Origin: Clostridiales bacterium
Lineage (GTDB): Bacteria > Bacillota > Clostridia > Lachnospirales > Lachnospiraceae
Assembly: GCA_021204045.1 (NCBI GenBank)
Contig: JAJQAA010000039.1
Location: 1-64,000 of the forward strand
Direction of reading: 5' to 3'
DNA length: 64,000 nucleotides
The notes beneath the pieces were generated by a model. That model was given only the letters and a program-made list of their open reading frames with translations, did not search any database and had not been told where the DNA came from. Below, piece by piece: positions 1-64,000 of the stretch. How positions within the stretch are numbered: position 1 is the first letter of the stretch; every line of letters begins with the position of its first letter. Made by a program: the position numbers and the translations under genes.

Positions 1-114
1 AATTTAAAGTCAAAATCTCAGTCCGTCTTTTTCCCTACCCCGTGAATAGTAACATTTTATGCACTGAATTTTATGGCGGAGTCTTCTATCAATTTTGTGG
101 CGAATTTCGCAGGC

Positions 115-143
115 TTGTCATTCTCCGGCATTTTCGCTATAAT
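115..143 (+). promoter_or_regulatory. aroD promoter
   Basis: TTGTCA at 115-120, a 17-base spacer and TATAAT at 138-143 form a near-consensus vegetative promoter. The transcript would carry a leader of about 120 bases before aroD, with small hairpins (CAGGC/GCCTG near 164-180). No known riboswitch was recognised. Bases 1-114 are AT-rich and hold no gene I can support. Confidence 0.75.
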
Positions 144-272
144 AATGCCAAGGTAACCGGATCAGGCGCCAATTGCCTGTATCGACTTTTGAGACAAATG
201 ATTTCATAATAAACTGACATGCGCCGTTGTCGCGGCGTTCCACCACACATAAAGAATCTGAGGAGAATGAGT

Positions 273-1031
273 ATGAATACCGTTTCGATTGGTTCTGTGA
301 TTCTGGGAGAAGGCAGACCGAAAATCTGCGTTCCTCTGGTAGAAAGGACATCCGCGTCGCTGCTATCCCGCGCCAGACTATGTCCGGAAAGCGCCGCCGA
401 CCTCATCGAATGGCGGGCGGACTGGTATGATGACATCGAACAGGAAGACATTACCGCCGACTTGCTTCCGCAGCTGCGGGACGTGCTGGGTGGCTTTCCT
501 TTGCTTTTCACTTTCCGCACAAAACCGCAGGGCGGTGAACGGGAACTCGCCCCGGAGGCTTATGAAAATTTGCTGACCTCGGTGATTGCTTCCGGAAACA
601 TTGACGCTGTCGACGTTGAACTGACCATGCCAGAAGAATCCATCCGGCGGCTGATCGCTTTGGCCCACGCGCATCATACCGTTATCATTCTTTCCCATCA
701 TGATTTCACGCAGACACCATCACAGGAGGAAATTCTTTCCTTTCTGACAAGAATGGATGCACTGGGTGGCGATATCGCCAAGATTGCGGTCATGCCACGC
801 TCAGAAGAAGACGTGCTTGCCCTGCTCTCCGCCACATTGCAGGCCAGACACAATCTCTCCTGCCCCGTTATCACGATGGCCATGGGCAGCATGGGGCTGA
901 TCAGCCGTCTCTCTGGTGAGACTTTCGGCAGCTGTCTGACCTTCGGGACCATCGGGCAGACCTCCGCGCCCGGGCAGATCGACGCGGGGCAACTGCGGAC
1001 AGTACTGGATGTGATTCATGGGGCAATGTAA
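273..1031 (+). CDS. aroD: 3-dehydroquinate dehydratase, type I
   Basis: Type I 3-dehydroquinase converts 3-dehydroquinate to 3-dehydroshikimate through a Schiff base in the shikimate pathway (cytoplasm). The 252 residues equal the usual length of the family. The Schiff-base lysine is K170 (GGDIAK), the catalytic histidine H143 (SHHDF), and substrate-binding E46/R48 (EWRAD) and R82 (FRTK) are present. AGGAG at 261-265 sits 7 bases before the ATG at 273; an in-frame ATG at 267 is too close to it. The gene stands alone behind its own promoter and converges on the glycan operon, ending one base before that operon's last stop codon. In many gut Clostridia such lone aroD copies serve quinate or shikimate use as well as biosynthesis; the context here does not decide. 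Confidence 0.95.
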   Translation: MNTVSIGSVILGEGRPKICVPLVERTSASLLSRARLCPESAADLIEWRADWYDDIEQEDITADLLPQLRDVLGGFPLLFTFRTKPQGGERELAPEAYENLLTSVIASGNIDAVDVELTMPEESIRRLIALAHAHHTVIILSHHDFTQTPSQEEILSFLTRMDALGGDIAKIAVMPRSEEDVLALLSATLQARHNLSCPVITMAMGSMGLISRLSGETFGSCLTFGTIGQTSAPGQIDAGQLRTVLDVIHGAM

Positions 1032-2756
1032 TCACACCCGCAGGCACACCGTCGCAAATACCCGCATCACCACATAGGCGTTGACGGAGACCATCAGAAA
1101 CAGGCATTCCCGGCTGACATCCTTCGTCAGCACGACGAGATCATTTTTCATGCTCATCAGCAGCACCGGGAGCAGCGGCAGGAAATAGCGTCCCTGGACG
1201 CCGGTGATCACACTGGCGCTGAGCGGCGTCAGCGAAATCAGCATACTGAGCAGCAGCAGCCCCGAGCAGAGCACGCAGACGCACCAGACCCAGATTCGCC
1301 GGCCTCCGGTCAGCCACAAATTCTCACCCGGTTTGCGCAGCAGCAGACCGAAAAGGCAGACGGTCAGCAGAACGAGCGCCGGCCACGGTACATCGAGCAG
1401 TTCATCGAGATTTCCCAGATAACCACCCAGCATCGTCTGATAATAATAACCAGTTTGCCACACAAGCGTCTGATACAAAAGCTTACAGCAGCGAAGCGGC
1501 TGGCTGATCAGCATCCCCAGCATATAACCGGGTTCCCCGGCCCAGTCCACATAATTGGCCTCGCCGCTGCTGTAATACCCGACTGTCGCTCCGTTGAGCA
1601 GCAGCATCGCCAGCACCCAGGCGCCCAGCACAGCCGCAGCCGCGAAGCCCCAGCGCTTCCAGCCACCAAATTTTTTTACCGGAACCAGCAGGCACAGACC
1701 CGCCAGCGACACATAGACAATCTTGCAGGGACCGGCCGCGGCCATGATAATCACCATCAACACCACATCCCGCATACGCACACGCTCCGCGTGCGCCGCC
1801 AGATCCAGGCAGACCGCCGTCAACACGAACATTCCCGAAAGTAACAGCACGTCATAGGAAAACGAAGCCGTCAGATGAATCGTCATCGGCAGCAGTCCGA
1901 CACCAAACAAAACCTCTTTGCCGTACGGCAGACGGCGCATCGCATAGCTTGCCGATACCGTATAAAACAGCAAATTTGCGATACGTCCCAGGTAAAGCAG
2001 GCCAAGACTATTCAGGCCAAGCAGACGCGCCAGCGTAATGCCGAGCGCCGGAAAAAAATAGGCCGCTGCGGTTGTGCGTACCGGGTTTGCCGTGGAGAGA
2101 ACGAAATTGTCCCGAAGACTATTGGACGATGTTATGCTTTCATCCACAGCCATACCATCATCCGCCACATTGATCGGCTCACGTTTTTCCTCGAAGCCCC
2201 AAAGCCCCTTCTCATGGATCTGGCGGTAGGTCTCCTCCGTCAATGTCTGGCCAAGCACCTGCGCGTCAGCCGCGCCTTCCTCATCGACATACATCAGGCC
2301 ATCCGGCCTCAGGCGTGCTTTATAAGTCCCCTGCGAATCTTCTGCGAACCAGTCCTCCTCGCGCACCGGGATCTGGTGCGTCCATTCCGCGGAAACGCCC
2401 ATCATCTGATTGGAAAGGCGATAGGCGCTGATATAATGGCTGATCTCATCCGGCGCTGACAGCGGCGGCAGCACGTACAGATACAACGCGCCGAAGACCA
2501 GCGCCGCCAGTACAAAAATCGTTTCCAGACGTGCTTTCGCGCACAAAAGCAGATACCCCAGCAAAACGGCAGCCAGAATTGCCAGCGCCGCCACCGCAAG
2601 GTATCTGCCTGTCAGCCACAAATCTCCGCCTGCCAGGGCTCCCGCCTGCGCATCCATAAAATGCAGTCCCGCCAGGATAAGCAAAACCAGAAATACCGCG
2701 ATCAAAAACGGCAAATTCTCTTTACCGCTTCCGTTCATCCTCGTCCGCATTTTCAT
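1032..2756 (-). CDS. DUF2142 multi-pass membrane protein
   Basis: A 574-residue integral membrane protein with roughly a dozen hydrophobic segments and the DUF2142 signature around residues 95-120 (PPLSAPDEISHYISAYR), in which the acidic PDE and following His lie in the first external loop as in GT-C-type glycosyltransferases. DUF2142 proteins are found in polysaccharide loci and probably use a polyprenyl-phosphate sugar donor; that role is inference. It is the last gene of the glycan operon. Its start overlaps the end of the DUF2304 gene by 35 bases, pointing to translational coupling, and a GGAGG lies 9 bases before the ATG. A DPM1-like glycosyltransferase two genes upstream is the natural source of the lipid-linked donor. 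Confidence 0.82.
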   Translation of the reverse strand: MKMRTRMNGSGKENLPFLIAVFLVLLILAGLHFMDAQAGALAGGDLWLTGRYLAVAALAILAAVLLGYLLLCAKARLETIFVLAALVFGALYLYVLPPLSAPDEISHYISAYRLSNQMMGVSAEWTHQIPVREEDWFAEDSQGTYKARLRPDGLMYVDEEGAADAQVLGQTLTEETYRQIHEKGLWGFEEKREPINVADDGMAVDESITSSNSLRDNFVLSTANPVRTTAAAYFFPALGITLARLLGLNSLGLLYLGRIANLLFYTVSASYAMRRLPYGKEVLFGVGLLPMTIHLTASFSYDVLLLSGMFVLTAVCLDLAAHAERVRMRDVVLMVIIMAAAGPCKIVYVSLAGLCLLVPVKKFGGWKRWGFAAAAVLGAWVLAMLLLNGATVGYYSSGEANYVDWAGEPGYMLGMLISQPLRCCKLLYQTLVWQTGYYYQTMLGGYLGNLDELLDVPWPALVLLTVCLFGLLLRKPGENLWLTGGRRIWVWCVCVLCSGLLLLSMLISLTPLSASVITGVQGRYFLPLLPVLLMSMKNDLVVLTKDVSRECLFLMVSVNAYVVMRVFATVCLRV

Positions 2757-3141
2757 TCACTTTCTCCTCCGCATTCCCGTCCGTATTCCCCCTCGCTTTC
2801 CTATCCGCATTTTTCTCCGTCTCTTCCAGCGCAATTCTCTGCACCAGCTCCTGCAGCTTCATCTCCGTCTGGGATAACCGCACTGTCAGTGAGAACACTT
2901 TGACCAGCAAAAGGAAAATCACCAATGTAAAAATAAAATTGGACGGTGCCTGCGTCCCCACCAGATCCGAAAGCAGATAGGCCAGCCCGGGGAAAACGCT
3001 GAAAACGATCAGCACCAAAGAGAACAACACCCAGAAAATCGCGTCCTCGGTCCGCACGCGCGAGCGACGGATCTTATGCATCATCATTGCCATTGTCAGC
3101 ACGGAAGCGACAATCAGGCAGATTCTCAGCATCGTGCTCAT
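2722..3141 (-). CDS. DUF2304 small membrane protein
   Basis: A 139-residue protein with an N-terminal hydrophobic helix, a TEDAIFWVLFSLVLIVFSVFPG-like second region and a third helix near residues 68-85, matching the DUF2304 family, then a coiled-coil stretch and a highly charged Asn/Glu/Lys tail from about residue 112. DUF2304 genes are nearly always next to a family-2 glycosyltransferase of the DPM1 type, as here, and probably anchor or assist it at the membrane; the biochemical role is not established. It overlaps the glycosyltransferase by 4 bases and the DUF2142 gene by 35. The ATG is preceded by GGAGGG. Confidence 0.85.
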   Translation of the reverse strand: MSTMLRICLIVASVLTMAMMMHKIRRSRVRTEDAIFWVLFSLVLIVFSVFPGLAYLLSDLVGTQAPSNFIFTLVIFLLLVKVFSLTVRLSQTEMKLQELVQRIALEETEKNADRKARGNTDGNAEEKVNENADEDERKR

Positions 3142-3842
3142 TGTCTGTCCCTCCTTCGGAAATGCCGGCCATTCTGGATCAGCAGGATCGACACCAGCAT
3201 ACGCAACATATATTTCGCGGAATTAAGCGGCGTCAGATAGCTCGCTCCGGCCAGCCGCTCCTCCATCCGCACCTGCACTTCCGCCACCCGGGCGCCGTTT
3301 CTGATCAGATAAGCGATCGTGTCCGGCTCCGGTCCGTAATTCAATCCCCGCGCAAACTCGCCGATCATGGTTCGGTTGAACATGCGCATCCCCGACGTCG
3401 GATCGTGGATCACAGCTCCCGTCGTCAGACGAAGCGACGTCTCGATCATGTTACTTCCCAGCATCCGCAGCGACACGGGCTTTTTCTCGTTTAAAAAACG
3501 CGAAGCGATCACAATATCATACCCCGTCTCAATCTTGTCCAGCATCGGCTGGATAAATTCCGGCAGGTGCTGCCCATCGCCGTCAAACTGCAGCGCGTAT
3601 TCATAACCATGCCTCCAGGCGTATTTTAACCCGGTCTGGAATGCCCCCGCCAGCCCCAAATTCACCGGCAGGTCGATCAGACGACAGCCCAGGCGGCGGC
3701 AAAGCGCCGCCGTACCGTCCTGTGAACCATCATTGACAACGACAAAATCAAACTGCGGATAATGCGCCGTCAGCTCCCCGACCACGCGGGCGATGTTTTC
3801 TTCCTCATTGTAGGCCGGTATCACGATCAGTAATTTTGACAT
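3138..3842 (-). CDS. Family 2 glycosyltransferase, DPM1-like
   Basis: A 234-residue GT2 enzyme without its own membrane helices. It opens with LLIVIPAYNEEENI, then VVNDGSQDGT and the QFDGDGQH DxD motif that binds the nucleotide-sugar and metal. Size and motifs fit polyprenyl-phosphate mannose/glucose synthases, which load a sugar on undecaprenyl phosphate on the cytoplasmic side. With DUF2304 and DUF2142 it forms a plausible three-gene module: make the lipid-linked sugar, flip or anchor it, transfer it outside. The start codon overlaps the stop of the preceding gene by one base (TAATG). The sugar cannot be told from the sequence. Confidence 0.88.
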   Translation of the reverse strand: MSKLLIVIPAYNEEENIARVVGELTAHYPQFDFVVVNDGSQDGTAALCRRLGCRLIDLPVNLGLAGAFQTGLKYAWRHGYEYALQFDGDGQHLPEFIQPMLDKIETGYDIVIASRFLNEKKPVSLRMLGSNMIETSLRLTTGAVIHDPTSGMRMFNRTMIGEFARGLNYGPEPDTIAYLIRNGARVAEVQVRMEERLAGASYLTPLNSAKYMLRMLVSILLIQNGRHFRRRDRQ

Positions 3843-4867
3843 TATTTTCTCCAGTAATCGGGACTTGACGTCAGCTTGCGAATCAGAGCCTTCGGTAGCA
3901 GCCGGTAATGTTTCCCCAGCCGGAAGCCGATGTATTTACAGCCGCTCTTTATCACCAGCTCCGGCAGCAGATACCATCTGCCACGGCGAAGCAGCACGCG
4001 TGCGGTCTGCTTTACCAGGCGAATGCCTTCCCCCTCGGCTGTCAGTCCGGCAAACACCTCCGGATGCTCCGCCTGCGACACCGCCAGGTCAAAATTGCGC
4101 CGCAGCTGCTGCATCCCCGTAAAATTATGTGAATGAAATACACGCGCTTCGGCCGCGTAGGCCACGCCGTAACCGGCGTCGATTACCTGCGCCGCGTAAA
4201 GCATATCCTCATTAAAAATTGTCCGCTCCACAAATCCGTCCAGACGATTGTAAATCTCCATCCGATAGGCCGCGCAGACATTGGAGCAAAAATAAGTTTT
4301 GATTCCCAGGCGCCCCAGATCCGCCGCGGTTTTGACGCAGCTCTCCTCCGGATAATTGAACGCGCGCGTACAGCGCTCAACCATACGGCAGCCCTTCTGC
4401 GGAAGTTGGCGCGCGTAGGCCACAGCCACCGGATCCGCAAGCGGCTGATAAAGGGCAGAAACCAGGTTTTTTACCAGATCCTCATCCGCTGGCACCGCAT
4501 CCTGCGTCATGCAAATGCAGACATCGGTCCGGACATAACGCATCCCGCGTTTCCGCGTACCACCGTGGTCAAATTCTTCTTTGGTCACATGATGGACCTC
4601 AAACCCATCGATTCCATCGTAACCGCCCTCGTTCCACAGCGACGCATCCGTATTCATGATAATAATCTGCCGCACCGGGTAGGACTGGCGCTGCAGCATC
4701 TGTAAAAGCCGCGAAAATTTTTTATCCGGTCGATAGGTCGGCACCAATACGGCCACTGTCGGCTGCTTCTTCCCCGACGTTCCCCACGTCTGCTCTTTCG
4801 CTGACTCTGTCTGTGTCACCTGTGTTTCCCCCGGTTGTCTTCCCTCTGCTGTCACCATTTCCCGCAT
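3842..4867 (-). CDS. Family 2 glycosyltransferase, rhamnosyltransferase-like
   Basis: A 341-residue GT2 protein. After a hydrophilic N-terminal stretch of about 35 residues comes VAVLVPTYRPDKKF, then a region with FDHGGTRKRG and MTQDAVP typical of the RfbF/rhamnosyltransferase-like branch, and later RTIFNEDMLYAAQV, the acidic acceptor-side motif. It most likely adds a sugar to the growing glycan on undecaprenyl diphosphate. I chose the ATG at 4867 (GAGGAG 10 bases upstream) over an in-frame TTG at 4873. It follows the flippase gene by 15 bases in the same operon. Confidence 0.85.
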   Translation of the reverse strand: MREMVTAEGRQPGETQVTQTESAKEQTWGTSGKKQPTVAVLVPTYRPDKKFSRLLQMLQRQSYPVRQIIIMNTDASLWNEGGYDGIDGFEVHHVTKEEFDHGGTRKRGMRYVRTDVCICMTQDAVPADEDLVKNLVSALYQPLADPVAVAYARQLPQKGCRMVERCTRAFNYPEESCVKTAADLGRLGIKTYFCSNVCAAYRMEIYNRLDGFVERTIFNEDMLYAAQVIDAGYGVAYAAEARVFHSHNFTGMQQLRRNFDLAVSQAEHPEVFAGLTAEGEGIRLVKQTARVLLRRGRWYLLPELVIKSGCKYIGFRLGKHYRLLPKALIRKLTSSPDYWRK

Positions 4868-4882
4868 ATCCAATCTGCTCCT

Positions 4883-6169
4883 CTACGGCCGCGCCCCGGC
4901 GCGGCTCTCACGAAAAAGCTCCCGGGCCGTCATCAGCCCAAAGCATAACGCCAACAGAATCATCAACAGCAGGTAGGAAGCGGCTCCGCCAAGGATTCCG
5001 GAATGCTGTACCGCAAGCGGGGAAACCAACGCTGCCGTCAGGCAGACAAACACATAGCCGCCAAAAATCCATCGCTGTTTTTTCATGATTACCAGCGTAT
5101 AGTAAAATAAATTCATCCAGGCATTAAATCCGCCGCCCAGAATAATCAGCACCAGCGCCATCCGGCAATCTGCCAGCGCTTCACGAAGATTCCCGTAAAG
5201 CAGGCTCAGCACCGGTATCCCCAGCAGCGCGGCTCCACCCACGGCCAGCACGGTCAGACCCAAAATTACCAGAAAAAGCCTGCATACCACGCACAAAAAA
5301 TCCCGCAGCTTCCGTTCTTCCCAGAACGATGAAAGCGTTGTCAGAAAAGGACGGATCACAAAACCAGCCGCCAGGTTGATCACCGACGTCGGCATAAAGA
5401 TTGCCCCGTACACCGCCAGATCCGCGTCACGCATGTGATTCTCAATCGCGTATTTGGCGGCCGAAAAAATATAAAAATCAAGAAAGACCGATAAAAACAA
5501 AAGCAGGCAGCTGCGCGCCAATCCCACACAGCCGTCCAGAGAAAATCCCCAGTCAATATTATCCAGACCGCCGATCACGGCAATGTCAAACACAAGCACA
5601 CCCACAATCTGCGCCACAACCGCGCAGGCGCTGGCAATCACCAGCACACGCGTCACATAGAGCGCGGTGAAAAACACCGCCACGGAAAGTATCGTGCGGA
5701 AAGCATTGGATTTCCCGGTCAGATAAAGCCACCCGCTTCGCTGGAATTCCGCTTCATAGGCGTCCGCAAAACCGTCGATTACCTTGTAGCAGACCATCAG
5801 GAAGACGACCCACGCCTTCCCGGGCGTATAGCCCCGCAGAAGCGTATATGCCGCACCGATCACCATAGCCGCCGCGCTCGTGGCCAGACGCAGGTGAAGG
5901 TAATCGCCGAAGCGGTAGCGGTTCCCGACATCCGTGATCTGAAATGGCCGGATGCCAAAATAAGCGACCATGAACATCTGCTGTCCGAAGGTCGTGAACG
6001 CGAAAGTAAAGATCCCGCCCTGTTCGTCTCCGACCAGCCCGACGACGATCATCGTCAGCGCCATCGAGGCAAACGCGTAGAGGAAGCTCCCCAGCATGTT
6101 CCAGGCCATGTTCCGCCGCTCCAGCGTACGGGGATCATCGTTAATCAGTAAATGTCGTAATGCTTCCAT
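4883..6169 (-). CDS. Wzx-like polysaccharide flippase
   Basis: A 428-residue protein with about 12 hydrophobic segments, resembling lipopolysaccharide/capsule export proteins of the MOP (MATE/Wzx) superfamily. It lacks strong catalytic motifs, as expected. It most likely moves the undecaprenyl-linked repeat unit across the membrane. Its start lies inside the end of the nucleotidyltransferase gene (29-base overlap), so the two are probably translationally coupled. Its place between the sugar-activating enzymes and the glycosyltransferases supports export of a phosphorylated glycan repeat unit. Confidence 0.8.
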   Translation of the reverse strand: MEALRHLLINDDPRTLERRNMAWNMLGSFLYAFASMALTMIVVGLVGDEQGGIFTFAFTTFGQQMFMVAYFGIRPFQITDVGNRYRFGDYLHLRLATSAAAMVIGAAYTLLRGYTPGKAWVVFLMVCYKVIDGFADAYEAEFQRSGWLYLTGKSNAFRTILSVAVFFTALYVTRVLVIASACAVVAQIVGVLVFDIAVIGGLDNIDWGFSLDGCVGLARSCLLLFLSVFLDFYIFSAAKYAIENHMRDADLAVYGAIFMPTSVINLAAGFVIRPFLTTLSSFWEERKLRDFLCVVCRLFLVILGLTVLAVGGAALLGIPVLSLLYGNLREALADCRMALVLIILGGGFNAWMNLFYYTLVIMKKQRWIFGGYVFVCLTAALVSPLAVQHSGILGGAASYLLLMILLALCFGLMTARELFRESRAGARP

Positions 6170-6893
6170 TCGTCTTTATCCCTGTCTGCTCCCCGACATA
6201 ATCCAGGATACGCCGGTAATCCTCGATAAAATCGACCTCCGCCCAGAACATACCGGCGATATCCTTTACCGGCACCGCATGCTCGGCGCTGAGACTGTAG
6301 ATCGCGTCCTCCCACCATTTCCCATGGCACTGGTCGTCGATCATTTGATTAAGCCTACCAAGAAAAACCGGCACAAAAACAGCACTCAGCCAGGCGATGC
6401 CGACATATTCACAGCTCCGCTCCGGCAGCGTCAGCTCCTTGCCGTAACGCCTGAGGATACCGTTTTCCGTACCAAAAAAGTAATCGCCGTCGCGCACACG
6501 GTCCGAATCGCCGAGCAGGTACAAATCCTCATCCTTCTGCGTTTTCATAAAATCCAGGATCTCCTGCGACCAGTACACGTCGCCGTTGGCGACAATCGTA
6601 TCTTCCTGTGAAAACAGTCCCTGATTCTCCGCCATCCACAGCGAACCGATGCTGTTGGTCACATCATAAAACGGGTTATGCACAATGTGAACCGGCAATC
6701 CCTCCAGCACACGGATAATCTCCTGATAACGGTAGCCGACAATCACCGTCACCTCGATGTCGTTTTGCAGCAGCATTTCTACCGTGCGCGCAATCAGCGG
6801 CTGACCGCCGACGTCCAGCGTGCATTTCGGAATGTTGGGAATATTCTTGCTGATCCGGCTTCCTTTCCCGGCAGCCAGTAAAAATGCTTTCAT
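6141..6893 (-). CDS. LicC-like sugar-phosphate/choline-phosphate nucleotidyltransferase
   Basis: A 250-residue nucleotidyltransferase of the GT-A-like fold. It starts with MKAFLLAAGKGSR, the nucleotide-binding signature, followed by PKCTLDVGGQPL, VANGDVYW (metal-binding Asp) and EVDFIEDYRRI near the end. This arrangement is that of LicC-type CTP:phosphocholine cytidylyltransferases. Between a licD-like gene and a PLP enzyme, it probably makes a CDP-activated amino-alcohol phosphate for LicD; the substrate is inference. An AGGAGG at 6900-6905 is 6 bases from the ATG at 6893, whereas the adjacent ATG at 6896 is only 3 bases away. Confidence 0.8.
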   Translation of the reverse strand: MKAFLLAAGKGSRISKNIPNIPKCTLDVGGQPLIARTVEMLLQNDIEVTVIVGYRYQEIIRVLEGLPVHIVHNPFYDVTNSIGSLWMAENQGLFSQEDTIVANGDVYWSQEILDFMKTQKDEDLYLLGDSDRVRDGDYFFGTENGILRRYGKELTLPERSCEYVGIAWLSAVFVPVFLGRLNQMIDDQCHGKWWEDAIYSLSAEHAVPVKDIAGMFWAEVDFIEDYRRILDYVGEQTGIKTNGSITTFTD

Positions 6894-6974
6894 CATCAGC
6901 CTCCTGGTCTCATGAGCTTCGATCCACCGTTGACAACATCTTTCGTCTGTCTTAGGCAACATCTCACATTCGTC

Positions 6975-8144
6975 TCATCTCACATCGGTCTCGGACAACG
7001 CCCGCAAAAACGCTTCCATATATTGAGGCGCCCCGGTGGATATGCGCAGATACGGGCGAAGAAGCGGAGAACCATACGTCTTGACAAGTACCTTTTGCTC
7101 CGTCTCCAGCCGAGCGGCAAGATCGCCGGCCGAAAGGTGCAGCGGTTTCATAAAAACAAAATTCCCGGCCTCCTCATGCACCTCGTAACCGCGCTCCCGA
7201 AGTTCCCGCACAAGCAGCGCCTTGCCCGCGTCCGCCTGCGACTGCAGATCCGTGATCAGCTCCGGCCGCTGAAGCAGATGCTCGGCGAATTTCAGCGCCA
7301 CAGCGTTGACCTCAAACGAGGGACGCACATGATTGACATACTCAATCAGCTGCGGCTGCGCCGTCATATAAGCGAAGCGGCAGCCCGCCAGCGACAACAA
7401 CTTGGAAAACGTACGCAGGACAATAACATTGTCCCGCTGCAATGCCTGCTTTAAAAAGGTATGGCGGTAAAAATAATGATAAGCCTCATCCACAATCACA
7501 AGCGCGCCAACTTCGTTTGCTCTGTCGGCGATTGCCGCGAACTCCGCATCCGTGTAGGGACGGCCAATCGGGTTGTTCGGATTGAGCAGCACGACAAGAT
7601 CCGTATCCTCCCGGATCGCCGCAAGCACGTCAGACACAGGAATCGTAAAATCCTCTCCGATCGCGACCGGGCGGTGCTCCAGGCCGAAAATCAGGCTGTT
7701 GATGCGATACATCTCAAAGCTCGGCGCCACCGTAACCACCACGCTGCCCGGCTCCGCGAAAATCTCGTAAATATAGCGAATCGCCATGTCGGAGCCATTC
7801 GTCAGGCAGAGATGCTTCTCCGTCACCGTACATCCGCCCGGCAGATCCGCTGCTGCGGCACTTTTGACGGTCTCCCTGGCCAGTTTATCTTCTGAAAACT
7901 CCGATACATCGCCTGCAAGACATTCGTTTAGCGTATCATTCAGATAGGCGGCGAGCAGACGCTTCGTGACGCTCTCCTCCGGATACGTCGCCAGATACTC
8001 CGGCGTCAGATCCTGCTTCACATCCTCAACAAAATCCGACGGCAGACCGCCGGGGTTCTCATTCATATCCAGGCGCAGAAAACCGGCGCGCCCCTGCTGG
8101 CCGCCGACGCGCACAATATCCCGGATGCATGGTTTTACATACAT
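6975..8144 (-). CDS. HisC/CobD-like PLP-dependent aminotransferase or decarboxylase
   Basis: A 389-residue fold-type I PLP enzyme. It has the HisC-like N terminus DMNENPGGLP (residues 26-35), LTNGSDMAIRY, NPNNPIG (188-194), DEAYHYF (219-225) and the PLP lysine K248 in RTFSKLLSLAGCR. Compared with histidinol-phosphate aminotransferases it carries an insertion of about 35 residues around 71-110. No histidine gene is near; it sits between licD and the LicC-like gene and overlaps licD by 10 bases. HisC relatives include threonine-phosphate decarboxylase (CobD) and serine-phosphate decarboxylases, so it may supply an amino-alcohol phosphate for the neighbouring enzymes. Family is sure, reaction is not. 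Confidence 0.8.
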   Translation of the reverse strand: MYVKPCIRDIVRVGGQQGRAGFLRLDMNENPGGLPSDFVEDVKQDLTPEYLATYPEESVTKRLLAAYLNDTLNECLAGDVSEFSEDKLARETVKSAAAADLPGGCTVTEKHLCLTNGSDMAIRYIYEIFAEPGSVVVTVAPSFEMYRINSLIFGLEHRPVAIGEDFTIPVSDVLAAIREDTDLVVLLNPNNPIGRPYTDAEFAAIADRANEVGALVIVDEAYHYFYRHTFLKQALQRDNVIVLRTFSKLLSLAGCRFAYMTAQPQLIEYVNHVRPSFEVNAVALKFAEHLLQRPELITDLQSQADAGKALLVRELRERGYEVHEEAGNFVFMKPLHLSAGDLAARLETEQKVLVKTYGSPLLRPYLRISTGAPQYMEAFLRALSETDVR

Positions 8145-9040
8145 GGTTCTTCGTCCTTTCCCGATTGCTCTGTCGCCGATTCTTTCCCGGTATCCGGTCT
8201 GCCAAATTTCAGCCGGTACGGATAATGCGTCTTACGCTTTTCTAACGGCGGCAGCGTCATGTAATCACCGTACTGGTTTGTCAGCAGCTCCTCCATATTG
8301 TTCGCGAAAGGCACCTGCAGACCCGAAAATTCCATGCGCCGCAGCGGATAAAGCTTTGTCTTATCGACCACGTTCCAGTACGGACTTGTATCCGGCAAAA
8401 ATGCCATACGCCGGGTATTTTTTTTCTCATAACGACGGCAAACGCGCTCACAGCGGCGACGCAGCCACTCCGGCGACACGCGCAGAATACGCAGCCCCGT
8501 ATGGACAGCCCCGCACACAGCCCAGATCAGCCGCGCCTTAATGCCGGTCTGGAACAAAAAGGGCCGCGGCAGACGGCGCAGCACCAGAAGTTTGCTCCAG
8601 AACCACGCCTCCCAGGACTGCAGCTCATAAGCAATCCGCCCGTCCGCGACATTATCTAGGACATAGATGTCAAGAAAAATACCGCAGGGGCAGTGCGCGT
8701 CCTTCAGCGCTTCCTCGATAAACAGCGTACCCTTCTTCATCAGCCGCGTCGTCATCATCGGGAAGCGGCTGTCATAAGCGGCGTTGAGTGGGATATAACG
8801 ATCGGAAAGTTCTTTCTTTGCCAGCTTCAGGAAACGCTCAAAATCCCGCCGCGGCATCGCGATATCAATGTCGTCATCCCAGGGAATGAAGCCACCGTGG
8901 CGCTTCGCGCCGATCCCCGTCCCGGCAATTCCAAAATAAATCAGGCCATGACGATCGCACAGCTCCATAAAATCCTTCAGGATCTCCAGTTCGGTCTGCT
9001 GCAGGCGCCTAAGCGTCTCCTCGTCGTAAAATTTAGGCAT
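8135..9040 (-). CDS. LicD family phosphotransferase
   Basis: A 301-residue LicD protein. The family core is clear near the N terminus: YFGIAGTGIGAKRHGG, then FIPWDDDIDIAMPRRD with the acidic metal-binding residues of the nucleotidyltransferase fold. LicD enzymes transfer phosphocholine or related phospho-groups from a CDP-donor to cell-surface sugars. A GGAG 8 bases before the ATG at 9040 supports this start; an in-frame GTG at 9076 has no site. The second half is basic and looks membrane-associated. It lies 48 bases after glf and overlaps the aminotransferase gene, so donor synthesis and transfer are encoded together. Confidence 0.87.
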   Translation of the reverse strand: MPKFYDEETLRRLQQTELEILKDFMELCDRHGLIYFGIAGTGIGAKRHGGFIPWDDDIDIAMPRRDFERFLKLAKKELSDRYIPLNAAYDSRFPMMTTRLMKKGTLFIEEALKDAHCPCGIFLDIYVLDNVADGRIAYELQSWEAWFWSKLLVLRRLPRPFLFQTGIKARLIWAVCGAVHTGLRILRVSPEWLRRRCERVCRRYEKKNTRRMAFLPDTSPYWNVVDKTKLYPLRRMEFSGLQVPFANNMEELLTNQYGDYMTLPPLEKRKTHYPYRLKFGRPDTGKESATEQSGKDEEPCM

Positions 9041-9088
9041 TCTATTTTCTCCGATGATTTTTTGCCAGCTTTCCACGCGCGGCTGCGT

Positions 9089-10189
9089 TCACGCAAACTC
9101 GGTTTCCGTCCGCGCCAGCGCCGAGGCGATTACCTTATCCATGTCATAGTATTTGTATTCCGCCAGACGACCGCCGAAAACCACCTTGTCTTCTTTCGCC
9201 GCAAGCTCCGCATACCGGCTGTAAACGCCCTGGTTTTTCTCGTCATTGACCGGATAATAGGCCTCCATGCCCTCCTGCCACTCGGACGGATATTCGCGGG
9301 AAATCACGGTTTTGGGCTGCGTGCCGAACTCGAAATGCTTGTGCTCAATAATCCGGGTATACGGCGTCTCGCGATCCGTGTAATTGACCACAGCCACGCC
9401 CTGGTAATTTTCCTCATCGAGCAACTCTGTCTCAAACCGCACGGTCCGGTACTCAAGCCTGCCGAAACAATATTGATAATATGCATCAATCATGCCTGTA
9501 TATACCACTTTTTTGCCCAGGCTGTCGTAATGTTCCTTATCTGTAAGGTAATCGACGCCGGTCTCAATATCGCAGCCCTCAAACAGACGGTCGATGATCA
9601 CGTTGTAACCGCCGATCGGAATGCCCTGATAAAGATCGTTGAAATAATTGTTGTCATAGGTAAAGCGCACCGGAAGCCGCTTGATAATGAAAGACGGCAG
9701 ATCCTTACAGTCGCGGCCCCACTGCTTTTCGGTGTATCCCTTGACCAGCTTCTCATAAATGTCTGTGCCGACCAGGCTGATCGCCTGCTCTTCGAGGTTG
9801 CGCGGCTCGCCCTGCACCGCCCCGCGCTGCTTATCAATGATCGCCTTCGCCTCAGCCGGGGTACTGATCCCCCACATCTTGCTGAAGGTATTCATATTAA
9901 ACGGCATATTGTACATCTCGCCCTTATAATTAGCAACCGGGCTGTTCGTATAACGGTTGAACTCCGCCAGAGCGTTAACATAATCCCATACTTTGCGGTC
10001 GCTCGTGTGGAAAATATGCGCGCCGTAGCGGTGTACATGGATGCCTTCCACATCCTCACAGTAAACATTACCGCCGATGTGGTCACGCTTTTCCACAATC
10101 AGACAGGTCTTTCCCCGTTTCTTCGCCTCATACGCCCAGACACCGGCATACAGGCCGCTGCCGACCAGCACATAATCATAAGTTTTCAT
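9089..10189 (-). CDS. glf: UDP-galactopyranose mutase
   Basis: UDP-galactopyranose mutase, an FAD enzyme that interconverts UDP-galactopyranose and UDP-galactofuranose. The 366 residues match the bacterial enzymes. The FAD-binding VGSGLYAGVWAYEA is at the N terminus, followed by the family signatures HIGGNVY, GAHIFHTSDRKVWDYVN and YTEKQWGRDCKDLP, and a C-terminal GRLAEYKYYDMDKVI. As first gene of the operon it shows that the glycan contains galactofuranose. The ATG follows AAGGGGAT by 7 bases. Confidence in the function is high. Confidence 0.96.
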   Translation of the reverse strand: MKTYDYVLVGSGLYAGVWAYEAKKRGKTCLIVEKRDHIGGNVYCEDVEGIHVHRYGAHIFHTSDRKVWDYVNALAEFNRYTNSPVANYKGEMYNMPFNMNTFSKMWGISTPAEAKAIIDKQRGAVQGEPRNLEEQAISLVGTDIYEKLVKGYTEKQWGRDCKDLPSFIIKRLPVRFTYDNNYFNDLYQGIPIGGYNVIIDRLFEGCDIETGVDYLTDKEHYDSLGKKVVYTGMIDAYYQYCFGRLEYRTVRFETELLDEENYQGVAVVNYTDRETPYTRIIEHKHFEFGTQPKTVISREYPSEWQEGMEAYYPVNDEKNQGVYSRYAELAAKEDKVVFGGRLAEYKYYDMDKVIASALARTETEFA

Positions 10190-10302
10190 TTTGTAATCCC
10201 CTTGGTATTTTTGATATTTGTATGACAGGTTTTCGCTGCCCTAAAGGACTGGCTTCGCGTCGCAAGCACGCAGTCCGCACAGCCGCCGTCCAACACTTTC
10301 AT

Positions 10303-10331
10303 AGTATACTATAATTCCTGGGAAAAGTAAA
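10303..10331 (-). promoter_or_regulatory. Promoter of the glf-licD glycan operon
   Basis: On the minus strand TTTACT (10326-10331), 17 bases, TATACT (10303-10308). The leader of about 105 bases to glf holds an imperfect hairpin at 10241-10273 (GGACTG pairing with CAGTCC, inner GCTT with AAGC). No U-tract follows it, so it is not an obvious attenuator. Confidence 0.6.
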
Positions 10332-10354
10332 CGACGCGGCGATGAAATGGCGTA

Positions 10355-10600
10355 TCACGCCTGTGTTTTCAGAAGCGCCAGCTTTTCTTCCCGTGTCAGC
10401 CGCTTAATCTCCCACTCGCGCCTCATCGCCTCCTGCTTGGTCTCGAAACTCTCATGGTAGACCAGCTCCACGGGGCGCCGTCCCTTGGTATATTTCGCAC
10501 CACGGCCTTCGTTGTGCGCCTGCACCCGTTCCTCAAGATGGTTTGTCCAGCCGCAGTACAGACTGCCGTCCGCGCAGCGCAACAAATAAACGTAATTCAT
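10355..10600 (-). CDS. GIY-YIG domain protein, UPF0213/YhbQ type
   Basis: An 81-residue single-domain GIY-YIG protein: MNYVYLLRCADGSLYCGWT at the start holds the paired YVYLL/LYCGWT strands, followed by the catalytic Arg in EERVQAHNEG, KYTKGRRPVELVY and the Glu in FETKQEAMRREWEIK. Stand-alone members of this size (YhbQ, YazA) are common; DNA nicking or repair roles are proposed but not settled. The frame stays open upstream to 10846, but family alignment and the ATG at 10600 fit the short form. It lies between sipL and the glycan operon promoter. Confidence 0.88.
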   Translation of the reverse strand: MNYVYLLRCADGSLYCGWTNHLEERVQAHNEGRGAKYTKGRRPVELVYHESFETKQEAMRREWEIKRLTREEKLALLKTQA

Positions 10601-11033
10601 CCGCTCAATCCGTCCTTCGCGTGATTTCGCTAATTTCTGAGATATCATTATTCTATCTGTTTCATGAATTTTATTCAAGACTTCTGTGAGAATTCTGATC
10701 ACCGGATATGATGGTTTAGAAAAGGAAAAACACGGATCGGACGAATATATTCTGCCCACCAATATTCCACCTTTGGCTATGTAAACGGCATCCATGTCTG
10801 CAGGTTCACGGATGTCGCCCAGGTTGCCCTGATCTATAAAAAGCATCAGCCGATGCGGGATGCCGGGGCGGCCGCCGCGGGCCGCTCCCTGATAACAGTA
10901 TATACCGGTCGATGCGAAAATGTGCGTGAAAATCTCATCTCACATGCAGCGGTCACAGGCTATTGTTCCCGAAAGTTCTGTGCTTTTCTCATCCACTTTT
11001 CGCCAGCCTGGTCTCCGCATTCAGACGTTGCGC
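10601..11033. other. 433-base stretch without a recognised gene
   Basis: Between sipL and the GIY-YIG gene. On the minus strand a short hairpin GCATC/GATGC (10843-10856) followed by five T (10838-10842) could end sipL transcription, but the stem is weak. From 10846 down to 10601 the minus strand is open in frame with the GIY-YIG gene and encodes 82 residues that resemble nothing I know; this may be chance or a gene remnant. Confidence 0.4.
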
Positions 11034-12686
11034 TCAGCCGCGCACAATTTCCTTCACAAGAATCAGGACATCGCCCGGAACGATTTTTTCTGAACTCAGG
11101 CCATTTGCGGAAAGAATCGCGTCCACGGTCGTATGGAACCGTTTGGCAATGCTCCAGAGGCTGTCTCCTTCCTGTGTCAGATAACCGACAATCCCCGGCA
11201 TTTCCTGGAGTCGTTTCGTGTCAAGCGGTTCCAGCTGCGCCTGCAAAATGACGCGTTCATTGACCGGATGCAGTACCAGCAAATCGAGTGTGATGACTGC
11301 CCGGATCTCCACATTTCCGCCTCCAGCCAGCACTGCCGTGAGCTGCTCCAGTCCTGTTTCCAGATAACGCACACTTTCTTCCGCCACACCAGGTGCTTCC
11401 GCCTCATAAGAAAATGGGAGCATCTCTATGCGCGATTGTATCGGCTGCTTATCATCGTCTGTGAGATACAGCAATCGCACCTCAAGGACCCCGTTCATGA
11501 GCAGCGCGTTCTCCTTTACCTCAACCTCATCTACTTTCACAGTTCCGCTGCTGTGGCAAACCTGCAAAAACTGCGGACCGGCGTCTACGGGAAGTTTTTC
11601 CGCCAGCTTACACTTTCCGGTATTGTGAGTCAGGATCCGGTCAAACACCGCCTCTCCCGTCTCCATAATCAGCTCGCGATTGGTCGCGTAAAGGTCATCC
11701 AGCAGAGCAAGTTCCTTTTCTTCATAGAGACGGATATCCAGTTCAATCACCGCGTCAACGTCCAGTTCCCGCATTTCCCCGTCGTAGTCCGGCTTTTCTT
11801 CCAGGCCACGATGAACCAGACTCAGACTGATCACCGGAATCATCTCCGGGACGCAGCCCAGCAGCTCCACCTCACCGGAAAACGGGATGCTCTCCTCGAC
11901 CCACTGAATGACCGGCTGATCCCCTTCTCCCTCATAAAGCACGAAGATCAGCAGCGAACCCTCCAGATGAATCTTCCCGTCAAGCGGGTGCGTCGACGTC
12001 CCCGCCAGGCGCATCTCGGACCAGAGGATCCGTTCAATCGCCGGTTTCGTTCCGGAAAGCGTAATCTCATCGTGCACCCGGTAGGTATCTCTGCGCCGCA
12101 ATGCAATCGCGGCCACCTCCAGATTCTTCCTGCGCACTTCAATCTGCGGTTCATCGCCGCGCTCCATCACGCTGCGCCCTGTCATGCCGCGTTCCATCAC
12201 ACTGCTTATCATCCCGCCGCTTCCCGCGTCATCATCGCCGGAACCATTTTTCAGCTCCACCGCCGCTTCCGTATCAAACAGCGCTTCCACCTTGACCTCC
12301 AGAGTCACCACCGCCCGGATCGAAAGCTTGCGCGAATTGAGAATATCAATCTGCAGATCTTCCAGCTGCCAGCTGACGCTGACATAATCCTGCTCCGTCA
12401 GACCAGGAACATTAACCGTCTCCTCAAAAGGCACCAGGCCGCCCAGCGTCTGCAGACCGCCCTCCTCCCTGCGATAGAGAACATGAAAATCAAGCCGGCC
12501 GCGCACCTGCACCCGCTCATCCAGATTTTTCACCGGATCCATCTGGATCTCGCCGGTGTCAAGAATCACCTGCGCAATGTCTCCCATCGTGTCCGGCACG
12601 ATGAAATCGTCTTCCAGCGTCACCTGCGTCCCCACCTGATTTTTCCAGCGGTTCATATGTATATTTCGTTTCACCAGCTCCAACAT
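11034..12686 (-). CDS. sipL: SipL-like spore coat/cortex morphogenetic protein (SPOCS + LysM)
   Basis: A 550-residue soluble protein with repeated SPOCS (DUF3794) units: one at about 20-170 (VPDTMGDIAQVILDTGEI is the hallmark), others at about 190-330 and 340-480, ending in a LysM domain (about 498-546, TQEGDSLWSIAKRFHTTVDA). This layout is that of SipL, which binds SpoIVA through its LysM domain and links it to the forespore surface in Clostridia that lack SpoVID. Between units, residues 160-185 are a Gly/Ser/Met-rich linker. The gene is preceded by a sigma-E-like promoter, which fits mother-cell expression. It marks the organism as a spore former. Confidence 0.9.
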   Translation of the reverse strand: MLELVKRNIHMNRWKNQVGTQVTLEDDFIVPDTMGDIAQVILDTGEIQMDPVKNLDERVQVRGRLDFHVLYRREEGGLQTLGGLVPFEETVNVPGLTEQDYVSVSWQLEDLQIDILNSRKLSIRAVVTLEVKVEALFDTEAAVELKNGSGDDDAGSGGMISSVMERGMTGRSVMERGDEPQIEVRRKNLEVAAIALRRRDTYRVHDEITLSGTKPAIERILWSEMRLAGTSTHPLDGKIHLEGSLLIFVLYEGEGDQPVIQWVEESIPFSGEVELLGCVPEMIPVISLSLVHRGLEEKPDYDGEMRELDVDAVIELDIRLYEEKELALLDDLYATNRELIMETGEAVFDRILTHNTGKCKLAEKLPVDAGPQFLQVCHSSGTVKVDEVEVKENALLMNGVLEVRLLYLTDDDKQPIQSRIEMLPFSYEAEAPGVAEESVRYLETGLEQLTAVLAGGGNVEIRAVITLDLLVLHPVNERVILQAQLEPLDTKRLQEMPGIVGYLTQEGDSLWSIAKRFHTTVDAILSANGLSSEKIVPGDVLILVKEIVRG

Positions 12687-12769
12687 AAAACATTCACCCT
12701 ACCTTCCTCGCCGACGCCGCAAAGGCCGTCCGCTGCGCTCTCTGATTCCGGGCTCTCCAACCCTTTTGA

Positions 12770-12798
12770 AGTTTATGTGATAAATCCGTCAAATATAC
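12770..12798 (-). promoter_or_regulatory. Candidate sigma-E promoter of sipL
   Basis: On the minus strand GTATATT (12792-12798), 14 bases, CATAAACT (12770-12777), close to the sporulation sigma-E pattern (ATATT, about 14, CATACAAT). It lies 84 bases before the sipL ATG. No convincing vegetative promoter is seen in this gap. Confidence 0.5.
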
Positions 12799-12860
12799 CG
12801 TATCACCGGACGCATCCTGCACGGCTGACGCCGGATGATCCGGTTCTCTCTGATCATCCT

Positions 12861-13292
12861 TCACTGAAAAATCACCGGATTTTCCAGATATTCGGTCTGT
12901 ACCACAATGTACGGATAGGATTTTCCTGTTCCCGTTTCCTCGCTCTTCTCGGGTCCGACAAGTTCTGTATCGATAACAATGGAATTCTCCGTCAGATACA
13001 GCTCCCGCACGCGGATACTGTAACCTCCCGTACTCTGTTCCCCGTAACCCACGACAATAAACAGACCCTGATCATTGCTGTAGGTCAGCTTGAATGGCGC
13101 CGCTTTTTTCTCGCTGACAAGCCGCACCAGCTCATCCGGCAGGTTCGTTTCGCTCACCACAGTAAAATCAAGGTCCCGCACCTTATCCTGATTTTCTTTC
13201 TCCACCGTGCATCCGGTCAGCAGCCGCACCGCGACCGTCCAAAGCACGAGACAGGCTGCCAGCAGCCATTTCCCTTTTGATGTTCTGCACAT
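12861..13292 (-). CDS. PrcB-like lipoprotein (PrcB_C domain)
   Basis: A 143-residue secreted lipoprotein. A hydrophobic signal (residues 9-25) ends in LLTGC with the lipid-modified Cys at 28. The rest contains the PrcB C-terminal domain: FIVVGYGEQSTGGYSIRV and later YPYIVVQTEYLENPVIF. This domain is named after the PrcB subunit of the dentilisin protease complex; in Clostridia it occurs in small lipoproteins of unknown role. GGGAGG lies 5-6 bases before the ATG. It lies just upstream of sipL in the same direction, with a separate sipL promoter between. Confidence 0.85.
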   Translation of the reverse strand: MCRTSKGKWLLAACLVLWTVAVRLLTGCTVEKENQDKVRDLDFTVVSETNLPDELVRLVSEKKAAPFKLTYSNDQGLFIVVGYGEQSTGGYSIRVRELYLTENSIVIDTELVGPEKSEETGTGKSYPYIVVQTEYLENPVIFQ

Positions 13293-13459
13293 ATCTGCCT
13301 CCCTAAGCGTTCGATTATTACTACTCTATTCTTACGGGCATCCATCCATGCGAACATTTCGCTGACAATGTTCCTCTGTTTTTGCAGTCAAAATGAATGA
13401 CCGCAATATCTCAACTCTTGAACATTCCGGGAAATTCTCTGTATTTTGGGAAAAAATTA

Positions 13460-13468
13460 TGGTACAAT
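13460..13468 (+). promoter_or_regulatory. Extended -10 promoter of the TetR gene
   Basis: TGG followed by TACAAT (13463-13468) makes an extended -10; the -35 is weak. It lies 85 bases before the start codon. Confidence 0.4.
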
Positions 13469-13552
13469 CAGAACAAATTGACAATCAGAACCACAGAATT
13501 TCGGCGGCAAAAAGTACGACGCCAGATAATCTGCTTCCGGGGAGAAATGAAG

Positions 13553-14164
13553 ATGGCCAAATGGCTTGCAAGAAACACGCGCGGTAAAATTGTGAGCGCC
13601 GCATGGAAATTATTTTATGAGCAGGGATATGAAGATACGACGGTAGAAGAAATCATCGCGCTTTCCCAGACTTCCAAAGGCTCGTTCTATCATTATTTTG
13701 ATGGAAAGGACGCGCTGCTGGGCACACTGAGCACGCTATTTGATGAAAAATACGAAGATCTGACCGGGCAGCTCAAACCGGAGATGACCGCGATGGAACA
13801 GCTGCTTTTTCTGAACAACGAGCTGTTTGGCATGATCGAAAACAGCATCTCCATCGACCTGCTCGCCGGTCTGCTCGCCACGCAGCTGACGACGGCCAGC
13901 GCCAAACAGCTGCTCGACCACAACCGCATCTATTACAAGCTGCTGCGCAAAATCATCGCCCAGGGGCAGGCGGACGGCCAGCTCACCGACACGCTGAGCG
14001 TCAGCGAGATGGTCAAGCTTTACGCTCTCTGCGAACGTGCTCTGATGTATGACTGGTGCCTGTGCGGCGGCGAATACTCCCTCCGCCAGTACAGCGCCCA
14101 GCTCATGCCCGGTTTCCTTGGCAGTTTTCTGCCTGCCTCCCCCCACTGTCCTGGCGGCGGATAA
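13553..14164 (+). CDS. TetR/AcrR family transcriptional regulator
   Basis: A 203-residue TetR-family repressor. The N-terminal DNA-binding domain (about 8-55) shows IVSAAWKLFYEQGYEDTTVEEI and the recognition helix SKGSFYHYFDGKDALL. The C-terminal ligand domain is all-helical and not assignable. GGAG at 13541-13544 is 8 bases before the ATG at 13553; the in-frame ATG at 13547 is too close. It converges with mutM, three bases apart, and no efflux pump lies next to it, so its target is unknown. The last residues (PASPHCPGGG) are low-complexity. Confidence 0.88.
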   Translation: MAKWLARNTRGKIVSAAWKLFYEQGYEDTTVEEIIALSQTSKGSFYHYFDGKDALLGTLSTLFDEKYEDLTGQLKPEMTAMEQLLFLNNELFGMIENSISIDLLAGLLATQLTTASAKQLLDHNRIYYKLLRKIIAQGQADGQLTDTLSVSEMVKLYALCERALMYDWCLCGGEYSLRQYSAQLMPGFLGSFLPASPHCPGGG

Positions 14165-14167
14165 ACC

Positions 14168-14995
14168 TCAGGCTTCCTGACAGCACGGACAGAATACACT
14201 GCTTCTCCCTCCGACCACGATCCGGCAAAGCCTGGCGCCACAACAAGGGCAGGGTTTTCCCTCATGGCCGTAGACCTGCAAAAACGGCGTATTGCGGTAA
14301 TCCTGTCCCTTCGTTTCCAGATATTCTTCCGGCGTTATTTCATTTTTCTGGATAAAGAATGACAGCCGCTCCGGGATCGTTACTGCAAGGCGCTCCCACT
14401 CCTCCCAGGTCAGACTGACTGCCAGGCGTGCCGGATGAATCTTTGCCGCAAACAAAATCTCGTCGGAATAAATATTTCCGATTCCCGCAATCTCACTCTG
14501 CTCCATCAGACAGGTCTTGATGGCTCTTTTCCGCTTTCCCAGCCTGGCCGACAGATACTGCGCATCAAAATCCGGCACAAACGGCTCTTTCCCCAGTTTC
14601 TCAATCCCGCTGTATGGATCGGCTTCTCCGTCCCCAAGCAGCCAGAAACGCCCGAAACGGCGCGTGTCGGAAAAACGCAGTTCCGCTCCGTTATTCAACC
14701 GGAAAATCAGATGCGTATGTTTTTCCTGCGCGACATCCGCAGGCGTCACCAGCAGACAGCCGGTCATCCGCAGATGCAAAATCATCCGGTCGCCGCTTTC
14801 CATATGAATCACGAGAAATTTTCCCCGCCGCGTGATATGGCTGATCGTCTGCCCTTTCAAACGCCAGCAAAATTCAGCCGCGTCCGGGTAAGCGACAACC
14901 TCCGGTCGACTGACAATAATCTCTTCCATCACACAGCCCTGTATCTGTGGTTCGATCACCCGTCGGATCGTCTCTACTTCCGGTAACTCCGGCAT
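14168..14995 (-). CDS. mutM: Formamidopyrimidine-DNA glycosylase
   Basis: Fpg/MutM excises 8-oxoguanine and other oxidised purines and nicks the abasic site. The mature N terminus PELPEVETI carries the catalytic Pro and Glu; the beta-turn lysine is K59 (RRGKFLVI); GIGNIYSDEILFAA is the helix-two-turn-helix; the C-terminal zinc finger has the CPCC and CPCC pairs around VGGRSSVF. The 275 residues match the family. An AGGA 8 bases upstream supports the ATG at 14995. It is transcribed after the ABC operon but separated by a terminator. Confidence 0.95.
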   Translation of the reverse strand: MPELPEVETIRRVIEPQIQGCVMEEIIVSRPEVVAYPDAAEFCWRLKGQTISHITRRGKFLVIHMESGDRMILHLRMTGCLLVTPADVAQEKHTHLIFRLNNGAELRFSDTRRFGRFWLLGDGEADPYSGIEKLGKEPFVPDFDAQYLSARLGKRKRAIKTCLMEQSEIAGIGNIYSDEILFAAKIHPARLAVSLTWEEWERLAVTIPERLSFFIQKNEITPEEYLETKGQDYRNTPFLQVYGHEGKPCPCCGARLCRIVVGGRSSVFCPCCQEA

Positions 14996-15115
14996 AAGGT
15001 TTTCCTGCCTTTCTACTTTGAGTTGAAAATTAATGATGCCACGGATTGCCTCAAGGATCGCCCTTCGGGTGTCCATGCTTCGCAAACCCTGACATCATTG
15101 TACCAGTTTTTCCGG

Positions 15116-15153
15116 AAAAAGAACAGCCGCCACTATCGTAAAATAGTGACGGC
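15116..15153 (-). terminator. Terminator of the ABC transporter operon
   Basis: Read on the minus strand, GCCGTCACTAT and ATAGTGGCGGC pair over 11 positions (one G-T) across a 6-base loop (15126-15153), followed by a T-rich run ending at 15116. It sits 42 bases after the binding-protein gene. Confidence 0.8.
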
Positions 15154-15194
15154 CATTCTATAAAAATCTCAAAACGATTGAAAATCCGATCCGC

Positions 15195-16325
15195 TTACTG
15201 GTTCACTTCTGTATAGATCGAATTCCAGTGCTCAAGCACCTGCTCCCTGTTCTCGATCATCCAGTCGACGTCGCGGGTTACCCAGGTGACATCTTCGGTC
15301 TTGGGAAGATACGGGCTCTCGAAGTCAGCCTTGGAGTTGGTCATACGCAGCGTCCCGAGGGCTTCGCCAAGCGCGTTCTGTCCGTCAGCGCTCATCAGGA
15401 AGTTGACCATCGCCTTTGCCGCGTTGGGATGCGGGGCATCCTTGACAACCGCGCAGCCAAACGCGGACGCGGAGGTTCCTTCCTCCGGATATACCATGCG
15501 GATATTTGTCGCGCCGGACTTCAGAAGGGTGGAAGCGCCATCCTCGTAGGTGATGCCGACCGCATACTCGCCGGTCTCAACAGACTTGAAGCATACGGAA
15601 GAAGAGGTGGAGATCACCAGGCCGTTGTTCATCAGCTGCGTGATGTAATCCCAAGCTTCGTCGCTGTCTTTTCCAAATACGGACATGATGTTGCAGACGT
15701 TGTTCCATGCCGCCGAAGAGGAGTTCGGATCGGAGAAAACGATCTTGCCGTTCAGCGCCGGATCGAGCAGATCCGCGTAGCTGTTGATCTCAAGTCCCAG
15801 CTCTGCCTCAAGATCGGTATTGATGCAGAATACGCAGGTAGAAAGATGGTCAAGGTTGTAAAAACCGTTGTTGGATCTGTAGTCCTCAATGACCTCATCC
15901 TCGTAATCGGAAAGCCAGTGCTCAAAGATATCGCTGTAGGTATCGCCGTCACTGTTGCTCAGGCCGCCCCACATGATGTCGCCCTGGGGATTGGCGGCCT
16001 CAGCAGCAATTCTCGCGGTCAGCTCGCCGGCCGAACCGTTCACGACCTCGACCTCGCAGTCGGGATACAGCTCGTTGAATTTCTCGATCAGGTTGTCCAG
16101 ATCGTTCTCCGTCATACTGGAATAAAGAACCAAGCTGTCCTCAATATCCACTTCTTCCGCAGCCGCTTCTGTTTCCTCAGCCGCAGCCTCTGTCGCGGCC
16201 GCCTCGGTAGCCGTTGCTGTCGTTGCTGCCGCCGTCGTCGATGTGCTCGAGCTGGAACTGCCACATGCGCTCAGAGCCGCTGCCGTCATGATAACCGTCA
16301 TAACCAATGCTAATTTCTTCCTCAT
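15195..16325 (-). CDS. ABC transporter substrate-binding lipoprotein, ferric-iron/AfuA type
   Basis: A 376-residue extracellular binding protein, family 1. Signal peptide with LSACGSSS lipobox (Cys 21), then an Ala/Thr/Glu low-complexity spacer to about residue 60, then the core: LVLYSSMTENDLDNLIEKF, QGDIMWGG, VGITYEDGAS. This is the fold of FbpA/AfuA/FutA ferric-iron binders and of the related 2-aminoethylphosphonate and thiamine binders; the ligand is not decided by sequence. It is last in an operon after the ATPase and the permease. Confidence 0.85.
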   Translation of the reverse strand: MRKKLALVMTVIMTAAALSACGSSSSSTSTTAAATTATATEAAATEAAAEETEAAAEEVDIEDSLVLYSSMTENDLDNLIEKFNELYPDCEVEVVNGSAGELTARIAAEAANPQGDIMWGGLSNSDGDTYSDIFEHWLSDYEDEVIEDYRSNNGFYNLDHLSTCVFCINTDLEAELGLEINSYADLLDPALNGKIVFSDPNSSSAAWNNVCNIMSVFGKDSDEAWDYITQLMNNGLVISTSSSVCFKSVETGEYAVGITYEDGASTLLKSGATNIRMVYPEEGTSASAFGCAVVKDAPHPNAAKAMVNFLMSADGQNALGEALGTLRMTNSKADFESPYLPKTEDVTWVTRDVDWMIENREQVLEHWNSIYTEVNQ

Positions 16326-16377
16326 AATAACACCTCTCCTTTTTTTATTTCCATCGGCATCGCCGGTGAATAACGAT

Positions 16378-18027
16378 TTAAAGCTTGATATCCTCGGCCT
16401 TGCTGACCAGCAGATATATGATCAGGGAAGCCGCGGTCACCACGGTCAGGATCGCCGCGAAGGCTGCCGCCAGACCGTAATTCCCTCGCGAGATCGCCAC
16501 ATAGGCGGACATCGTCAGAGTGATATTTTTATTGTTGTACAGAATGATAGAGCTGGAAAGCTCCGTCACAATCGCGACCCAGCTTAGGATCGCTCCGGAA
16601 AGAATACCGTTGGACATCATCGGAACGGTAATCTGCGTAAATGTTTTCAGCTTTGACGCTCCCAGGCTGATCGAAGCTTCCTCTATGCTCATCGGGATCT
16701 GCATCAGCGTGGCCGTGGCCGATCGTATCGTGTACGGCATTCGTCGTATGACGAACGAGATCAGCATGATCCAGATCGTCCCGGTCAGCGCCAGCGGCTT
16801 GCTGCCGAACGCGATAACCAGCGCGATACCGATGACGGAACCCGGCATAATGTACGGGAGCATCGCCATCGTGTCGATCGCGTGATTGAGGAAACTCGAA
16901 CGGCGCACGACAAGGTAGGCAATTAGGATCGATATGATAATGATAATCGCCAGCGCGCCGATGCCCAGCATCATCGTATTTTTGATTGAGCGCACAAGGA
17001 GCTTCTTCACCGCCGCCTGATAATTGGCCAGCGAATAACCCGGCTTAAATACCGCCTGATCGCAGTTGCGGAAAGACAGGTAAATGATATAAACCTGCGG
17101 CATGAACGCGATGCCGATCAGTAGGTAGCTGTACAAATACATCAGCACGCCCTGGATTCCCTTCGGTTTTTTCTTCTCAATCGGATGGAGCGCGTTGATC
17201 GAAAATTTGTATCTGCTCGTCGCGTACTGCTGAATGAAGAATACGACCGCTGTCACGGCGATCGCGATCACGCTTATGGCCGCCGCAAAGTTGTGGTCGG
17301 TGCCGTTTTCGCCGAGATACTGGTTGTAAATCTCGACCGGGAAAGTCCGGAAGCCTTCTCCGATCAGCAGCGGCGTACCGAAATCGGCAAACGACTGCAT
17401 AAACACCATCAGGGAGGCTGCCAGAATCGTCGGCATCGACAGGTTCATAATGATCTGGAAAAACCGCTTGACGCCGGTACAGCCCATGTTGGCCGACGCC
17501 TCCATCAGCGTGTTGTCAATATTTTTGAACGCACCGTTCATGTACACGAACACAAGCGGGAAAAACTTGAGGGACTGCACCAGCATAATACCCCGGAAGC
17601 CGTAAATGCTGCCAAGCTGGATCCCGAACGTATTTTTAAGGAACTGCGTAATCACGCCCGAACGCCCGAGCAGCAGGATCCACGAGTACGCGCCGATAAA
17701 CGGGGCCGACATACAGCAGAGGATGCTGAGGACAAACATGAGCTTCGCGCCCTTGAGCCGGTAAAACGAATAAAAATACGAAAGCGGTATCCCGATAATC
17801 AGCGTGACGATCGTCAGCGTGATGCTGACCTTAAAGCTGTTTAAAATGGTCTTACTGTAGTAGCTCTGGGAAAAGAATTTGACAAACTGCTCCAGCGTAA
17901 ACTGACCATCCTTGGATATCACCGCCTGCTTTAAGATACCAAGCATCGGATATACCAAAAATATCAGGAACAGCACCAGAAACAGAACGGTAACCCCCGA
18001 CCAGAGCTCGAATTTCCTGCGTTTCAC
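16378..18027 (-). CDS. ABC transporter permease, fused two-domain, iron type
   Basis: A 549-residue permease made of two homologous halves, each with about six membrane segments and an EAA-type loop (EASANMGCTGVKRFFQI near 177-193 and EEASISLGASKLKTFTQI near 445-462) that docks the ATPase. Such fused permeases belong to the FbpB/AfuB ferric-iron family and relatives. Translation most likely starts at a GTG (18027) preceded by a G-rich site. It lies 30 bases after the ATPase gene and 52 before the binding-protein gene. Confidence 0.87.
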   Translation of the reverse strand: MKRRKFELWSGVTVLFLVLFLIFLVYPMLGILKQAVISKDGQFTLEQFVKFFSQSYYSKTILNSFKVSITLTIVTLIIGIPLSYFYSFYRLKGAKLMFVLSILCCMSAPFIGAYSWILLLGRSGVITQFLKNTFGIQLGSIYGFRGIMLVQSLKFFPLVFVYMNGAFKNIDNTLMEASANMGCTGVKRFFQIIMNLSMPTILAASLMVFMQSFADFGTPLLIGEGFRTFPVEIYNQYLGENGTDHNFAAAISVIAIAVTAVVFFIQQYATSRYKFSINALHPIEKKKPKGIQGVLMYLYSYLLIGIAFMPQVYIIYLSFRNCDQAVFKPGYSLANYQAAVKKLLVRSIKNTMMLGIGALAIIIIISILIAYLVVRRSSFLNHAIDTMAMLPYIMPGSVIGIALVIAFGSKPLALTGTIWIMLISFVIRRMPYTIRSATATLMQIPMSIEEASISLGASKLKTFTQITVPMMSNGILSGAILSWVAIVTELSSSIILYNNKNITLTMSAYVAISRGNYGLAAAFAAILTVVTAASLIIYLLVSKAEDIKL

Positions 18028-18057
18028 TGTCCGATTCCCCCTCTCTCAGATCCGGTT

Positions 18058-19168
18058 TCAGGCTTCACAGTCATTGGCCACTCCGGTCAGCAGGTTTTCC
18101 GAACCGTCAGCGGTAAACAGGTTTGCCTTCTCCGTGTTGATCGTCAGGGAAATCTCCGTGCCCGGGGCAATCACGCTGTCAATCGTGGATTCCTGGATGG
18201 ATTCCACCTCCAGGCCATCCTCAAGGTGCATAAAGTAATGCGTATTGAGACCCAGAAATACACAGTCATCCACGATGGCCTTGATTCCCTTCCCCGCCTC
18301 TCTGTTCATGAGGAACTCCTCTGGACGGACAGATATCGTGATATCCTGGTCGTGCTGGCATTCTTTCCTCACATGATGCATCGGCGCGTCGTAATTCAGG
18401 AATCTCAGATGCGGCACGCCGTCCTTCATCACAAGCTGCCCTTTTAATATATTACTGCGGCCGATGAAAGTCGCGACAAACTGGTTCGCCGGTCTCTGAT
18501 AGATATTCTTCGGCGTCCCGATGTGCTGGATCACGCCGCCGTTCATGACCGCGACCCGGTCGGAAACCGCCATGGCCTCCTCCTGGTCATGCGTTACGTA
18601 AACCGTCGTAATCCCGACATCATGCTGAATATTTTTGATAACGGTACGCATCTCCACGCGAAGCTTGGCGTCGAGGTTGGACAACGGCTCGTCCATGAGC
18701 AGCACATCCGGTTCGATACAGAGTGCACGGGCCAGCGCCACACGCTGCTGCTGGCCGCCTGATAAACGATCCGGAAGACGGTCCGCAAACTCATTAATCT
18801 GCATCAGGTTCAGGAACTTCTCGGAACGCTCCTTGATCTCTTCCTTGGGGAAATGCTTGTTTTTCAGGCCAAACTCCACATTCTTGCGCACGGTCAGGTG
18901 CGGAAAGATCGCATAATTCTGGAATACCATACCGATATTTCTCTTGGCCGGGTCGAGATCGTTGATCCGCTTCTCATTAAAATAAAAATCACCGCCCTCG
19001 ATCGAGTTGAACCCTGCGATCATGCACAGAAGCGTCGTCTTTCCGCAGCCGGACGGCCCAAGGAGCGTGAAAAACTCCCCCTTCCTTTATCTTCATGTTC
19101 AAATCCGGAATAATCACTTTCTCGCCGTATTTTTTCAGTGCGTGATTTATGGTGATATTCACACTCAT
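18058..19168 (-). pseudogene. ABC transporter ATPase, frameshifted near the Walker A motif
   Basis: An ABC ATPase of the FbpC/PotA type, 369 residues if repaired. Starting at the ATG at 19168 (GAGGA 8 bases upstream) the protein runs MSVNITINHALKKYGEK to about residue 31, then leaves frame at a run of five G (19077-19081). Removing one G restores LLGPSGCGKTT and continues into the long frame with MIAGFNSIEGG, the Q-loop, LSGGQQQR signature, LLMDEP Walker B and a C-terminal TOBE-like region (FVATFIGRSNILKG). As given, the uninterrupted frame (18058-19023) lacks Walker A and could not hydrolyse ATP. A sequencing error, a slippage-prone phase switch or true loss are all possible. Confidence 0.85.
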
Positions 19169-19219
19169 AACAGGTTCCTCCTCAAATGTTACGGCACTTA
19201 TCCGGCCGGTATCTCCCTT

Positions 19220-19257
19220 AAAAATAAAGAACAGGGGTCTCCCGGAGAGGAACCCCT
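19220..19257 (-). promoter_or_regulatory. Attenuator-like hairpin in the ABC operon leader
   Basis: Minus strand: AGGGGT and ACCCCT (19233-19257) with inner pairing, followed by a T-rich run (19220-19228), lying between the promoter at 19294-19322 and the ATPase start at 19168. A terminator in a leader suggests conditional read-through. No known riboswitch class recognised. Confidence 0.55.
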
Positions 19258-19293
19258 ATTGCTTTACCTGGGATTTGCATTTCCTTTACGCTA

Positions 19294-19322
19294 ATTTTAC
19301 AACCCTTATAACTTATTGTCAA
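19294..19322 (-). promoter_or_regulatory. Promoter of the ABC transporter operon
   Basis: Minus strand TTGACA (19317-19322), 17 bases, TAAAAT (19294-19299): a perfect -35 with optimal spacing. The leader is about 120 bases. Confidence 0.75.
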
Positions 19323-19394
19323 CGAATTTCTATTTTTGACGTCGGCTTTTGTGTACTTTGTAACAAACAATTTCATGTCTGTCTATAAACTTCA

Positions 19395-19424
19395 TAGACA
19401 TTTTGCTTTTAAAAGTGGTATACT
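19395..19424 (+). promoter_or_regulatory. Promoter of the araD-like gene
   Basis: TAGACA (19395-19400), 18 bases, TATACT (19419-19424), 50 bases before the start codon. It is divergent from the ABC operon promoter. Confidence 0.65.
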
Positions 19425-19474
19425 TAGTGCGAAATCACAAACAATCCATTTGGATTAATTAGGGAGGCAGAATT

Positions 19475-20167
19475 ATGCTGGAAAACCTGAAAGAGCGTGT
19501 ATGCTCCGCAAATCTGGAATTGTTTCACCGCGGTATTGTCATTTATACCTGGGGGAATGTGAGCGCCATCGACCGGCAGACCGGCCTGGTTGTGATCAAA
19601 CCCTCCGGTATCGGATATGATTCCATGACGCCGGAAGACATGGTCGTCGTAAGCCTGGAAACGGGAGAAGTCGTCGAAGGGAAATGGCGCCCATCCTCGG
19701 ATACCCCAACGCATATCGAGTTGTACCGGGCGTTTAAGGAAATCGGCGGAATCACCCATTCCCACTCGATCAACGCGGTGGCATTCGCGCAGGCAGCCAG
19801 ACCGATCCCGGCGCTTGGCACAACCCACGCCGATTATTTTTACGGAGATATTCCGTGTACCCGGGGACTGGCACAGGAAGAAATCGAAACTGCCTACGAG
19901 AAAAATACGGGGAAAGTGATTGTAGAAACACTGAGCGAAATCAAAAATGCCCTGGAAATACCGGGCATCCTGGTAAAAAATCACGGCCCGTTTTCCTGGG
20001 GCGCAAGCGCTGAAGAGGCCATATATCACGCGGTCGTCATGGAAGCGGTCGCGGAAATGGCATTAAAAACATTGCAGCTCAATCCTTCCGCTTCCATGGA
20101 TCAATTCATTCTGGACAAGCATTACTTCAGAAAGCATGGCGAACATTCCTATTACGGGCAGCGGTAA
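19475..20167 (+). CDS. L-ribulose-5-phosphate 4-epimerase/class II aldolase (AraD/UlaF/SgbE type)
   Basis: A 230-residue zinc enzyme. Residues match those of E. coli AraD: SSDTPTH with D76, metal ligands H95 and H97 in THSHS, catalytic D120 in THADYF, and the third ligand H170 in KNHGPF. It epimerises ribulose-5-phosphate to xylulose-5-phosphate or acts on a close sugar phosphate. Length is that of AraD (231). GGGAGG lies 7 bases before the ATG. It is not linked to other pentose genes here, so arabinose, ascorbate or another source cannot be chosen. Confidence 0.92.
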   Translation: MLENLKERVCSANLELFHRGIVIYTWGNVSAIDRQTGLVVIKPSGIGYDSMTPEDMVVVSLETGEVVEGKWRPSSDTPTHIELYRAFKEIGGITHSHSINAVAFAQAARPIPALGTTHADYFYGDIPCTRGLAQEEIETAYEKNTGKVIVETLSEIKNALEIPGILVKNHGPFSWGASAEEAIYHAVVMEAVAEMALKTLQLNPSASMDQFILDKHYFRKHGEHSYYGQR

Positions 20168-20182
20168 CAGCTCTGCCCGTAA
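20152..20182. other. Perfect 10-bp hairpin around the araD-like stop codon
   Basis: TTACGGGCAG (20152-20161) and CTGCCCGTAA (20173-20182) pair perfectly; the stop codon lies in the loop. No T-run follows on either strand. It separates the convergent araD-like and rlmI genes. Confidence 0.7.
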
Positions 20183-20189
20183 GGGATCA

Positions 20190-21395
20190 CTACATCTCAT
20201 CTACCACCTGGAAAATCAGAAATTTCAAATAATACGATGTCTGCTCCCCGGCCCAGAGGATCGGGTGGTCCGGCGCTTGCGTGCGGTATTCGACCTGGCG
20301 CAGGCATTTGTGCGCGCCTCTCACGGCCTCGCGGATGGTTCTCGTAAACAGCTCCGGATCCATAAAATGAGAGCAGGAGCAGGTCGCGAGGTAACCGCCG
20401 TCGCGAACCAGCTTCATGCCGCGCAGGTTGATTTCACGGTAACCCCTGACGGCGTTTTTGACCGAACTGCGCGATTTGGTGAACGCGGGCGGATCAAGAA
20501 TGACGACGTCAAAGCGCTCGCCCTTCGCCTCAAGCTCCGGGAGCAATTCGAAAACGTCGGCGCAGGTAAACTGTACGCGGTCCGAGAGACCGTTTAACGC
20601 GGCATTCTCCCTGGCCTGAGCAATCCCCAGCTCCGAGGCATCCACACCCAGCACCGAAGCTGCGCCCGCCGCACCCGCGTTCAACGCGAACGCGCCGGTA
20701 TGCGTGAAGCAGTCAAGCACCCGGCCTCCCGCGCAGAGGCGCCGGATCGCGAGCCGATTGTATTTCTGATCCAGGAAAAATCCCGTTTTCTGCCCTTCTT
20801 TCACATCGACGATATAGCGAATCCCGTTCTCGACGATCTCGACACGGGTGTCAAAGGGTTCGCTGATAAAACCGCTGAAACGTTCCATGCCCTCCTGCTC
20901 GCGGACCTTCGCGTCACTGCGTTCATAAATACCGCGGATGCGGATACCGTCCTCAGCCAACACCGCAAGGAGACTGCGCAAGATCGCCGGTTTGAGACGA
21001 TCGATGCCAAGGGCCAGCGATTCAACGACAAGCACATCCGAAAATTTATCAACTACAAGTCCGGGCAGAAAATCGGCCTCCCCAAAGATCACACGGCAGC
21101 TCGCAGTATCCACCGTGGCTTTGCGATATTCCCACGCGCGGCGGACACGCATCTCCAGAAAAGCGTCGTCGATAACGGTATCGCGTCTGCGCGTCAGCAT
21201 GCGCACAGTAAGACGCGAACGGGTGTTGATAAAGCCCTGTCCCATCGGATACCCGTCAAAATCAACGACAGCGACGATATCGCCATTTTCAAACTCACCG
21301 TCGATCCGGTCAATTTCATTGTCATAAATCCAGGCGCCGCCCGCCTTGATCGTGCGGCCCTCCCCTTTTTTTAAAACAACGGCAGCGTTGCTCAT
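20190..21395 (-). CDS. rlmI: Class I SAM-dependent rRNA methyltransferase, RlmI type
   Basis: A 401-residue methyltransferase with an N-terminal PUA domain (about 1-75, KAGGAWIYDNEID), a middle EEHEE-like domain and a C-terminal Rossmann domain: GGRVLDCFTHTGAFALNA binds SAM, VILDPPAFTKS is motif IV, and TCSCSHFM holds the paired cysteines of the m5C mechanism. RlmI methylates 23S rRNA C1962 in E. coli. The ATG at 21395 overlaps the stop of the GNAT gene by 4 bases (ATGA), with AAGGAG upstream, so the two are coupled. Confidence 0.9.
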   Translation of the reverse strand: MSNAAVVLKKGEGRTIKAGGAWIYDNEIDRIDGEFENGDIVAVVDFDGYPMGQGFINTRSRLTVRMLTRRRDTVIDDAFLEMRVRRAWEYRKATVDTASCRVIFGEADFLPGLVVDKFSDVLVVESLALGIDRLKPAILRSLLAVLAEDGIRIRGIYERSDAKVREQEGMERFSGFISEPFDTRVEIVENGIRYIVDVKEGQKTGFFLDQKYNRLAIRRLCAGGRVLDCFTHTGAFALNAGAAGAASVLGVDASELGIAQARENAALNGLSDRVQFTCADVFELLPELEAKGERFDVVILDPPAFTKSRSSVKNAVRGYREINLRGMKLVRDGGYLATCSCSHFMDPELFTRTIREAVRGAHKCLRQVEYRTQAPDHPILWAGEQTSYYLKFLIFQVVDEM

Positions 21396-21985
21396 ATTAA
21401 AATGGTCTCCTTTTTCGGCAGATCCGGGAACGGAATCATCGGCAGCATAGCGGCTTCGTGCGCGCCGATCCACTTTTCCATCCAGATCAGATCGTACCAG
21501 CGGCCGAATTTATATCCGCAGCGATGGAACTCCCCAACCAGCCGGTAGCCCAAATGCTCATGGAAAAACCGGCTGTTCGCCGTGAGATACTCATCCTCAA
21601 TTTCCGGCCAGGCAATGCAGGCATTTAAATTAGTGATCCGCTGCGCGCGGGAAACCTTCTCGATTGCTTCATAGAGCAGCCTGCCGATACCGCCCCCACA
21701 ACAATCCATCCGGATATAGATCGAAGTCTCCGCCGCCCAGTCGCAAGCGGAACGGCGAATAAACGCTCCGGTATAGGCGTAGCCGACAACATGGCCATCC
21801 CGGCAGGCGACCAGCCAGGGGTATCGTTTCATCGTGTCCGTCATCCGCGCCCGGAAGCTGTCAACGGAGGGAACCTCGTATTCAAAGGTAATCGCCGTTT
21901 TCCGGATATACGGCGCGTAGACCGATAAAATTTCCGCGGCGTCGCCTGGCTCGGCGATACAGATTGTAATTGCGTTTGAACACAT
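21392..21985 (-). CDS. GNAT N-acetyltransferase, phosphinothricin-acetyltransferase-like
   Basis: A 197-residue GNAT protein. ICIAEPGDAAEILSVYAPY, TFEYEVPS and WLVACRDGHVVGYAY are typical of the Pat/Bar-like branch; the acetyl-CoA loop is CCGGGIGRLLYEAIE and the tail has GYKFGRWYDLIWMEK. Members acetylate amino groups of herbicide-like or methionine-derived compounds; the natural substrate is unknown. I prefer the ATG at 21985 to a GTG at 22030. It is the first gene of a two-gene unit with rlmI. Confidence 0.87.
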   Translation of the reverse strand: MCSNAITICIAEPGDAAEILSVYAPYIRKTAITFEYEVPSVDSFRARMTDTMKRYPWLVACRDGHVVGYAYTGAFIRRSACDWAAETSIYIRMDCCGGGIGRLLYEAIEKVSRAQRITNLNACIAWPEIEDEYLTANSRFFHEHLGYRLVGEFHRCGYKFGRWYDLIWMEKWIGAHEAAMLPMIPFPDLPKKETILI

Positions 21986-22068
21986 TTTTCTTCCCGTATC
22001 CTTAAAAATAAGATGATACCGATTGTACACGCTTCATCCGGAAAATTCAACTATTTTTCCGATTGGGC

Positions 22069-22097
22069 TTGCATATCTTTCTGAACTTTGCTAATCT
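22069..22097 (+). promoter_or_regulatory. Possible promoter of the Gfo/Idh gene
   Basis: TTGCAT (22069-22074), 17 bases, TAATCT (22092-22097), 35 bases before the ATG. The -10 is a poor match. Confidence 0.35.
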
Positions 22098-22131
22098 TAG
22101 AATATCATAACATAACGAAGGGAGAACTACA

Positions 22132-23103
22132 ATGAAGCTTGGTGTAGTGGGAAATGGTAAGATTGTGACCTGGCTGTTCCGCGATGTCCCTGCGGTGCCG
22201 GAAATTACTGTGACGGCTCTTTGCGTACGGGAAAAAAGCGTGGAAAAAGGCCGCGAACTGGCCGCAGAAAACGGCGGCCTGACCCTGTATACCAACTATG
22301 AGAAATTTCTCTCAGAAGGAGATTTCGACACCGTTTATATCGGCATCGCCAATCATATGCACTATCAATATGTGCTGCGTGCCCTGCGCGCGGGAAAGCA
22401 TGTGATCTGCGAAAAGCCGTTTACAGTAAATGCGGCTGAAGCGAGCGAGCTTGCCGCTCTGGCACGGGAAAAACAGCTGTTTTTGTGGGAAGCCTTCAAA
22501 ATCCCCTATTCGCCGGTATACGCGGCAGTAAAGGAGCATCTGCCGGAAATCGGCACGCTGCGGATGGCGCAGTGCAATTACTCACGCATCTCCAGCCGCT
22601 ATGACCAGTACGCTTCCGGCGTCGTCCTTCCGGCCTTCGATCCGGCCTGCGCCGGCGGCTGCCTGTACGATATCAACGTATACAATCTCCACTTCGTGAC
22701 ACTGCTGTTCGGCCGGCCGCAGAAGCTGCATTATCTCGCGAATTACGGCTATAACGGCGTCGACACTTCGGGAACGGCGATCCTGGAATACGGAGATTTC
22801 TACGCGGTCTGCACGGGCGCGAAAGACTCCACCAGCCCTTCCTCCTGCGTCCTGCAGGGGACGGACGGATACCTGCAGATCAACGGTCCGAGCAGCGCCC
22901 CGGAAAGCGTCGATCTGGTAAACAACGACGGGACAGTAAAACGGCTGGCTGAGGATCACTCCGACGGCGGACTGGCTGACGAACTGCGTGTGTTCGCCAG
23001 CCAGCTCGATGCGGGAGATTACGCCTCCTGCTATGCAATGCTTGAGCACAGCCTGCTGATGATGGAAGTCATCGATGAGGCAAACCGCGCGATGCGTCCT
23101 TAA
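22132..23103 (+). CDS. Gfo/Idh/MocA family NAD(P)-dependent oxidoreductase
   Basis: A 323-residue dehydrogenase. The N-terminal Rossmann fold starts LGVVGNGKIVTWLF, with IGIANHMHYQYVLRAL and the family motif CEKPF (93-97, catalytic Lys 95). The C-terminal half is the usual alpha/beta domain (SYDINVYNLHF-like region near 180-190, GGLADELRVFASQL near the end). Enzymes of this family oxidise or reduce sugars, inositols or hydroxy-acids and related cyclic compounds. GGGAG is 9 bases before the ATG. It converges with the DapA-like gene (10 bases apart) and may belong to the same pathway as that operon. Confidence 0.9.
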   Translation: MKLGVVGNGKIVTWLFRDVPAVPEITVTALCVREKSVEKGRELAAENGGLTLYTNYEKFLSEGDFDTVYIGIANHMHYQYVLRALRAGKHVICEKPFTVNAAEASELAALAREKQLFLWEAFKIPYSPVYAAVKEHLPEIGTLRMAQCNYSRISSRYDQYASGVVLPAFDPACAGGCLYDINVYNLHFVTLLFGRPQKLHYLANYGYNGVDTSGTAILEYGDFYAVCTGAKDSTSPSSCVLQGTDGYLQINGPSSAPESVDLVNNDGTVKRLAEDHSDGGLADELRVFASQLDAGDYASCYAMLEHSLLMMEVIDEANRAMRP

Positions 23104-23113
23104 ACGCAGGGCA

Positions 23114-23998
23114 TCACTCGATCAGATCCTTCTCCAATGTCCTGTCAATCAATGCCTTTTGCTCCGCGTTCAGCGAATGGAACGGCGCGCGCGGCTCGCC
23201 CGCATCAATGCCCTGCTTTTGCAGGATGTATTTGATTGCCGGAATCAGGCCGACCGTACACATTGCCTCCATAATATTATTGGCCTTATGCTGGATGCGC
23301 GTCGCCCCCTCAAAGTCACCGGAGAGAAAGGTTTCATACAGTTTGCGATAATGCGGCAGCATGCAGTTGAAGGTGCTGCCGATTGAGCTTCTCGCGCCCA
23401 GCGCGAGACCGGCTGCCATCGTCTCATCGAAGCCATTGTAAATTTCCAGCTCCGGATTGAGCTCCAGAAAGCGCTCCATCTGATACACGACCTGATTGGT
23501 GTGCTTGACGCCGCGGATCGCGGAGCTGGTGAACAGCTTGCGGTACTCGGGATTGGCGAGATCAAACTCCCGTTTGGTATTGCCCGGGAAATTATATACA
23601 ATCACCGGCAGGCCGCTGGCTCTGGCGATATCATAATAATAGCCGCAGATGTCGCCGACGCTGTACTGATAATAAAACGGCGGCGTAGCGGCGATGCTCT
23701 CATACCCGAGTTTCTTCGCCTCCAGAGCAAACTCAACCGCCTCCGCCGTAGACAAAGCGCCGACATGGGCAATCAGCCGCGTGCGACCCCGGAACGAAGC
23801 CGCCGCCTCAAAGGTCTCGCAGCGCTCTTTATGGGAAAGCAGGAAGCATTCCGCACTGCTTCCGCCGATGAAAAAGCCCCTCGCTCCCTCCTTCTGATTG
23901 CGCTCCATCAGCGTCACGAGCGCATCTTTATTGACCGCTCCTTTTGCGTCGAACGGTGTCACGGACGCGACATAGATGCCGTTATAATCCGATTTCAT
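23114..23998 (-). CDS. DapA/NanA family aldolase
   Basis: A 294-residue TIM-barrel aldolase of the dihydrodipicolinate synthase/N-acetylneuraminate lyase family. Catalytic residues are Y135 (VYNFPG) and the Schiff-base K165 (RGVKHT). The usual GSTGE loop reads GGSSAE (45-50), so the pyruvate-carboxylate-binding loop differs from true DapA. Surrounding genes are catabolic, so cleavage of a 2-keto acid to pyruvate and an aldehyde is more likely than lysine synthesis. It is third in an operon after the cyclase-like and PanE-like genes, 12 bases behind the latter. Confidence 0.87.
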   Translation of the reverse strand: MKSDYNGIYVASVTPFDAKGAVNKDALVTLMERNQKEGARGFFIGGSSAECFLLSHKERCETFEAAASFRGRTRLIAHVGALSTAEAVEFALEAKKLGYESIAATPPFYYQYSVGDICGYYYDIARASGLPVIVYNFPGNTKREFDLANPEYRKLFTSSAIRGVKHTNQVVYQMERFLELNPELEIYNGFDETMAAGLALGARSSIGSTFNCMLPHYRKLYETFLSGDFEGATRIQHKANNIMEAMCTVGLIPAIKYILQKQGIDAGEPRAPFHSLNAEQKALIDRTLEKDLIE

Positions 23999-24010
23999 GA
24001 AAACTCCTCC

Positions 24011-24925
24011 TTAGCACTTTTTGTCTTCCATGGCGTGAACCATGTTGACGACGAACTCATGGCAGGGAGCCTCGACGCCATACAGGCGCGCGGCCTGCAC
24101 AACCGCGCCGCTGATCGTGTCGACCTCGGTCCTGCGGCCGTCGCGGATATCCGCGCGGATGGATGTACAGCCATTCGGATTGTCGATCGAGGTCTTGCGA
24201 ACCTTCCCGATAATCTCATCTTCATCAAAGGAAAGACCGGTTGCCGCAGCCACCGCAACCGCCTCATGGATCAGGCGGCAGGTCATCTTCCAGGCATACT
24301 CATCGGAAGCGATGTAACCCATATCGACCTGAAGGATGCCCGTGACCGCGCTCAGGGACACGTTGGTAAACAGTTTGGCCCAGATCAGCTGCTGAATATT
24401 GTCATGAATCGTGACCTGAAACCCGCAGCTGTCAAACGCTTCCTTCAGCTTAGGCAGAAAACCCTCTGTATCCGGAACGAGCATGCCAACGTTGGTGCGG
24501 CCAATGCCGCCGCGGCGCACATGCCCCGGCGCGAGCACGGCGCCATTATCCTCGGTAGTGCCGATCACGACATGCTCTGCCGGGACATACTCCTTAAGCA
24601 GTGCCTCATGTCCCGCTCCGTTCTGCAAGGTAAGCAGGCGCGTATTCGGGCCGATCAGTCCCTTGTTGGACTCCAGGGCGGATTTCGAAAAAATGGCCTT
24701 CACAAAGAGGATAACCAGATCCATCTCCGTCTCCGCGGAAGAGTCCGTGAGCGCCTTCGGACGGTAAACATTCGTCGCGCCATCCTCATCAATCAGCAGG
24801 CCATTCTTGTTGATCTGCCCGACGATCGCCGGATTGGTATCAATAATACAAACCTCGTTGTTCAAAGAGAGATGTCCGCCGTAAATGGATCCCATCGCTC
24901 CAGAACCGATTACTGCAATTTTCAT
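24011..24925 (-). CDS. Ketopantoate reductase (PanE/ApbA) family protein
   Basis: A 304-residue NADP-dependent reductase. MKIAVIGSGAMGSIYGGHL is the dinucleotide-binding start, LQNGAGHEALL the central signature, IWAKLFTNVSLSAVTGIL holds the catalytic lysine, and SIRADIRDGRRTEVD the C-terminal substrate loop. The asparagine-rich part of the PanE signature is altered (NVSLSAVT), so it may reduce a 2-keto acid other than ketopantoate. No pan genes are near. It sits between the cyclase-like and DapA-like genes. Start chosen at the ATG at 24925 after GGGAAG. Confidence 0.85.
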   Translation of the reverse strand: MKIAVIGSGAMGSIYGGHLSLNNEVCIIDTNPAIVGQINKNGLLIDEDGATNVYRPKALTDSSAETEMDLVILFVKAIFSKSALESNKGLIGPNTRLLTLQNGAGHEALLKEYVPAEHVVIGTTEDNGAVLAPGHVRRGGIGRTNVGMLVPDTEGFLPKLKEAFDSCGFQVTIHDNIQQLIWAKLFTNVSLSAVTGILQVDMGYIASDEYAWKMTCRLIHEAVAVAAATGLSFDEDEIIGKVRKTSIDNPNGCTSIRADIRDGRRTEVDTISGAVVQAARLYGVEAPCHEFVVNMVHAMEDKKC

Positions 24926-24997
24926 AAGAGTTTTCTTCCCTGTGAAAGGATCAGACCGCTTTCTCCACCGTGCTGTCCACAATGCGGATATGTTCCG

Positions 24998-25684
24998 TTA
25001 TCTGGAAAATTCAGCCAGCCCCTCAATCGCGTAAGCGCGCACCGGCATGGAGTCCGCGCCGAGGATCGGCAGTGGGGAGTACGACATGAAGAAGATATCC
25101 GTGGTCAGCTTGTCCAGATTCTTGAGAACCTCGATAAAGCAGATATCCACTTCCATGCAGATATCATGGAACGGCTTCACATCCTCATTGCAGTTCTCGA
25201 CGGAAACACCATCACCGAAGCCCACACCCTTTACCTTATGATTGCGGCACCACCACGCGGTGTCGCCGTTCACAAAGAGGCGCTTATCCTCCGGGCTGTT
25301 GGTCGCCGGAGTGAATGGCGGGAACTTCCAGTTGCTGTCCAGAATAAGGATATCGCCTTCCTGCACGCGATCGCCGCAGGCACGGTCAAGATCCGCAGCG
25401 GTAATATGGGAGTTCGGCTCAAGAAAATCAATGGTAACATAAACCGCACGGCCCATGAACGTGGTCAACGGCAGCTCGCCCACAGACTTGCCATTTTCAA
25501 AATGATGATACGGGCACTCACAGTGGGTGCCAAGGTGTGTGGTCAGATCCAGCGCGGTATGATAGTCCGGAATCGGGCCGCCGGTATTGTAACGAATCAG
25601 ATGACATCTTCTCGACTCGGTAGCGGGATCCAGAGTTTTGGACAGGTCAACAATACGCAGATTCCCCATTTGGTAAACGCACAT
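24998..25684 (-). CDS. Cyclase family metal-dependent hydrolase (kynurenine-formamidase-like)
   Basis: A 228-residue protein of the cyclase family (PF04199). The metal-binding signature LGTHCECPYHHFENG (HxGTHxExPxHH) is clear, followed by the catalytic-site region VTIDFLEPNSHITAADL and ILILDSNW. Relatives hydrolyse formamides, cyclic amides, isatin or lactone-like rings. AAGGAGGG lies 8 bases before the ATG at 25684. It is the first gene of a three-gene operon and is divergent from a Na+/solute symporter, so it is probably the first step after uptake. Confidence 0.87.
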   Translation of the reverse strand: MCVYQMGNLRIVDLSKTLDPATESRRCHLIRYNTGGPIPDYHTALDLTTHLGTHCECPYHHFENGKSVGELPLTTFMGRAVYVTIDFLEPNSHITAADLDRACGDRVQEGDILILDSNWKFPPFTPATNSPEDKRLFVNGDTAWWCRNHKVKGVGFGDGVSVENCNEDVKPFHDICMEVDICFIEVLKNLDKLTTDIFFMSYSPLPILGADSMPVRAYAIEGLAEFSR

Positions 25685-25779
25685 AATAAAAACCCTCCTT
25701 ATCATGATCTTTGATAATTGCAGATTTCCGGGTCGTACCCGGCAAAACCGCAGATTCGTGATTCCCACAAATCTTTTTT

Positions 25780-25808
25780 ATTATACTACGGTAATTTTTT
25801 TTTGGAAA
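25780..25808 (-). promoter_or_regulatory. Promoter of the cyclase/PanE-like/DapA-like operon
   Basis: Minus strand TTTCCA (25803-25808), 17 bases, TATAAT (25780-25785), about 95 bases before the cyclase ATG. The 25685-26022 gap is very AT-rich and holds only these divergent promoters. Confidence 0.65.
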
Positions 25809-25960
25809 GTGCTGGCTGCGAAGAATTCAACGAGCAAAATTCTTTTTATAAGTATATATTCATTTTTATATTTCGTATTGTTTATTTTCCTTTATAATCA
25901 ATCAAAAATTATCATAATTTTAATTTACAGTACGGTATTTCGTCTATACTTCGTTCTGTA

Positions 25961-25989
25961 TTGCGTTACCTTTTTGCCTGTGTTATAAT
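25961..25989 (+). promoter_or_regulatory. Promoter of the symporter gene
   Basis: TTGCGT (25961-25966), 17 bases, TATAAT (25984-25989) with an upstream TGT that makes it an extended -10. Confidence 0.65.
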
Positions 25990-26022
25990 CGGAAAATGTT
26001 TATTGAAAACGGAGGAATGAGT

Positions 26023-27555
26023 ATGATTTCAGCACAATTTGGTATCATTATCGCAATCATTGCCTATCTGGGCATCATGATGTATATCGGCGTCTATTTC
26101 AGCAAACGCGGCGGCGCCGGTTCCACGGACGAATTTTACCTGGGCGGCCGCAAACTCGGCCCGCTGGTCGCGGCGATGAGCGCCGAAGCGTCCGACATGA
26201 GCAGCTGGCTTCTGATGGGCCTGCCGGGTGTCGCGTATTTAACCGGTATCTGCGATGCCGGCTGGACCGCTCTTGGTCTCGGTATCGGCACCTATTTCAA
26301 CTGGCTTCTCGTCGCCAGACGGCTGCGCCGCTATACCATTGCCTGCGGCACCATCACAATCCCGGACTTTTTCTCCCGCCGTTTCCGCGATGAGAAAAAT
26401 ATCCTCTCCTGCATCGCGGCGCTCGCGATCCTGATTTTCTTTATCCCCTATACGGCATCCGGCTTCAAGGCCATCGGCACGCTGTTTTCCAGCCTGTTTT
26501 CCGTCGATTATCACGCAGCCATGATCATCGGCGCGCTGATCATCATCGCCTACACCACCATGGGCGGTTTCCTGGCTGTATCTACCACCGACCTGATGCA
26601 AAGCGTCGTCATGTCGATCGCTCTGATCGTTATCATTATTTTCGGCCTGAGCCTGGCAGGCGGCTGGGGTGCGGTCATGGAGAACGCGGCGTCCCTGCCC
26701 GGCTATCTGTCCATGACGCAGATGTATGACCAGGCCGGCAATACTTCGACCCCCTACGGCTTTATCACCATCGTATCAACGATGGCCTGGGGCCTCGGCT
26801 ACTTCGGTATGCCCCACATTCTCCTGCGCTTCATGGCGATCGAGGATGAGAACAAAATCTCCCTCTCCCGCCGCGTCGCGTCGGTCTGGGTGTTTATCGC
26901 CATGTTTATCGCCATCGTCATCGGCGTCATCGGCTACAGCGTTTCCCTGACCGGAAAGCTCCCTGTCTTCGCAACCAGTTCCGAATCTGAGACGGTCATC
27001 ATCCGTCTGGCCGGCCTGCTGGCCGAACACGGCTTCCTGCTCTCACTGATCGCCGGCATTGTCCTCGCGGGTATCCTCGCCTCGACCATGTCGACCGCGG
27101 ACTCACAGCTTCTGACATCCGCCTCCGGCGTATCGCAGAACCTCCTGCAGGGATTTTTAAACATTAAGATGAGCACCGCCACTCAGATGGCAGTTGCCCG
27201 GCTGACCGTGCTCGGCATCTCCGTCATTGCCATCATCCTGGCCTGGAACCCCGACAGCTCCGTGTTCACGATCGTATCCTTCGCTTGGGCGGGCTTTGGC
27301 GCCTCCTTCGGCCCGGTAATGCTGTTTTCTCTGTTCTGGAAGCGCACCAACTTCTACGGCGCGCTGGCCGGCATGGTCTCCGGCGCTGTGATGGTTTTTG
27401 CCTGGAAATACGGCGTGCGTCCGCTGGGCGGCGCCTGGAATGTCTATGAGCTGCTCCCGGCCTTCCTGGTCGCCAGCGTTTTCATTCTCGTCGTATCCCT
27501 GGCGACAGCGCCGCCGTCAAAGGAAATCTGCGACGAGTTTGACTCAATCGGCTAA
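26023..27555 (+). CDS. Sodium:solute symporter, PutP-like
   Basis: A 510-residue SSS-family transporter with about 13 membrane helices. It resembles the proline symporter PutP: DEFYLGGRKLGPLVAAMSAE, SDMSSWLLMGLPG, and the Na+-site helix region STMSTADSQLLTSAS. It may carry proline, but the divergent operon points to a different ring-containing or keto-acid substrate. GGAGGA at 26011-26016 fits the ATG at 26023; earlier in-frame ATGs at 25996 and 26017 are badly spaced. A strong terminator follows. Confidence 0.9.
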   Translation: MISAQFGIIIAIIAYLGIMMYIGVYFSKRGGAGSTDEFYLGGRKLGPLVAAMSAEASDMSSWLLMGLPGVAYLTGICDAGWTALGLGIGTYFNWLLVARRLRRYTIACGTITIPDFFSRRFRDEKNILSCIAALAILIFFIPYTASGFKAIGTLFSSLFSVDYHAAMIIGALIIIAYTTMGGFLAVSTTDLMQSVVMSIALIVIIIFGLSLAGGWGAVMENAASLPGYLSMTQMYDQAGNTSTPYGFITIVSTMAWGLGYFGMPHILLRFMAIEDENKISLSRRVASVWVFIAMFIAIVIGVIGYSVSLTGKLPVFATSSESETVIIRLAGLLAEHGFLLSLIAGIVLAGILASTMSTADSQLLTSASGVSQNLLQGFLNIKMSTATQMAVARLTVLGISVIAIILAWNPDSSVFTIVSFAWAGFGASFGPVMLFSLFWKRTNFYGALAGMVSGAVMVFAWKYGVRPLGGAWNVYELLPAFLVASVFILVVSLATAPPSKEICDEFDSIG

Positions 27556-27578
27556 ACCAGCTCTGTAAAACGTGAAAA

Positions 27579-27631
27579 CCTATCCTCTGCCCTGTTGCTT
27601 TGAAAAACCGGACAGAGGATGGGCTTTTTTT
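27579..27631 (+). terminator. Terminator of the symporter gene
   Basis: CCTATCCTCTG (27579-27589) pairs with CAGAGGATGGG (27613-27623), 11 positions with one G-T, followed by seven T. Confidence 0.85.
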
Positions 27632-27656
27632 ATGGCAACTTTCCCGGTCCTCGCCC

Positions 27657-27685
27657 TTGAATACGCAAAAAAAGTAAGGTATAAT
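27657..27685 (+). promoter_or_regulatory. asnS promoter
   Basis: TTGAAT (27657-27662), 17 bases, TATAAT (27680-27685). The leader is only about 65 bases, too short for a T-box. Confidence 0.75.
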
Positions 27686-27756
27686 GATCGAAAATGAGCT
27701 AGCGAGAAAAGCTCTCACACAGCGAACGGTAAACCACCGCAAAGGAGAACACAACC

Positions 27757-29148
<1,392 letters not shown>

Positions 29149-29188
29149 TCATGAATCATAATATACCGGATATCATAAGGAGCCGCCG

Positions 29189-30265
29189 ATGAAATTCATT
29201 CACACTGCCGACATCCACTGGGGGATGCAGCCGGACAACGACAAGCCCTGGTCGCGCGACCGCGCCCAGGCCATCAAAGATACTTTTTCGGAGATCGTGT
29301 GGCAGGCAAAACTGCGCGACGTCGACTGTCTGTTCATCGCCGGCGACCTTTTTCACCGCCAGCCACTGCTTCGCGACTTAAAAGAGGTCAATTACCTTTT
29401 TTCTACGATTCCCGGCGTGCGGGTGATTCTCATCGCCGGCAACCACGACCGCGTCCGGCCAAACTCCGCACTGATGGGCTTTTCCTGGTGTCCCAACGTC
29501 ACCTGGATCATGCCGGAGGAAATCACCACCGTCGATTTTCCGGAAATGGGCTTTGACGTTACCGGGTTTTCCTACCACACCGCGGAAATCACCGAAAAGC
29601 GGCTTGACGGCCTGCGCGCACCGGACACCGCACGCATTCACATTTTGCTGGCGCACGGCGGCGACGCCGCGCACCTGCCCATCGATAAGGCTGGGTTGGC
29701 CGCTTCCGGTTTCGCCTACGCCGCACTCGGTCACATTCACAAGCCGGAACTGGCCGCGGACCGCCGCTGGGCCTGGCCGGGGTCGCCGGAACCGCTCGAC
29801 AAGACGGAAACCGGCACGCACGGCATGATCGTCGGTGAGATCAGCCCCACATCGCGTGAGGTAACTTCGCTTGAGTTTGTGCCGCTCTGTCAGGCGCAGT
29901 ACATTCCCCTCGTCGTCCATATTTCCACAGCGACGACCGAGCAGGAGCTCAATGACCGTATGATCCGGGAAATTAAAAAACGCGGTGCGGACAATATTTA
30001 TCGGTTCCGCATCCGCGGCATGCGTGATCCGGATATTTCCTTTGACCTCACGGCTCTGGCCCGTTCCATGCAGGTGATTGAAATCATCGACGAGAGCGAA
30101 CCGCAGTATGATTTCAGCCGACTGTTTGCCGAACACCCCAGCGATATGATCGGTTTTTACATCCGCTCACTCCAGAAGGAAGACGCGAGTCCGGTGGAAA
30201 AGAAAGCGCTGTTTTACGGCATCGACGCACTGCTGCGCACGCAGGATGAGAGGAGCGCGCTATGA
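29189..30265 (+). CDS. YhaO/SbcD-like DNA repair exonuclease
   Basis: A 358-residue calcineurin-type phosphoesterase. All metal motifs are visible: FIHTADIHWG (D, H), FIAGDLFH, IAGNHDR, LLAHGGDAAH and LGHIHKPE. It resembles SbcD/Mre11 and especially Firmicutes YhaO, the partner of YhaN. The complex presumably binds and trims broken DNA ends. Its stop overlaps the YhaN start (ATGA), which supports stoichiometric production. AAGGAG is 7 bases before the ATG. Confidence 0.88.
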   Translation: MKFIHTADIHWGMQPDNDKPWSRDRAQAIKDTFSEIVWQAKLRDVDCLFIAGDLFHRQPLLRDLKEVNYLFSTIPGVRVILIAGNHDRVRPNSALMGFSWCPNVTWIMPEEITTVDFPEMGFDVTGFSYHTAEITEKRLDGLRAPDTARIHILLAHGGDAAHLPIDKAGLAASGFAYAALGHIHKPELAADRRWAWPGSPEPLDKTETGTHGMIVGEISPTSREVTSLEFVPLCQAQYIPLVVHISTATTEQELNDRMIREIKKRGADNIYRFRIRGMRDPDISFDLTALARSMQVIEIIDESEPQYDFSRLFAEHPSDMIGFYIRSLQKEDASPVEKKALFYGIDALLRTQDERSAL

Positions 30266-32151
30266 AATTACTCGATTTGCATATCAGCGGATTCGGAAAA
30301 TTTCACGACCGCGACATCCGTTTTTCCGATGGCGTCAATATCATCTGCGGCCAGAATGAGGCCGGGAAATCCACGCTCCACACCTTCATCCGCTGCATGC
30401 TGTTCGGACTGGAACGTGGACGCGGCCGCGCTTCCCGCAACGACCTGTACAGCCGTTGCGAACCATGGTTTGACAAGTCGAATTACGGCGGACGCCTGCG
30501 TTTCGAGCAGGACGGCATAATCTACCGTATCGAGCGGAATTTCCAGAAAGACCAGAAATCACTGACCATCGTCAATGAGACCGACGGAAAGACCCTGGAG
30601 CCGACCGGCGCTCTTATGAACAAGCTGCTTTGCGGCCTCACGGAAACCACCTACTCCAATACGATCAGCATTGGCCAGCTAAAGAGCGCGACCGACGACG
30701 GCATGGTATCCGAGCTGCGCAATTATATCGCAAATATGAACACAAGCGGCAGCATGGCGTTAAACATCACCAGAGCCGTCTCTCTTCTGCGCGCGCGGCG
30801 CAAAGAATTTGACCGTCAGCTTGACGCGGACGCGGCGCGCAATTACACCACGCTGCTCGGTGAGATTCGCAATATCGAAAAGGAGCTTGCCGCCCCCGAG
30901 TACGAAAACCACCTTTCTTCCTGCCGCGCGGCGCACACCGAAGTACAGGAACTGCTTTCCAGAAAGCAGGAAGAACGCGAATCGCTGCTGCAGAAAACCG
31001 CCTCCGCGAAACAGGCGCTTGCGAGCGCCCAGTTTACCGATCAGGCTTCGATCGAAACCTATCTCTCAGAAGCCAAAGGTACCTGGTTTACGTATACCCA
31101 GGCAAAGTCGACCGCAGGGCGACCGCTGCGCACGGTCGCGGCTGTCCTGGCGCTGCTTCTGGCCGCAGCGGCTGGCGCCGGTGCTACTTTGCAGTATACC
31201 GGCCGCTTCGATCTCACTGCCTCTTTTGCCGCGGCGATTCTTCCCGAAACCGTAGCCGCGAATCTTCCCGCCACGACGGCAGCCTTTTTCCTCGCCGTCC
31301 CGGCCGCCGCGCTGCTCTGCCTCAGCCTGGGGCTGTTCTGGCAGGGAAGCCGTTTAAAACATGAAACCGCCATGACCGGAAAAATCCTTCAGGAAATGTT
31401 CTCCCGCCATCTCGGCGACCAGACGATCTCCGATGAGGCCATGCAGGCCTTTGAAGCGCGCATGCAGGAATATATCCGGCTCGCCCAGGTCGTAGAAGTC
31501 TCAGAAAGCTCTCTGCAGGAACAGGCCGCCGGAATCACTTCGCTGCGGCAAAAGCAGGCCGACTGTGACGAAGCGCTCGCAAAACAGCAGCGCGCACAGT
31601 GGGATCTGGAGAAAAAGCTCGAACACCTCGCCCACTGCAAGGACCAGGTTGAATCCTTAAAGCGGATCCTTGCGGAAAATGAACGTATCCGCGAGGAGAT
31701 CGCCGCCATCGACCTGGCGCTCGATACGATGACCGGGCTTTCCTCCTCGATCCGCGATTCCTTCGGCCTTTATCTCAACAAAACAGCCTCCGACATGGTC
31801 GGAGGCATTACAGGCGGCGTCTACGACAGCATGAGCGTCGACGAAAACCTCAATGTATTTATGAATACGCGCGAAAAGCTGGTGCCGGTCTCCCAGGTCA
31901 GCAGCGGCACAATGGACCAGGTTTATCTGGCGCTGCGGCTCGCCGCCGCAAAGCTTCTCCAGACCGGGCACGACACGATGCCGCTGATCTTCGACGACAG
32001 CTTCGCGCTCTACGACGACGAGCGCCTGCGTGCGGCGCTAAAATGGCTGGCCACCTCCTGGGACGGCCAGATCATCATCTTCACCTGCCATCAGCGCGAA
32101 GCGCAGCTGCTCACAGCGAACCGGATTCCTTACCACCTAATCCGCCTGTAA
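30262..32151 (+). CDS. YhaN-like SMC/Rad50-type ATPase with two membrane helices
   Basis: A 629-residue split ATPase. Walker A is CGQNEAGKST (29-38), the signature SSGTMDQ (547-553) and Walker B PLIFDD (574-579); coiled coils fill 180-280 and 365-490. Where SbcC/Rad50 has a zinc hook, this protein has two hydrophobic stretches, about 291-312 and 338-362, so the hinge is probably in the membrane; no CxxC hook is present. It forms a pair with YhaO. The gene converges on the histidine kinase gene, 32 bases away, with no room for a clear terminator. Confidence 0.85.
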   Translation: MKLLDLHISGFGKFHDRDIRFSDGVNIICGQNEAGKSTLHTFIRCMLFGLERGRGRASRNDLYSRCEPWFDKSNYGGRLRFEQDGIIYRIERNFQKDQKSLTIVNETDGKTLEPTGALMNKLLCGLTETTYSNTISIGQLKSATDDGMVSELRNYIANMNTSGSMALNITRAVSLLRARRKEFDRQLDADAARNYTTLLGEIRNIEKELAAPEYENHLSSCRAAHTEVQELLSRKQEERESLLQKTASAKQALASAQFTDQASIETYLSEAKGTWFTYTQAKSTAGRPLRTVAAVLALLLAAAAGAGATLQYTGRFDLTASFAAAILPETVAANLPATTAAFFLAVPAAALLCLSLGLFWQGSRLKHETAMTGKILQEMFSRHLGDQTISDEAMQAFEARMQEYIRLAQVVEVSESSLQEQAAGITSLRQKQADCDEALAKQQRAQWDLEKKLEHLAHCKDQVESLKRILAENERIREEIAAIDLALDTMTGLSSSIRDSFGLYLNKTASDMVGGITGGVYDSMSVDENLNVFMNTREKLVPVSQVSSGTMDQVYLALRLAAAKLLQTGHDTMPLIFDDSFALYDDERLRAALKWLATSWDGQIIIFTCHQREAQLLTANRIPYHLIRL

Positions 32152-32183
32152 AATCAGATTCCGCGCTTCACCGTTTCATCCCG

Positions 32184-33878
32184 CTATGCTTCCACCGCAG
32201 CCTGCGGGAACACAATGCGTACGGTCGTTCCTTTGCCGAGCCTGCTCTCCATCTCCACGCGCGCCTTGTGATAGATCGCGCCATGTTTGACGATGGAAAG
32301 TCCCAGCCCCGTGCCGCCGATCTGGCGCGAATGGCTCTTGTCCACGCGGTAAAAACGTTCAAAAATGTGCTCCTTGTCGGCGTCCGGGATGCCGATCCCA
32401 TTGTCCTCGACACTGACCACCGGATGTCCGTTTTCCACGCCTGTGGTGACGATGACATAGCCGCCGCTGCGATTGTACTTGATCGAATTGTCACAGAGGT
32501 TGAATATCATCTCATCGAGGATCGGTGCCGCGCCGCATACCACTGCCGCCTCTCCCTTTTGTACCAGGCTGACCTTCGCGGTCGCGGCCGGTTCCCGCAG
32601 CCGGTCGAGAATATCCCCCGCGAGCAGATACAGATCGACGCTCGTGTTCTCAACCCCCACATTCTCCTCATCCAGCTGTGACAGACGGATGATATCCCCC
32701 ACCAGCGTGATCAGGCGCTGCGCTTCCGTGTAAATTTTTTCCGAAAACCGCCCCATATCCTCCGGCTGTACGAGACCGTTTTTCATAATCTCGGCGTAAC
32801 CGGAAATCGATGTGAGCGGTGTTTTTAGTTCGTGGGAAACATTCGCGGTAAATTCGCGCCGCAGTTCGTCCCGGCTCTGCTGCTCGGTCACATCCAGAAT
32901 CACCACAACCGCGCCGCGCCGGTCTCCGCCCTCGGACACCGGGTTGGCAATCAGCTGATAACAGCGGCCGTTCAGCCGCAGCATCTGTTCGCCGTGCTCA
33001 CCCCGCAGCGCAGCGTCCACGACCTGACGAAACGTGCTGGAACGGTTCATACTGAGCACATTGATCGTTGCGCCGTCGTTATGCTTTAAATCAACGCCCA
33101 GAATCCGTATCGCACTGCTGTTGTAGGAAATTACATCAGCATGGCTGTTCACAATGATGAAGCCCTCCCGCATATTCTCCGTGATCGCCGTAAATTCCTC
33201 CTGCTTTTCCCGCATGGTTCGGATCTGCTTCTGGATCGTTCCCTTTTGTTTCTCCATCCTCCTCACCAGCAGTGAAAGCTCATCATACACATACCCGTCC
33301 TGCGGATGATCCGGATCAAGCTGATTGATCGGCTCCATGATCCGCCGCGTCTGCCGCCGGGCCAGCAGCATCGTAACCGCGAGGATCGCCGCCGCCATCG
33401 CGGCCATCCAGGGAATCGTGTCCACTATCACAGCCAGAACGCTGCGCGTCGTCCGCGCGACACGGATCACACTCCCGTCATCCAGCCGGACCGCGTAATA
33501 ATAGGTCTGTTCCGTCAGCGTATTGGAAAGGCGCGTGCTCTGCCCGCGCCCTGTCTGTAATGCCTGCGCCACTTCCGGTCGTCCGCTGTGATTTTCCAGG
33601 CTTTCGCTGTCCGCGTAGCTGTCGTAGACCACCGTCCCGTCCGCGTCAATCCAGCTGATACGGTTGAGGCGGCTGCCATCCCCATGGCCGACAAGACTGC
33701 TCAGAAAATCCGGTCCCGCTTTTTCAAGCGCCGCCTCAAGATAGCGCGTCTCCGTCTGTACCGACTGGCGCATCTGCGCCTGCAGATCGCGATTTAATAT
33801 CCAGGCCATAAGGAGTGTAGCGGCAGCCATGGAAAACATTGCCATCAGGCAGATGTTCCAGTAAATCTTCCGCTTCAT
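32184..33878 (-). CDS. phoR: Phosphate-type sensor histidine kinase (PhoR-like)
   Basis: A 564-residue membrane kinase: helix 1 at about 7-28, an extracytoplasmic region, helix 2 at about 153-174, a PAS domain at about 228-335 (EEFTAITENMREGFIIVNS), HisKA with the phospho-acceptor H349 in NVSHELKTPLTSI, and an HATPase domain (FNLCDNSIKYN, EDNGIGIP, GGTGLGLSI). The ATG at 33878 overlaps the regulator's stop by one base (TGATG), with GGAGG upstream. Linkage to pst-phoU makes it the phosphate sensor; it should phosphorylate the PhoB-like regulator under phosphate limitation. Confidence 0.92.
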   Translation of the reverse strand: MKRKIYWNICLMAMFSMAAATLLMAWILNRDLQAQMRQSVQTETRYLEAALEKAGPDFLSSLVGHGDGSRLNRISWIDADGTVVYDSYADSESLENHSGRPEVAQALQTGRGQSTRLSNTLTEQTYYYAVRLDDGSVIRVARTTRSVLAVIVDTIPWMAAMAAAILAVTMLLARRQTRRIMEPINQLDPDHPQDGYVYDELSLLVRRMEKQKGTIQKQIRTMREKQEEFTAITENMREGFIIVNSHADVISYNSSAIRILGVDLKHNDGATINVLSMNRSSTFRQVVDAALRGEHGEQMLRLNGRCYQLIANPVSEGGDRRGAVVVILDVTEQQSRDELRREFTANVSHELKTPLTSISGYAEIMKNGLVQPEDMGRFSEKIYTEAQRLITLVGDIIRLSQLDEENVGVENTSVDLYLLAGDILDRLREPAATAKVSLVQKGEAAVVCGAAPILDEMIFNLCDNSIKYNRSGGYVIVTTGVENGHPVVSVEDNGIGIPDADKEHIFERFYRVDKSHSRQIGGTGLGLSIVKHGAIYHKARVEMESRLGKGTTVRIVFPQAAVEA

Positions 33879-34549
33879 CAAATTTCCTCCATCTTGTAGC
33901 CCACACCCCGGACAGTCTCAATATAAGAGCTTGCCACGCCGAGCTTCTGCCGCAGCGTGCGGATGTGGACGTCTACCGTACGGGTCTCCCCGTCAAAATC
34001 ATAGCCCCAGATTTGGGAAAGCAGCTGATCCCTGGTCAGCACAAGGCCTTCGTTCTCCATCAGATACACCAGAAGCTCAAACTCCTTAAAAGTCAACGTC
34101 ACAAGATCACCGTTCACCTTCACCGTATGCTTGTCCAGATCCACCGCAATCGGCCCGACCTGGCGGCAGCCACCCTTGGTATACGGTTCCGTGCGCCGCA
34201 GCAGCGCCTTCACACGCGAAACCAGCTCCATCACGCCAAACGGCTTGGGAATATAATCATCCGCGCCACTATCCAGCCCAAGCACCTTGTCATACTCCGT
34301 GCCTCTGGCCGTCAGCATAATCACCGGAAGCTTTCCGGTCCGCGGCGTAGCGCGCAGTTTACGCAGGATCGAAAGTCCATCCTCATCCGGAAGCATGATA
34401 TCAAGCAAAACCAGAGAAGGCATGTTATTTTTCATTGCTTCCCAGAACTCCGCGGCGCAGCTGCAGCCTTTCGCCTGAAAGCCCGTCGTCTGTAAGGCAT
34501 AAATTACCAGTTCGCGGATGCTCTCATCATCCTCCACAAGATAGATCAT
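33878..34549 (-). CDS. phoB: OmpR/PhoB family response regulator
   Basis: A 223-residue two-domain regulator. The receiver has the acidic pocket EDD (6-8), the phosphorylated D50 (LVLLDIMLP) and the conserved Lys in YIPKPF; the C-terminal winged helix shows LTFKEFELLVYLMEN and ETRTVDVHIRTLRQKLG. Located between phoU and the kinase, it is the PhoB/PhoP equivalent that should activate pst. The ATG at 34549 is preceded by GAGAGG; a longer frame to 34624 would run into phoU. Confidence 0.93.
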   Translation of the reverse strand: MIYLVEDDESIRELVIYALQTTGFQAKGCSCAAEFWEAMKNNMPSLVLLDIMLPDEDGLSILRKLRATPRTGKLPVIMLTARGTEYDKVLGLDSGADDYIPKPFGVMELVSRVKALLRRTEPYTKGGCRQVGPIAVDLDKHTVKVNGDLVTLTFKEFELLVYLMENEGLVLTRDQLLSQIWGYDFDGETRTVDVHIRTLRQKLGVASSYIETVRGVGYKMEEI

Positions 34550-34623
34550 TCTCTTATATCCTCTCTCCCACTTTGTTATCCTTCTTGCCCGCTTATCAGC
34601 AGTACTTCTGGGCATATTCTCCA

Positions 34624-35274
34624 CTACTCCTCATCATGTGTGCCGGTAATGGAGAATTCTACCCACTCAGCAATGTTTACCGCATGATCGCCGATGCGCT
34701 CAAAATATTTGGCGATCATCAGCATGTCGATGCAGAATTCACCGGTCTTTTCATCGACGTCTCCCTGACTGAGAATCCCGATCAGCTCCTGCTTTACCCT
34801 GCTGAACAGATCGTCGACGACGTCGTCATAACGAATCACATTGCGGACAATCGCAAGATCCTTTTTGACAAAGGAATCAATGCTCTGCGTCACCATCGAC
34901 ATCGTCGCCTCTGCCATATCGCGGATATGCAGGCGGCTCTCCACGTCAGCCCCCTGGATATAGCCGCAGATTTCGGCGATATCCGAGGCCTGATCGCCGA
35001 TGCGTTCCATATCCGAGATCATCTTCAGCGCCGAGGAGACTACGCGCAGGTCGCGGGCTACCGGCTGCTGCTGCAGAAGCAGGCGCAGGCACAGTCCCTC
35101 AATATCCCGCTCCTTCTGGTCGATCTCGTGATCCGTGCGATAAACCTGCTCCGCCAGATTGATCTCGCCCATCAACGTGCGTGACGCGTAGGAAATCGCG
35201 TCCTCACAGAGCGCTCCCATGCGGATCAGTTCCACATTCAGCTGTTCTAACTGCTCTCCAAAACGATTTCTCAT
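34624..35274 (-). CDS. phoU: Phosphate signalling protein PhoU
   Basis: A 216-residue all-helical protein made of two PhoU repeats, each with the metal-binding signature around RIGDQASDIAEI and RIGDHAVNIAEW. PhoU links PstSCAB to the histidine kinase and keeps the regulon off when phosphate is plentiful. GGGAGG lies 10 bases before the ATG at 35274; a TTG at 35283 is too close to it. It begins one base after pstB ends. Confidence 0.95.
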   Translation of the reverse strand: MRNRFGEQLEQLNVELIRMGALCEDAISYASRTLMGEINLAEQVYRTDHEIDQKERDIEGLCLRLLLQQQPVARDLRVVSSALKMISDMERIGDQASDIAEICGYIQGADVESRLHIRDMAEATMSMVTQSIDSFVKKDLAIVRNVIRYDDVVDDLFSRVKQELIGILSQGDVDEKTGEFCIDMLMIAKYFERIGDHAVNIAEWVEFSITGTHDEE

Positions 35275-35275
35275 A

Positions 35276-36025
35276 TCAGCCAAACCTCCCTATAATGTAT
35301 TCCTCGGTCTTCGGATTCTTCGGCATCGAGAAAATCTGCTCGGTCTCGCCGAACTCGATCACCTCTCCCAGCAGGAAAAATGCGGTCCTGTCGGAAATAC
35401 GGGCGGCCTGCTGTATGTTGTGCGTCACCATGATGATAGTATAGTCCTTTTTCAATTCCACGGCAAGATCTTCTATTTTCGAGGTTGATATCGGATCCAG
35501 CGCCGAAGTCGGCTCATCCATCAGCAGCACATCCGGCTGCACCGCCAGCGCCCGGGCAATACACAGTCTCTGCTGCTGTCCGCCCGAAAGACCGAGGGCG
35601 CTCTTTCTCAGCCGATCCTTCAATTCATCCCAGATCGCGGCGCTGCGCAGCGATTTTTCAACGATCTCATCCAGCTGCGCCTTCCCGCGGATGCCATGTG
35701 TGCGCGGCCCGAACGCGATATTGTCATAGACGCTCATCGGAAACGGATTGGGCTTCTGAAATACCATACCGACACGTTTGCGCAGCAGGTTGATATCCAT
35801 ATCTCCATAGACATCCTCGCCATCAAGCAGAACCTTCCCGGTAATGCGACAGCCCTCAACGAGATCGTTCATGCGGTTCAGCGATTTGAGCAGCGTCGAT
35901 TTGCCGCAGCCGGACGGGCCGATGAATGCCGTAATCTCATTGCTTTGCAGGTTGAGGTTAATATTTTTTAACGCCTTGAAATCCCCGTAATACAGTTCCA
36001 TATTCTCTATTGTAAACTTATCCAT
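35276..36025 (-). CDS. pstB: Phosphate ABC transporter ATPase
   Basis: A 249-residue ATPase with Walker [10 protein letters not shown], the signature LSGGQQQRL, Walker [13 protein letters not shown] and the switch His in MVTHNIQQA. PstB-specific features are the N-terminal [12 protein letters not shown] and the long [20 protein letters not shown]-loop. It powers high-affinity phosphate uptake with PstA and PstC, 43 bases after pstA. Confidence 0.97.
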
Positions 36026-36068
36026 GCGGTTTCCCTTTCCTTATTCACAGCGAATTTTCTGCGGCCTT

Positions 36069-36977
36069 TTATGCTTTCCCGACCACCCATTTGGCGATCA
36101 GTCCGGACAGTGCGTTGATGCAGATGACCACCACCAGCAGCACCACCGCGGTCGCGTAGGACTGGTTCGTATACAGGCCTTCGTTTGTCAGCACATACAT
36201 ATGCACGGCCAGCGTGCGCCCGGAGCCAAACAGATTGCTCGGGATACCGGCCACCGTGCCCGCCGTGTACATCAGCGCCGCCGTCTCACCGACAATACGT
36301 CCGATCGCCAGGATAATACCCGCCAGAATACCGGGCGCCGCAGGAGGCAGAACAATGCAGAACACTGTGCGCAGCCGTCCCGCGCCGAGACCAAAGCTGC
36401 CCTCGCGATAGGAATCCGGCACCGATTTGAGCGCTTCCTCCGTCGTACGCATAATCGACGGCAGGATCATGATCGCCAGCGTCAGCGCGCCGCCGATAAT
36501 CGTGTAGGACCATTTCAGCGTAATTGCAAACAACAGATAACCGAACAGGCCATAGACGATAGAAGGAATACCGGAAAGTGTTTCCGCCGTGATCCGTACT
36601 ACCGAAACCAGCTTATTGCCACGCCGGGCGTACTCCACCAGCCAGATCGCCGAGAATACGCTTAACGGCACGGAAATCACCAGTGACAGTCCTACCATCA
36701 CCACGGTATTGACCAGCGCAGGCATCAGTGAGACATTTTCCGTATTGTATTCCCAGGCAAACAGGCTCGGCGTCAGATATGGCACACCCTTCACCAGAAT
36801 GTAAATAATCAGCAGGAACAGGGCCGAGACCGTGATCAGGGCCGACAGGCCGACCAGAATCAGCAGCAGCAGGGAGAGCGGTTGATGGCGGTAAGATTTC
36901 AGCCAGCCCGTCAGGCTCTGACGGTTAATGGCAGCCGCCGAATCCGCTTTTTCTTTGTTATCCACACAGGCTTCCAT
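36069..36977 (-). CDS. pstA: Phosphate ABC transporter permease PstA
   Basis: A 302-residue permease: a cytoplasmic N terminus of about 35 residues, then six membrane helices. The family core is GIPSIVYGLFGYLLF and the ATPase-docking loop DSYREGSFGLGAGRLRTV. It starts one base after pstC ends, with GGAGG 6 bases upstream. Confidence 0.95.
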   Translation of the reverse strand: MEACVDNKEKADSAAAINRQSLTGWLKSYRHQPLSLLLLILVGLSALITVSALFLLIIYILVKGVPYLTPSLFAWEYNTENVSLMPALVNTVVMVGLSLVISVPLSVFSAIWLVEYARRGNKLVSVVRITAETLSGIPSIVYGLFGYLLFAITLKWSYTIIGGALTLAIMILPSIMRTTEEALKSVPDSYREGSFGLGAGRLRTVFCIVLPPAAPGILAGIILAIGRIVGETAALMYTAGTVAGIPSNLFGSGRTLAVHMYVLTNEGLYTNQSYATAVVLLVVVICINALSGLIAKWVVGKA

Positions 36978-36978
36978 A

Positions 36979-37824
36979 TTACACCTCCGACTTTCTGCTC
37001 AGAATCGAGAACGACAGGTTGATGATCAGGATAAACACGAACAGCACCACGGCGGTCGCGATCAATGCCTCGCGGTGCAGATCCGTCGCGTATCCCATCT
37101 CCAGGACGATGTTCGCCGTCATCGTGCGCACACCTTTGAACAGTCCCTTAGGCAGACGGGCCTGGTTTCCGGCCACCATGATGACCGCCATCGTCTCGCC
37201 GATAGCGCGACCGATGCCAAGGATCACCCCGGCGAGGATGCCTGACTTTGCCGCAGGAAGCACCGCAAAAAATACGCTGCGTTCATGCGTCGCTCCCAGA
37301 GCAAGCGCCCCCTCGTAGTAGCTGTCTGGTACCGCGTTGATCGACGATTCGGACACAGCAATAATTGTCGGCAGGATCATCAGACCCAGCAGGAGCGAGG
37401 CGCTCGCCATGCTCTTGCCATCGCCAAAACGCGCCATCACCGGTACGATCACAACCATGCCGAAAAATCCATAGACCACGGAGGGAATCCCGGCCAGCAG
37501 GTTGATCGCCGGTTTAATGATTTTGTACAACGTCCGCGGACAGAAACGCGACATGAAAACCGCCGTCAGAATGCCAATCGGCACGCCGACCACAATTGCT
37601 CCAGCCGTCACATAGATGCTGCCGAGAATCATCGGCAGAATCCCGTAGATGTTGTTGCCGGGCTTCCAGGTCATACCCAGCAGGAACTGGAACACACCGA
37701 TCTTGCCGATTGCCGGCAGTCCGTTTGCGAACAAAAAGAAGCAGATCATCGCCACTGCCAGGATGGAGATACAGGCCGACAGCATAAAAATCACATGCAT
37801 TATCGTTTCTTTGATATTCTTCAT
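36979..37824 (-). CDS. pstC: Phosphate ABC transporter permease PstC
   Basis: A 281-residue permease with six membrane helices. The core GIPSVVYGFFGMVVIVPV and the docking loop PDSYYEGALALGATHERSVF identify PstC. The ATG at 37824 follows AGAGG by 6 bases. It lies 123 bases after pstS, and that gap holds a hairpin. Confidence 0.95.
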   Translation of the reverse strand: MKNIKETIMHVIFMLSACISILAVAMICFFLFANGLPAIGKIGVFQFLLGMTWKPGNNIYGILPMILGSIYVTAGAIVVGVPIGILTAVFMSRFCPRTLYKIIKPAINLLAGIPSVVYGFFGMVVIVPVMARFGDGKSMASASLLLGLMILPTIIAVSESSINAVPDSYYEGALALGATHERSVFFAVLPAAKSGILAGVILGIGRAIGETMAVIMVAGNQARLPKGLFKGVRTMTANIVLEMGYATDLHREALIATAVVLFVFILIINLSFSILSRKSEV

Positions 37825-37848
37825 ACAATCCTCTTTGTCATGCAACAC

Positions 37849-37894
37849 GCGCCGGGTCCGCTCCCATAAAATTTCTGGGTCCGAAACCCGGCGC
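37849..37894 (-). other. pstS-pstC intercistronic hairpin
   Basis: GCGCCGGGT (37849-37857) and ACCCGGCGC (37886-37894) pair perfectly around a 28-base loop with its own GGGTCC/GGACCC partners. No T-run follows, so an mRNA-stabilising or processing role fits better than termination. Confidence 0.65.
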
Positions 37895-37947
37895 CTGTCG
37901 TTACATTTCTATATTGACACAGCCGGATATCATGGCTGATGCGTTTG

Positions 37948-38922
37948 TTACTGTACCTCTTCCCAGTCGGTGACCTCGCCGGTAAAGATCGCGCGGACAT
38001 TCTCGCTGGTCAGCTCGTCAACCGGGCTGTCATTGTTCACGATCACGGCAATGCCATCCATCGCGATCACGGTCGCGGATACGCCCTGCTCGGTCTCGCT
38101 GTCCTTCAGATCCCGGGAAGCCATACCGATATCGCAGATGCCCTCGATGGCCGACGTCACGCCGGTCGTGGAATCCGACTGCTGCACCTCAACGTTGACA
38201 TCCGGATTCAGGGCAGCGTAGGCTTCCTTCAGCTTCTCCATCACCGGCGTCACAGATGAGGAACCGGCGACAACCACCTTGCCGGACAGGCCAGATGCCT
38301 CATAAGCGCCCTCATTGCCCTGGCTGATGTAACCGTTGTCCTCAACAACCTTCTGGCCGTCCTCACTCATGATAAATTTGATGAAATCGGCAGCCACGTC
38401 GCTGATCTCGTCCTTCGTGCAGATGTTGAACGGACGGGAAATCTTATAGCTGCCATCCTTGATCGTATCAACGCTTGCCTTAGCGTCGTCAATCTTAACG
38501 GCCTTAACGGTATCGTTGAGCGAACCCAGAGAAATATAACCGATCGCCGCGGTATTCCCGGCAATCGTAGTCATCATGACGGAGGTGCTGTTGGTGATCT
38601 CCGCATCCTCGGTCGTCATATCCACCTTCTCGCCCGCATCATTTTTCACTTCGACGCCAAACAGCTCGATGAACGCGCCGCGGGTACCGGAACCATCCTC
38701 ACGGGAAACCACGCTGATCGGGCCGGAAGCCTTCGCTGCTTCCGTTTCCGCCGGCGCTTCCGCCGCAGCCGCGGTTGTCGCCGCTTCTGTTGCCGCTGCT
38801 GTCGTTGCCGCCTGAGTGGCCGCCGCCGTTGTCGCTGTTGTGGAACTGCTGCCGCAGGCTGTCATGCTCATCGCGGCCAGGCTCATCGCCAGAATCATTG
38901 CAATCTTCTTTTTCATAACCAT
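37948..38922 (-). CDS. pstS: Phosphate-binding lipoprotein PstS
   Basis: A 324-residue lipoprotein: signal peptide with MTACGSSS lipobox, an Ala/Thr/Glu-rich spacer to about residue 70, then the phosphate-binding core ISVVSREDGSGTRGAF, VAGSSSVTPVMEKL and SDSTTGVTSAIEG. The TEDGSGTR-type and SSSVTP loops contact phosphate. First gene of the pho operon, with GAGGAG 7 bases before the ATG. It should be the most strongly expressed product of the operon. Confidence 0.95.
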   Translation of the reverse strand: MVMKKKIAMILAMSLAAMSMTACGSSSTTATTAAATQAATTAAATEAATTAAAAEAPAETEAAKASGPISVVSREDGSGTRGAFIELFGVEVKNDAGEKVDMTTEDAEITNSTSVMMTTIAGNTAAIGYISLGSLNDTVKAVKIDDAKASVDTIKDGSYKISRPFNICTKDEISDVAADFIKFIMSEDGQKVVEDNGYISQGNEGAYEASGLSGKVVVAGSSSVTPVMEKLKEAYAALNPDVNVEVQQSDSTTGVTSAIEGICDIGMASRDLKDSETEQGVSATVIAMDGIAVIVNNDSPVDELTSENVRAIFTGEVTDWEEVQ

Positions 38923-39049
38923 TTCTACTCTCCTCTTTTCTCTTTTCCTTTTTTGGGTTCTGCCCGTCCTGCGGCGTTATCCGCGAAACAGGCATACTGG
39001 TTACAATAGTAGTTTCGGGAAAGTCCTTTGCTTTTGCCCTACACTCCGC

Positions 39050-39072
39050 ATTATAAGAGCGCTGTGTAAAAT
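39050..39072 (-). promoter_or_regulatory. Probable pstS promoter, activator-dependent
   Basis: Minus strand TATAAT (39050-39055) without a recognisable -35. Just upstream, at 39066-39072 on the minus strand, is TTTTACA, resembling a PhoB/PhoP half-site. A weak -35 with an activator site is what a phosphate-controlled promoter would show; this is inference. Confidence 0.4.
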
Positions 39073-39100
39073 CCAAAAGGGAGCGGCTGTAAAATCGAAG

Positions 39101-39149
39101 TAAAACAGGGGCACACGTCAAGTGCCCCGCGGCAAGCCGCGAGGCACTT
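39101..39149 (-). terminator. Terminator of the tctCBA operon, two alternative stems
   Basis: A 14-bp stem (39120-39133 with 39136-39149, one mismatch, two-base loop) overlaps a second possible stem GGGGCAC/GTGCCCC (39108-39128). On the minus strand the second is followed by TGTTTTACTT. Confidence 0.65.
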
Positions 39150-39189
39150 ATTAAAATGAATCGTTATCGGTTTTATTCCCAATTGCTTA

Positions 39190-40713
39190 TCACTTCTCCG
39201 CCTTCGCCGCAGCCGTACGCTTATTGATACGGCTCTGGTTCCATACGGAGTAGATAATGACCAGAAGCGCCACGACCAGGAAGACCATCGCGATCGGAGA
39301 CTGCGTGATCTCGAAGACATTGCCTCTGTGGATATTCATGAAGCGGACAAAGTTCTTCTCGCACATCGGCCCAAGGATCAGCGCCAGCAGGATCGGCGAC
39401 AGCGGGAATTCATACTTATTCATCAGCCAGCCCATGATGCCGGAAACGACGCAGACGCCAACGTCAAACACGTTCTTGTTGATCGAGAACGCACCCAGCA
39501 GGGAGATAACCAGGATGATTGGATAGAGCATCTTCTTCTCCAGCGATACAATCTTGGTGAAGATACGCACGCCGCAGCAGCCCACGATCAGCATACACAG
39601 GTTCGCCAGCATCAGCGCCGCAAACACGCGGTAGACCGTCGGCAGCTCCGAGACATACATCATCGGACCAGGGGTAATGCCCTTCATAATGAAAGCGCCC
39701 AGCAGGATGGCCGTAACTGAGTCACCCGGTACACCCAGGGAAAGCAGCGGGATCATCGCGCCGCCCGAGCAGCCATTGTTGGCGGATTCCGTGGAAGCTA
39801 CGCCGTTCGGAATACCGGTTCCCCACAGCTCCGGATGCTTGCTCATGCTCTTGTTCGCGCCGTAGGAGACAAACACGGCGATATCGCCGCCCGCGCCCGG
39901 GATCGCGCCGATCAGCGTGCCGAGCACCGCGCCGGTGATGATATTCGGAAAAATCTTTTTGATCGTGCCCAGATCCGGCAGCACACGGTCAATCTTTTCG
40001 TTCGTGCTCTGCACGGACTCCTCACCGCGGATGATACGCTCCGCCCCGGCAATCACCTCCGCCACCGCGAACAGACCGATCAAAAACGGGATAAACTGAA
40101 TACCATCCAGCAGGCCGGTCGTCGTGTAGCTGATGAAACGCGGCACGCCATTGGTCGGATCAAGGCCGACCGTACACAGCAGCATACCAAAGAACGCCGT
40201 CATCAGGCCCTTTGAAATCGAGTTGCCCGAAATCGCGATGATAACCGAAAGTCCGAAGACCGCCAGCATGAACATCTCGCCCGGCCCGAAGTTCATCGCC
40301 ATGTCCGCGATGAGCGGGGAAAGAAACGTCATGATCAGCGCGCCGATCACGCCGCCGCAGAACGAGGAAAACATCGCCACGGACAGCGCCAGCCCCACCT
40401 GGCCCTTCTGGCACATCGGATAACCGTCAATCAGCGTCGCCGCCGCGGACGGTGTGCCCGGCGCGTGAATCAGAATCGCGGAGATCGAACCGCCGTACAT
40501 ACCGCCGCAGTAGATACCCAGCAGCAGGCCGACCGACGGGATCAGATCCATACCAAAGGAAAACGGAATCAGCAGCGCCACACCCATCGTCGCCGTCATG
40601 CCCGGAATCGCCCCGAGCAGCACGCCGCCGGCCGCGCCGAGCAGCGTCATCAGCAGCACCTGCGGATTCGCGAATACCTGCAAATAGCTTGTTATCAATA
40701 ATCCCCAATCCAT
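39190..40713 (-). CDS. tctA: Tripartite tricarboxylate transporter, large permease TctA
   Basis: A 507-residue membrane protein with about 12 helices. TctA hallmarks are GAIPGMTATMGVALLIP near the N terminus and GAIPGAGGDIAVFVSYG in the middle, two related loops that form the transport site. TTT systems import citrate-like tricarboxylates and other carboxylates, driven by an ion gradient and fed by a Bug-type binding protein. GGGAGG precedes the ATG at 40713. It follows tctB by 16 bases. Confidence 0.95.
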   Translation of the reverse strand: MDWGLLITSYLQVFANPQVLLMTLLGAAGGVLLGAIPGMTATMGVALLIPFSFGMDLIPSVGLLLGIYCGGMYGGSISAILIHAPGTPSAAATLIDGYPMCQKGQVGLALSVAMFSSFCGGVIGALIMTFLSPLIADMAMNFGPGEMFMLAVFGLSVIIAISGNSISKGLMTAFFGMLLCTVGLDPTNGVPRFISYTTTGLLDGIQFIPFLIGLFAVAEVIAGAERIIRGEESVQSTNEKIDRVLPDLGTIKKIFPNIITGAVLGTLIGAIPGAGGDIAVFVSYGANKSMSKHPELWGTGIPNGVASTESANNGCSGGAMIPLLSLGVPGDSVTAILLGAFIMKGITPGPMMYVSELPTVYRVFAALMLANLCMLIVGCCGVRIFTKIVSLEKKMLYPIILVISLLGAFSINKNVFDVGVCVVSGIMGWLMNKYEFPLSPILLALILGPMCEKNFVRFMNIHRGNVFEITQSPIAMVFLVVALLVIIYSVWNQSRINKRTAAAKAEK

Positions 40714-40729
40714 ATAAGAGCCTCCCTTC

Positions 40730-41257
40730 CTATATCATATTGAGAAGGTCGCGCAAAAACGTCAGCGGCCCCATCGGAATATTTACCGTCAGTATCTTAA
40801 AGAAGATCAGCCACATGCCAAGCGGCACAAGGATGGATACCAGAACCATCTGTTTTAACTCGCGTTTGCCGATCATGTACATGATAATTGCACAGATGAT
40901 CGCCGCGCAGATCACATAACCCAGCGTTTTAAACAGAGCCGTAAACAGAATGCAGAGAACAATAACGACCAGCGCCGCCTGCACACCCTTGTCCTTGAAG
41001 ACGTTGATGCTCTCCGCCGGCTCCGCGGCCGGATCGCCCTCTTTCATCGTCGACAGCTGGACGATCGCCTGGATCAGCAGTACCACCGAGAAGAACAGCA
41101 GGCCGATGATCATCACGCGCGGGAATGTCGACGGCTGCACGTAGAAATCGTTTACCGTCTGGAAATTCCCGGTCTGTATCCAGGCCCAGGCGCAGAGGAT
41201 GATAAAAATGATGGCGGAAACCAGATTGGAGAAGGCCTTTGTTCCGGTTTTCTTCAT
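40730..41257 (-). CDS. tctB: Tripartite tricarboxylate transporter, small permease TctB
   Basis: A 175-residue protein with four membrane helices (about 10-27, 45-65, 92-125 and 135-155). Its size, its layout and its place between tctC and tctA identify it as TctB, whose exact role in the complex is unknown. AAAGGAG is 7 bases before the ATG. Confidence 0.92.
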   Translation of the reverse strand: MKKTGTKAFSNLVSAIIFIILCAWAWIQTGNFQTVNDFYVQPSTFPRVMIIGLLFFSVVLLIQAIVQLSTMKEGDPAAEPAESINVFKDKGVQAALVVIVLCILFTALFKTLGYVICAAIICAIIMYMIGKRELKQMVLVSILVPLGMWLIFFKILTVNIPMGPLTFLRDLLNMI

Positions 41258-41280
41258 ACGAACACTCCTTTCACAAAAGG

Positions 41281-41303
41281 TGGGCAGGCAAAACGCCTGC
41301 CCA
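41281..41303 (-). other. tctC-tctB intercistronic hairpin
   Basis: TGGGCAGGC (41281-41289) and GCCTGCCCA (41295-41303) form a perfect 9-bp stem with a five-base loop, read on the minus strand just after tctC. Only a weak T-run (CCTTTTG) follows, so partial termination or 3' protection of tctC mRNA is likely. Confidence 0.7.
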
Positions 41304-41346
41304 TCCCGGAAGTCACAATATTGAACCGTTTATCGTCTCAATATCC

Positions 41347-42333
41347 TTACAGGCCAACCGCGTCCATAGCCGCCGCGACATCCGTGGCGCTCTGCTCCAG
41401 GTACGCCGCGTAATCAGCGGAATTCAGATAAGCGATCGTCTGTCCGTTGTTGTTCATGAATTCAACAAAGTCCGCATCCTCAATCGCCGCCTTGCAGGCT
41501 TCCTCAAGCTTCGCCTTGATCTCGGCGTCTACGCCCTTAGGAAGAGCCATGCCACGCTGAGTCGCGTAGGTGATGTCAAAGCCCTGCTCCGCACAGGTCG
41601 GAACGTCCGGGAACACGCCGTTGCGCTCGCTATCCATAACGCCCAGGCAGATCAGATGGCCGGACTCGATGAAGCTGCGTGCCTCAGCCAGGGAAACCGT
41701 CACGCCCTGAATGAAACCAGACGCCGCGTTCTGTACCGCAGTAGCCGCGCCTTCCTGATAGGTGATCATCTGGATGTCAATGCCGGTCTCCTGCATCAGA
41801 TAACCGCCGGCGATGTGCCATACGGAAGCGCTGGAAGAACCGCCCATCTGTACTTCGCCCGGATGAGCCTTGCAGTAGTCAATGAAACCCGCCAGGTCGC
41901 TGATGCCGTTGGCAGCCGCCCACTCGGCATTTACCGTAACCGCTGCCGCGTCGGTATTAACACGGCAGAGCGGATCGTAATCCTCCCAGCTTAGTTCGCT
42001 GGTGCCCAGCTTCTTGTATGTAGAAAGCTCAAATGTGATCATGCCGATCGTATAGCCGTCTGCTTCTGCGTCCGCAATCGCCTGATGGCCGATGATGCCG
42101 CCGCCGCCGGTCTGGTTGTCAACCGTGATCGTCTGGCCGAGCTGCTTGCCCATCGCCTCGGCAAAGGCACGAAGGCAGGAATCGGTGCCGCCGCCGGCCG
42201 CCCACGGGTTGATGGCCGTAATACCCTTGGTCGGATAGCTCGAAGACTTGCTGGAGCAGCCGGTCACAGCCACAGCCGCCATGACAGCTATCCCCGCAGC
42301 GACAGCGAGTTTCTTGCTAAAGATGCTTTTCAT
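41347..42333 (-). CDS. tctC: Tripartite tricarboxylate transporter binding protein TctC
   Basis: A 328-residue binding lipoprotein of the Bug family. Signal peptide with VTGCSSKSSS lipobox, then ITAINPWAAGGGTD, the Bug-type carboxylate-binding start, and QTGGGGIIGHQAIADAEADGYT and GGSSSASVWHIAGGYL. It captures a carboxylate outside the membrane and delivers it to TctAB. CAGGAGGG lies upstream of the ATG at 42333. It has its own promoter at 42412-42439. Confidence 0.94.
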   Translation of the reverse strand: MKSIFSKKLAVAAGIAVMAAVAVTGCSSKSSSYPTKGITAINPWAAGGGTDSCLRAFAEAMGKQLGQTITVDNQTGGGGIIGHQAIADAEADGYTIGMITFELSTYKKLGTSELSWEDYDPLCRVNTDAAAVTVNAEWAAANGISDLAGFIDYCKAHPGEVQMGGSSSASVWHIAGGYLMQETGIDIQMITYQEGAATAVQNAASGFIQGVTVSLAEARSFIESGHLICLGVMDSERNGVFPDVPTCAEQGFDITYATQRGMALPKGVDAEIKAKLEEACKAAIEDADFVEFMNNNGQTIAYLNSADYAAYLEQSATDVAAAMDAVGL

Positions 42334-42411
42334 AAAAATCCCTCCTGAAATTTGGTTGGAATCGCCAGAAACAAACGGTATTTATTATTTCTGAACAATT
42401 TTTTCACGTTA

Positions 42412-42439
42412 ATTATATCACATCTGTCATTTTTTACAA
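42412..42439 (-). promoter_or_regulatory. Promoter of the tctCBA operon
   Basis: Minus strand TTGTAA (42434-42439), 16 bases, TATAAT (42412-42417), about 80 bases before tctC. Confidence 0.65.
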
Positions 42440-42501
42440 TGATTTCTTACAAAGAAATTACGAAAAAATAAATCTCGGATAAAATTTCCACAATTTCAGC
42501 A

Positions 42502-42550
42502 AAAAAAGAAAGGGCTTCCCTGCCTTTCCATTTTCGGCACGGAAGCCCCT
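42502..42550 (-). terminator. glyA terminator
   Basis: Minus strand GGGGCTTCC (42542-42550), a spacer, GGAAGCCC (42513-42520), then TTTC and seven T. It ends glyA transcription before the tctCBA promoter. Confidence 0.85.
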
Positions 42551-42557
42551 TCACCAA

Positions 42558-43805
42558 TCAGCGATAAATCGGATAGCGGTCGCAGAGTTTGGTGACCTCT
42601 CCACGGATATAATCTGCACTGCCCTCAAAGTCCGTCGCCGCCAGCCAGATACACTCGGCAACCTTGGCCATATCCGCCTCCACAAGACCACGGGAAGTGA
42701 CCGCCGGGGTACCGATACGAACACCGGAGGTGACAAACGGGCTGCGCGGGTCATTCGGAACGGTATTCTTATTCAGTGTAATGTAAACCTCGTCACAACG
42801 GTTCTGCAGTTCCTTGCCGGAAACTTCCATGCCACGCAGATCAACCAGCATCAGATGGTTGTCCGTGCCGCCGGTAAGGATCTGAAAACCCTGTTTCTGC
42901 AGCTCAGACGCCAGCGCAGCAGCATTTTTCTTTACCTGCAACTGATATTCCTTAAACTCCGGCTTCAGCGCCTCTCCGAAGCACACGGCCTTCGCCGCGA
43001 TGACATGCTCCAGCGGGCCGCCCTGCGTACCCGGGAACACCGCCTTGTTGAAATTGAACTTGTCCGCTGCCTCCTGGTTGGCCAGAATCAGGCCGCCTCT
43101 CGGTCCGCGCAGCGTCTTGTGCGTCGTCGTGGTCACCACATGCGCATAAGGGATCGGGCTCGGATGCAGACCGGCCGCCACAAGACCGGCGATGTGCGCC
43201 ATATCCACCATCAGGTAAGCACCCACCTTGTCCGCGACCTCACGAAAACGCTTGAAATCGATCTCCCGCGCGTAAGCGCTGGCGCCGGCCACAATCAGCT
43301 TCGGCTTCGACTCGACCGCAATGCGCTCAAGCTCATCATAATCAATATAGCCCTCGTCATTAACACCGTAAGGAACAATATTGAAATAGCGGCCGGAGAA
43401 ATTCACCGGGCTTCCATGGGTCAGATGGCCGCCATGGTTTAAGTTCATCCCCATCACCGTGTCGCCATGCTCAAGCATCGCCAGAAATACCGCCATATTC
43501 GCCTGTGCACCGGAATGCGGCTGTACGTTGGCGTAATCACAGCCAAACAGCTTTTTGGCACGCTCAATCGCGATTGTCTCCACAACATCGATGTATTCGC
43601 AGCCGCCGTAATAACGCTTGCCGGAATACCCTTCCGCGTATTTATTGGTCAGTACGGTACCCATCGCCATCATCACCGGCTCGGACACGATATTCTCGGA
43701 AGCGATCAGCTCCAGATTGCGTCGCTGACGCGCTGCCTCATCCTCGATCGCCCGACCCACTTCCGGATCGTAATCCGAAATAAATTTCATGACTTCATTA
43801 ACCAT
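42558..43805 (-). CDS. glyA: Serine hydroxymethyltransferase
   Basis: A 415-residue PLP enzyme interconverting serine and glycine with tetrahydrofolate. Signatures: [22 protein letters not shown]-type N terminus, [32 protein letters not shown] and the PLP lysine K230 in [14 protein letters not shown]. Length is standard. AAGGAG is 7 bases before the ATG. It is transcribed alone, with a clear terminator. No glycine riboswitch is visible in the 200 bases upstream. Confidence 0.97.
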
Positions 43806-43927
43806 CGCTCTGCTCCTTCTTAAGTGTTGTATACATATATAAATCTCCTGTCACCGCGACACAAAGCCCGTGAACAGAAGCTATCTTACCATAAGCCTTT
43901 CTGCCGTGTCAAGCGCGCAACTACGCC

Positions 43928-43990
43928 TTATCCGTTCAGCCCTTATCCATTCACTTGCCATATCCATTCAGCGAACCATCTCCGCTCAGC
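43928..43990. repeat. Degenerate short direct repeats, four copies
   Basis: Four similar 12-13 base units, TTATCCGTTCAGC (43928), TTATCCATTCAC (43943), ATATCCATTCAGC (43960) and ATCTCCGCTCAGC (43978), lie 15-18 bases apart between glyA and the end of comF. Function unknown. Confidence 0.45.
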
Positions 43991-44007
43991 ACCACGTACA
44001 TGCCTGC

Positions 44008-44736
44008 TCATCGCTCGTACCCGATACACACCGAAAGCACATAAACGCGCCGCACGCCCGCCTGCTTTAGCACACGGCAACAGGCCTCCATCGTACTCCC
44101 GGTGGTATAAATGTCGTCCACCAGGATCACACTCTCCGGCACAGGAGTTTTCCGGCGAGGATCCATCGCGAAAGCCTGCTGTAAATTGCGCAGACGCTCT
44201 CCGGCCCCCAGATCGCGCTGCGGCAGCGTCTTCTTTTTGCGGATCAGCAGCCGTGTATCCAGCGGGATCCGCCAGCAGCGACTAAGACGCGCCGCCAGCT
44301 CTTCGGCCTGATTGTAGCCGCGCGTCCGCCGACGGGAACGGTGCAGCGGCACCGGAACGAGCGCATCCGCGCACAGCCCGGCTGCCTTCGCGCCAAAGCG
44401 GCGGTCAATCGCCGCCGCGTAAAAATCAAGATATTCTCTGCGGTTTTTATATTTAATTGCCGCCATCGAATGCCGCGCCGTCTCATTGTACTTAATCAGC
44501 GCCATGCCGCCGTCAAAACTCCGCCCGCGGCGTCTGCAGTCGATACAATATTCCGCAGACTTATCAAGCATCTCGCGGCCGCATTTTTTGCAGACCGGCT
44601 GACGCACCACATCGAGTTTTCCCGCACAGCCGGGACAGATCAGCCCGCCGCGCGGCGCGACAATCTCACCGCAGACCGGACAGCGCCGCGGAAACAGGAC
44701 GTCGCACAGCGTCTCACACAGCCCATCCAGGCACAC
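44008..44736 (-). CDS. comF: ComF family phosphoribosyltransferase-like protein
   Basis: A 242-residue protein: an N-terminal zinc-ribbon region (CPVCGEIV, CPGCAGKL, CKKCGREM) followed by a phosphoribosyltransferase domain with VPVPLHRSRRRTRGYNQAEELA and the PRPP loop VILVDDIYTTGSTMEA. ComF acts in DNA uptake in competent bacteria, probably in the cytoplasm with the helicase ComFA, though many non-competent Clostridia keep it. No ATG is in frame; the most likely start is the GTG at 44736, without a strong ribosome site. It follows recD2 by 38 bases and is probably translated from the same message. Confidence 0.88.
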   Translation of the reverse strand: MCLDGLCETLCDVLFPRRCPVCGEIVAPRGGLICPGCAGKLDVVRQPVCKKCGREMLDKSAEYCIDCRRRGRSFDGGMALIKYNETARHSMAAIKYKNRREYLDFYAAAIDRRFGAKAAGLCADALVPVPLHRSRRRTRGYNQAEELAARLSRCWRIPLDTRLLIRKKKTLPQRDLGAGERLRNLQQAFAMDPRRKTPVPESVILVDDIYTTGSTMEACCRVLKQAGVRRVYVLSVCIGYER

Positions 44737-44774
44737 GCCAAAGCGTTCAAAAAACGCATTCTGAATCCGATATC

Positions 44775-47000
44775 TTATGAAAGTATTCGCTCCTCTCCCA
44801 ATTCACGGAGACGGTCACACAGCCCCGTGTAGCGGCGCTGCTCCGTCTCGTTCTCCACCATCGCCTGGAACACTTCCGGCTGGCCGACCAGGCAGACGCA
44901 CTGTCGGGCGCGCGTGACCGCCGTGTAGATCAGGTTGCGTGTCATCAGCAGTCGCGGACCCGGATAAACCGGAATCACCACGGCCGGATATTCGCTCCCC
45001 TGCGATTTGTGGATCGTAATCGCGTAAGCCAGCTCCAGCTCCTCCAGCTGATTGAATGCGTAATCAACCATCCGCCCCTCGTCAAATTCCACGGTGAGCT
45101 CCTCGGCAAAGCTGTTGATCGCGCGGATCACACCAATATCGCCGTTGAACACACCCAGGCCGCTCTCCACGGCAATGCCGTGCAGACCGCGAATCTCCCA
45201 GGTGATCTGATAATTGTTGCGGATCTGCATGACCTTATCGCCCACACGGTATGTCACATCTCCGACTTTTTTCTCCGCCAGCTGCGGTGACGGCGGATTG
45301 AAAGATTCCTGCAGGATCGCGTTGAGCCGCTCCACGCCCAACGCACCGCGGCGCATCGGCGTCATCACCTGAATCTCCGAACGGTCCGCGTTCACATAAC
45401 CAGGCAGTTTTTCTCTCACCAGCGTGATCATCGTGCGGACGATCTCATCCGGCTGCCGGCACCGGATAAACAGAAAATCCCGGCTGCGCTTTCCCAGGGG
45501 AATCGGCGCACCATCGTTGATCAGATGTGCGTTGACAATGATGTCGCTCTCCGCCGCCTGACGAAAAATCCGTGTCAGACGCACGACCGGGAAACATTCC
45601 GAAGCAATCATATCACGCAGCACATTGCCCGCTCCCACGCTCGGAAGCTGGTTCACGTCGCCGACCAGGATCAGACGGCTCCCCGGGTTCACCGCCCGCA
45701 GCAGCGCGTGCATCAGCGGAAGGTCAACCATCGACGTCTCATCGATAATGATCGCGTCCACATCCAGCGGATTTTCCTCATTGCGCTCAAAACGCATCGT
45801 GGAGTTGTCCCCATCCTCCGTCGGCGCGCCGTAAGGCTCAAGCAGCCGGTGAATCGTGCGCGCCTCGCATCCGGTCGCCTCCGTCATCCGCTTCGCGGCC
45901 CGCCCGGTCGGAGCTGCCAGCAGAATTTCCATCTCTTCCCGCTCAAAATAGCGGATGATCATATTGATCGTCGTCGTCTTTCCCGTCCCGGGACCACCGG
46001 TGATAATCAGCAGGCCGCTGTTCACCGCCGCCGCGGCCGCTTCGATCTGCAGCTCATCCGGCTCAATCTCCTCCTCCCGGCAGATTTCCATGAGTTTCTC
46101 CCGGATACGCTCCGGATCCTCGCTGCCGCGCAAATTCAGATCGTGCAGCATCCGCGCCGTATTTAATTCCATATAATAATACTGCGCCGCGTAGACTGCG
46201 TCGCCCTTGACAACGATCCGCTTTTCCATCTGCAAATCGACAAGATGCTTTTCCATCACCTCCGCGTCTACCTGCAGAAGCTGCGAGGCCACGTTAAGCA
46301 GCTCCTCCCGCGGCAGATAGGTATGTCCCCCTGCCACGGACTGCAGCAGGCAGTAAAAGAGACCGCTGCGGATACGGTAGTCCGAATCCGTAAAGATGCC
46401 GACACGGCGGGCGATCTCATCCGCCATCTTAAAGCCCACTCCGCGAATATCATCCGCCAGGCGGTAGGGATTCTCGCGGATAATGCCGTACAGCTGCGGC
46501 CCGTATTCGCGGTATATTTTCAGCGCCAGGTTCATCGAAATGCCATAGTCCTGCAAAAACATCATCGCCTGGCGCAATTCTTTCTTTTCCTCCATCTGCT
46601 CCGCGACCGACATCGCCATCTTTTCGCTGATGCCCTTGACCTCCGCCAACCGCTCCGGCTCTTCCTCAATGATACGGAACGTATCCGCATGAAAACGGCG
46701 CACGATTCGCGCTGCCAGCGCCGTACCGACGCCGCGGATCGCCCCGGAACCGAGATAACGCTCCATTGCGGTTTCATCCTGCGGCACCTTCAGTTCATAA
46801 TGCTCCACCTGAATCTGCTCGCCGTACATCGGATGCTCCACCGTCCGCCCGGAAGCTTCGATAAAATCGCCCTCGCTGATGTAAGGAAAGCTGCCGACCA
46901 GTACATAATCCTCATCCCCGGCGGTCACCGCGAGGATGGAGTAGCCGTTCTCGTCATTGCGATATTTAATTTTTTCCACATACCCGCTGACTGTCGCCAT
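44775..47000 (-). CDS. recD2: RecD-like 5'-3' DNA helicase (RecD2)
   Basis: A 741-residue SF1B helicase. The N-terminal domain (about 1-95) is an OB-like fold (GYVEKIKYRNDENGYSILAV), then helix-hairpin-helix repeats (GSGAIRGVGTALAARIV, DIRGVGFKMADEIARR), then Walker A GGPGTGKTTT, DETSMVDLPL, VGDVNQLPSVGAG and the C-terminal TIHKSQGSEYPAV and AVTRARQ motifs. RecD2 acts without RecBC in DNA repair and replication-fork handling. It follows mreB by 145 bases and precedes comF, an order seen in related Clostridia. Confidence 0.94.
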   Translation of the reverse strand: MATVSGYVEKIKYRNDENGYSILAVTAGDEDYVLVGSFPYISEGDFIEASGRTVEHPMYGEQIQVEHYELKVPQDETAMERYLGSGAIRGVGTALAARIVRRFHADTFRIIEEEPERLAEVKGISEKMAMSVAEQMEEKKELRQAMMFLQDYGISMNLALKIYREYGPQLYGIIRENPYRLADDIRGVGFKMADEIARRVGIFTDSDYRIRSGLFYCLLQSVAGGHTYLPREELLNVASQLLQVDAEVMEKHLVDLQMEKRIVVKGDAVYAAQYYYMELNTARMLHDLNLRGSEDPERIREKLMEICREEEIEPDELQIEAAAAAVNSGLLIITGGPGTGKTTTINMIIRYFEREEMEILLAAPTGRAAKRMTEATGCEARTIHRLLEPYGAPTEDGDNSTMRFERNEENPLDVDAIIIDETSMVDLPLMHALLRAVNPGSRLILVGDVNQLPSVGAGNVLRDMIASECFPVVRLTRIFRQAAESDIIVNAHLINDGAPIPLGKRSRDFLFIRCRQPDEIVRTMITLVREKLPGYVNADRSEIQVMTPMRRGALGVERLNAILQESFNPPSPQLAEKKVGDVTYRVGDKVMQIRNNYQITWEIRGLHGIAVESGLGVFNGDIGVIRAINSFAEELTVEFDEGRMVDYAFNQLEELELAYAITIHKSQGSEYPAVVIPVYPGPRLLMTRNLIYTAVTRARQCVCLVGQPEVFQAMVENETEQRRYTGLCDRLRELGEERILS

Positions 47001-47101
47001 CGTTCTCCTCCGACCGAGCCGCCTGCCCGATCCGCAGCCTCTGTGAAATTACTTACCGTCCCTTTAACGCCCGCATTCAAAACCGGCTCACAAGTGCAAC
47101 A

Positions 47102-47132
47102 CAGCCCCGCGCCGTCACCGGACGCGGGGCTG
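47102..47132 (-). other. Hairpin between mreB and recD2
   Basis: CAGCCCCGCG (47102-47111) and CGCGGGGCTG (47123-47132) form a perfect 10-bp stem. No T-run follows on the minus strand, so it probably protects or processes mreB mRNA rather than ending it. Confidence 0.65.
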
Positions 47133-47145
47133 CATAATCCAAAAC

Positions 47146-48153
47146 TTAAAACTCCTTTGGTTTGCTCTCTCCGCCGTGCTGATATTCAATAAAACGTCCC
47201 GTCCCGATCGCAACCGCGGTAAGCGGATCCTCGGCAACCATCGTCGTAATGCCGCTCTTCTCCTCGATCAGCTGGTCAAGACCATTGAGCAGGGAACCGC
47301 CACCCGTCATCACGATACCGCGGTCAAAAATATCCGCGGCCAGCTCCGGCGGTGTGCGCTCCAGAACATTGTGAACCGCGTCAACGATCTGCATCGCCGG
47401 CTCCTTGAGCGCGTCCAACGTCTCGTCCGAGGTAACGACGATCGTCTTCGGCAGGCCGGTCACCAGATTGCGGCCGCGCACCTCCATCGTCAGCACCTCC
47501 GGACGGCGGTAAGCCGCGCCGATATTGATCTTGATCTCCTCCGCCGTGCGCTCGCCGATCAGCAGATTATGCTTCTTTCTCATATAACGAACCAGCGCCT
47601 CGTCAAAATCATCCCCGGCCACCTTGATCGAAGTGCTGACAACCGTACCGCCCAGCGAGATCACCGCAATGTCCGCGGTACCGCCTCCGATATCGACAAT
47701 CATATTGCCGCAGGCCTTGGAAATATCAATGCCCGCGCCGATCGCCGCCGCCACCGGCTCCTCGATGATCGAAACCTCACGCGCGCCCGCCTGATACGTG
47801 GCGTCCTCGACGGCCTTCTTTTCCACCTCGGTCGCGCCGCTGGGAATGCAGACCGCAATGCGCGGCTTGCGCAGCGTGCGTCTTCCCACCGCTTTATTAA
47901 TAAAGTATTTGAGCATTTTCTCCGTAACGGTATAATCCGAAATGACACCCTGACGCAGCGGCCGCACGGCGATGATATTGCCCGGCGTCCTTCCGATCAT
48001 CAGGCGTGCTTCCTCACCGATCGCCATGATCTTGCCGCTGTCGCGGTCGAGAGCGACCACGGACGGCTCCTTGAGCACAACGCCCTTTCCCTTGATATAT
48101 ACCAATATACTCGCAGTACCTAAATCGATACCGATATCGTTGGATACCAACAT
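47146..48153 (-). CDS. mreB: Rod shape-determining protein MreB/Mbl
   Basis: A 335-residue bacterial actin. Phosphate-1 motif DIGIDLGTASILVYIKGKG, connect region KPRIAVCIPSGATEVEKKAV, phosphate-2 VDIGGGTADIAVISLGG and adenosine motif GIVMTGGGSLLNGL. MreB filaments guide cell-wall synthesis along the cylinder. It could be MreB or the paralogue Mbl; mreC and mreD are not next to it, which slightly favours Mbl. AGGAGG is 10 bases before the ATG at 48153. The leader upstream is long and highly structured. Confidence 0.93.
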   Translation of the reverse strand: MLVSNDIGIDLGTASILVYIKGKGVVLKEPSVVALDRDSGKIMAIGEEARLMIGRTPGNIIAVRPLRQGVISDYTVTEKMLKYFINKAVGRRTLRKPRIAVCIPSGATEVEKKAVEDATYQAGAREVSIIEEPVAAAIGAGIDISKACGNMIVDIGGGTADIAVISLGGTVVSTSIKVAGDDFDEALVRYMRKKHNLLIGERTAEEIKINIGAAYRRPEVLTMEVRGRNLVTGLPKTIVVTSDETLDALKEPAMQIVDAVHNVLERTPPELAADIFDRGIVMTGGGSLLNGLDQLIEEKSGITTMVAEDPLTAVAIGTGRFIEYQHGGESKPKEF

Positions 48154-48225
48154 TCCTTTATTTCCTCCTGATAAAAACCTGTTACGGATTATTTCCTGCT
48201 TTTTCACACACATTCCCGGACGGCG

Positions 48226-48291
48226 TCTTTTTGAGCGCCCTGCGGCATCTTCTTAGGTGCCTTGCAGTGTCTTCTTGAGCGCCGCAGGGCG
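48226..48291. repeat. Three degenerate 22-base tandem repeats in the mreB leader
   Basis: Units start at 48226, 48248 and 48270, each opening TCTT(T/C)TT followed by (G)AG(C/G)(G/T)GCC. The third unit is the left arm of the palindrome at 48271-48300. They make the short open frames here spurious. Confidence 0.6.
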
Positions 48292-48300
48292 CTCAAGAAG
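48271..48300. repeat. Perfect 13-bp palindrome with a four-base loop
   Basis: CTTCTTGAGCGCC (48271-48283), loop GCAG, GGCGCTCAAGAAG (48288-48300). It lies in the predicted 5' leader of mreB. Confidence 0.85.
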
Positions 48301-48321
48301 CTTCGGAAATCCTTCCGATGT

Positions 48322-48382
48322 GGAACCAGAGACAGGCAGCTGTTTTCAAGCGAGCTTGAAACAGCTGCCTGTCTCTGGTTCC
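48322..48382. repeat. Very long near-perfect hairpin (28 bp, one bulge, four-base loop)
   Basis: Left arm 48322-48350, loop CGAG, right arm 48355-48382; all 28 pairs match and only one extra T is unpaired. Arms begin GGAACCAGAGACAGG and end CCTGTCTCTGGTTCC. It looks like a dispersed palindromic element inserted between the mreB promoter and gene. No T-run or terminal repeats of a transposon are seen. Confidence 0.85.
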
Positions 48383-48408
48383 CCGCCGTCCTGGACAATT
48401 ACGTTTTC

Positions 48409-48437
48409 ATTATATACAATCAGCCCCTCTTTTTAAA
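48409..48437 (-). promoter_or_regulatory. mreB promoter
   Basis: Minus strand TTTAAA (48432-48437), 17 bases, TATAAT (48409-48414). A transcript from here would have a leader of about 250 bases containing both palindromes and the tandem repeats. Confidence 0.6.
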
Positions 48438-48540
48438 GGGTTTTTTTATTTTTTATTTTGTTTATTATTTTTTTATTACGGAGACACATTTCCGACACAA
48501 TTGTTTTTTATACTGTAGTTACATCATTCGAGAGAGTGAT

Positions 48541-48624
48541 GGGGCCTTAATTTCAAGCGATGACTTGAAATGATAAAGCTTTTTCATACTCATACCGGAT
48601 GACCGCAAGGTCATCCGGCCCCCC
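48541..48624. ncRNA. Candidate structured RNA, three-way junction
   Basis: GGGGCC (48541-48546) can pair with GGCCCC (48617-48622), enclosing hairpin TTTCAAG/CTTGAAA (48551-48570) and hairpin GGATGACC/GGTCATCC with a GCAA loop (597-616 of 48 kb). On the plus strand GCAA is a stable GNRA tetraloop. No known family was recognised and strand is uncertain. The rest of the 605-base gap (48154-48758) holds the features listed beside this one and no gene. Confidence 0.35.
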
Positions 48625-48696
48625 TAAACCATTTTCTTTTAGTTGTATACCTACCATTCCCACGTATGGTTCGCAGGCCATACAAAAACAGACAGG

Positions 48697-48728
48697 AAAA
48701 AGCGGCGCTGCAAGGCAGCCGCTTTTTT
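48697..48728 (-). terminator. Terminator of the HD-domain gene
   Basis: Minus strand AAAAAGCGGC pairs with GCCGCTTTTT across a short loop (alternative inner pairing GCAGC), with T-run included in the stem. It works in principle in both directions. Confidence 0.75.
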
Positions 48729-48758
48729 CGTGCGTCAATTTTCGTGTGTCATAGCGTA

Positions 48759-49352
48759 TCAGGCTTCCAGAGCAGCCATCTCCGCGTTCACGCTGTCCTC
48801 GCAGGCCGCCATCGCCGCAATCGTCCTGGCAAACAGATCGTCCAGCTCCCAGCCCAGGCGCGCCGCGCCGTCGCTGATCACTTCCCGGGAACATCCGGCG
48901 GCAAATTTCTTCGTTTTGAATTTTTTCCTCAGGCTGGATACTTCCATGCCTTTGGCGCTCTTTGCCGGCAGCATTTTCGCCACGGCACCGATCAGGCCGG
49001 TCAGCTCGTCTGCCGCAAACAGCACCTTCTCCATCTCATGCTGCGGCTCCAGATCCACGCAGATACCATAGCCATGGCAGCAGATCGAATAAATCATATC
49101 CTCACCAACGCCGCCCTCACGAAGCAGCTTGGGAGCCTTCACACAGTGCTGCTCCGGATAAAGCTCAAAATCGATATCGTGCAGAAGACCGGTAAGCCCC
49201 CAGTAATCTTCCTCATCTCCATAACCCAGCTCGCGCGCGTACCAGCGCATCACGCCCTCCACCGTGAGCGCGTGCAGGATATGAAATGGTTCCTTATTAT
49301 ATTTTCTGAGAAGCGCAAGCGCTTCCTCTCTTGATAGCCGACTGGTTCTCAT
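48759..49352 (-). CDS. HD-domain (HDIG-type) hydrolase
   Basis: A 197-residue HD-superfamily protein. The metal residues are H26 or H29 in FHILHALTVEGVM, the HD pair in LTGLLHDIDFE, and His/Asp in ICCHGYG and FAADELTGLI. This is the hydrolase-type HD fold seen in predicted phosphohydrolases; substrate unknown. GGAGG lies 5-6 bases before the ATG at 49352. Longer frames upstream encode a Cys-rich stretch (to 49412) with no ribosome site and are less likely. Single gene with its own terminator. Confidence 0.83.
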   Translation of the reverse strand: MRTSRLSREEALALLRKYNKEPFHILHALTVEGVMRWYARELGYGDEEDYWGLTGLLHDIDFELYPEQHCVKAPKLLREGGVGEDMIYSICCHGYGICVDLEPQHEMEKVLFAADELTGLIGAVAKMLPAKSAKGMEVSSLRKKFKTKKFAAGCSREVISDGAARLGWELDDLFARTIAAMAACEDSVNAEMAALEA

Positions 49353-49475
49353 GATTTCCTCCTCACACCGGCAATGGCCGGATTTGCAATCATTACAATC
49401 ATTATTTGCCAAACCACATACTTTTCTGAGTATACCAAAAAAACAAACGAATGTAAAACAATTATAAATTTTTCA

Positions 49476-49504
49476 TTGAATTTTTTCTCCGTCTATAGTA
49501 TAAT
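49476..49504 (+). promoter_or_regulatory. Promoter of tRNA-Gly
   Basis: TTGAAT (49476-49481), 17 bases, TATAAT (49499-49504), about 55 bases before the tRNA. Confidence 0.75.
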
Positions 49505-49560
49505 AAATTTCGCGATTCGGCCTTATGCCATCTGTGCAAAGCGGTTTCGCTGCTGATCAC

Positions 49561-49631
49561 GCAGCTGTAGTTCATCGGTAGAACATCAGCTTCCCAAGCT
49601 GAGGAGGTGGGTTCGATTCCCATCAGCTGCT
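49561..49631 (+). tRNA. tRNA-Gly (anticodon CCC)
   Basis: Cloverleaf of 71 bases: acceptor GCAGCTG/CAGCTGC (7 perfect pairs), D arm GTTC/GAAC, anticodon arm TCAGC-TTCCCAA-GCTGA with CCC at the loop centre, T arm GTGGG-TTCGATT-CCCAT and discriminator T at 49631. No CCA is encoded. It reads GGG. Confidence 0.95.
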
Positions 49632-49632
49632 T

Positions 49633-49690
49633 ATGAAACCTGCTGGAGTCCTGGATATTCCAGGGCTCCTGTTTCATGTATCCTGTTTTT
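49633..49690 (+). terminator. Terminator of tRNA-Gly
   Basis: ATGAAAC ... GAGTCCTGGA pairs with TCCAGGGCTC ... GTTTCAT (49633-49677), with a T-run at 49686-49690. Confidence 0.75.
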
Positions 49691-49748
49691 ATTTCACAAA
49701 AAATGTATTCAGGATCATCCAGCTAAACATTATAGGAGGAACCGCACC

Positions 49749-50753
49749 ATGATCGACGGAAAAAAAGTATTATACAGCGGCATGCAGGCAACCGGCAATC
49801 TGACGCTGGGTAATTATCTCGGTGCTCTGAAAAACTGGGTCACTATTTCCGATGAGTACGAAACGTTTTTCGGCGTAGTGGACATGCATTCCATCACGAT
49901 CCGCCAGGATCCCGCCGAGCTGCGCCGCCGCGCGCGCACTCTGCTCATGCTCTACATCGCGGCCGGTCTCGATCCGGAGAAAAACTGTGTTTACTATCAG
50001 TCCCATGTGTCCGGCCACGCCGAACTGGCCTGGATCCTCAGCTGCTTTACCTACATGGGTGAGCTGAACCGCATGACGCAGTTCAAGGATAAGGCCGCCA
50101 AACACGCGGACAATATCAACGCCGGTCTCTTTACTTATCCGGTACTGATGGCCGCGGACATCCTGCTTTATCAGGCAGACGTCGTTCCGGTCGGCGTCGA
50201 CCAGATGCAGCATCTTGAGCTGACCCGCGACATCGCCCAGCGTTTCAATGCTCTTTACGGCGATGTATTTACGATCCCTGAGATCTACCTCGGCAAAGCA
50301 GGCGCAAAGATCATGAGCTTGCAGGATCCGTCCAAAAAGATGTCCAAATCCGATGAGAATCCCAACGGCAGCATCTACCTGATGGACGATCCGGATACGA
50401 TCATCCGTAAATTCAAGCGGGCCGTAACCGATTCGGAGGCCTGTGTGCGCTACTCCGAGGAGCAACCCGGCATCCACAATCTGATTGATATCTACTGCGC
50501 TTCCACCGGCAAGACCCCGGCAGAAACCGAGCGGGAGTTTGACGGCAAAGGATACGGCGAATTCAAGATGGCGGTCGGCGAAGCCGTCGTGGCCGTACTG
50601 AAACCGCTCCAGGAGCATTTCGCTGATCTGAGCAAAAACAAAGACTATATCGACAGCATCATCAAAAAGAATGACGAAAAAGCGCGCTATGTCTCAACCA
50701 AAACGCTGCGCAAGGTACAGAAGAAGGTCGGATTCCCGGAGCAGATTCGCTGA
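49749..50753 (+). CDS. trpS: Tryptophanyl-tRNA synthetase
   Basis: Class I synthetase of 334 residues, the usual bacterial size. The HIGH-like motif is TGNLTLGNYLGALKNW (residues 15-30) and the KMSKS loop is DPSKKMSKSDEN; VVDMHSITIRQDP and PVGVDQMQHLELTRDIA are family signatures. AGGAGG is 9 bases before the ATG. The gap to the tRNA is short and contains no T-box. A bidirectional terminator follows. Confidence 0.97.
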   Translation: MIDGKKVLYSGMQATGNLTLGNYLGALKNWVTISDEYETFFGVVDMHSITIRQDPAELRRRARTLLMLYIAAGLDPEKNCVYYQSHVSGHAELAWILSCFTYMGELNRMTQFKDKAAKHADNINAGLFTYPVLMAADILLYQADVVPVGVDQMQHLELTRDIAQRFNALYGDVFTIPEIYLGKAGAKIMSLQDPSKKMSKSDENPNGSIYLMDDPDTIIRKFKRAVTDSEACVRYSEEQPGIHNLIDIYCASTGKTPAETEREFDGKGYGEFKMAVGEAVVAVLKPLQEHFADLSKNKDYIDSIIKKNDEKARYVSTKTLRKVQKKVGFPEQIR

Positions 50754-50818
50754 TGGGATAGTGAGATACAACGATTCCAGAAGCCGTAAATCGACAAGCA
50801 AAGAAATCACAACGCAAG

Positions 50819-50866
50819 AAAAAAGGGGCTGTCGCACTAATGTGATTAGTGCACAGCTCCTTTTTT
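50819..50866. terminator. Bidirectional terminator between trpS and the TRAP operon
   Basis: A-run, GGGGCTGTCGCACTAAT, short loop, ATTAGTGCACAGCTCC and T-run: about 16 bp with two mismatches and A/T tracts on both sides (50819-50866). Confidence 0.85.
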
Positions 50867-50961
50867 CGGGAGTACGCCTGGCGGCGCATGTTCTAGCATC
50901 AATTCCCAAAATTCGGCGCGTATTTCGCTGCCAAAAGAATGGCCGCCAAGTCGTGGTTTTA

Positions 50962-52230
50962 CTACAGGATACTTGGAATCCAGGTTACCAACGGCGGGAA
51001 GAATACGCACAGCAACATGGCGGCGATCAGCGCGCCGAGGAATGGAAGTACCATTTTTGCCGCTTTCAGGACGGATACGTCCGCGATTCCGCTCGCGATA
51101 TACAGCAGGTTGCCCACAGGCGGCGTGACGCCACCGGCGACGGCCATCATATTTACGACCACGCCAAACTGCAGAGAATTGATGCCATAGGCCTTTATAA
51201 TCGGCAGAAGCAATGGCGTCATAATGGGCATGATCGCCGCGTCTACCATAAACATGCCGAGGAACAGAATCAGCAGCAGGATGAGCAGGAAAACGACCGT
51301 GGGATTACTGCTGATGGAGGTAAAGATTACTGTCAGCTTCTGTGGAAGCTGGGCGGAAACCAGAATCCAGCCAAGAACCTGGGAGGTCCCCATAATCATC
51401 ATGATGTTCGCGGTGGTTTTCGCGGCGTTTACCAGGATCTCCGGGATCCTTTTTACCTTCAGCTCTCCGGTAACAAGGCCTACAATCAGACCATAGACAA
51501 CGCCGATGCAGCCAGCTTCCGTCGCGGTGAAAATACCGGTCATGATTCCGCCCAGGATAATAACCGGCATCATGATTGCGAGGAAGGAGTGCTTTAAGGC
51601 AAGAAACCGCTCTTTCCAGCTGGCTTTTGGCTCTACGGGATAGTGCCGTCTTTTCGCGAACCAGTAGCACAGAAACACCAGGCAGAAGCCCATGAGAATG
51701 CCGGGGAGAATACCTCCCATAAACAGCTGGCCGATGCTTTCTCCCGAGAGGGAAGAATAAATAACAAAGGCAATACTGGGAGGAATAATGGGCCCCATGA
51801 CAGAGGCGGTGGCGGTGACAGCTACCGCGTATTCGCCATCATAGCCCTTTTGCTTCATGGAAGGGATAAGCATAGAGCCGATGGATGCCGCGGATGCTGC
51901 GGAGGAACCGGACATACTGGCAAAAAGCATACTGGCCAGGACGGTTACATGCCCGAGGCTTCCGGTGATATGTCCCACCCATTTGGATGCCAACTCGACA
52001 ATCCTCTTGGTAATGCCGCCGCCGTTCATAAATTCTCCAGCCAGCATAAACAGAGGAATCGCCAGCATGGAAAAGCTGTCGGAAGTCTTGAACATGCGCT
52101 GCGCCAGAAGGGTCAGGGGAATATTGCTGGAGGATTCTATGTAAACCAGAGTCGCAAATCCGGTTCCCCAGGCAATGGGCACGCCGATCAGAATCAGGAT
52201 GATAAATAGCACCAACATGAATACCAGCAT
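50962..52230 (-). CDS. TRAP transporter large permease (DctM)
   Basis: A 422-residue membrane protein with about 12 helices. Family signatures: IPLTLLAQRMFKTSDSF, IPLFMLAGEFMNGGGITKRIV, GSLGHVTVLASMLFASMSGSSAA and PIIPPSIAFVIYSSLSG; the last part has the NMMAVAGGVTPPVGNLL motif. TRAP permeases use a Na+ gradient to import carboxylates brought by DctP. It starts two bases after dctQ ends, with GGAGGG upstream. Confidence 0.94.
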   Translation of the reverse strand: MLVFMLVLFIILILIGVPIAWGTGFATLVYIESSSNIPLTLLAQRMFKTSDSFSMLAIPLFMLAGEFMNGGGITKRIVELASKWVGHITGSLGHVTVLASMLFASMSGSSAASAASIGSMLIPSMKQKGYDGEYAVAVTATASVMGPIIPPSIAFVIYSSLSGESIGQLFMGGILPGILMGFCLVFLCYWFAKRRHYPVEPKASWKERFLALKHSFLAIMMPVIILGGIMTGIFTATEAGCIGVVYGLIVGLVTGELKVKRIPEILVNAAKTTANIMMIMGTSQVLGWILVSAQLPQKLTVIFTSISSNPTVVFLLILLLILFLGMFMVDAAIMPIMTPLLLPIIKAYGINSLQFGVVVNMMAVAGGVTPPVGNLLYIASGIADVSVLKAAKMVLPFLGALIAAMLLCVFFPPLVTWIPSIL

Positions 52231-52232
52231 AC

Positions 52233-52727
52233 TCAGCCCTCCTTCTTTTCTGCAGAAATGTTCAGGAAATCATCCAGTCCGCTCCGGAGACAGTTGATCG
52301 CCATCATAACGGAGGATACCGGAATAATCGTATACAGCCTGCCCATGGGAATCCGGAGAGCAGTTGTGGTCTGGTGCATGTTGGCTATGGCGAAGCTCCA
52401 GCCGCCGACCGCCAGGAAACAGAAGAAGACAAAGGAGATGACCGTGATCAGCACGTTCAGGTACCTTAAAACCTTCCGGGACAGGAATTGCTGGATAATA
52501 TCCACGGCAATGGCCTTCTTTTCCAATATGACAAGCGGCGCCGCAAGGAAAACCACCTGCGTGAAGAGAACCCGTGCCAGTTCCTCCGACCAAGACAATG
52601 GACTGCTGAAAACATAGCGGGAGATGACCTGGGCGAATACGATGATTGCCAGGGCGCCAACCACAATAGCTATGATCCATTTGAGCAGCGTATCATAAAT
52701 ATGAAATACCTTTTTTAATACAGACAA
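52233..52727 (-). CDS. TRAP transporter small permease (DctQ)
   Basis: A 164-residue protein with four membrane helices. The DctQ signature FAQVISRYVFSSPLSWSEEL and LARVLFTQVVFLAA is clear. The start is probably the TTG at 52727, since GGAGG lies 7 bases upstream and no ATG fits. It lies 12 bases after dctP, without a hairpin. Confidence 0.9.
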   Translation of the reverse strand: MSVLKKVFHIYDTLLKWIIAIVVGALAIIVFAQVISRYVFSSPLSWSEELARVLFTQVVFLAAPLVILEKKAIAVDIIQQFLSRKVLRYLNVLITVISFVFFCFLAVGGWSFAIANMHQTTTALRIPMGRLYTIIPVSSVMMAINCLRSGLDDFLNISAEKKEG

Positions 52728-52739
52728 GAGAAATCCTCC

Positions 52740-53819
52740 TTATTCGGCAAGAGCCTTTAACGCGTTCAGATCGTCGATGGTGGCATAATCCTTGATGTAA
52801 TCTTCCATCAGAGGAGCTACGATCTCATTGATTGTGTTCATGTCATCTTCGCTCACCTCAGTGAACACAACGCCCTCTGCTTCCAATTCTTGCCTGGATT
52901 CTTCCAGAGCTACATAGTACTGCTCGTTTATAGCCGCGGAGATATCGGCGCTGGCAGTATCAATGGCGTTTTTCTGCTCATCCGTCAGGCTCTGATAAAG
53001 ATTTTCGGCAATCATGAAAGCCATAATACTTACACCATGATGAGTCTCATAACAGTATTTGCAGAGCTCGTCAAAGCTGTAGTCCAGAACACCGGTCAGG
53101 TCATATTTCACGCCGTCCACAATGCCGGTCTGAATTCCGGTATATACCTCGGACAGCGCCATGGGAGTCGGGCTCGTCCCAAGACCTTCAAACACGTTCA
53201 TGAAAATCGGCACTTCCGGGACACGAAGCTTCAGACCCTTTAAATCGGATAACGAATTGACCGGAGTTTTTGACCAGATCGAGCGTGATCCTTCAATGGA
53301 ATAGTCGAGACAACGGACATTGATGGCCTGTGCCTGCGCTTCCATGATTTCAGTCGCAATGTCGCTGTTCCAGATGGCCATGGCGTGATCTTCATTAACT
53401 GCGGTGAACAGTGTTCCCATAAGGCCACTGGCAGGATAAAAGCTTTCGGTTGCTCCACAGGCGAGGTAACCCATCTCGATCGTGCCAAGGCCCATACCTT
53501 CCACACTTTCCGACTGACCGCCCAACTGGCTGGCCGGATAGATTTCAACAACGAGCGTGCCGCCAGATAATTCCTCAACCTCAGCCGCGAAATCCAGAAG
53601 CATATCATAAGCGTAGGATTCGGCTGCCTTTGTGGTGCTCAGCTTCAGAACACGTGCATCCGCGGAAGGGGTGCCGGTTTCTGCGGCTGTCTCCTGTGCG
53701 GCCACGCTGGTCGTGTTGCTGCTATTGGAAGTTCCCGAGCTGCCGGAGCCGCAGCCTGCCAGGCTGGTCAGAGTGAGCGATGCCGCGCAAAGCAGCGCAA
53801 TCTTTTTTCTGTTCATCAT
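52740..53819 (-). CDS. TRAP transporter solute-binding lipoprotein (DctP)
   Basis: A 359-residue DctP-family protein: lipobox SLAGCGSGSS, Ser/Thr/Ala-rich spacer, then VLKLSTTKAAESYAYDML, FAAEVEELSGGTLVVEIYPASQLGG, and LKGLKLRVPEVPIFMNVF with the Arg that holds the substrate carboxylate. Ligand probably a carboxylate or sugar acid. GGAGG lies 8 bases before the ATG. First gene of the operon; the divergent AraC gene is the probable regulator. Confidence 0.93.
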   Translation of the reverse strand: MMNRKKIALLCAASLTLTSLAGCGSGSSGTSNSSNTTSVAAQETAAETGTPSADARVLKLSTTKAAESYAYDMLLDFAAEVEELSGGTLVVEIYPASQLGGQSESVEGMGLGTIEMGYLACGATESFYPASGLMGTLFTAVNEDHAMAIWNSDIATEIMEAQAQAINVRCLDYSIEGSRSIWSKTPVNSLSDLKGLKLRVPEVPIFMNVFEGLGTSPTPMALSEVYTGIQTGIVDGVKYDLTGVLDYSFDELCKYCYETHHGVSIMAFMIAENLYQSLTDEQKNAIDTASADISAAINEQYYVALEESRQELEAEGVVFTEVSEDDMNTINEIVAPLMEDYIKDYATIDDLNALKALAE

Positions 53820-53997
53820 AATACATTCCTCCTGTTATATAGTTTTTGTTTTTGTGAGTCTACTATAAAAAATAACGCGGAATCTGTATAGAATTTAATT
53901 TTTCAAAGCTTCACAATTCCTTTAATTTCTGATGCGAAGATGCAGAAAAAGAAAATATTTTTTTTTTCAGTAAAGGGCGAAAAATCGGTTCACAAAA

Positions 53998-54006
53998 TGG
54001 TATAAT
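53998..54006 (+). promoter_or_regulatory. Extended -10 promoter of the AraC gene
   Basis: TGG plus TATAAT (54001-54006), 80 bases before the start; no good -35, so activation is likely. The TRAP operon promoter in the same 268-base gap was not identified with confidence. Confidence 0.45.
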
Positions 54007-54087
54007 CATGGAGGAATGCTTGTTTCCACACGGAAAGTATATTAAAATAAAGACAATTGGGGAAACGAACAAGGGAGAGAATCTTAA

Positions 54088-56385
54088 GTGAAGGGGTATA
54101 TAAGCAGTATTCGGCGATTTAAGCTCAGAAGCGTTTTTCTTCGCTTTTACAGTCTGATTTTTACGCTGGTGATTATTATGGCACTGATTTTTGCCATTTA
54201 CATCTACCGGGTATATATTTCCAACTTCGCGTCGGAGCAGAGAAATTCACAGGAATCGTTTTTGTCTCAGGTGACGGAGCGAATGGATAATTCTGTCTAT
54301 TTTCTCGATAAAACCATGGCTTCTCTGGCCGGCGACGTTCAGATTCTGGAAGCGGTGATTATCCCTTCCGCAGAAAATTCCAAGCGGAATTTTGAAACTG
54401 CGTCTCTTTTGCGCCAGAACGTGGACAATTTCGATTATATCAACAAAATTTATCTTTATGAGGATACCGCGAAGCTTCTTTATACCTCTTCAGGGACAGT
54501 GGAAACGATAGAACAGTCCGCGTACCGTACCTTGGTACAAAGCTGTATCCGAGATCACAGGGAAGACCTGCCTCTGGAATCTGCGGGAAACAAAAGTTCA
54601 TCAAGAGTATTGTCGTACGACGGGCAGATTTTTCTGATGCACCAGTTTGTTCCCGGAAAAGACGGATTTCTTGGTACCCTGATCGCGGAAATAAACAAAG
54701 ACGCACTGTTTTCCAGTCTACAGGAACGTCTGTCCGCACAGGATTATCAGCTGGAAATATATGATTCTTATGGAAATCTTTTTTATCAGGGGGGGATAAA
54801 AGGCGAGCAGGAACCGGGCAGCTTAAGTCTGACCCAGACATCCGTTTATACCGGTTGGGATTATGTCCTCTCGGTACCGCCTTACGCGTCGCTTACTCTG
54901 GGAGCGTATTTCCGGCTGATGTTGCCGTTTTTTATTTTTCTGCTGGCGGCCGGTCTTATTTTTGCCTTTCTGATTGCTTCTCAGGTCTACACTCCGATTT
55001 ATAAGTTACTGCTTTCTATCGATCCCGTTCTGCCGGAGGCATGGAAAGCCAGAAAACCGTCGGCGATGGATGACGCGAAGGAAGCGCCTCAAGCATCGAT
55101 CAGTGAGATGGATCTGCTGGCCAGTACCTATCGGAACCTGCGGAAGAATCAGCAGGAAAGCGAGGAGTTTATGGAACAGGCCAGACCGGAGCTGGAAGCG
55201 ACTCTTTTACAGGATATCATTATGGATATCTGGAGTGAGGACGAGAAGGCGCAGCTGCAGCAGCAGCTGTTAAGCCTGCGCAGCACGCTGTCTGTCGAAG
55301 GAAAATATCAGAGCTTTCTGATCTATCTTCCGTTGACGGAAACGACGGAAAACCTGATGCAGTATATGTCTTTTAAGCAGATTCAGGCATTGATTACAGA
55401 GCGGTTCTCTTCGGAGTGGGGATCAATCTATTTCCTCCGCCCACAGAAAGAGGAATTCATATTTGTAATACAATATCCAGAGGATTTTTCAGTAGCCAGG
55501 ATCAAGCAGATTCAGGCAAATCTTCAGGGACAGATTTCGCGGGAGCTGGCTGCCTTCAGCGACGGGAGTATGCTGGTATCCGGGAAAATTTATCAGGATC
55601 TGTTCCATGTGGCGCATTCGTATCATGAGGCAAAGGAAGAGCTGCGCAAGCGGTTGTACTATCATACAGAAGAAAACGCGAAGCAAGGAGGCAGTCCGGT
55701 ATTATCCGCAAATGAGAGTTATTTTGTTTCCCAGCTTCAGGTATTTCAGAACTTTCTGACGTCAGGGGAAATCACACTTGGGGAAAACCAGCTGACCCAG
55801 TTTTTAAAAGAAGTGTGTGTGATCGAAGGGAGCATGGAGAAGAAACGCTACTGGTGCGTACAGGTTCTGGATGCGCTGGTGGAAAAAACGCTGGATTATC
55901 AGACGGAAGAGGAACGATTCCGTAGCGAAGAATATCACCGCATCTATCAGGATCTGGAGCGGGTGGCGGATCAGAAAACGCTTTATCTGTTTATGGTAAA
56001 AGAAACCTCCGGCCTGCTGGAATTCCTGAAAAAGGAGAATAACAAGAAACAGCAGAAGCTGATTCTGAGGGCGAAAGAGTATATGCAGCAGCATTATAGC
56101 GACAGCAATTTGTCCATTCATCAGATCGCGGAATCCGTGGGGATCAGCGATACGTATCTGAGCAGTATTTTTACGCAGTTTACCGGAGAGAATCTGATAA
56201 GCTATCTGAATTCCTATCGCGTGCGTATGGCCAAGGAGCTGCTTGCGAACAGCCGGATTATTATCAAGGATGTGGGCTTCAAAACCGGTTTTAATACAGT
56301 ACAGAATTTCAACCGTGTTTTCAAGAAGAACACCGGCATGACGCCATCCGATTTCCGGAAACAGAAGTTGAAAGAAAAAGCCTGA
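54088..56385 (+). CDS. Membrane-anchored AraC family regulator (sensor domain plus HTH)
   Basis: A 765-residue one-component regulator. Membrane helix 1 lies at about 18-42, an extracytoplasmic sensor of about 230 residues follows (Cache-like), helix 2 is at about 275-302 (LPFFIFLLAAGLIFAFLIA), then a linker of about 350 residues and a C-terminal AraC domain (about 660-762: AESVGISDTYLSSIFTQF and DVGFKTGFNTVQNFNRVFKK). The likely start is a GTG at 54088 after GGGAG. Divergent to a TRAP operon, so it probably senses that substrate or its catabolic signal outside and controls the transporter. Base composition is more AT-rich than the window average. Confidence 0.9.
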   Translation: MKGYISSIRRFKLRSVFLRFYSLIFTLVIIMALIFAIYIYRVYISNFASEQRNSQESFLSQVTERMDNSVYFLDKTMASLAGDVQILEAVIIPSAENSKRNFETASLLRQNVDNFDYINKIYLYEDTAKLLYTSSGTVETIEQSAYRTLVQSCIRDHREDLPLESAGNKSSSRVLSYDGQIFLMHQFVPGKDGFLGTLIAEINKDALFSSLQERLSAQDYQLEIYDSYGNLFYQGGIKGEQEPGSLSLTQTSVYTGWDYVLSVPPYASLTLGAYFRLMLPFFIFLLAAGLIFAFLIASQVYTPIYKLLLSIDPVLPEAWKARKPSAMDDAKEAPQASISEMDLLASTYRNLRKNQQESEEFMEQARPELEATLLQDIIMDIWSEDEKAQLQQQLLSLRSTLSVEGKYQSFLIYLPLTETTENLMQYMSFKQIQALITERFSSEWGSIYFLRPQKEEFIFVIQYPEDFSVARIKQIQANLQGQISRELAAFSDGSMLVSGKIYQDLFHVAHSYHEAKEELRKRLYYHTEENAKQGGSPVLSANESYFVSQLQVFQNFLTSGEITLGENQLTQFLKEVCVIEGSMEKKRYWCVQVLDALVEKTLDYQTEEERFRSEEYHRIYQDLERVADQKTLYLFMVKETSGLLEFLKKENNKKQQKLILRAKEYMQQHYSDSNLSIHQIAESVGISDTYLSSIFTQFTGENLISYLNSYRVRMAKELLANSRIIIKDVGFKTGFNTVQNFNRVFKKNTGMTPSDFRKQKLKEKA

Positions 56386-56420
56386 CAGGAAGCCGTACAT
56401 CTTCGTAGCTTCCTGTCAGG
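56381..56420. other. Perfect 13-bp hairpin containing the AraC stop codon
   Basis: CCTGACAGGAAGC (56381-56393) and GCTTCCTGTCAGG (56408-56420) with a 14-base loop; the stop codon is in the left arm. No T-run on either side, yet it stands between two convergent genes. Confidence 0.7.
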
Positions 56421-56442
56421 ACAGAATGATGAATGGTGATAC

Positions 56443-57327
56443 TCAAAGCTGCCGCTGCTTCTCTTCCTGGACGAAGGCGTGAAGATCATCGATCTTGCTC
56501 ATCAGGTAGGTGTTCCATTCTTTGGAATCAATGAACGGGTTGGGAGAAGGATGGACCTTCTGAATTTCCCGCTTTTCTAATGTCTTATTATTTTCGCAAT
56601 GATTTCCGAGAAAAATATCGACGGGCCGGTCTGCTACCTTGAGGATGGATTCTTCATAGATCTTCCACATCCGGTGTTCGGTATCGCCCATTTCATCCAG
56701 ATGGGCGCAGGTGAGCGTGTTGAAGCCAAATCCGCCGTAGTAGCCGCAGCGCAGCGTCCTGCCATTTTCACAGGCGTCAAAGAACATGGCTACGCAGCCT
56801 TCCGTGTGGCCGGGAACCAGAACGCACTGGATCGTCGTATTGCCAAAGGTCAGGATATCGCCGTCGCGGATCACTTCATCCGGAGTAAATACGTCGTCCA
56901 TCACATCCGGGCTGTCCTGGAGGAAAGAAAATTCCGGATGCTCCGCAAACATCCTGGCGTCCGGCTCCGCCAGATACAGCCTGGTGCTGAACATATCGCG
57001 GAAGAATGTGGCAGCCCCCACATGATCCAGATGGCCGTGCGAGGAAATGATCCATTTCACATCGTCGGGACGAAACCCCATTTCCCAGATGGAATGAATC
57101 AGGAGATGTTTGGCGCCCACATTTCCGGAGTCGATGAGCAGGAGGCCGTCTCCTGTGTCAATCAGATGCACACAGACCCAGCTGTCTCCCACATAATAAA
57201 CATTTCCATAAATCTGAAACGGGTGCACATAGCGCTTTTCCTGATGGGTAGCGTATATGGCTCCGTAACTGCTGTAAAACCGTTCCCGTTCTGCCTGTTT
57301 CTTCTCATAATCGCTTCTGATCGACAT
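56443..57327 (-). CDS. Metallo-beta-lactamase-fold hydrolase
   Basis: A 294-residue MBL-fold protein. The zinc motif ISSHGHLDHVGAA (H97, H99, D101, H102) is followed by VPGHTEGCVA and LGNHCENN. The fold covers thiolesterases, lactonases and other hydrolases; the substrate is not evident. GGAGG lies 7 bases before the ATG. It is convergent with the AraC gene and, with the TRAP genes on the other side, may be a catabolic partner, but no pathway can be drawn. Confidence 0.87.
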   Translation of the reverse strand: MSIRSDYEKKQAERERFYSSYGAIYATHQEKRYVHPFQIYGNVYYVGDSWVCVHLIDTGDGLLLIDSGNVGAKHLLIHSIWEMGFRPDDVKWIISSHGHLDHVGAATFFRDMFSTRLYLAEPDARMFAEHPEFSFLQDSPDVMDDVFTPDEVIRDGDILTFGNTTIQCVLVPGHTEGCVAMFFDACENGRTLRCGYYGGFGFNTLTCAHLDEMGDTEHRMWKIYEESILKVADRPVDIFLGNHCENNKTLEKREIQKVHPSPNPFIDSKEWNTYLMSKIDDLHAFVQEEKQRQL

Positions 57328-57355
57328 AATTTCTCCTCCTGCCGTTTTGATATTT

Positions 57356-57383
57356 ATTATAATCTTTTAAATTTATTTGAAAA
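57356..57383 (-). promoter_or_regulatory. Promoter of the MBL-fold gene
   Basis: Minus strand TTTTCA (57378-57383), 16 bases, TATAAT (57356-57361). The surrounding 57328-57520 gap is AT-rich and otherwise empty. Confidence 0.5.
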
Positions 57384-57525
57384 GTTTCTGTTTTTTCGAT
57401 TCGGAGCAAATCTTTTGTTCTGGAAGAGAAATTTTAAAAACCAAAGAATTTTTAAACACAAAGAGAAAAATCGGTTCTGATTTTCTGAAATTAAAGAGAC
57501 TGTCGAGAAACAGGTGAACCCGAAC

Positions 57526-57563
57526 AAAAAGTGACCATCCGCAGCAATTACAGCAGATGGTCA
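57526..57563 (-). terminator. leuA terminator
   Basis: Minus strand TGACCATCTGC pairs with GCGGATGGTCA (one G-T) across a 10-base loop, followed by CTTTTTG (57526-57563). Confidence 0.75.
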
Positions 57564-57582
57564 TTTTCTTTGTTTTTCCTGT

Positions 57583-59256
57583 TTATGAATAGAACAGCCG
57601 GTTCACCGCGCTGAAAATACCGCGCACAGACGCTCTTGTAATATTCGAGCTGATGCCGACGCCGTAGGTCACACGACCGGTCTCCTGATCCATCAGATGG
57701 ATGTATGAGGCCGCCTGGGCGCTGGAACCGGCGCGAAGCGCGTGCTCACTGTAATCCAGCACCTTGATCTGGATGCCCAGCGTCTCTTCCAGGCCGCGCT
57801 GTACGGCATCGATCGGGCCATTGCCTACTCCCTCAAACGATTTTTCAATGCCATGATCCGTGTAAATCACCTTCGCCAAAGTCGCGTAAACATCCTTTTC
57901 AACTTCTGTATCCGTGATCTGGCACTTACGGAAGTGCATCGGCTCCTTTTTGTCGAGGTAGTTTTTGCGGAACTCACTCATAATCTGCTCCGGAGCCACC
58001 TCGCCCTGTCGCTCGGAAATCTTCTGGATAATATCAGCGAACTCCTTGTGCATGCCCTTCGGCAGCCGGAATCCGTAAAACGTATCCATGACAAACGCGA
58101 CGCCGCCCTTGCCGGACTGGCTGTTGATACGGACGATCGGCTCGTAAACACGGCCGATATCAGACGGGTCGATCGGCAGATAGGGAACCTCCCAGTAATC
58201 GCCGCCACGCTCCTTCAGCGCCTGCATGCCCTTGCTGATCGCGTCCTGATGCGAACCGGAAAATGCGGTGAATACCAGCTTGCCCGCATATGGATGACGC
58301 TCATCGATATCCATCTTTGTGCAGCGCTCATATACCTCGGCAATCGCACGCACATCCTCAATCTCCAGTTTCGGATCGATCCCCTGCGAGAACATATTGT
58401 ACGCCAGGGTAAGAATATCCACATTACCCGTGCGCTCACCATTTCCGAACAACGTACCCTCGACGCGGTCCGCGCCCGCCAGCAGAGCCAGCTCCGTGGC
58501 CGCCACACCGGTGCCGCGGTCATTGTGCGGATGAACGCTGAGTACAATGCTGTCACGATCTTTGAAATGCCGATCCATCCACTCGATCTGATCCGCATAG
58601 ACATTGGGCGTTGTCATCTCCACTGTGGACGGCAGATTAAAAATAATCGGTCGTTCCGGCGTCGCCAGTCCCCAGGTGTCCTGAACCGCCGTGCAGACCT
58701 CAAGCACATAATCCAGCTCCGTACCGGTAAAGCTTTCCGGGGAATACTCCAGTAACATATCGCCGTCATAATCCGCCATGTATTTCTTAACCAGCTCAGT
58801 CCCGTCAATCGCGATCTGCTTCACTTCTTCTTTGCTCGCATGGAACACCACATCCCGCTGCAGAGTTGAGGTGGAATTGTAAATATGAACGACCACCTTC
58901 TTGATCCCCTGAATCGCCTCAAACGTGCGTTTGATCAGATGCTCACGGCACTGCACCAGCACCTGGATGCGCACGTCCTCCGGAATCATCCTGCGCTCCA
59001 CCAGCTGACGCAGGAAATCATACTCAATCTGGGACGCGGACGGGAAACCAACCTCGATTTCCTTAAAGCCCAGCTTCACCAGCATATTGAAGAACTCAAT
59101 CTTTTCTTCCACGACCATCGGCTCGACCAGAGCCTGATTGCCGTCGCGCAGATCCACGCTGCACCAGACCGGCGCTTTCTCAATCTGCCGGTTCGGCCAC
59201 TCCCTCTCCGGATAGTCCACTACCGGCACTCGTTTGTACTTTTTATAATTCAACAT
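57583..59256 (-). CDS. leuA: 2-isopropylmalate synthase
   Basis: A 557-residue LeuA condensing acetyl-CoA with 2-ketoisovalerate, the first committed step of leucine synthesis. Metal and active-site motifs: CSVDLRDGNQAL (residues 32-43, catalytic Arg 37), VHPHNDRGTGVA (HxH) and AFSGSHQDAISKGMQA; the C-terminal region from about 430 is the LeuA regulatory domain that binds leucine. It belongs to the long 2-IPMS branch. The ATG at 59256 suits the AGGAGG 10 bases upstream better than the one at 59265. leuBCD are not in the window. Confidence 0.95.
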   Translation of the reverse strand: MLNYKKYKRVPVVDYPEREWPNRQIEKAPVWCSVDLRDGNQALVEPMVVEEKIEFFNMLVKLGFKEIEVGFPSASQIEYDFLRQLVERRMIPEDVRIQVLVQCREHLIKRTFEAIQGIKKVVVHIYNSTSTLQRDVVFHASKEEVKQIAIDGTELVKKYMADYDGDMLLEYSPESFTGTELDYVLEVCTAVQDTWGLATPERPIIFNLPSTVEMTTPNVYADQIEWMDRHFKDRDSIVLSVHPHNDRGTGVAATELALLAGADRVEGTLFGNGERTGNVDILTLAYNMFSQGIDPKLEIEDVRAIAEVYERCTKMDIDERHPYAGKLVFTAFSGSHQDAISKGMQALKERGGDYWEVPYLPIDPSDIGRVYEPIVRINSQSGKGGVAFVMDTFYGFRLPKGMHKEFADIIQKISERQGEVAPEQIMSEFRKNYLDKKEPMHFRKCQITDTEVEKDVYATLAKVIYTDHGIEKSFEGVGNGPIDAVQRGLEETLGIQIKVLDYSEHALRAGSSAQAASYIHLMDQETGRVTYGVGISSNITRASVRGIFSAVNRLFYS

Positions 59257-59454
59257 GTCAATCATTCCTCCTGAAAACTGTATTATGATTTTTCATTTAC
59301 CGATACGTCTTGTAAAAATCCGATATAAAATCCATCTACAGCTTCACAGTCGGTAAATCACACCATAGTGCTTGACAATAAACAGCGTCACTCGCCTTGT
59401 CTCAGCCCCATAATCGCATCAGTCCTTTTCTTATAAATTCAGATAGCCGACGAC
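59257..59454. other. leuA upstream region, no clear promoter
   Basis: 198 bases between the terminator at 59455 and leuA. I find no confident promoter, T-box or leucine-codon leader peptide. Confidence 0.4.
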
Positions 59455-59489
59455 AATAAAAGTATTCCCGGATGCGGCACATCCGGGAA
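59455..59489 (-). terminator. Terminator of the gntR-dctPQM-uxuA operon
   Basis: TTCCCGGATG and CATCCGGGAA form a perfect 10-bp stem with a 5-base loop (59465-59489); on the minus strand TACTTTTATTG follows. Confidence 0.75.
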
Positions 59490-59558
59490 CAATCGCTCGA
59501 CCTCTCTGTCGCTATGTTTTCTCATTCTAACACACTTGGCGGCTCATGGCAAGTGATT

Positions 59559-60581
59559 TTACCAGGAAAATCCCGGACCTTCTTTCTTATCATCATAATC
59601 CATCATGGAGATCATCCCCTGAAGCTTCCCAATCTCATAGGCGCGCGCCCGATGTCCAAAGGGGGAATCGTGATCCATAATCGGCACATGATCTTCACAG
59701 ACATATCCCTCGAAGCCAGATTTTCTCAGGAGACGCATCACCTTTGCCGGATCAAAATTCCCCTCGCCCAGATAGCATTCCCGGAAGTGATCCGGAGTTC
59801 CTATCACATCACGGAAATGGACATAGAAAATCTTTCCCTTCGGGCCAAAATACCGGATAAACTGCTCTACCGCCTCAGCTCCTCCCATCTCAGAGCAACA
59901 GCCCAAACATAAATCAATCCCCCAGGCAGGACTGTCCGTCTCCTTTTCCGCTCGAACATAACTCTCGAAGCTGTTAAATATCCTTGCTACGCCGGAAACT
60001 ATGGATACCGGCGGATCGTCCGGATGGAGCGCCATTTTCACTCCCGCCTTTTCTGCTTCCGGCAGGATCGCTTTCATAAAATACTGATAATTTTTCCACA
60101 TATCCTCCGGATCCGGGATCTCCACATCGAGGCGTGCTTCATAATTGACGAGATTTCCATTTTCCCTGGCCACTTTATCACTATAGGCAGAGACCCTGGC
60201 ACCGCCTCTCGTCTGTTCATTGTAAGAAGTACGCCATACAAAAGTCGGGGTAAAATGATACCCAAAATAAGGAATTCCCAATTTTCCAAAGCTGCGGATC
60301 AGCCCAATATAATTTTCAATCTGTTCATCCCGCCCGGGCAGGCCAAGCATGACCTTATCGTAAAACCGGATTGGAACGTTTTCAATGCAAACCAGCTTTA
60401 CGCCACAGGCCTCCGTCATTTCCTTATAGTTTTTAATATCCTCAAAGGCCCATGTTTTTTCTCCGGGAATATCCGGGGTATTGTATTGAATATCCGTAAC
60501 TCCAAGCTGCAGAAAATACCGGATGGTTTCCTTGTCAATTGTATTTAGCTGACATCCCATTAATTTTATTTTTCCACTCAT
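59559..60581 (-). CDS. Mannonate dehydratase-like enzyme (UxuA family)
   Basis: A 340-residue TIM-barrel protein. UxuA-family features are the MALHPDDPP motif, GIDLCLGCCSEMGG and YVHFRDVIG with metal-binding His and Asp; the C terminus has CEDHVPIMD instead of the PDHGHQ of E. coli UxuA, so this is a distinct branch. UxuA dehydrates mannonate to 2-keto-3-deoxygluconate. The neighbouring TRAP transporter and GntR regulator fit uptake and breakdown of hexuronates or related sugar acids. AGGAGATC lies directly before the ATG. Last gene of the operon. Confidence 0.82.
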   Translation of the reverse strand: MSGKIKLMGCQLNTIDKETIRYFLQLGVTDIQYNTPDIPGEKTWAFEDIKNYKEMTEACGVKLVCIENVPIRFYDKVMLGLPGRDEQIENYIGLIRSFGKLGIPYFGYHFTPTFVWRTSYNEQTRGGARVSAYSDKVARENGNLVNYEARLDVEIPDPEDMWKNYQYFMKAILPEAEKAGVKMALHPDDPPVSIVSGVARIFNSFESYVRAEKETDSPAWGIDLCLGCCSEMGGAEAVEQFIRYFGPKGKIFYVHFRDVIGTPDHFRECYLGEGNFDPAKVMRLLRKSGFEGYVCEDHVPIMDHDSPFGHRARAYEIGKLQGMISMMDYDDKKEGPGFSW

Positions 60582-60611
60582 ATTGATCTCCTTATAAATC
60601 TTATGCCTAAT

Positions 60612-61886
60612 CTATAGTCCCGTAAGCAGAAGCGTGATGCCAGGAAACAAATTGATCAGAACCAGAACGCCCAGAAGCGCTACATAATATGGCATTACCG
60701 CTTTAAATGCCCGGTCAAAGGATATCCCTCCGATTTTTGCCATGACAAAAAGGCATAATGCCATCGGCGGCGTTAACATTCCGATCATCAGAAGAAGAAT
60801 CATAATAACGCCAAACTGCACCGGACTCATCCCTATAGCACGAACAATCGGCATAAGAACCGGAAGGGTGACGAGAAGAGCTGATGTAGTCTCCATGAAT
60901 GTCCCTACAAACAGTAAGAACAGATTAATCAACAGGAGAATCAGCCACGGGTTACTGGTCATACTGAACAAAAGGTCGGCACTCCGCTCCGCCACCTTCT
61001 CTGTTCCGATCATCCATGCGAACACAGTTCCCGTCGCGATTAAAAGCATTACCATGCCAATGCTCTTGATGGAATTTTTCATAATTCCCATCAGGCTCTT
61101 CCAGGTCATCTCACGGTAAATAAACACTCCTAGAAACAGTGAATAAGCCGCAGCAATCGCCGCCGTCTCCGTTGGAGTGGCGACCCCGGTGAGCATTCCG
61201 ACAATCAAAATTACCGGAGAGAGAAGTGCCCAAAATGCCTCCCGGAACGCTGCCCATATCTCACTCAGATTCGCTCTTTGGCTTTTTGGGTAATTTCTTT
61301 TCTTTGATATCAGGTAGACAACGAGCATCATAAATCCCGCCATCAGAACACCTGTCGGAATCCCGGCCAGAAACAGTGCGCCGATTGATGTCCCGCTCAT
61401 GATCCCATAAAGTACCATCGGACTACTGGGAGGAATAATCGGCCCTATCGTCGAGGAAGCCGCTGTAATTCCAACTGAAAAATCCGGGTCATAGCCCGCG
61501 TCTACCATGGCTTTAATTTCTACATTCCCAAGGCCGGCCGCATCCGCGATTGCTGAACCGGAAACTCCGGCAAAAAATACACTTGACAGAATATTAACAT
61601 GTCCCAGCCCTCCCGTAATATGTCCGACCAGCACATTCGCAAAGCGAAACAGACGCTTGGTAATCCCGGAGCTGTTCATCAGCTCTCCAACGAGAATAAA
61701 GAAAGGGGCGGCCATAATCGTGTAGGAAGCGGATCCACTCACCATTGCCTGTGGGATAAATGTGGACGGGACGGAATTCGTCAGGAGCGCATAGGCCAAA
61801 GTAGTAACCAACATACAGAAAGCTGCCGGTACACGGATTAACAGTAATACCAGAAACAATACAATAATACATATTCCTGTTGTCAT
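60612..61886 (-). CDS. TRAP transporter large permease (DctM)
   Basis: A 424-residue DctM, about 12 membrane helices. It shows NVLVGHITGGLGHVNILSSV, GPIIPPSSPMVLYGIMSG and MIGMLTPPMALCLFVMAKIGG. It differs from the other DctM at 51 kb in most positions, so the two TRAP systems are separate. Overlaps the DctQ gene by 4 bases. Confidence 0.94.
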   Translation of the reverse strand: MTTGICIIVLFLVLLLIRVPAAFCMLVTTLAYALLTNSVPSTFIPQAMVSGSASYTIMAAPFFILVGELMNSSGITKRLFRFANVLVGHITGGLGHVNILSSVFFAGVSGSAIADAAGLGNVEIKAMVDAGYDPDFSVGITAASSTIGPIIPPSSPMVLYGIMSGTSIGALFLAGIPTGVLMAGFMMLVVYLISKKRNYPKSQRANLSEIWAAFREAFWALLSPVILIVGMLTGVATPTETAAIAAAYSLFLGVFIYREMTWKSLMGIMKNSIKSIGMVMLLIATGTVFAWMIGTEKVAERSADLLFSMTSNPWLILLLINLFLLFVGTFMETTSALLVTLPVLMPIVRAIGMSPVQFGVIMILLLMIGMLTPPMALCLFVMAKIGGISFDRAFKAVMPYYVALLGVLVLINLFPGITLLLTGL

Positions 61887-62461
61887 TTCCTTTCCCCTCC
61901 TCTTTCTTCTGAACCCAGCACTTCCTCCATCAGTTTTCTTCCACTTTCCAGTTCCTTTCCGATTTGCTCATCAGAATCTACTACTACGCCTTCAATACTT
62001 CTTCGGGAAATGCAGCGGATAAGAGCATCTATCAGGAACAGAACCATGATCGCACTGCATACCGGCACGGCCAGATAAATCATTCCTCTTGGAATATGGG
62101 TTATTGGCAAAATTGTCTTCATCTGGCGAAGCGAAAGTCCATAACCGTAGTATGTCATATAGCCTGTGAGAAATATCAGCACAAGGATGGTGACCAGATT
62201 GAGCCAATATTTGACGCGCCGTGGCATTTTATTAAAGAAAAAATCCACCGCCACATGACCGCAATGACGGACCGCATAAGCAGCTGCAAGAAACGTAAGC
62301 CAGGCCATCATTAGAACACATAATTCCTCAATCTGCATAAAGGAAAACCGGAACAGGTTACGACAAATTACCTGCGTCAGAACCATGGCAACCAGTAACG
62401 CGGTGAGGATACAGGATGCCGTGAAAACGAATTTATCTAAAAAGTCTGTTATATATTTCAT
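61883..62461 (-). CDS. TRAP transporter small permease (DctQ)
   Basis: A 192-residue protein with four membrane helices (first at 12-32) and a charged cytoplasmic C terminus from about 155. TQVICRNLFRFSFMQIEELCV is the family signature, with RHCGHVAVDFFF in the middle. AAGGAAA lies before the ATG. It is separated from dctP by a terminator-like hairpin. Confidence 0.9.
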   Translation of the reverse strand: MKYITDFLDKFVFTASCILTALLVAMVLTQVICRNLFRFSFMQIEELCVLMMAWLTFLAAAYAVRHCGHVAVDFFFNKMPRRVKYWLNLVTILVLIFLTGYMTYYGYGLSLRQMKTILPITHIPRGMIYLAVPVCSAIMVLFLIDALIRCISRRSIEGVVVDSDEQIGKELESGRKLMEEVLGSEERGGERK

Positions 62462-62540
62462 GTTTTTCCTTTCTGAATAATAACACAGCCTGCATTCAGC
62501 ACTGAATCTGTCTGATGAAACAAGAGCCTTTTTATTGGGT

Positions 62541-62571
62541 ATAAAAAGGGAAGCAGCTGCCTGCTTCCCTT
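62541..62571 (-). terminator. dctP-dctQ intercistronic terminator or attenuator
   Basis: Minus strand: AAGGGAAGCAG and CTGCTTCCCTT, a perfect 11-bp stem with a four-base loop (62546-62571), then TTTAT. Partial termination here would give more binding protein than permease. Confidence 0.8.
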
Positions 62572-62584
62572 CTCCGGCTATCTG

Positions 62585-63691
62585 CTATAAGTTCTGAATA
62601 ATATCCCAGCCGCCTTCCGCCCAGGTATCCTTAAATTTTTCCAACACCGGTTCTATAATCTTCTCTTTAAACGCATCAATATCGATCTGGTCAGCCGGAA
62701 TCACAGTCATCCCCTTCTCTTCCAGCTCCGCGATATACTGGACATCCTGTTCGGCTCCCTTTTCATTAAACAGATCATACCCTTTTTGCGCCGCTTCAGT
62801 TACCCATCCTTTCTCTTCCTCTGAAAGAGTCTCATACCAGCCGTCATTGACATGGAACAGATATGCACCATATTGATGCCCTGTCAGCATCAGATACTTC
62901 TGAACGCCATAAAAACCGCCCTGCATAATCATGTCTGTCGGATTCTCCTGTGCATCCGCGGCTCCTGTCTGAAGTGCGCTGTACAGTTCGCCAAAAGCGA
63001 TTGGCACTATAGAAGCGCCGCATGCCTGCCAGGAAGCCACCACTCCTTCTACACTGGGCGTACGGAATTTAAGGCCAACCATATCATCCGGACTTGTGAT
63101 TTCCTTATTGGCTGTAATATACCTTGGTGTGCGGACAGCTACGGCATCCGTAACCAACGCGTGAACACCGTACTGCTCGCTCATCTTGTCGTTCAATCCA
63201 TAATCATTCTCCAACATTTTCCAGTATTTCTGTACATGCTCTGCATCACGGAAACAAAACGCCACATTACCATAACCCAGCCATTCCGGCAATACCCAGG
63301 TTGCCAGCATATCCGAAGTCAGATACACATCAAAGTTTCCCTCAGACAAACCGATACACAGATCCTCATCGTTGGTTCCCACCTGGCCGGTCAGATAACG
63401 TTCTACGGCGATCGTCCCGCCAGAAAGCTCCTCCATGGTATCACAGAACGCATTTCCCATGTCCAGAGAAAGACCGCTTAAATTTCCTACTACACGGATT
63501 GTCTTTTCTGCTGCTGCCGTTTCACTCTCACTCTCTGCCGCTTCTGTCTCCTGTTGCACCGCGGCTGTCGTTTCCTGCTGTGCCGCTGTTGTTTCCTGCG
63601 GTACAGAAAGGTTTCCGCACCCGATCAGTGACAGTGCCATCCCTACAGATACCATCCACGCGATACCACGCGCTTTGTTGTTTAATTTCAT
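62585..63691 (-). CDS. TRAP transporter solute-binding lipoprotein (DctP)
   Basis: A 368-residue DctP protein: lipobox SLIGCGNLSV, a Gln/Thr/Glu/Ala-rich spacer to about residue 60, then TIRVVGNLSGLSLDMGN and MEELSGGTIAVERYLTGQVG, and DDMVGLKFRTPSVEG with the carboxylate-holding Arg. Uronate-type TRAP ligands are likely given the linked UxuA. GGGAGAAT lies before the ATG. It starts 45 bases after the GntR gene ends, so the regulator is probably in the same transcript. Confidence 0.93.
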   Translation of the reverse strand: MKLNNKARGIAWMVSVGMALSLIGCGNLSVPQETTAAQQETTAAVQQETEAAESESETAAAEKTIRVVGNLSGLSLDMGNAFCDTMEELSGGTIAVERYLTGQVGTNDEDLCIGLSEGNFDVYLTSDMLATWVLPEWLGYGNVAFCFRDAEHVQKYWKMLENDYGLNDKMSEQYGVHALVTDAVAVRTPRYITANKEITSPDDMVGLKFRTPSVEGVVASWQACGASIVPIAFGELYSALQTGAADAQENPTDMIMQGGFYGVQKYLMLTGHQYGAYLFHVNDGWYETLSEEEKGWVTEAAQKGYDLFNEKGAEQDVQYIAELEEKGMTVIPADQIDIDAFKEKIIEPVLEKFKDTWAEGGWDIIQNL

Positions 63692-63736
63692 ATCATTCTC
63701 CCTGTTCCGGGGAACGCGTGGATTCTCTTCCGTTGA

Positions 63737-64000
63737 TTAATGGACTCTCTTTCCGCCACGTTCTCCCTTTTCCCGTAACCCGCTTAGATAGATATCCCTG
63801 GAATCCTGTAACAAATGCTGTTCAATAACCTGTTCGACATCCGGCTGTTTATGTATAATTGCATCAACTAATGCCTTATGGCTCTGGAACGCCCTTTCTC
63901 CGTCCACATAATCTCCGTTCATCTCCATAATCATCTGAAGGACTGATGAGAGAGATTTCCAGGCGTTAAAAATAGCCTTGTTTTCGGAACATTTCATAAT
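63737..64000 (-). CDS. GntR family regulator, FCD C-terminal part (cut by window end)
   Basis: The minus frame is open to the window edge, giving 87 residues. The stretch ERAFQSHKALVDAIIHKQPDVEQVIEQHLLQDSRDIY is the last part of an FCD ligand domain (SH..L..AI...). The DNA-binding domain lies beyond the window. FadR-type GntR regulators such as UxuR and ExuR control hexuronate genes, matching the operon. Confidence 0.8.
   Translation of the reverse strand: MMKCSENKAIFNAWKSLSSVLQMIMEMNGDYVDGERAFQSHKALVDAIIHKQPDVEQVIEQHLLQDSRDIYLSGLREKGERGGKRVH

Follow-up and report, generated by a model that had tools for sequence, protein, structure and literature searches.

The window, a stretch of 64,000 nucleotides from a Clostridiales bacterium, carries a glycan gene cluster on its minus strand (Table 1). 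The gene of a LicD-family phosphotransferase overlaps by 10 bases that of a PLP enzyme, a 78-base gap separates the latter from the gene of a LicC/PntC-type nucleotidyltransferase (NTP), and the NTP gene overlaps the next membrane protein gene by 29 bases. The coordinates and Pfam matches thus confirm the set of three overlapping or adjacent genes described in the initial annotation. LicD scored 124.1 bits in a whole-genome profile search. The glf gene lies upstream of licD, and the genes of two family 2 glycosyltransferases, a DUF2304 protein and a DUF2142 protein lie downstream of the module. The membrane protein had initially been called a flippase, a name that finds no support in Pfam: one of eight aligned members has a sub-threshold match to ABC2_membrane_3 (E 0.012), and the others have none at E 1.

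Table 1 Genes of the cluster in the window
Feature	Position	Strand	Match
DUF2142 predicted membrane protein, same cluster	1032..2756	-	Pfam DUF2142 7.7e-33
DUF2304 protein	2722..3141	-	Pfam DUF2304 1.7e-29
Family 2 glycosyltransferase	3138..3842	-	Pfam Glycos_transf_2 8.7e-29
Family 2 glycosyltransferase	3842..4873	-	Pfam Glycos_transf_2 1.2e-08
Membrane protein, possible glycan exporter	4883..6169	-	No Pfam family over cut-off, 8 aligned members
LicC/PntC-type nucleotidyltransferase (NTP); putative CTP:amino-alcohol-phosphate cytidylyltransferase	6141..6896	-	Pfam NTP_transf_3 2e-11
PLP enzyme, HisC/CobD fold, distinct family; putative amino-alcohol-phosphate synthase	6975..8144	-	Pfam Aminotran_1_2 7e-37
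LicD-family phosphotransferase	8135..9040	-	Pfam LicD (PF04991) 1.5e-35
UDP-galactopyranose mutase glf, galactofuranose source	9089..10189	-	Pfam GLF 2.2e-80

Relatives were gathered by the sequence of the PLP enzyme alone, and the loci analyzed are the best 80 of 175. L004 and L006 to L011 carry these genes in the same order, glf-licD-PLP-NTP, which shows that the gene set is not due to chance; L005 is cut off past the PLP gene. In L004 to L011, glf is found within 1 kb upstream, and a membrane gene like that of the window follows the NTP gene in L004 and L006 to L011.

The PLP enzyme has the HisC/CobD fold, as initially proposed, the Aminotran_1_2 match, the fold and residues Lys248 and Arg367 being in agreement. 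It has the features of the HisC/CobD superfamily (fold type I, class I/II), i.e., the fold, the Schiff-base Lys and the C-terminal Arg; Lys248 and Arg367 are kept in all 68 rows of the family alignment (A4, which contains 67 of the 80 relatives and the window, 13 similar or cut-off rows having been dropped). The structure model has a pLDDT of 92.1. As judged from its sequence, the enzyme is neither HisC nor CobD, because it falls below both curated cut-offs while a separate gene of the genome lies above each. Thus, hisC is its best NCBIfam match, with 218.3 bits for a cut-off of 276.55 (TIGR01141), and in the genome-wide HisC search it reached 215.6 bits and the gene C8:20681 reached 291.6 bits, over the cut-off. 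Similarly, it scored 141.1 bits against the CobD model (TIGR01140, cut-off 290.55), and a separate CobD over the cut-off is found at C40:51948 (295.6 bits). The sequence therefore does not identify a true histidinol-phosphate aminotransferase; a close match to one would have spoken against the initial annotation. A plasmid search with the PLP protein returned nothing at 1e-30.

Two readings of the gene arise from these affinities. The nearest solved structures are HisC enzymes by both profile and fold comparison, which, together with the NCBIfam match, favors a second copy of histidinol-phosphate aminotransferase, arisen by duplication, that serves ordinary amino acid metabolism and lies in a glycan cluster by accident. 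We regard this as very unlikely, given the score under the hisC cut-off with another gene above it, the occurrence of the PLP family in only 3 of the 24 genomes examined from the genus versus a HisC relative in all 24 (both at E 1e-60 or better), and the linkage to a cytidylyltransferase throughout the PLP family, described below. The enzyme could also be a threonine-phosphate decarboxylase, as is CobD, whose fold it shares and whose model it matches at the score given above, and the decoration would then be aminopropanol-phosphate. This is unlikely too, as the genome has its separate CobD and CobD is the more distant among the solved relatives.

An insertion near residues 71 to 110, reported in the initial annotation, is real and spans approximately residues 70 to 104, but its full length occurs only in the window and it has no general meaning. 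In a 27-row alignment, a short version is present in L004 and L005 and the other 24 rows lack it. It is modeled poorly, with mean pLDDT values of 47 for residues 81 to 90 and 56 for residues 91 to 100. We therefore regard it as a loop particular to this lineage, of low model confidence, and not as a conserved feature. Matching by eye placed Lys355 at the position of an Arg in CobD and HisC, which we take to be Arg323 and Arg322, respectively. Across the 68 family rows this position is clade dependent (Lys in 36, His in 28, Arg in 4); His occurs in no locus with a same-strand LicC-type gene but is present in L012, whose LicC-type gene is on the opposite strand. Deducing the substrate from residue 355 was rejected, since the residue varies between clades and cannot separate a decarboxylase from a transaminase.

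The best PDB matches of the NTP family profile are LicC (1jyk, 3.2e-24) and PntC (6pd1, 5.5e-23), the next being at 1.6e-11. By profile, the NTP family is thus closest to LicC and PntC, and it would represent the LicC-type cytidylyltransferase that characterizes Lic-1 systems. The pocket box of LicC presumably comprises W136 and Y190. The LicC pocket residues correspond to N103, E195, Y138 and W193 of the window protein, as counted by hand on the profile alignment (PMC6697681). These residues appear compatible with an amine and would suit choline and ethanolamine without distinction.

The NTP family is nearly as close to PntC as to LicC, and E195 aligns with Glu196 of PntC (hand-counted), which could suggest a Pnt phosphonate cluster with the PLP enzyme as aminoethylphosphonate transaminase and the NTP as PntC. 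A survey of 49 distinct loci of the best 80 of 175, from 47 genomes, identified a PEP mutase over the cut-off genome-wide in 8 of the 47, including those of L006 and L008. However, none was found over the cut-off in the other 39 or in the window's own genome (best 22.9 bits for a cut-off of 31.5), which disfavors a phosphonate. In addition, the transaminase fused to Treponema PntC (6pd1) is named class V and was solved with an alanine-glyoxylate aminotransferase search model, whereas the PLP enzyme of the window is class I/II. We therefore rejected the phosphonate pathway, which we hold to be very unlikely.

Linkage to a cytidylyltransferase was determined in the PLP relatives. One is present within 4 kb in 74 of the best 80 of 175 loci; of the 52 loci whose flanks extend for 4 kb or more in each direction, 50 have one. 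In a matched comparison within 1.33 kb on either strand, 72 of these 80 PLP loci have a cytidylyltransferase, versus none of 29 true-HisC loci (the genome's own being excluded), a control set drawn mostly from one genus, so that its loci do not count as independent. Linkage of the PLP enzyme to a cytidylyltransferase is a family-wide trait. The linkage to licD in relatives that the initial annotation implied was also found, although no more than 38 of the best 80 of 175 loci have a LicD gene within 4 kb. Glyphos_transf domains adjoin some PLP loci.

The cytidylyltransferase is of two types. Among the best 80 of 175 loci, it is LicC-type and on the same strand in 20 and of the unrelated TagD type in 54, and no locus has both at the threshold used; L036 shows a weak second LicC-type match (3e-07). 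The PLP tree displays seven switches of partner type, and L008 and L014, with a LicC-type and a TagD-type partner, respectively, are sister PLP copies of one genome (support 82). The switches and the sister copies with unlike partners argue that two unrelated cytidylyltransferases seem to serve one product. This rapidly built tree has very long outgroup branches and was used for partner changes only and not for rooting; it omits L086 and L087, which are apparently the proteins of L004 and L005 (same profile scores and lengths, unaligned). Alignment A1 contains 20 of 24 hits and the window, after removal of L012 (opposite strand), L017 (cut off), the second L069 copy and L086. In 52 of the 54 TagD-type loci, a GFO/IDH/MocA domain is encoded in the same reading frame, the exceptions being L027 (cut off) and L056. 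The Lys of what we take to be the EKP motif of this domain is kept in 5 of the 52 aligned full-length fusions; the domain is therefore probably not catalytic, and a redox step was not included in the pathway.

The window's own genome (99.08% complete) has no match at E 0.001 to choline kinase (LicA, PF01633), which disfavors scavenged choline and is consistent with the internal supply proposed in the initial annotation. We consider it somewhat probable that the module makes a phospho-amino-alcohol internally, ethanolamine-phosphate from phosphoserine being the likeliest, that the LicC-type enzyme activates it, and that LicD adds it to a surface glycan. The PLP enzyme would most likely decarboxylate phosphoserine to ethanolamine-phosphate, serinol-phosphate being the next candidate product. 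The LicC-type enzyme, going by its family, would use CTP to convert the amino-alcohol phosphate to a CDP-amino-alcohol, and LicD would move the phospho-amino-alcohol onto a galactofuranose-containing glycan. The outline of the internal pathway first proposed is supported by the cytidylyltransferase tie, the proximity of the NTP to LicC and PntC, and the location of the genome's HisC and CobD elsewhere, while the decarboxylation and its substrate remain putative. In capsule synthesis, Cj1436 acts as a phosphoserine decarboxylase (PMC11800397), and mf1, of the LicD family, transfers phosphoethanolamine from CDP-ethanolamine (PMC11982090).

Since the PLP enzyme is nearer to HisC, a transaminase, than to CobD in profile and fold, it may instead be a transaminase that makes serinol-phosphate from dihydroxyacetone phosphate, followed by CDP-serinol formation and transfer. 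Cj1437, a dihydroxyacetone phosphate transaminase of capsule synthesis, makes (S)-serinol-phosphate (PMC11800397). The TagD-type partner resembles glycerol-3-phosphate cytidylyltransferase, of whose substrate serinol-phosphate would be the amino analogue, and the Glyphos_transf domains near some loci point the same way. However, LicC and PntC, the closest solved kin of the NTP, use choline-phosphate and aminoethylphosphonate, and a phosphoethanolamine-methyltransferase-like gene in five clusters suggests ethanolamine-phosphate. We thus find the serinol route conceivable but rather doubtful.

The five clusters, among the best 80 of 175, are those of L021, L034, L059, L062 and L069, in which the methyltransferase gene runs in the same direction. 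Searching the PDB with a 7-row profile of these enzymes returned phosphoethanolamine N-methyltransferases as the top three matches (1.0e-16, 2.9e-16 and 2.9e-11) and as 11 of the first 18. The L059 enzyme searched alone matches phosphoethanolamine methyltransferases only; the L069 enzyme alone, NCBIfam and the listed fold matches do not point to them. Choline kinase is over the cut-off in none of the five methyltransferase-carrying genomes (two have weaker matches) versus 5 of 15 others searched. Returning to ethanolamine-phosphate, we tentatively suggest, as an idea that may well prove wrong, that an unnamed, widespread PLP family, much of it from Bacillota and Bacteroidales of the gut and rumen, makes it from phosphoserine for the cell surface. 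In a subset (two Cohnella, an uncultured Clostridia, a Mitsuokella and a Roseburia MAG), the in-cluster N-methyltransferase would convert it to phosphocholine, giving a surface phosphocholine group that requires no external choline. Such a pathway would be the bacterial equivalent of the route from serine to phosphocholine in plants and Plasmodium, linked to LicC and LicD or to the enzymes that take their place.

Should the proposed pathway operate, many bacteria would draw on their own metabolism to decorate their surface with such groups. Glycan phosphocholine and phosphoethanolamine interact with the mammalian immune system (PMC11982090). The PLP enzyme could easily be annotated as a histidinol-phosphate aminotransferase, its nearest named family, and the cytidylyltransferases that replace one another, together with the methyltransferases of the subset, provide a short list of informative enzymes. 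By title and abstract opening, the open-licence literature yielded no paper describing the glf/licD/PLP/NTP gene set.

The module resembles several known systems. With Lic-1 (LicA-LicB-LicC-LicD, phosphocholine) it shares a LicC-type cytidylyltransferase, LicD, a CDP donor and a surface glycan; the known Lic route begins with uptake of environmental choline (PMC10434233), whereas here a choline kinase match is absent and the PLP enzyme would supply the phospho-amine. As in Pnt, in which PntC serves aminoethylphosphonate tailoring (PMC6697681), the product of an internal PLP step would pass to a CTP transferase resembling LicC, but the module differs by the lack of a PEP mutase over the cut-off and by the class of its PLP enzyme. 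HisC is the nearest family to that enzyme in sequence and fold, yet its cut-off is missed and a HisC over the cut-off is found elsewhere; CobD differs by its unreached cut-off and by the Arg that, by eye, Lys355 replaces. Mycoplasma fermentans mf1 is of the LicD family, like the window LicD, and accepts CDP-ethanolamine (PMC11982090), but mf1 acts on glucosyl diglyceride, and the window LicD scored 70.9 against the Mf1 model (cut-off 225). Finally, Campylobacter jejuni Cj1436/Cj1437, compared by described function, supply a surface polysaccharide with ethanolamine-phosphate or serinol-phosphate, as the module would; their product is linked to glucuronate as an amide and loses its phosphate (PMC11800397), whereas in the window the next enzymes are of the CTP-transferase type and LicD.

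The reported adjacency of licD, a HisC/CobD-fold PLP gene and a nucleotidyltransferase gene was borne out by gene calls and Pfam searches. The licD and PLP genes overlap by 10 bases, and the LicD, Aminotran_1_2, GLF and NTP_transf_3 assignments are strong sequence matches. In contrast, Pfam did not identify the membrane protein 3′ of the nucleotidyltransferase as the flippase of the initial annotation.

Genes of the window cluster, in transcription order
Gene	Position	Strand	Assignment
glf	9089-10189	minus	Pfam GLF 2.2e-80
licD	8135-9040	minus	Pfam LicD 1.5e-35
PLP enzyme	6975-8144	minus	Pfam Aminotran_1_2 7e-37
nucleotidyltransferase	6141-6896	minus	Pfam NTP_transf_3 2e-11
membrane protein	4883-6169	minus	no Pfam flippase assignment
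two family 2 glycosyltransferases, then DUF2304 and DUF2142 genes		minus	

Against a cut-off of 276.55 bits, the PLP enzyme reached 218.3 with the hisC model; with the CobD model it reached 141.1 against 290.55. Both identities were rejected. The same genome (2.75 Mb in 67 contigs, 99.08% complete) encodes a separate HisC (contig C8:20681, 291.6 bits) and CobD (contig C40:51948, 295.6 bits) above cut-off. A HisC relative occurs in 24/24 same-genus genomes (E 1e-60 or better) versus 3/24 for the PLP family, showing that the PLP enzyme is accessory.

We examined the best 80 of 175 PLP-family loci in relatives (L numbers denote individual loci). Within 4 kb of the PLP gene, 20 had a same-strand LicC-type nucleotidyltransferase and 54 a TagD-type cytidylyltransferase; none had both at the threshold used, L036 having a weak second LicC-type match (3e-07). 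Six had neither: at L005, L053 and L081 the sequence runs out no more than about 500 bases from the PLP gene, the LicC-type gene of L012 is on the opposite strand, and L019 and L073 have no cytidylyltransferase of either type within 4 kb. Where at least 4 kb was available on each side, 50/52 loci had one. The anticipated co-occurrence with licD was seen within 4 kb at 38/80 loci (29/52 with full flanks). In a matched comparison (1.33 kb, either strand), a cytidylyltransferase was found at 72/80 PLP-family loci (59/64 with full flanks) and LicD at 23/80, versus neither at 29 true-HisC loci of relatives, mostly from one genus. The partner type switches seven times on a quick PLP tree of 87 rows; two copies in one genome, L008 (LicC) and L014 (TagD), are drawn as sisters (support 82) with different partners. 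Mainly because two unrelated cytidylyltransferases serve the same family, we expect the PLP product to be cytidylylated.

The top PDB matches of a 21-row nucleotidyltransferase profile were pneumococcal LicC (3.2e-24), in line with the proposed LicC-like identity, and Treponema PntC (5.5e-23), followed by an inositol-phosphate cytidylyltransferase (1.6e-11). In hand-counted alignments, invariant E195 matches PntC Glu196, on the amine side of the pocket, and N103 matches LicC Asp105 (pocket as described for LicC and PntC in PMC6697681). These residues fit an amine-bearing substrate, ethanolamine and choline alike. Scavenged choline as the source of the decoration is weakened: a choline kinase search of the own genome gave no match. 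The kinase is above cut-off, though, in the genomes of five relatives that carry window-like or LicC-type loci. The case for an internal phospho-amino-alcohol pathway gains from the cytidylyltransferase linkage, the LicC-like enzyme and the missing choline kinase match. In this scheme, the best supported and in our view quite likely, the PLP enzyme would make an amino-alcohol phosphate, the LicC-type enzyme its CDP derivative, and LicD would move the phospho-amino-alcohol onto a surface glycan built with galactofuranose.

A methyltransferase gene adjoins the PLP gene at L059, L062, L069 and L034; a TagD-type gene intervenes at L021, and at L050 the methyltransferase is on the opposite strand, 2 kb away. 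Phosphoethanolamine N-methyltransferases were the three top solved matches of a 7-row profile (1.0e-16, 2.9e-16 and 2.9e-11) and 11 of the first 18. Searched singly, the L059 protein matched only such enzymes and the L069 protein only a dimethyladenosine transferase. NCBIfam gave L059 the names of other methyltransferases, all below cut-off, and no phosphoethanolamine N-methyltransferase was among the 50 fold matches listed. Choline kinase was above cut-off in 0/5 genomes with a co-directional methyltransferase (weaker matches in two) and in 5/15 other LicC-type genomes searched. We read this subset as methylating ethanolamine-phosphate to phosphocholine. Besides the L069, NCBIfam and fold results, two further methyltransferase loci among 295 genomes of the order count against this reading, with no PLP gene in the stretch read: L097 (4623-8486; methyltransferase, LicC-type, LicD, LicD) and L096, where LicC-type and LicD genes are also absent. 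The L097 cluster possibly has a second source of phosphoethanolamine. At E 1e-25 no methyltransferase of this kind turned up in the window's own genome, so the product made there would be unmethylated. L069:5125-7985 holds two methyltransferase and two LicC-type genes, one of the latter shorter (213 aa).

The methyltransferase subset and the Campylobacter jejuni capsule enzyme Cj1436, a precedent for phosphoserine as substrate (PMC11800397), make phosphoserine our first choice for the PLP enzyme; this ethanolamine version of the scheme has somewhat better than even chances. Our second choice is conversion of DHAP to serinol-phosphate, as by Cj1437, since the family lies nearer to HisC than to CobD, and its TagD-type partner is similar to glycerol-3-phosphate cytidylyltransferase. 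A phosphonate pathway is weakened by the wrong class of PLP enzyme and an own-genome PEP mutase match under cut-off; PEP mutase is above cut-off in 8/47 relatives' genomes, among them the L006 and L008 genomes.

At 52 of its 54 loci (for example L022:4354-5706), the TagD-type cytidylyltransferase carries a fused GFO/IDH/MocA domain. The lysine of the EKP motif of this domain is retained in only 5 of the 52 aligned full-length fusions and absent in 47; the domain is perhaps a dead redox domain retained for structure. Beside or near the PLP gene, four loci carry a 60KD_IMP (YidC-like)-Glyphos_transf fusion (L033:6049-7917, L041:5914-7980, L053:3-2342 and L080:5818-7716), with a relative at L014 by profile, which may be a further transferase for the CDP-activated group. 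At L037:7650-7910 (Pfam PTS-HPr) and, by profile, at L017, the gene immediately upstream of the PLP enzyme encodes an HPr-like phosphocarrier.

The own genome has a second LicD (contig C22, L084:351-12435), near two nucleotidyltransferase-like genes (weak profile matches) and a GT2 gene; the 19.9 kb examined there contained no PLP-family match. Near both LicD clusters of this genome (window 15195-19023; L084:15183-19291), an ABC transporter set (binding protein, permease, ATPase) was recognized by eye from translations only.

Among the open-licence papers that the literature searches listed, none, judged by title and abstract opening, describes LicC and LicD combined with a HisC-like PLP enzyme. 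Each step has chemical precedent; for LicD-family enzymes, phosphoethanolamine transfer from CDP-ethanolamine is shown for Mycoplasma fermentans mf1 (PMC11982090). The module is a variant of CDP-activated surface decoration of the Lic/Pnt kind.
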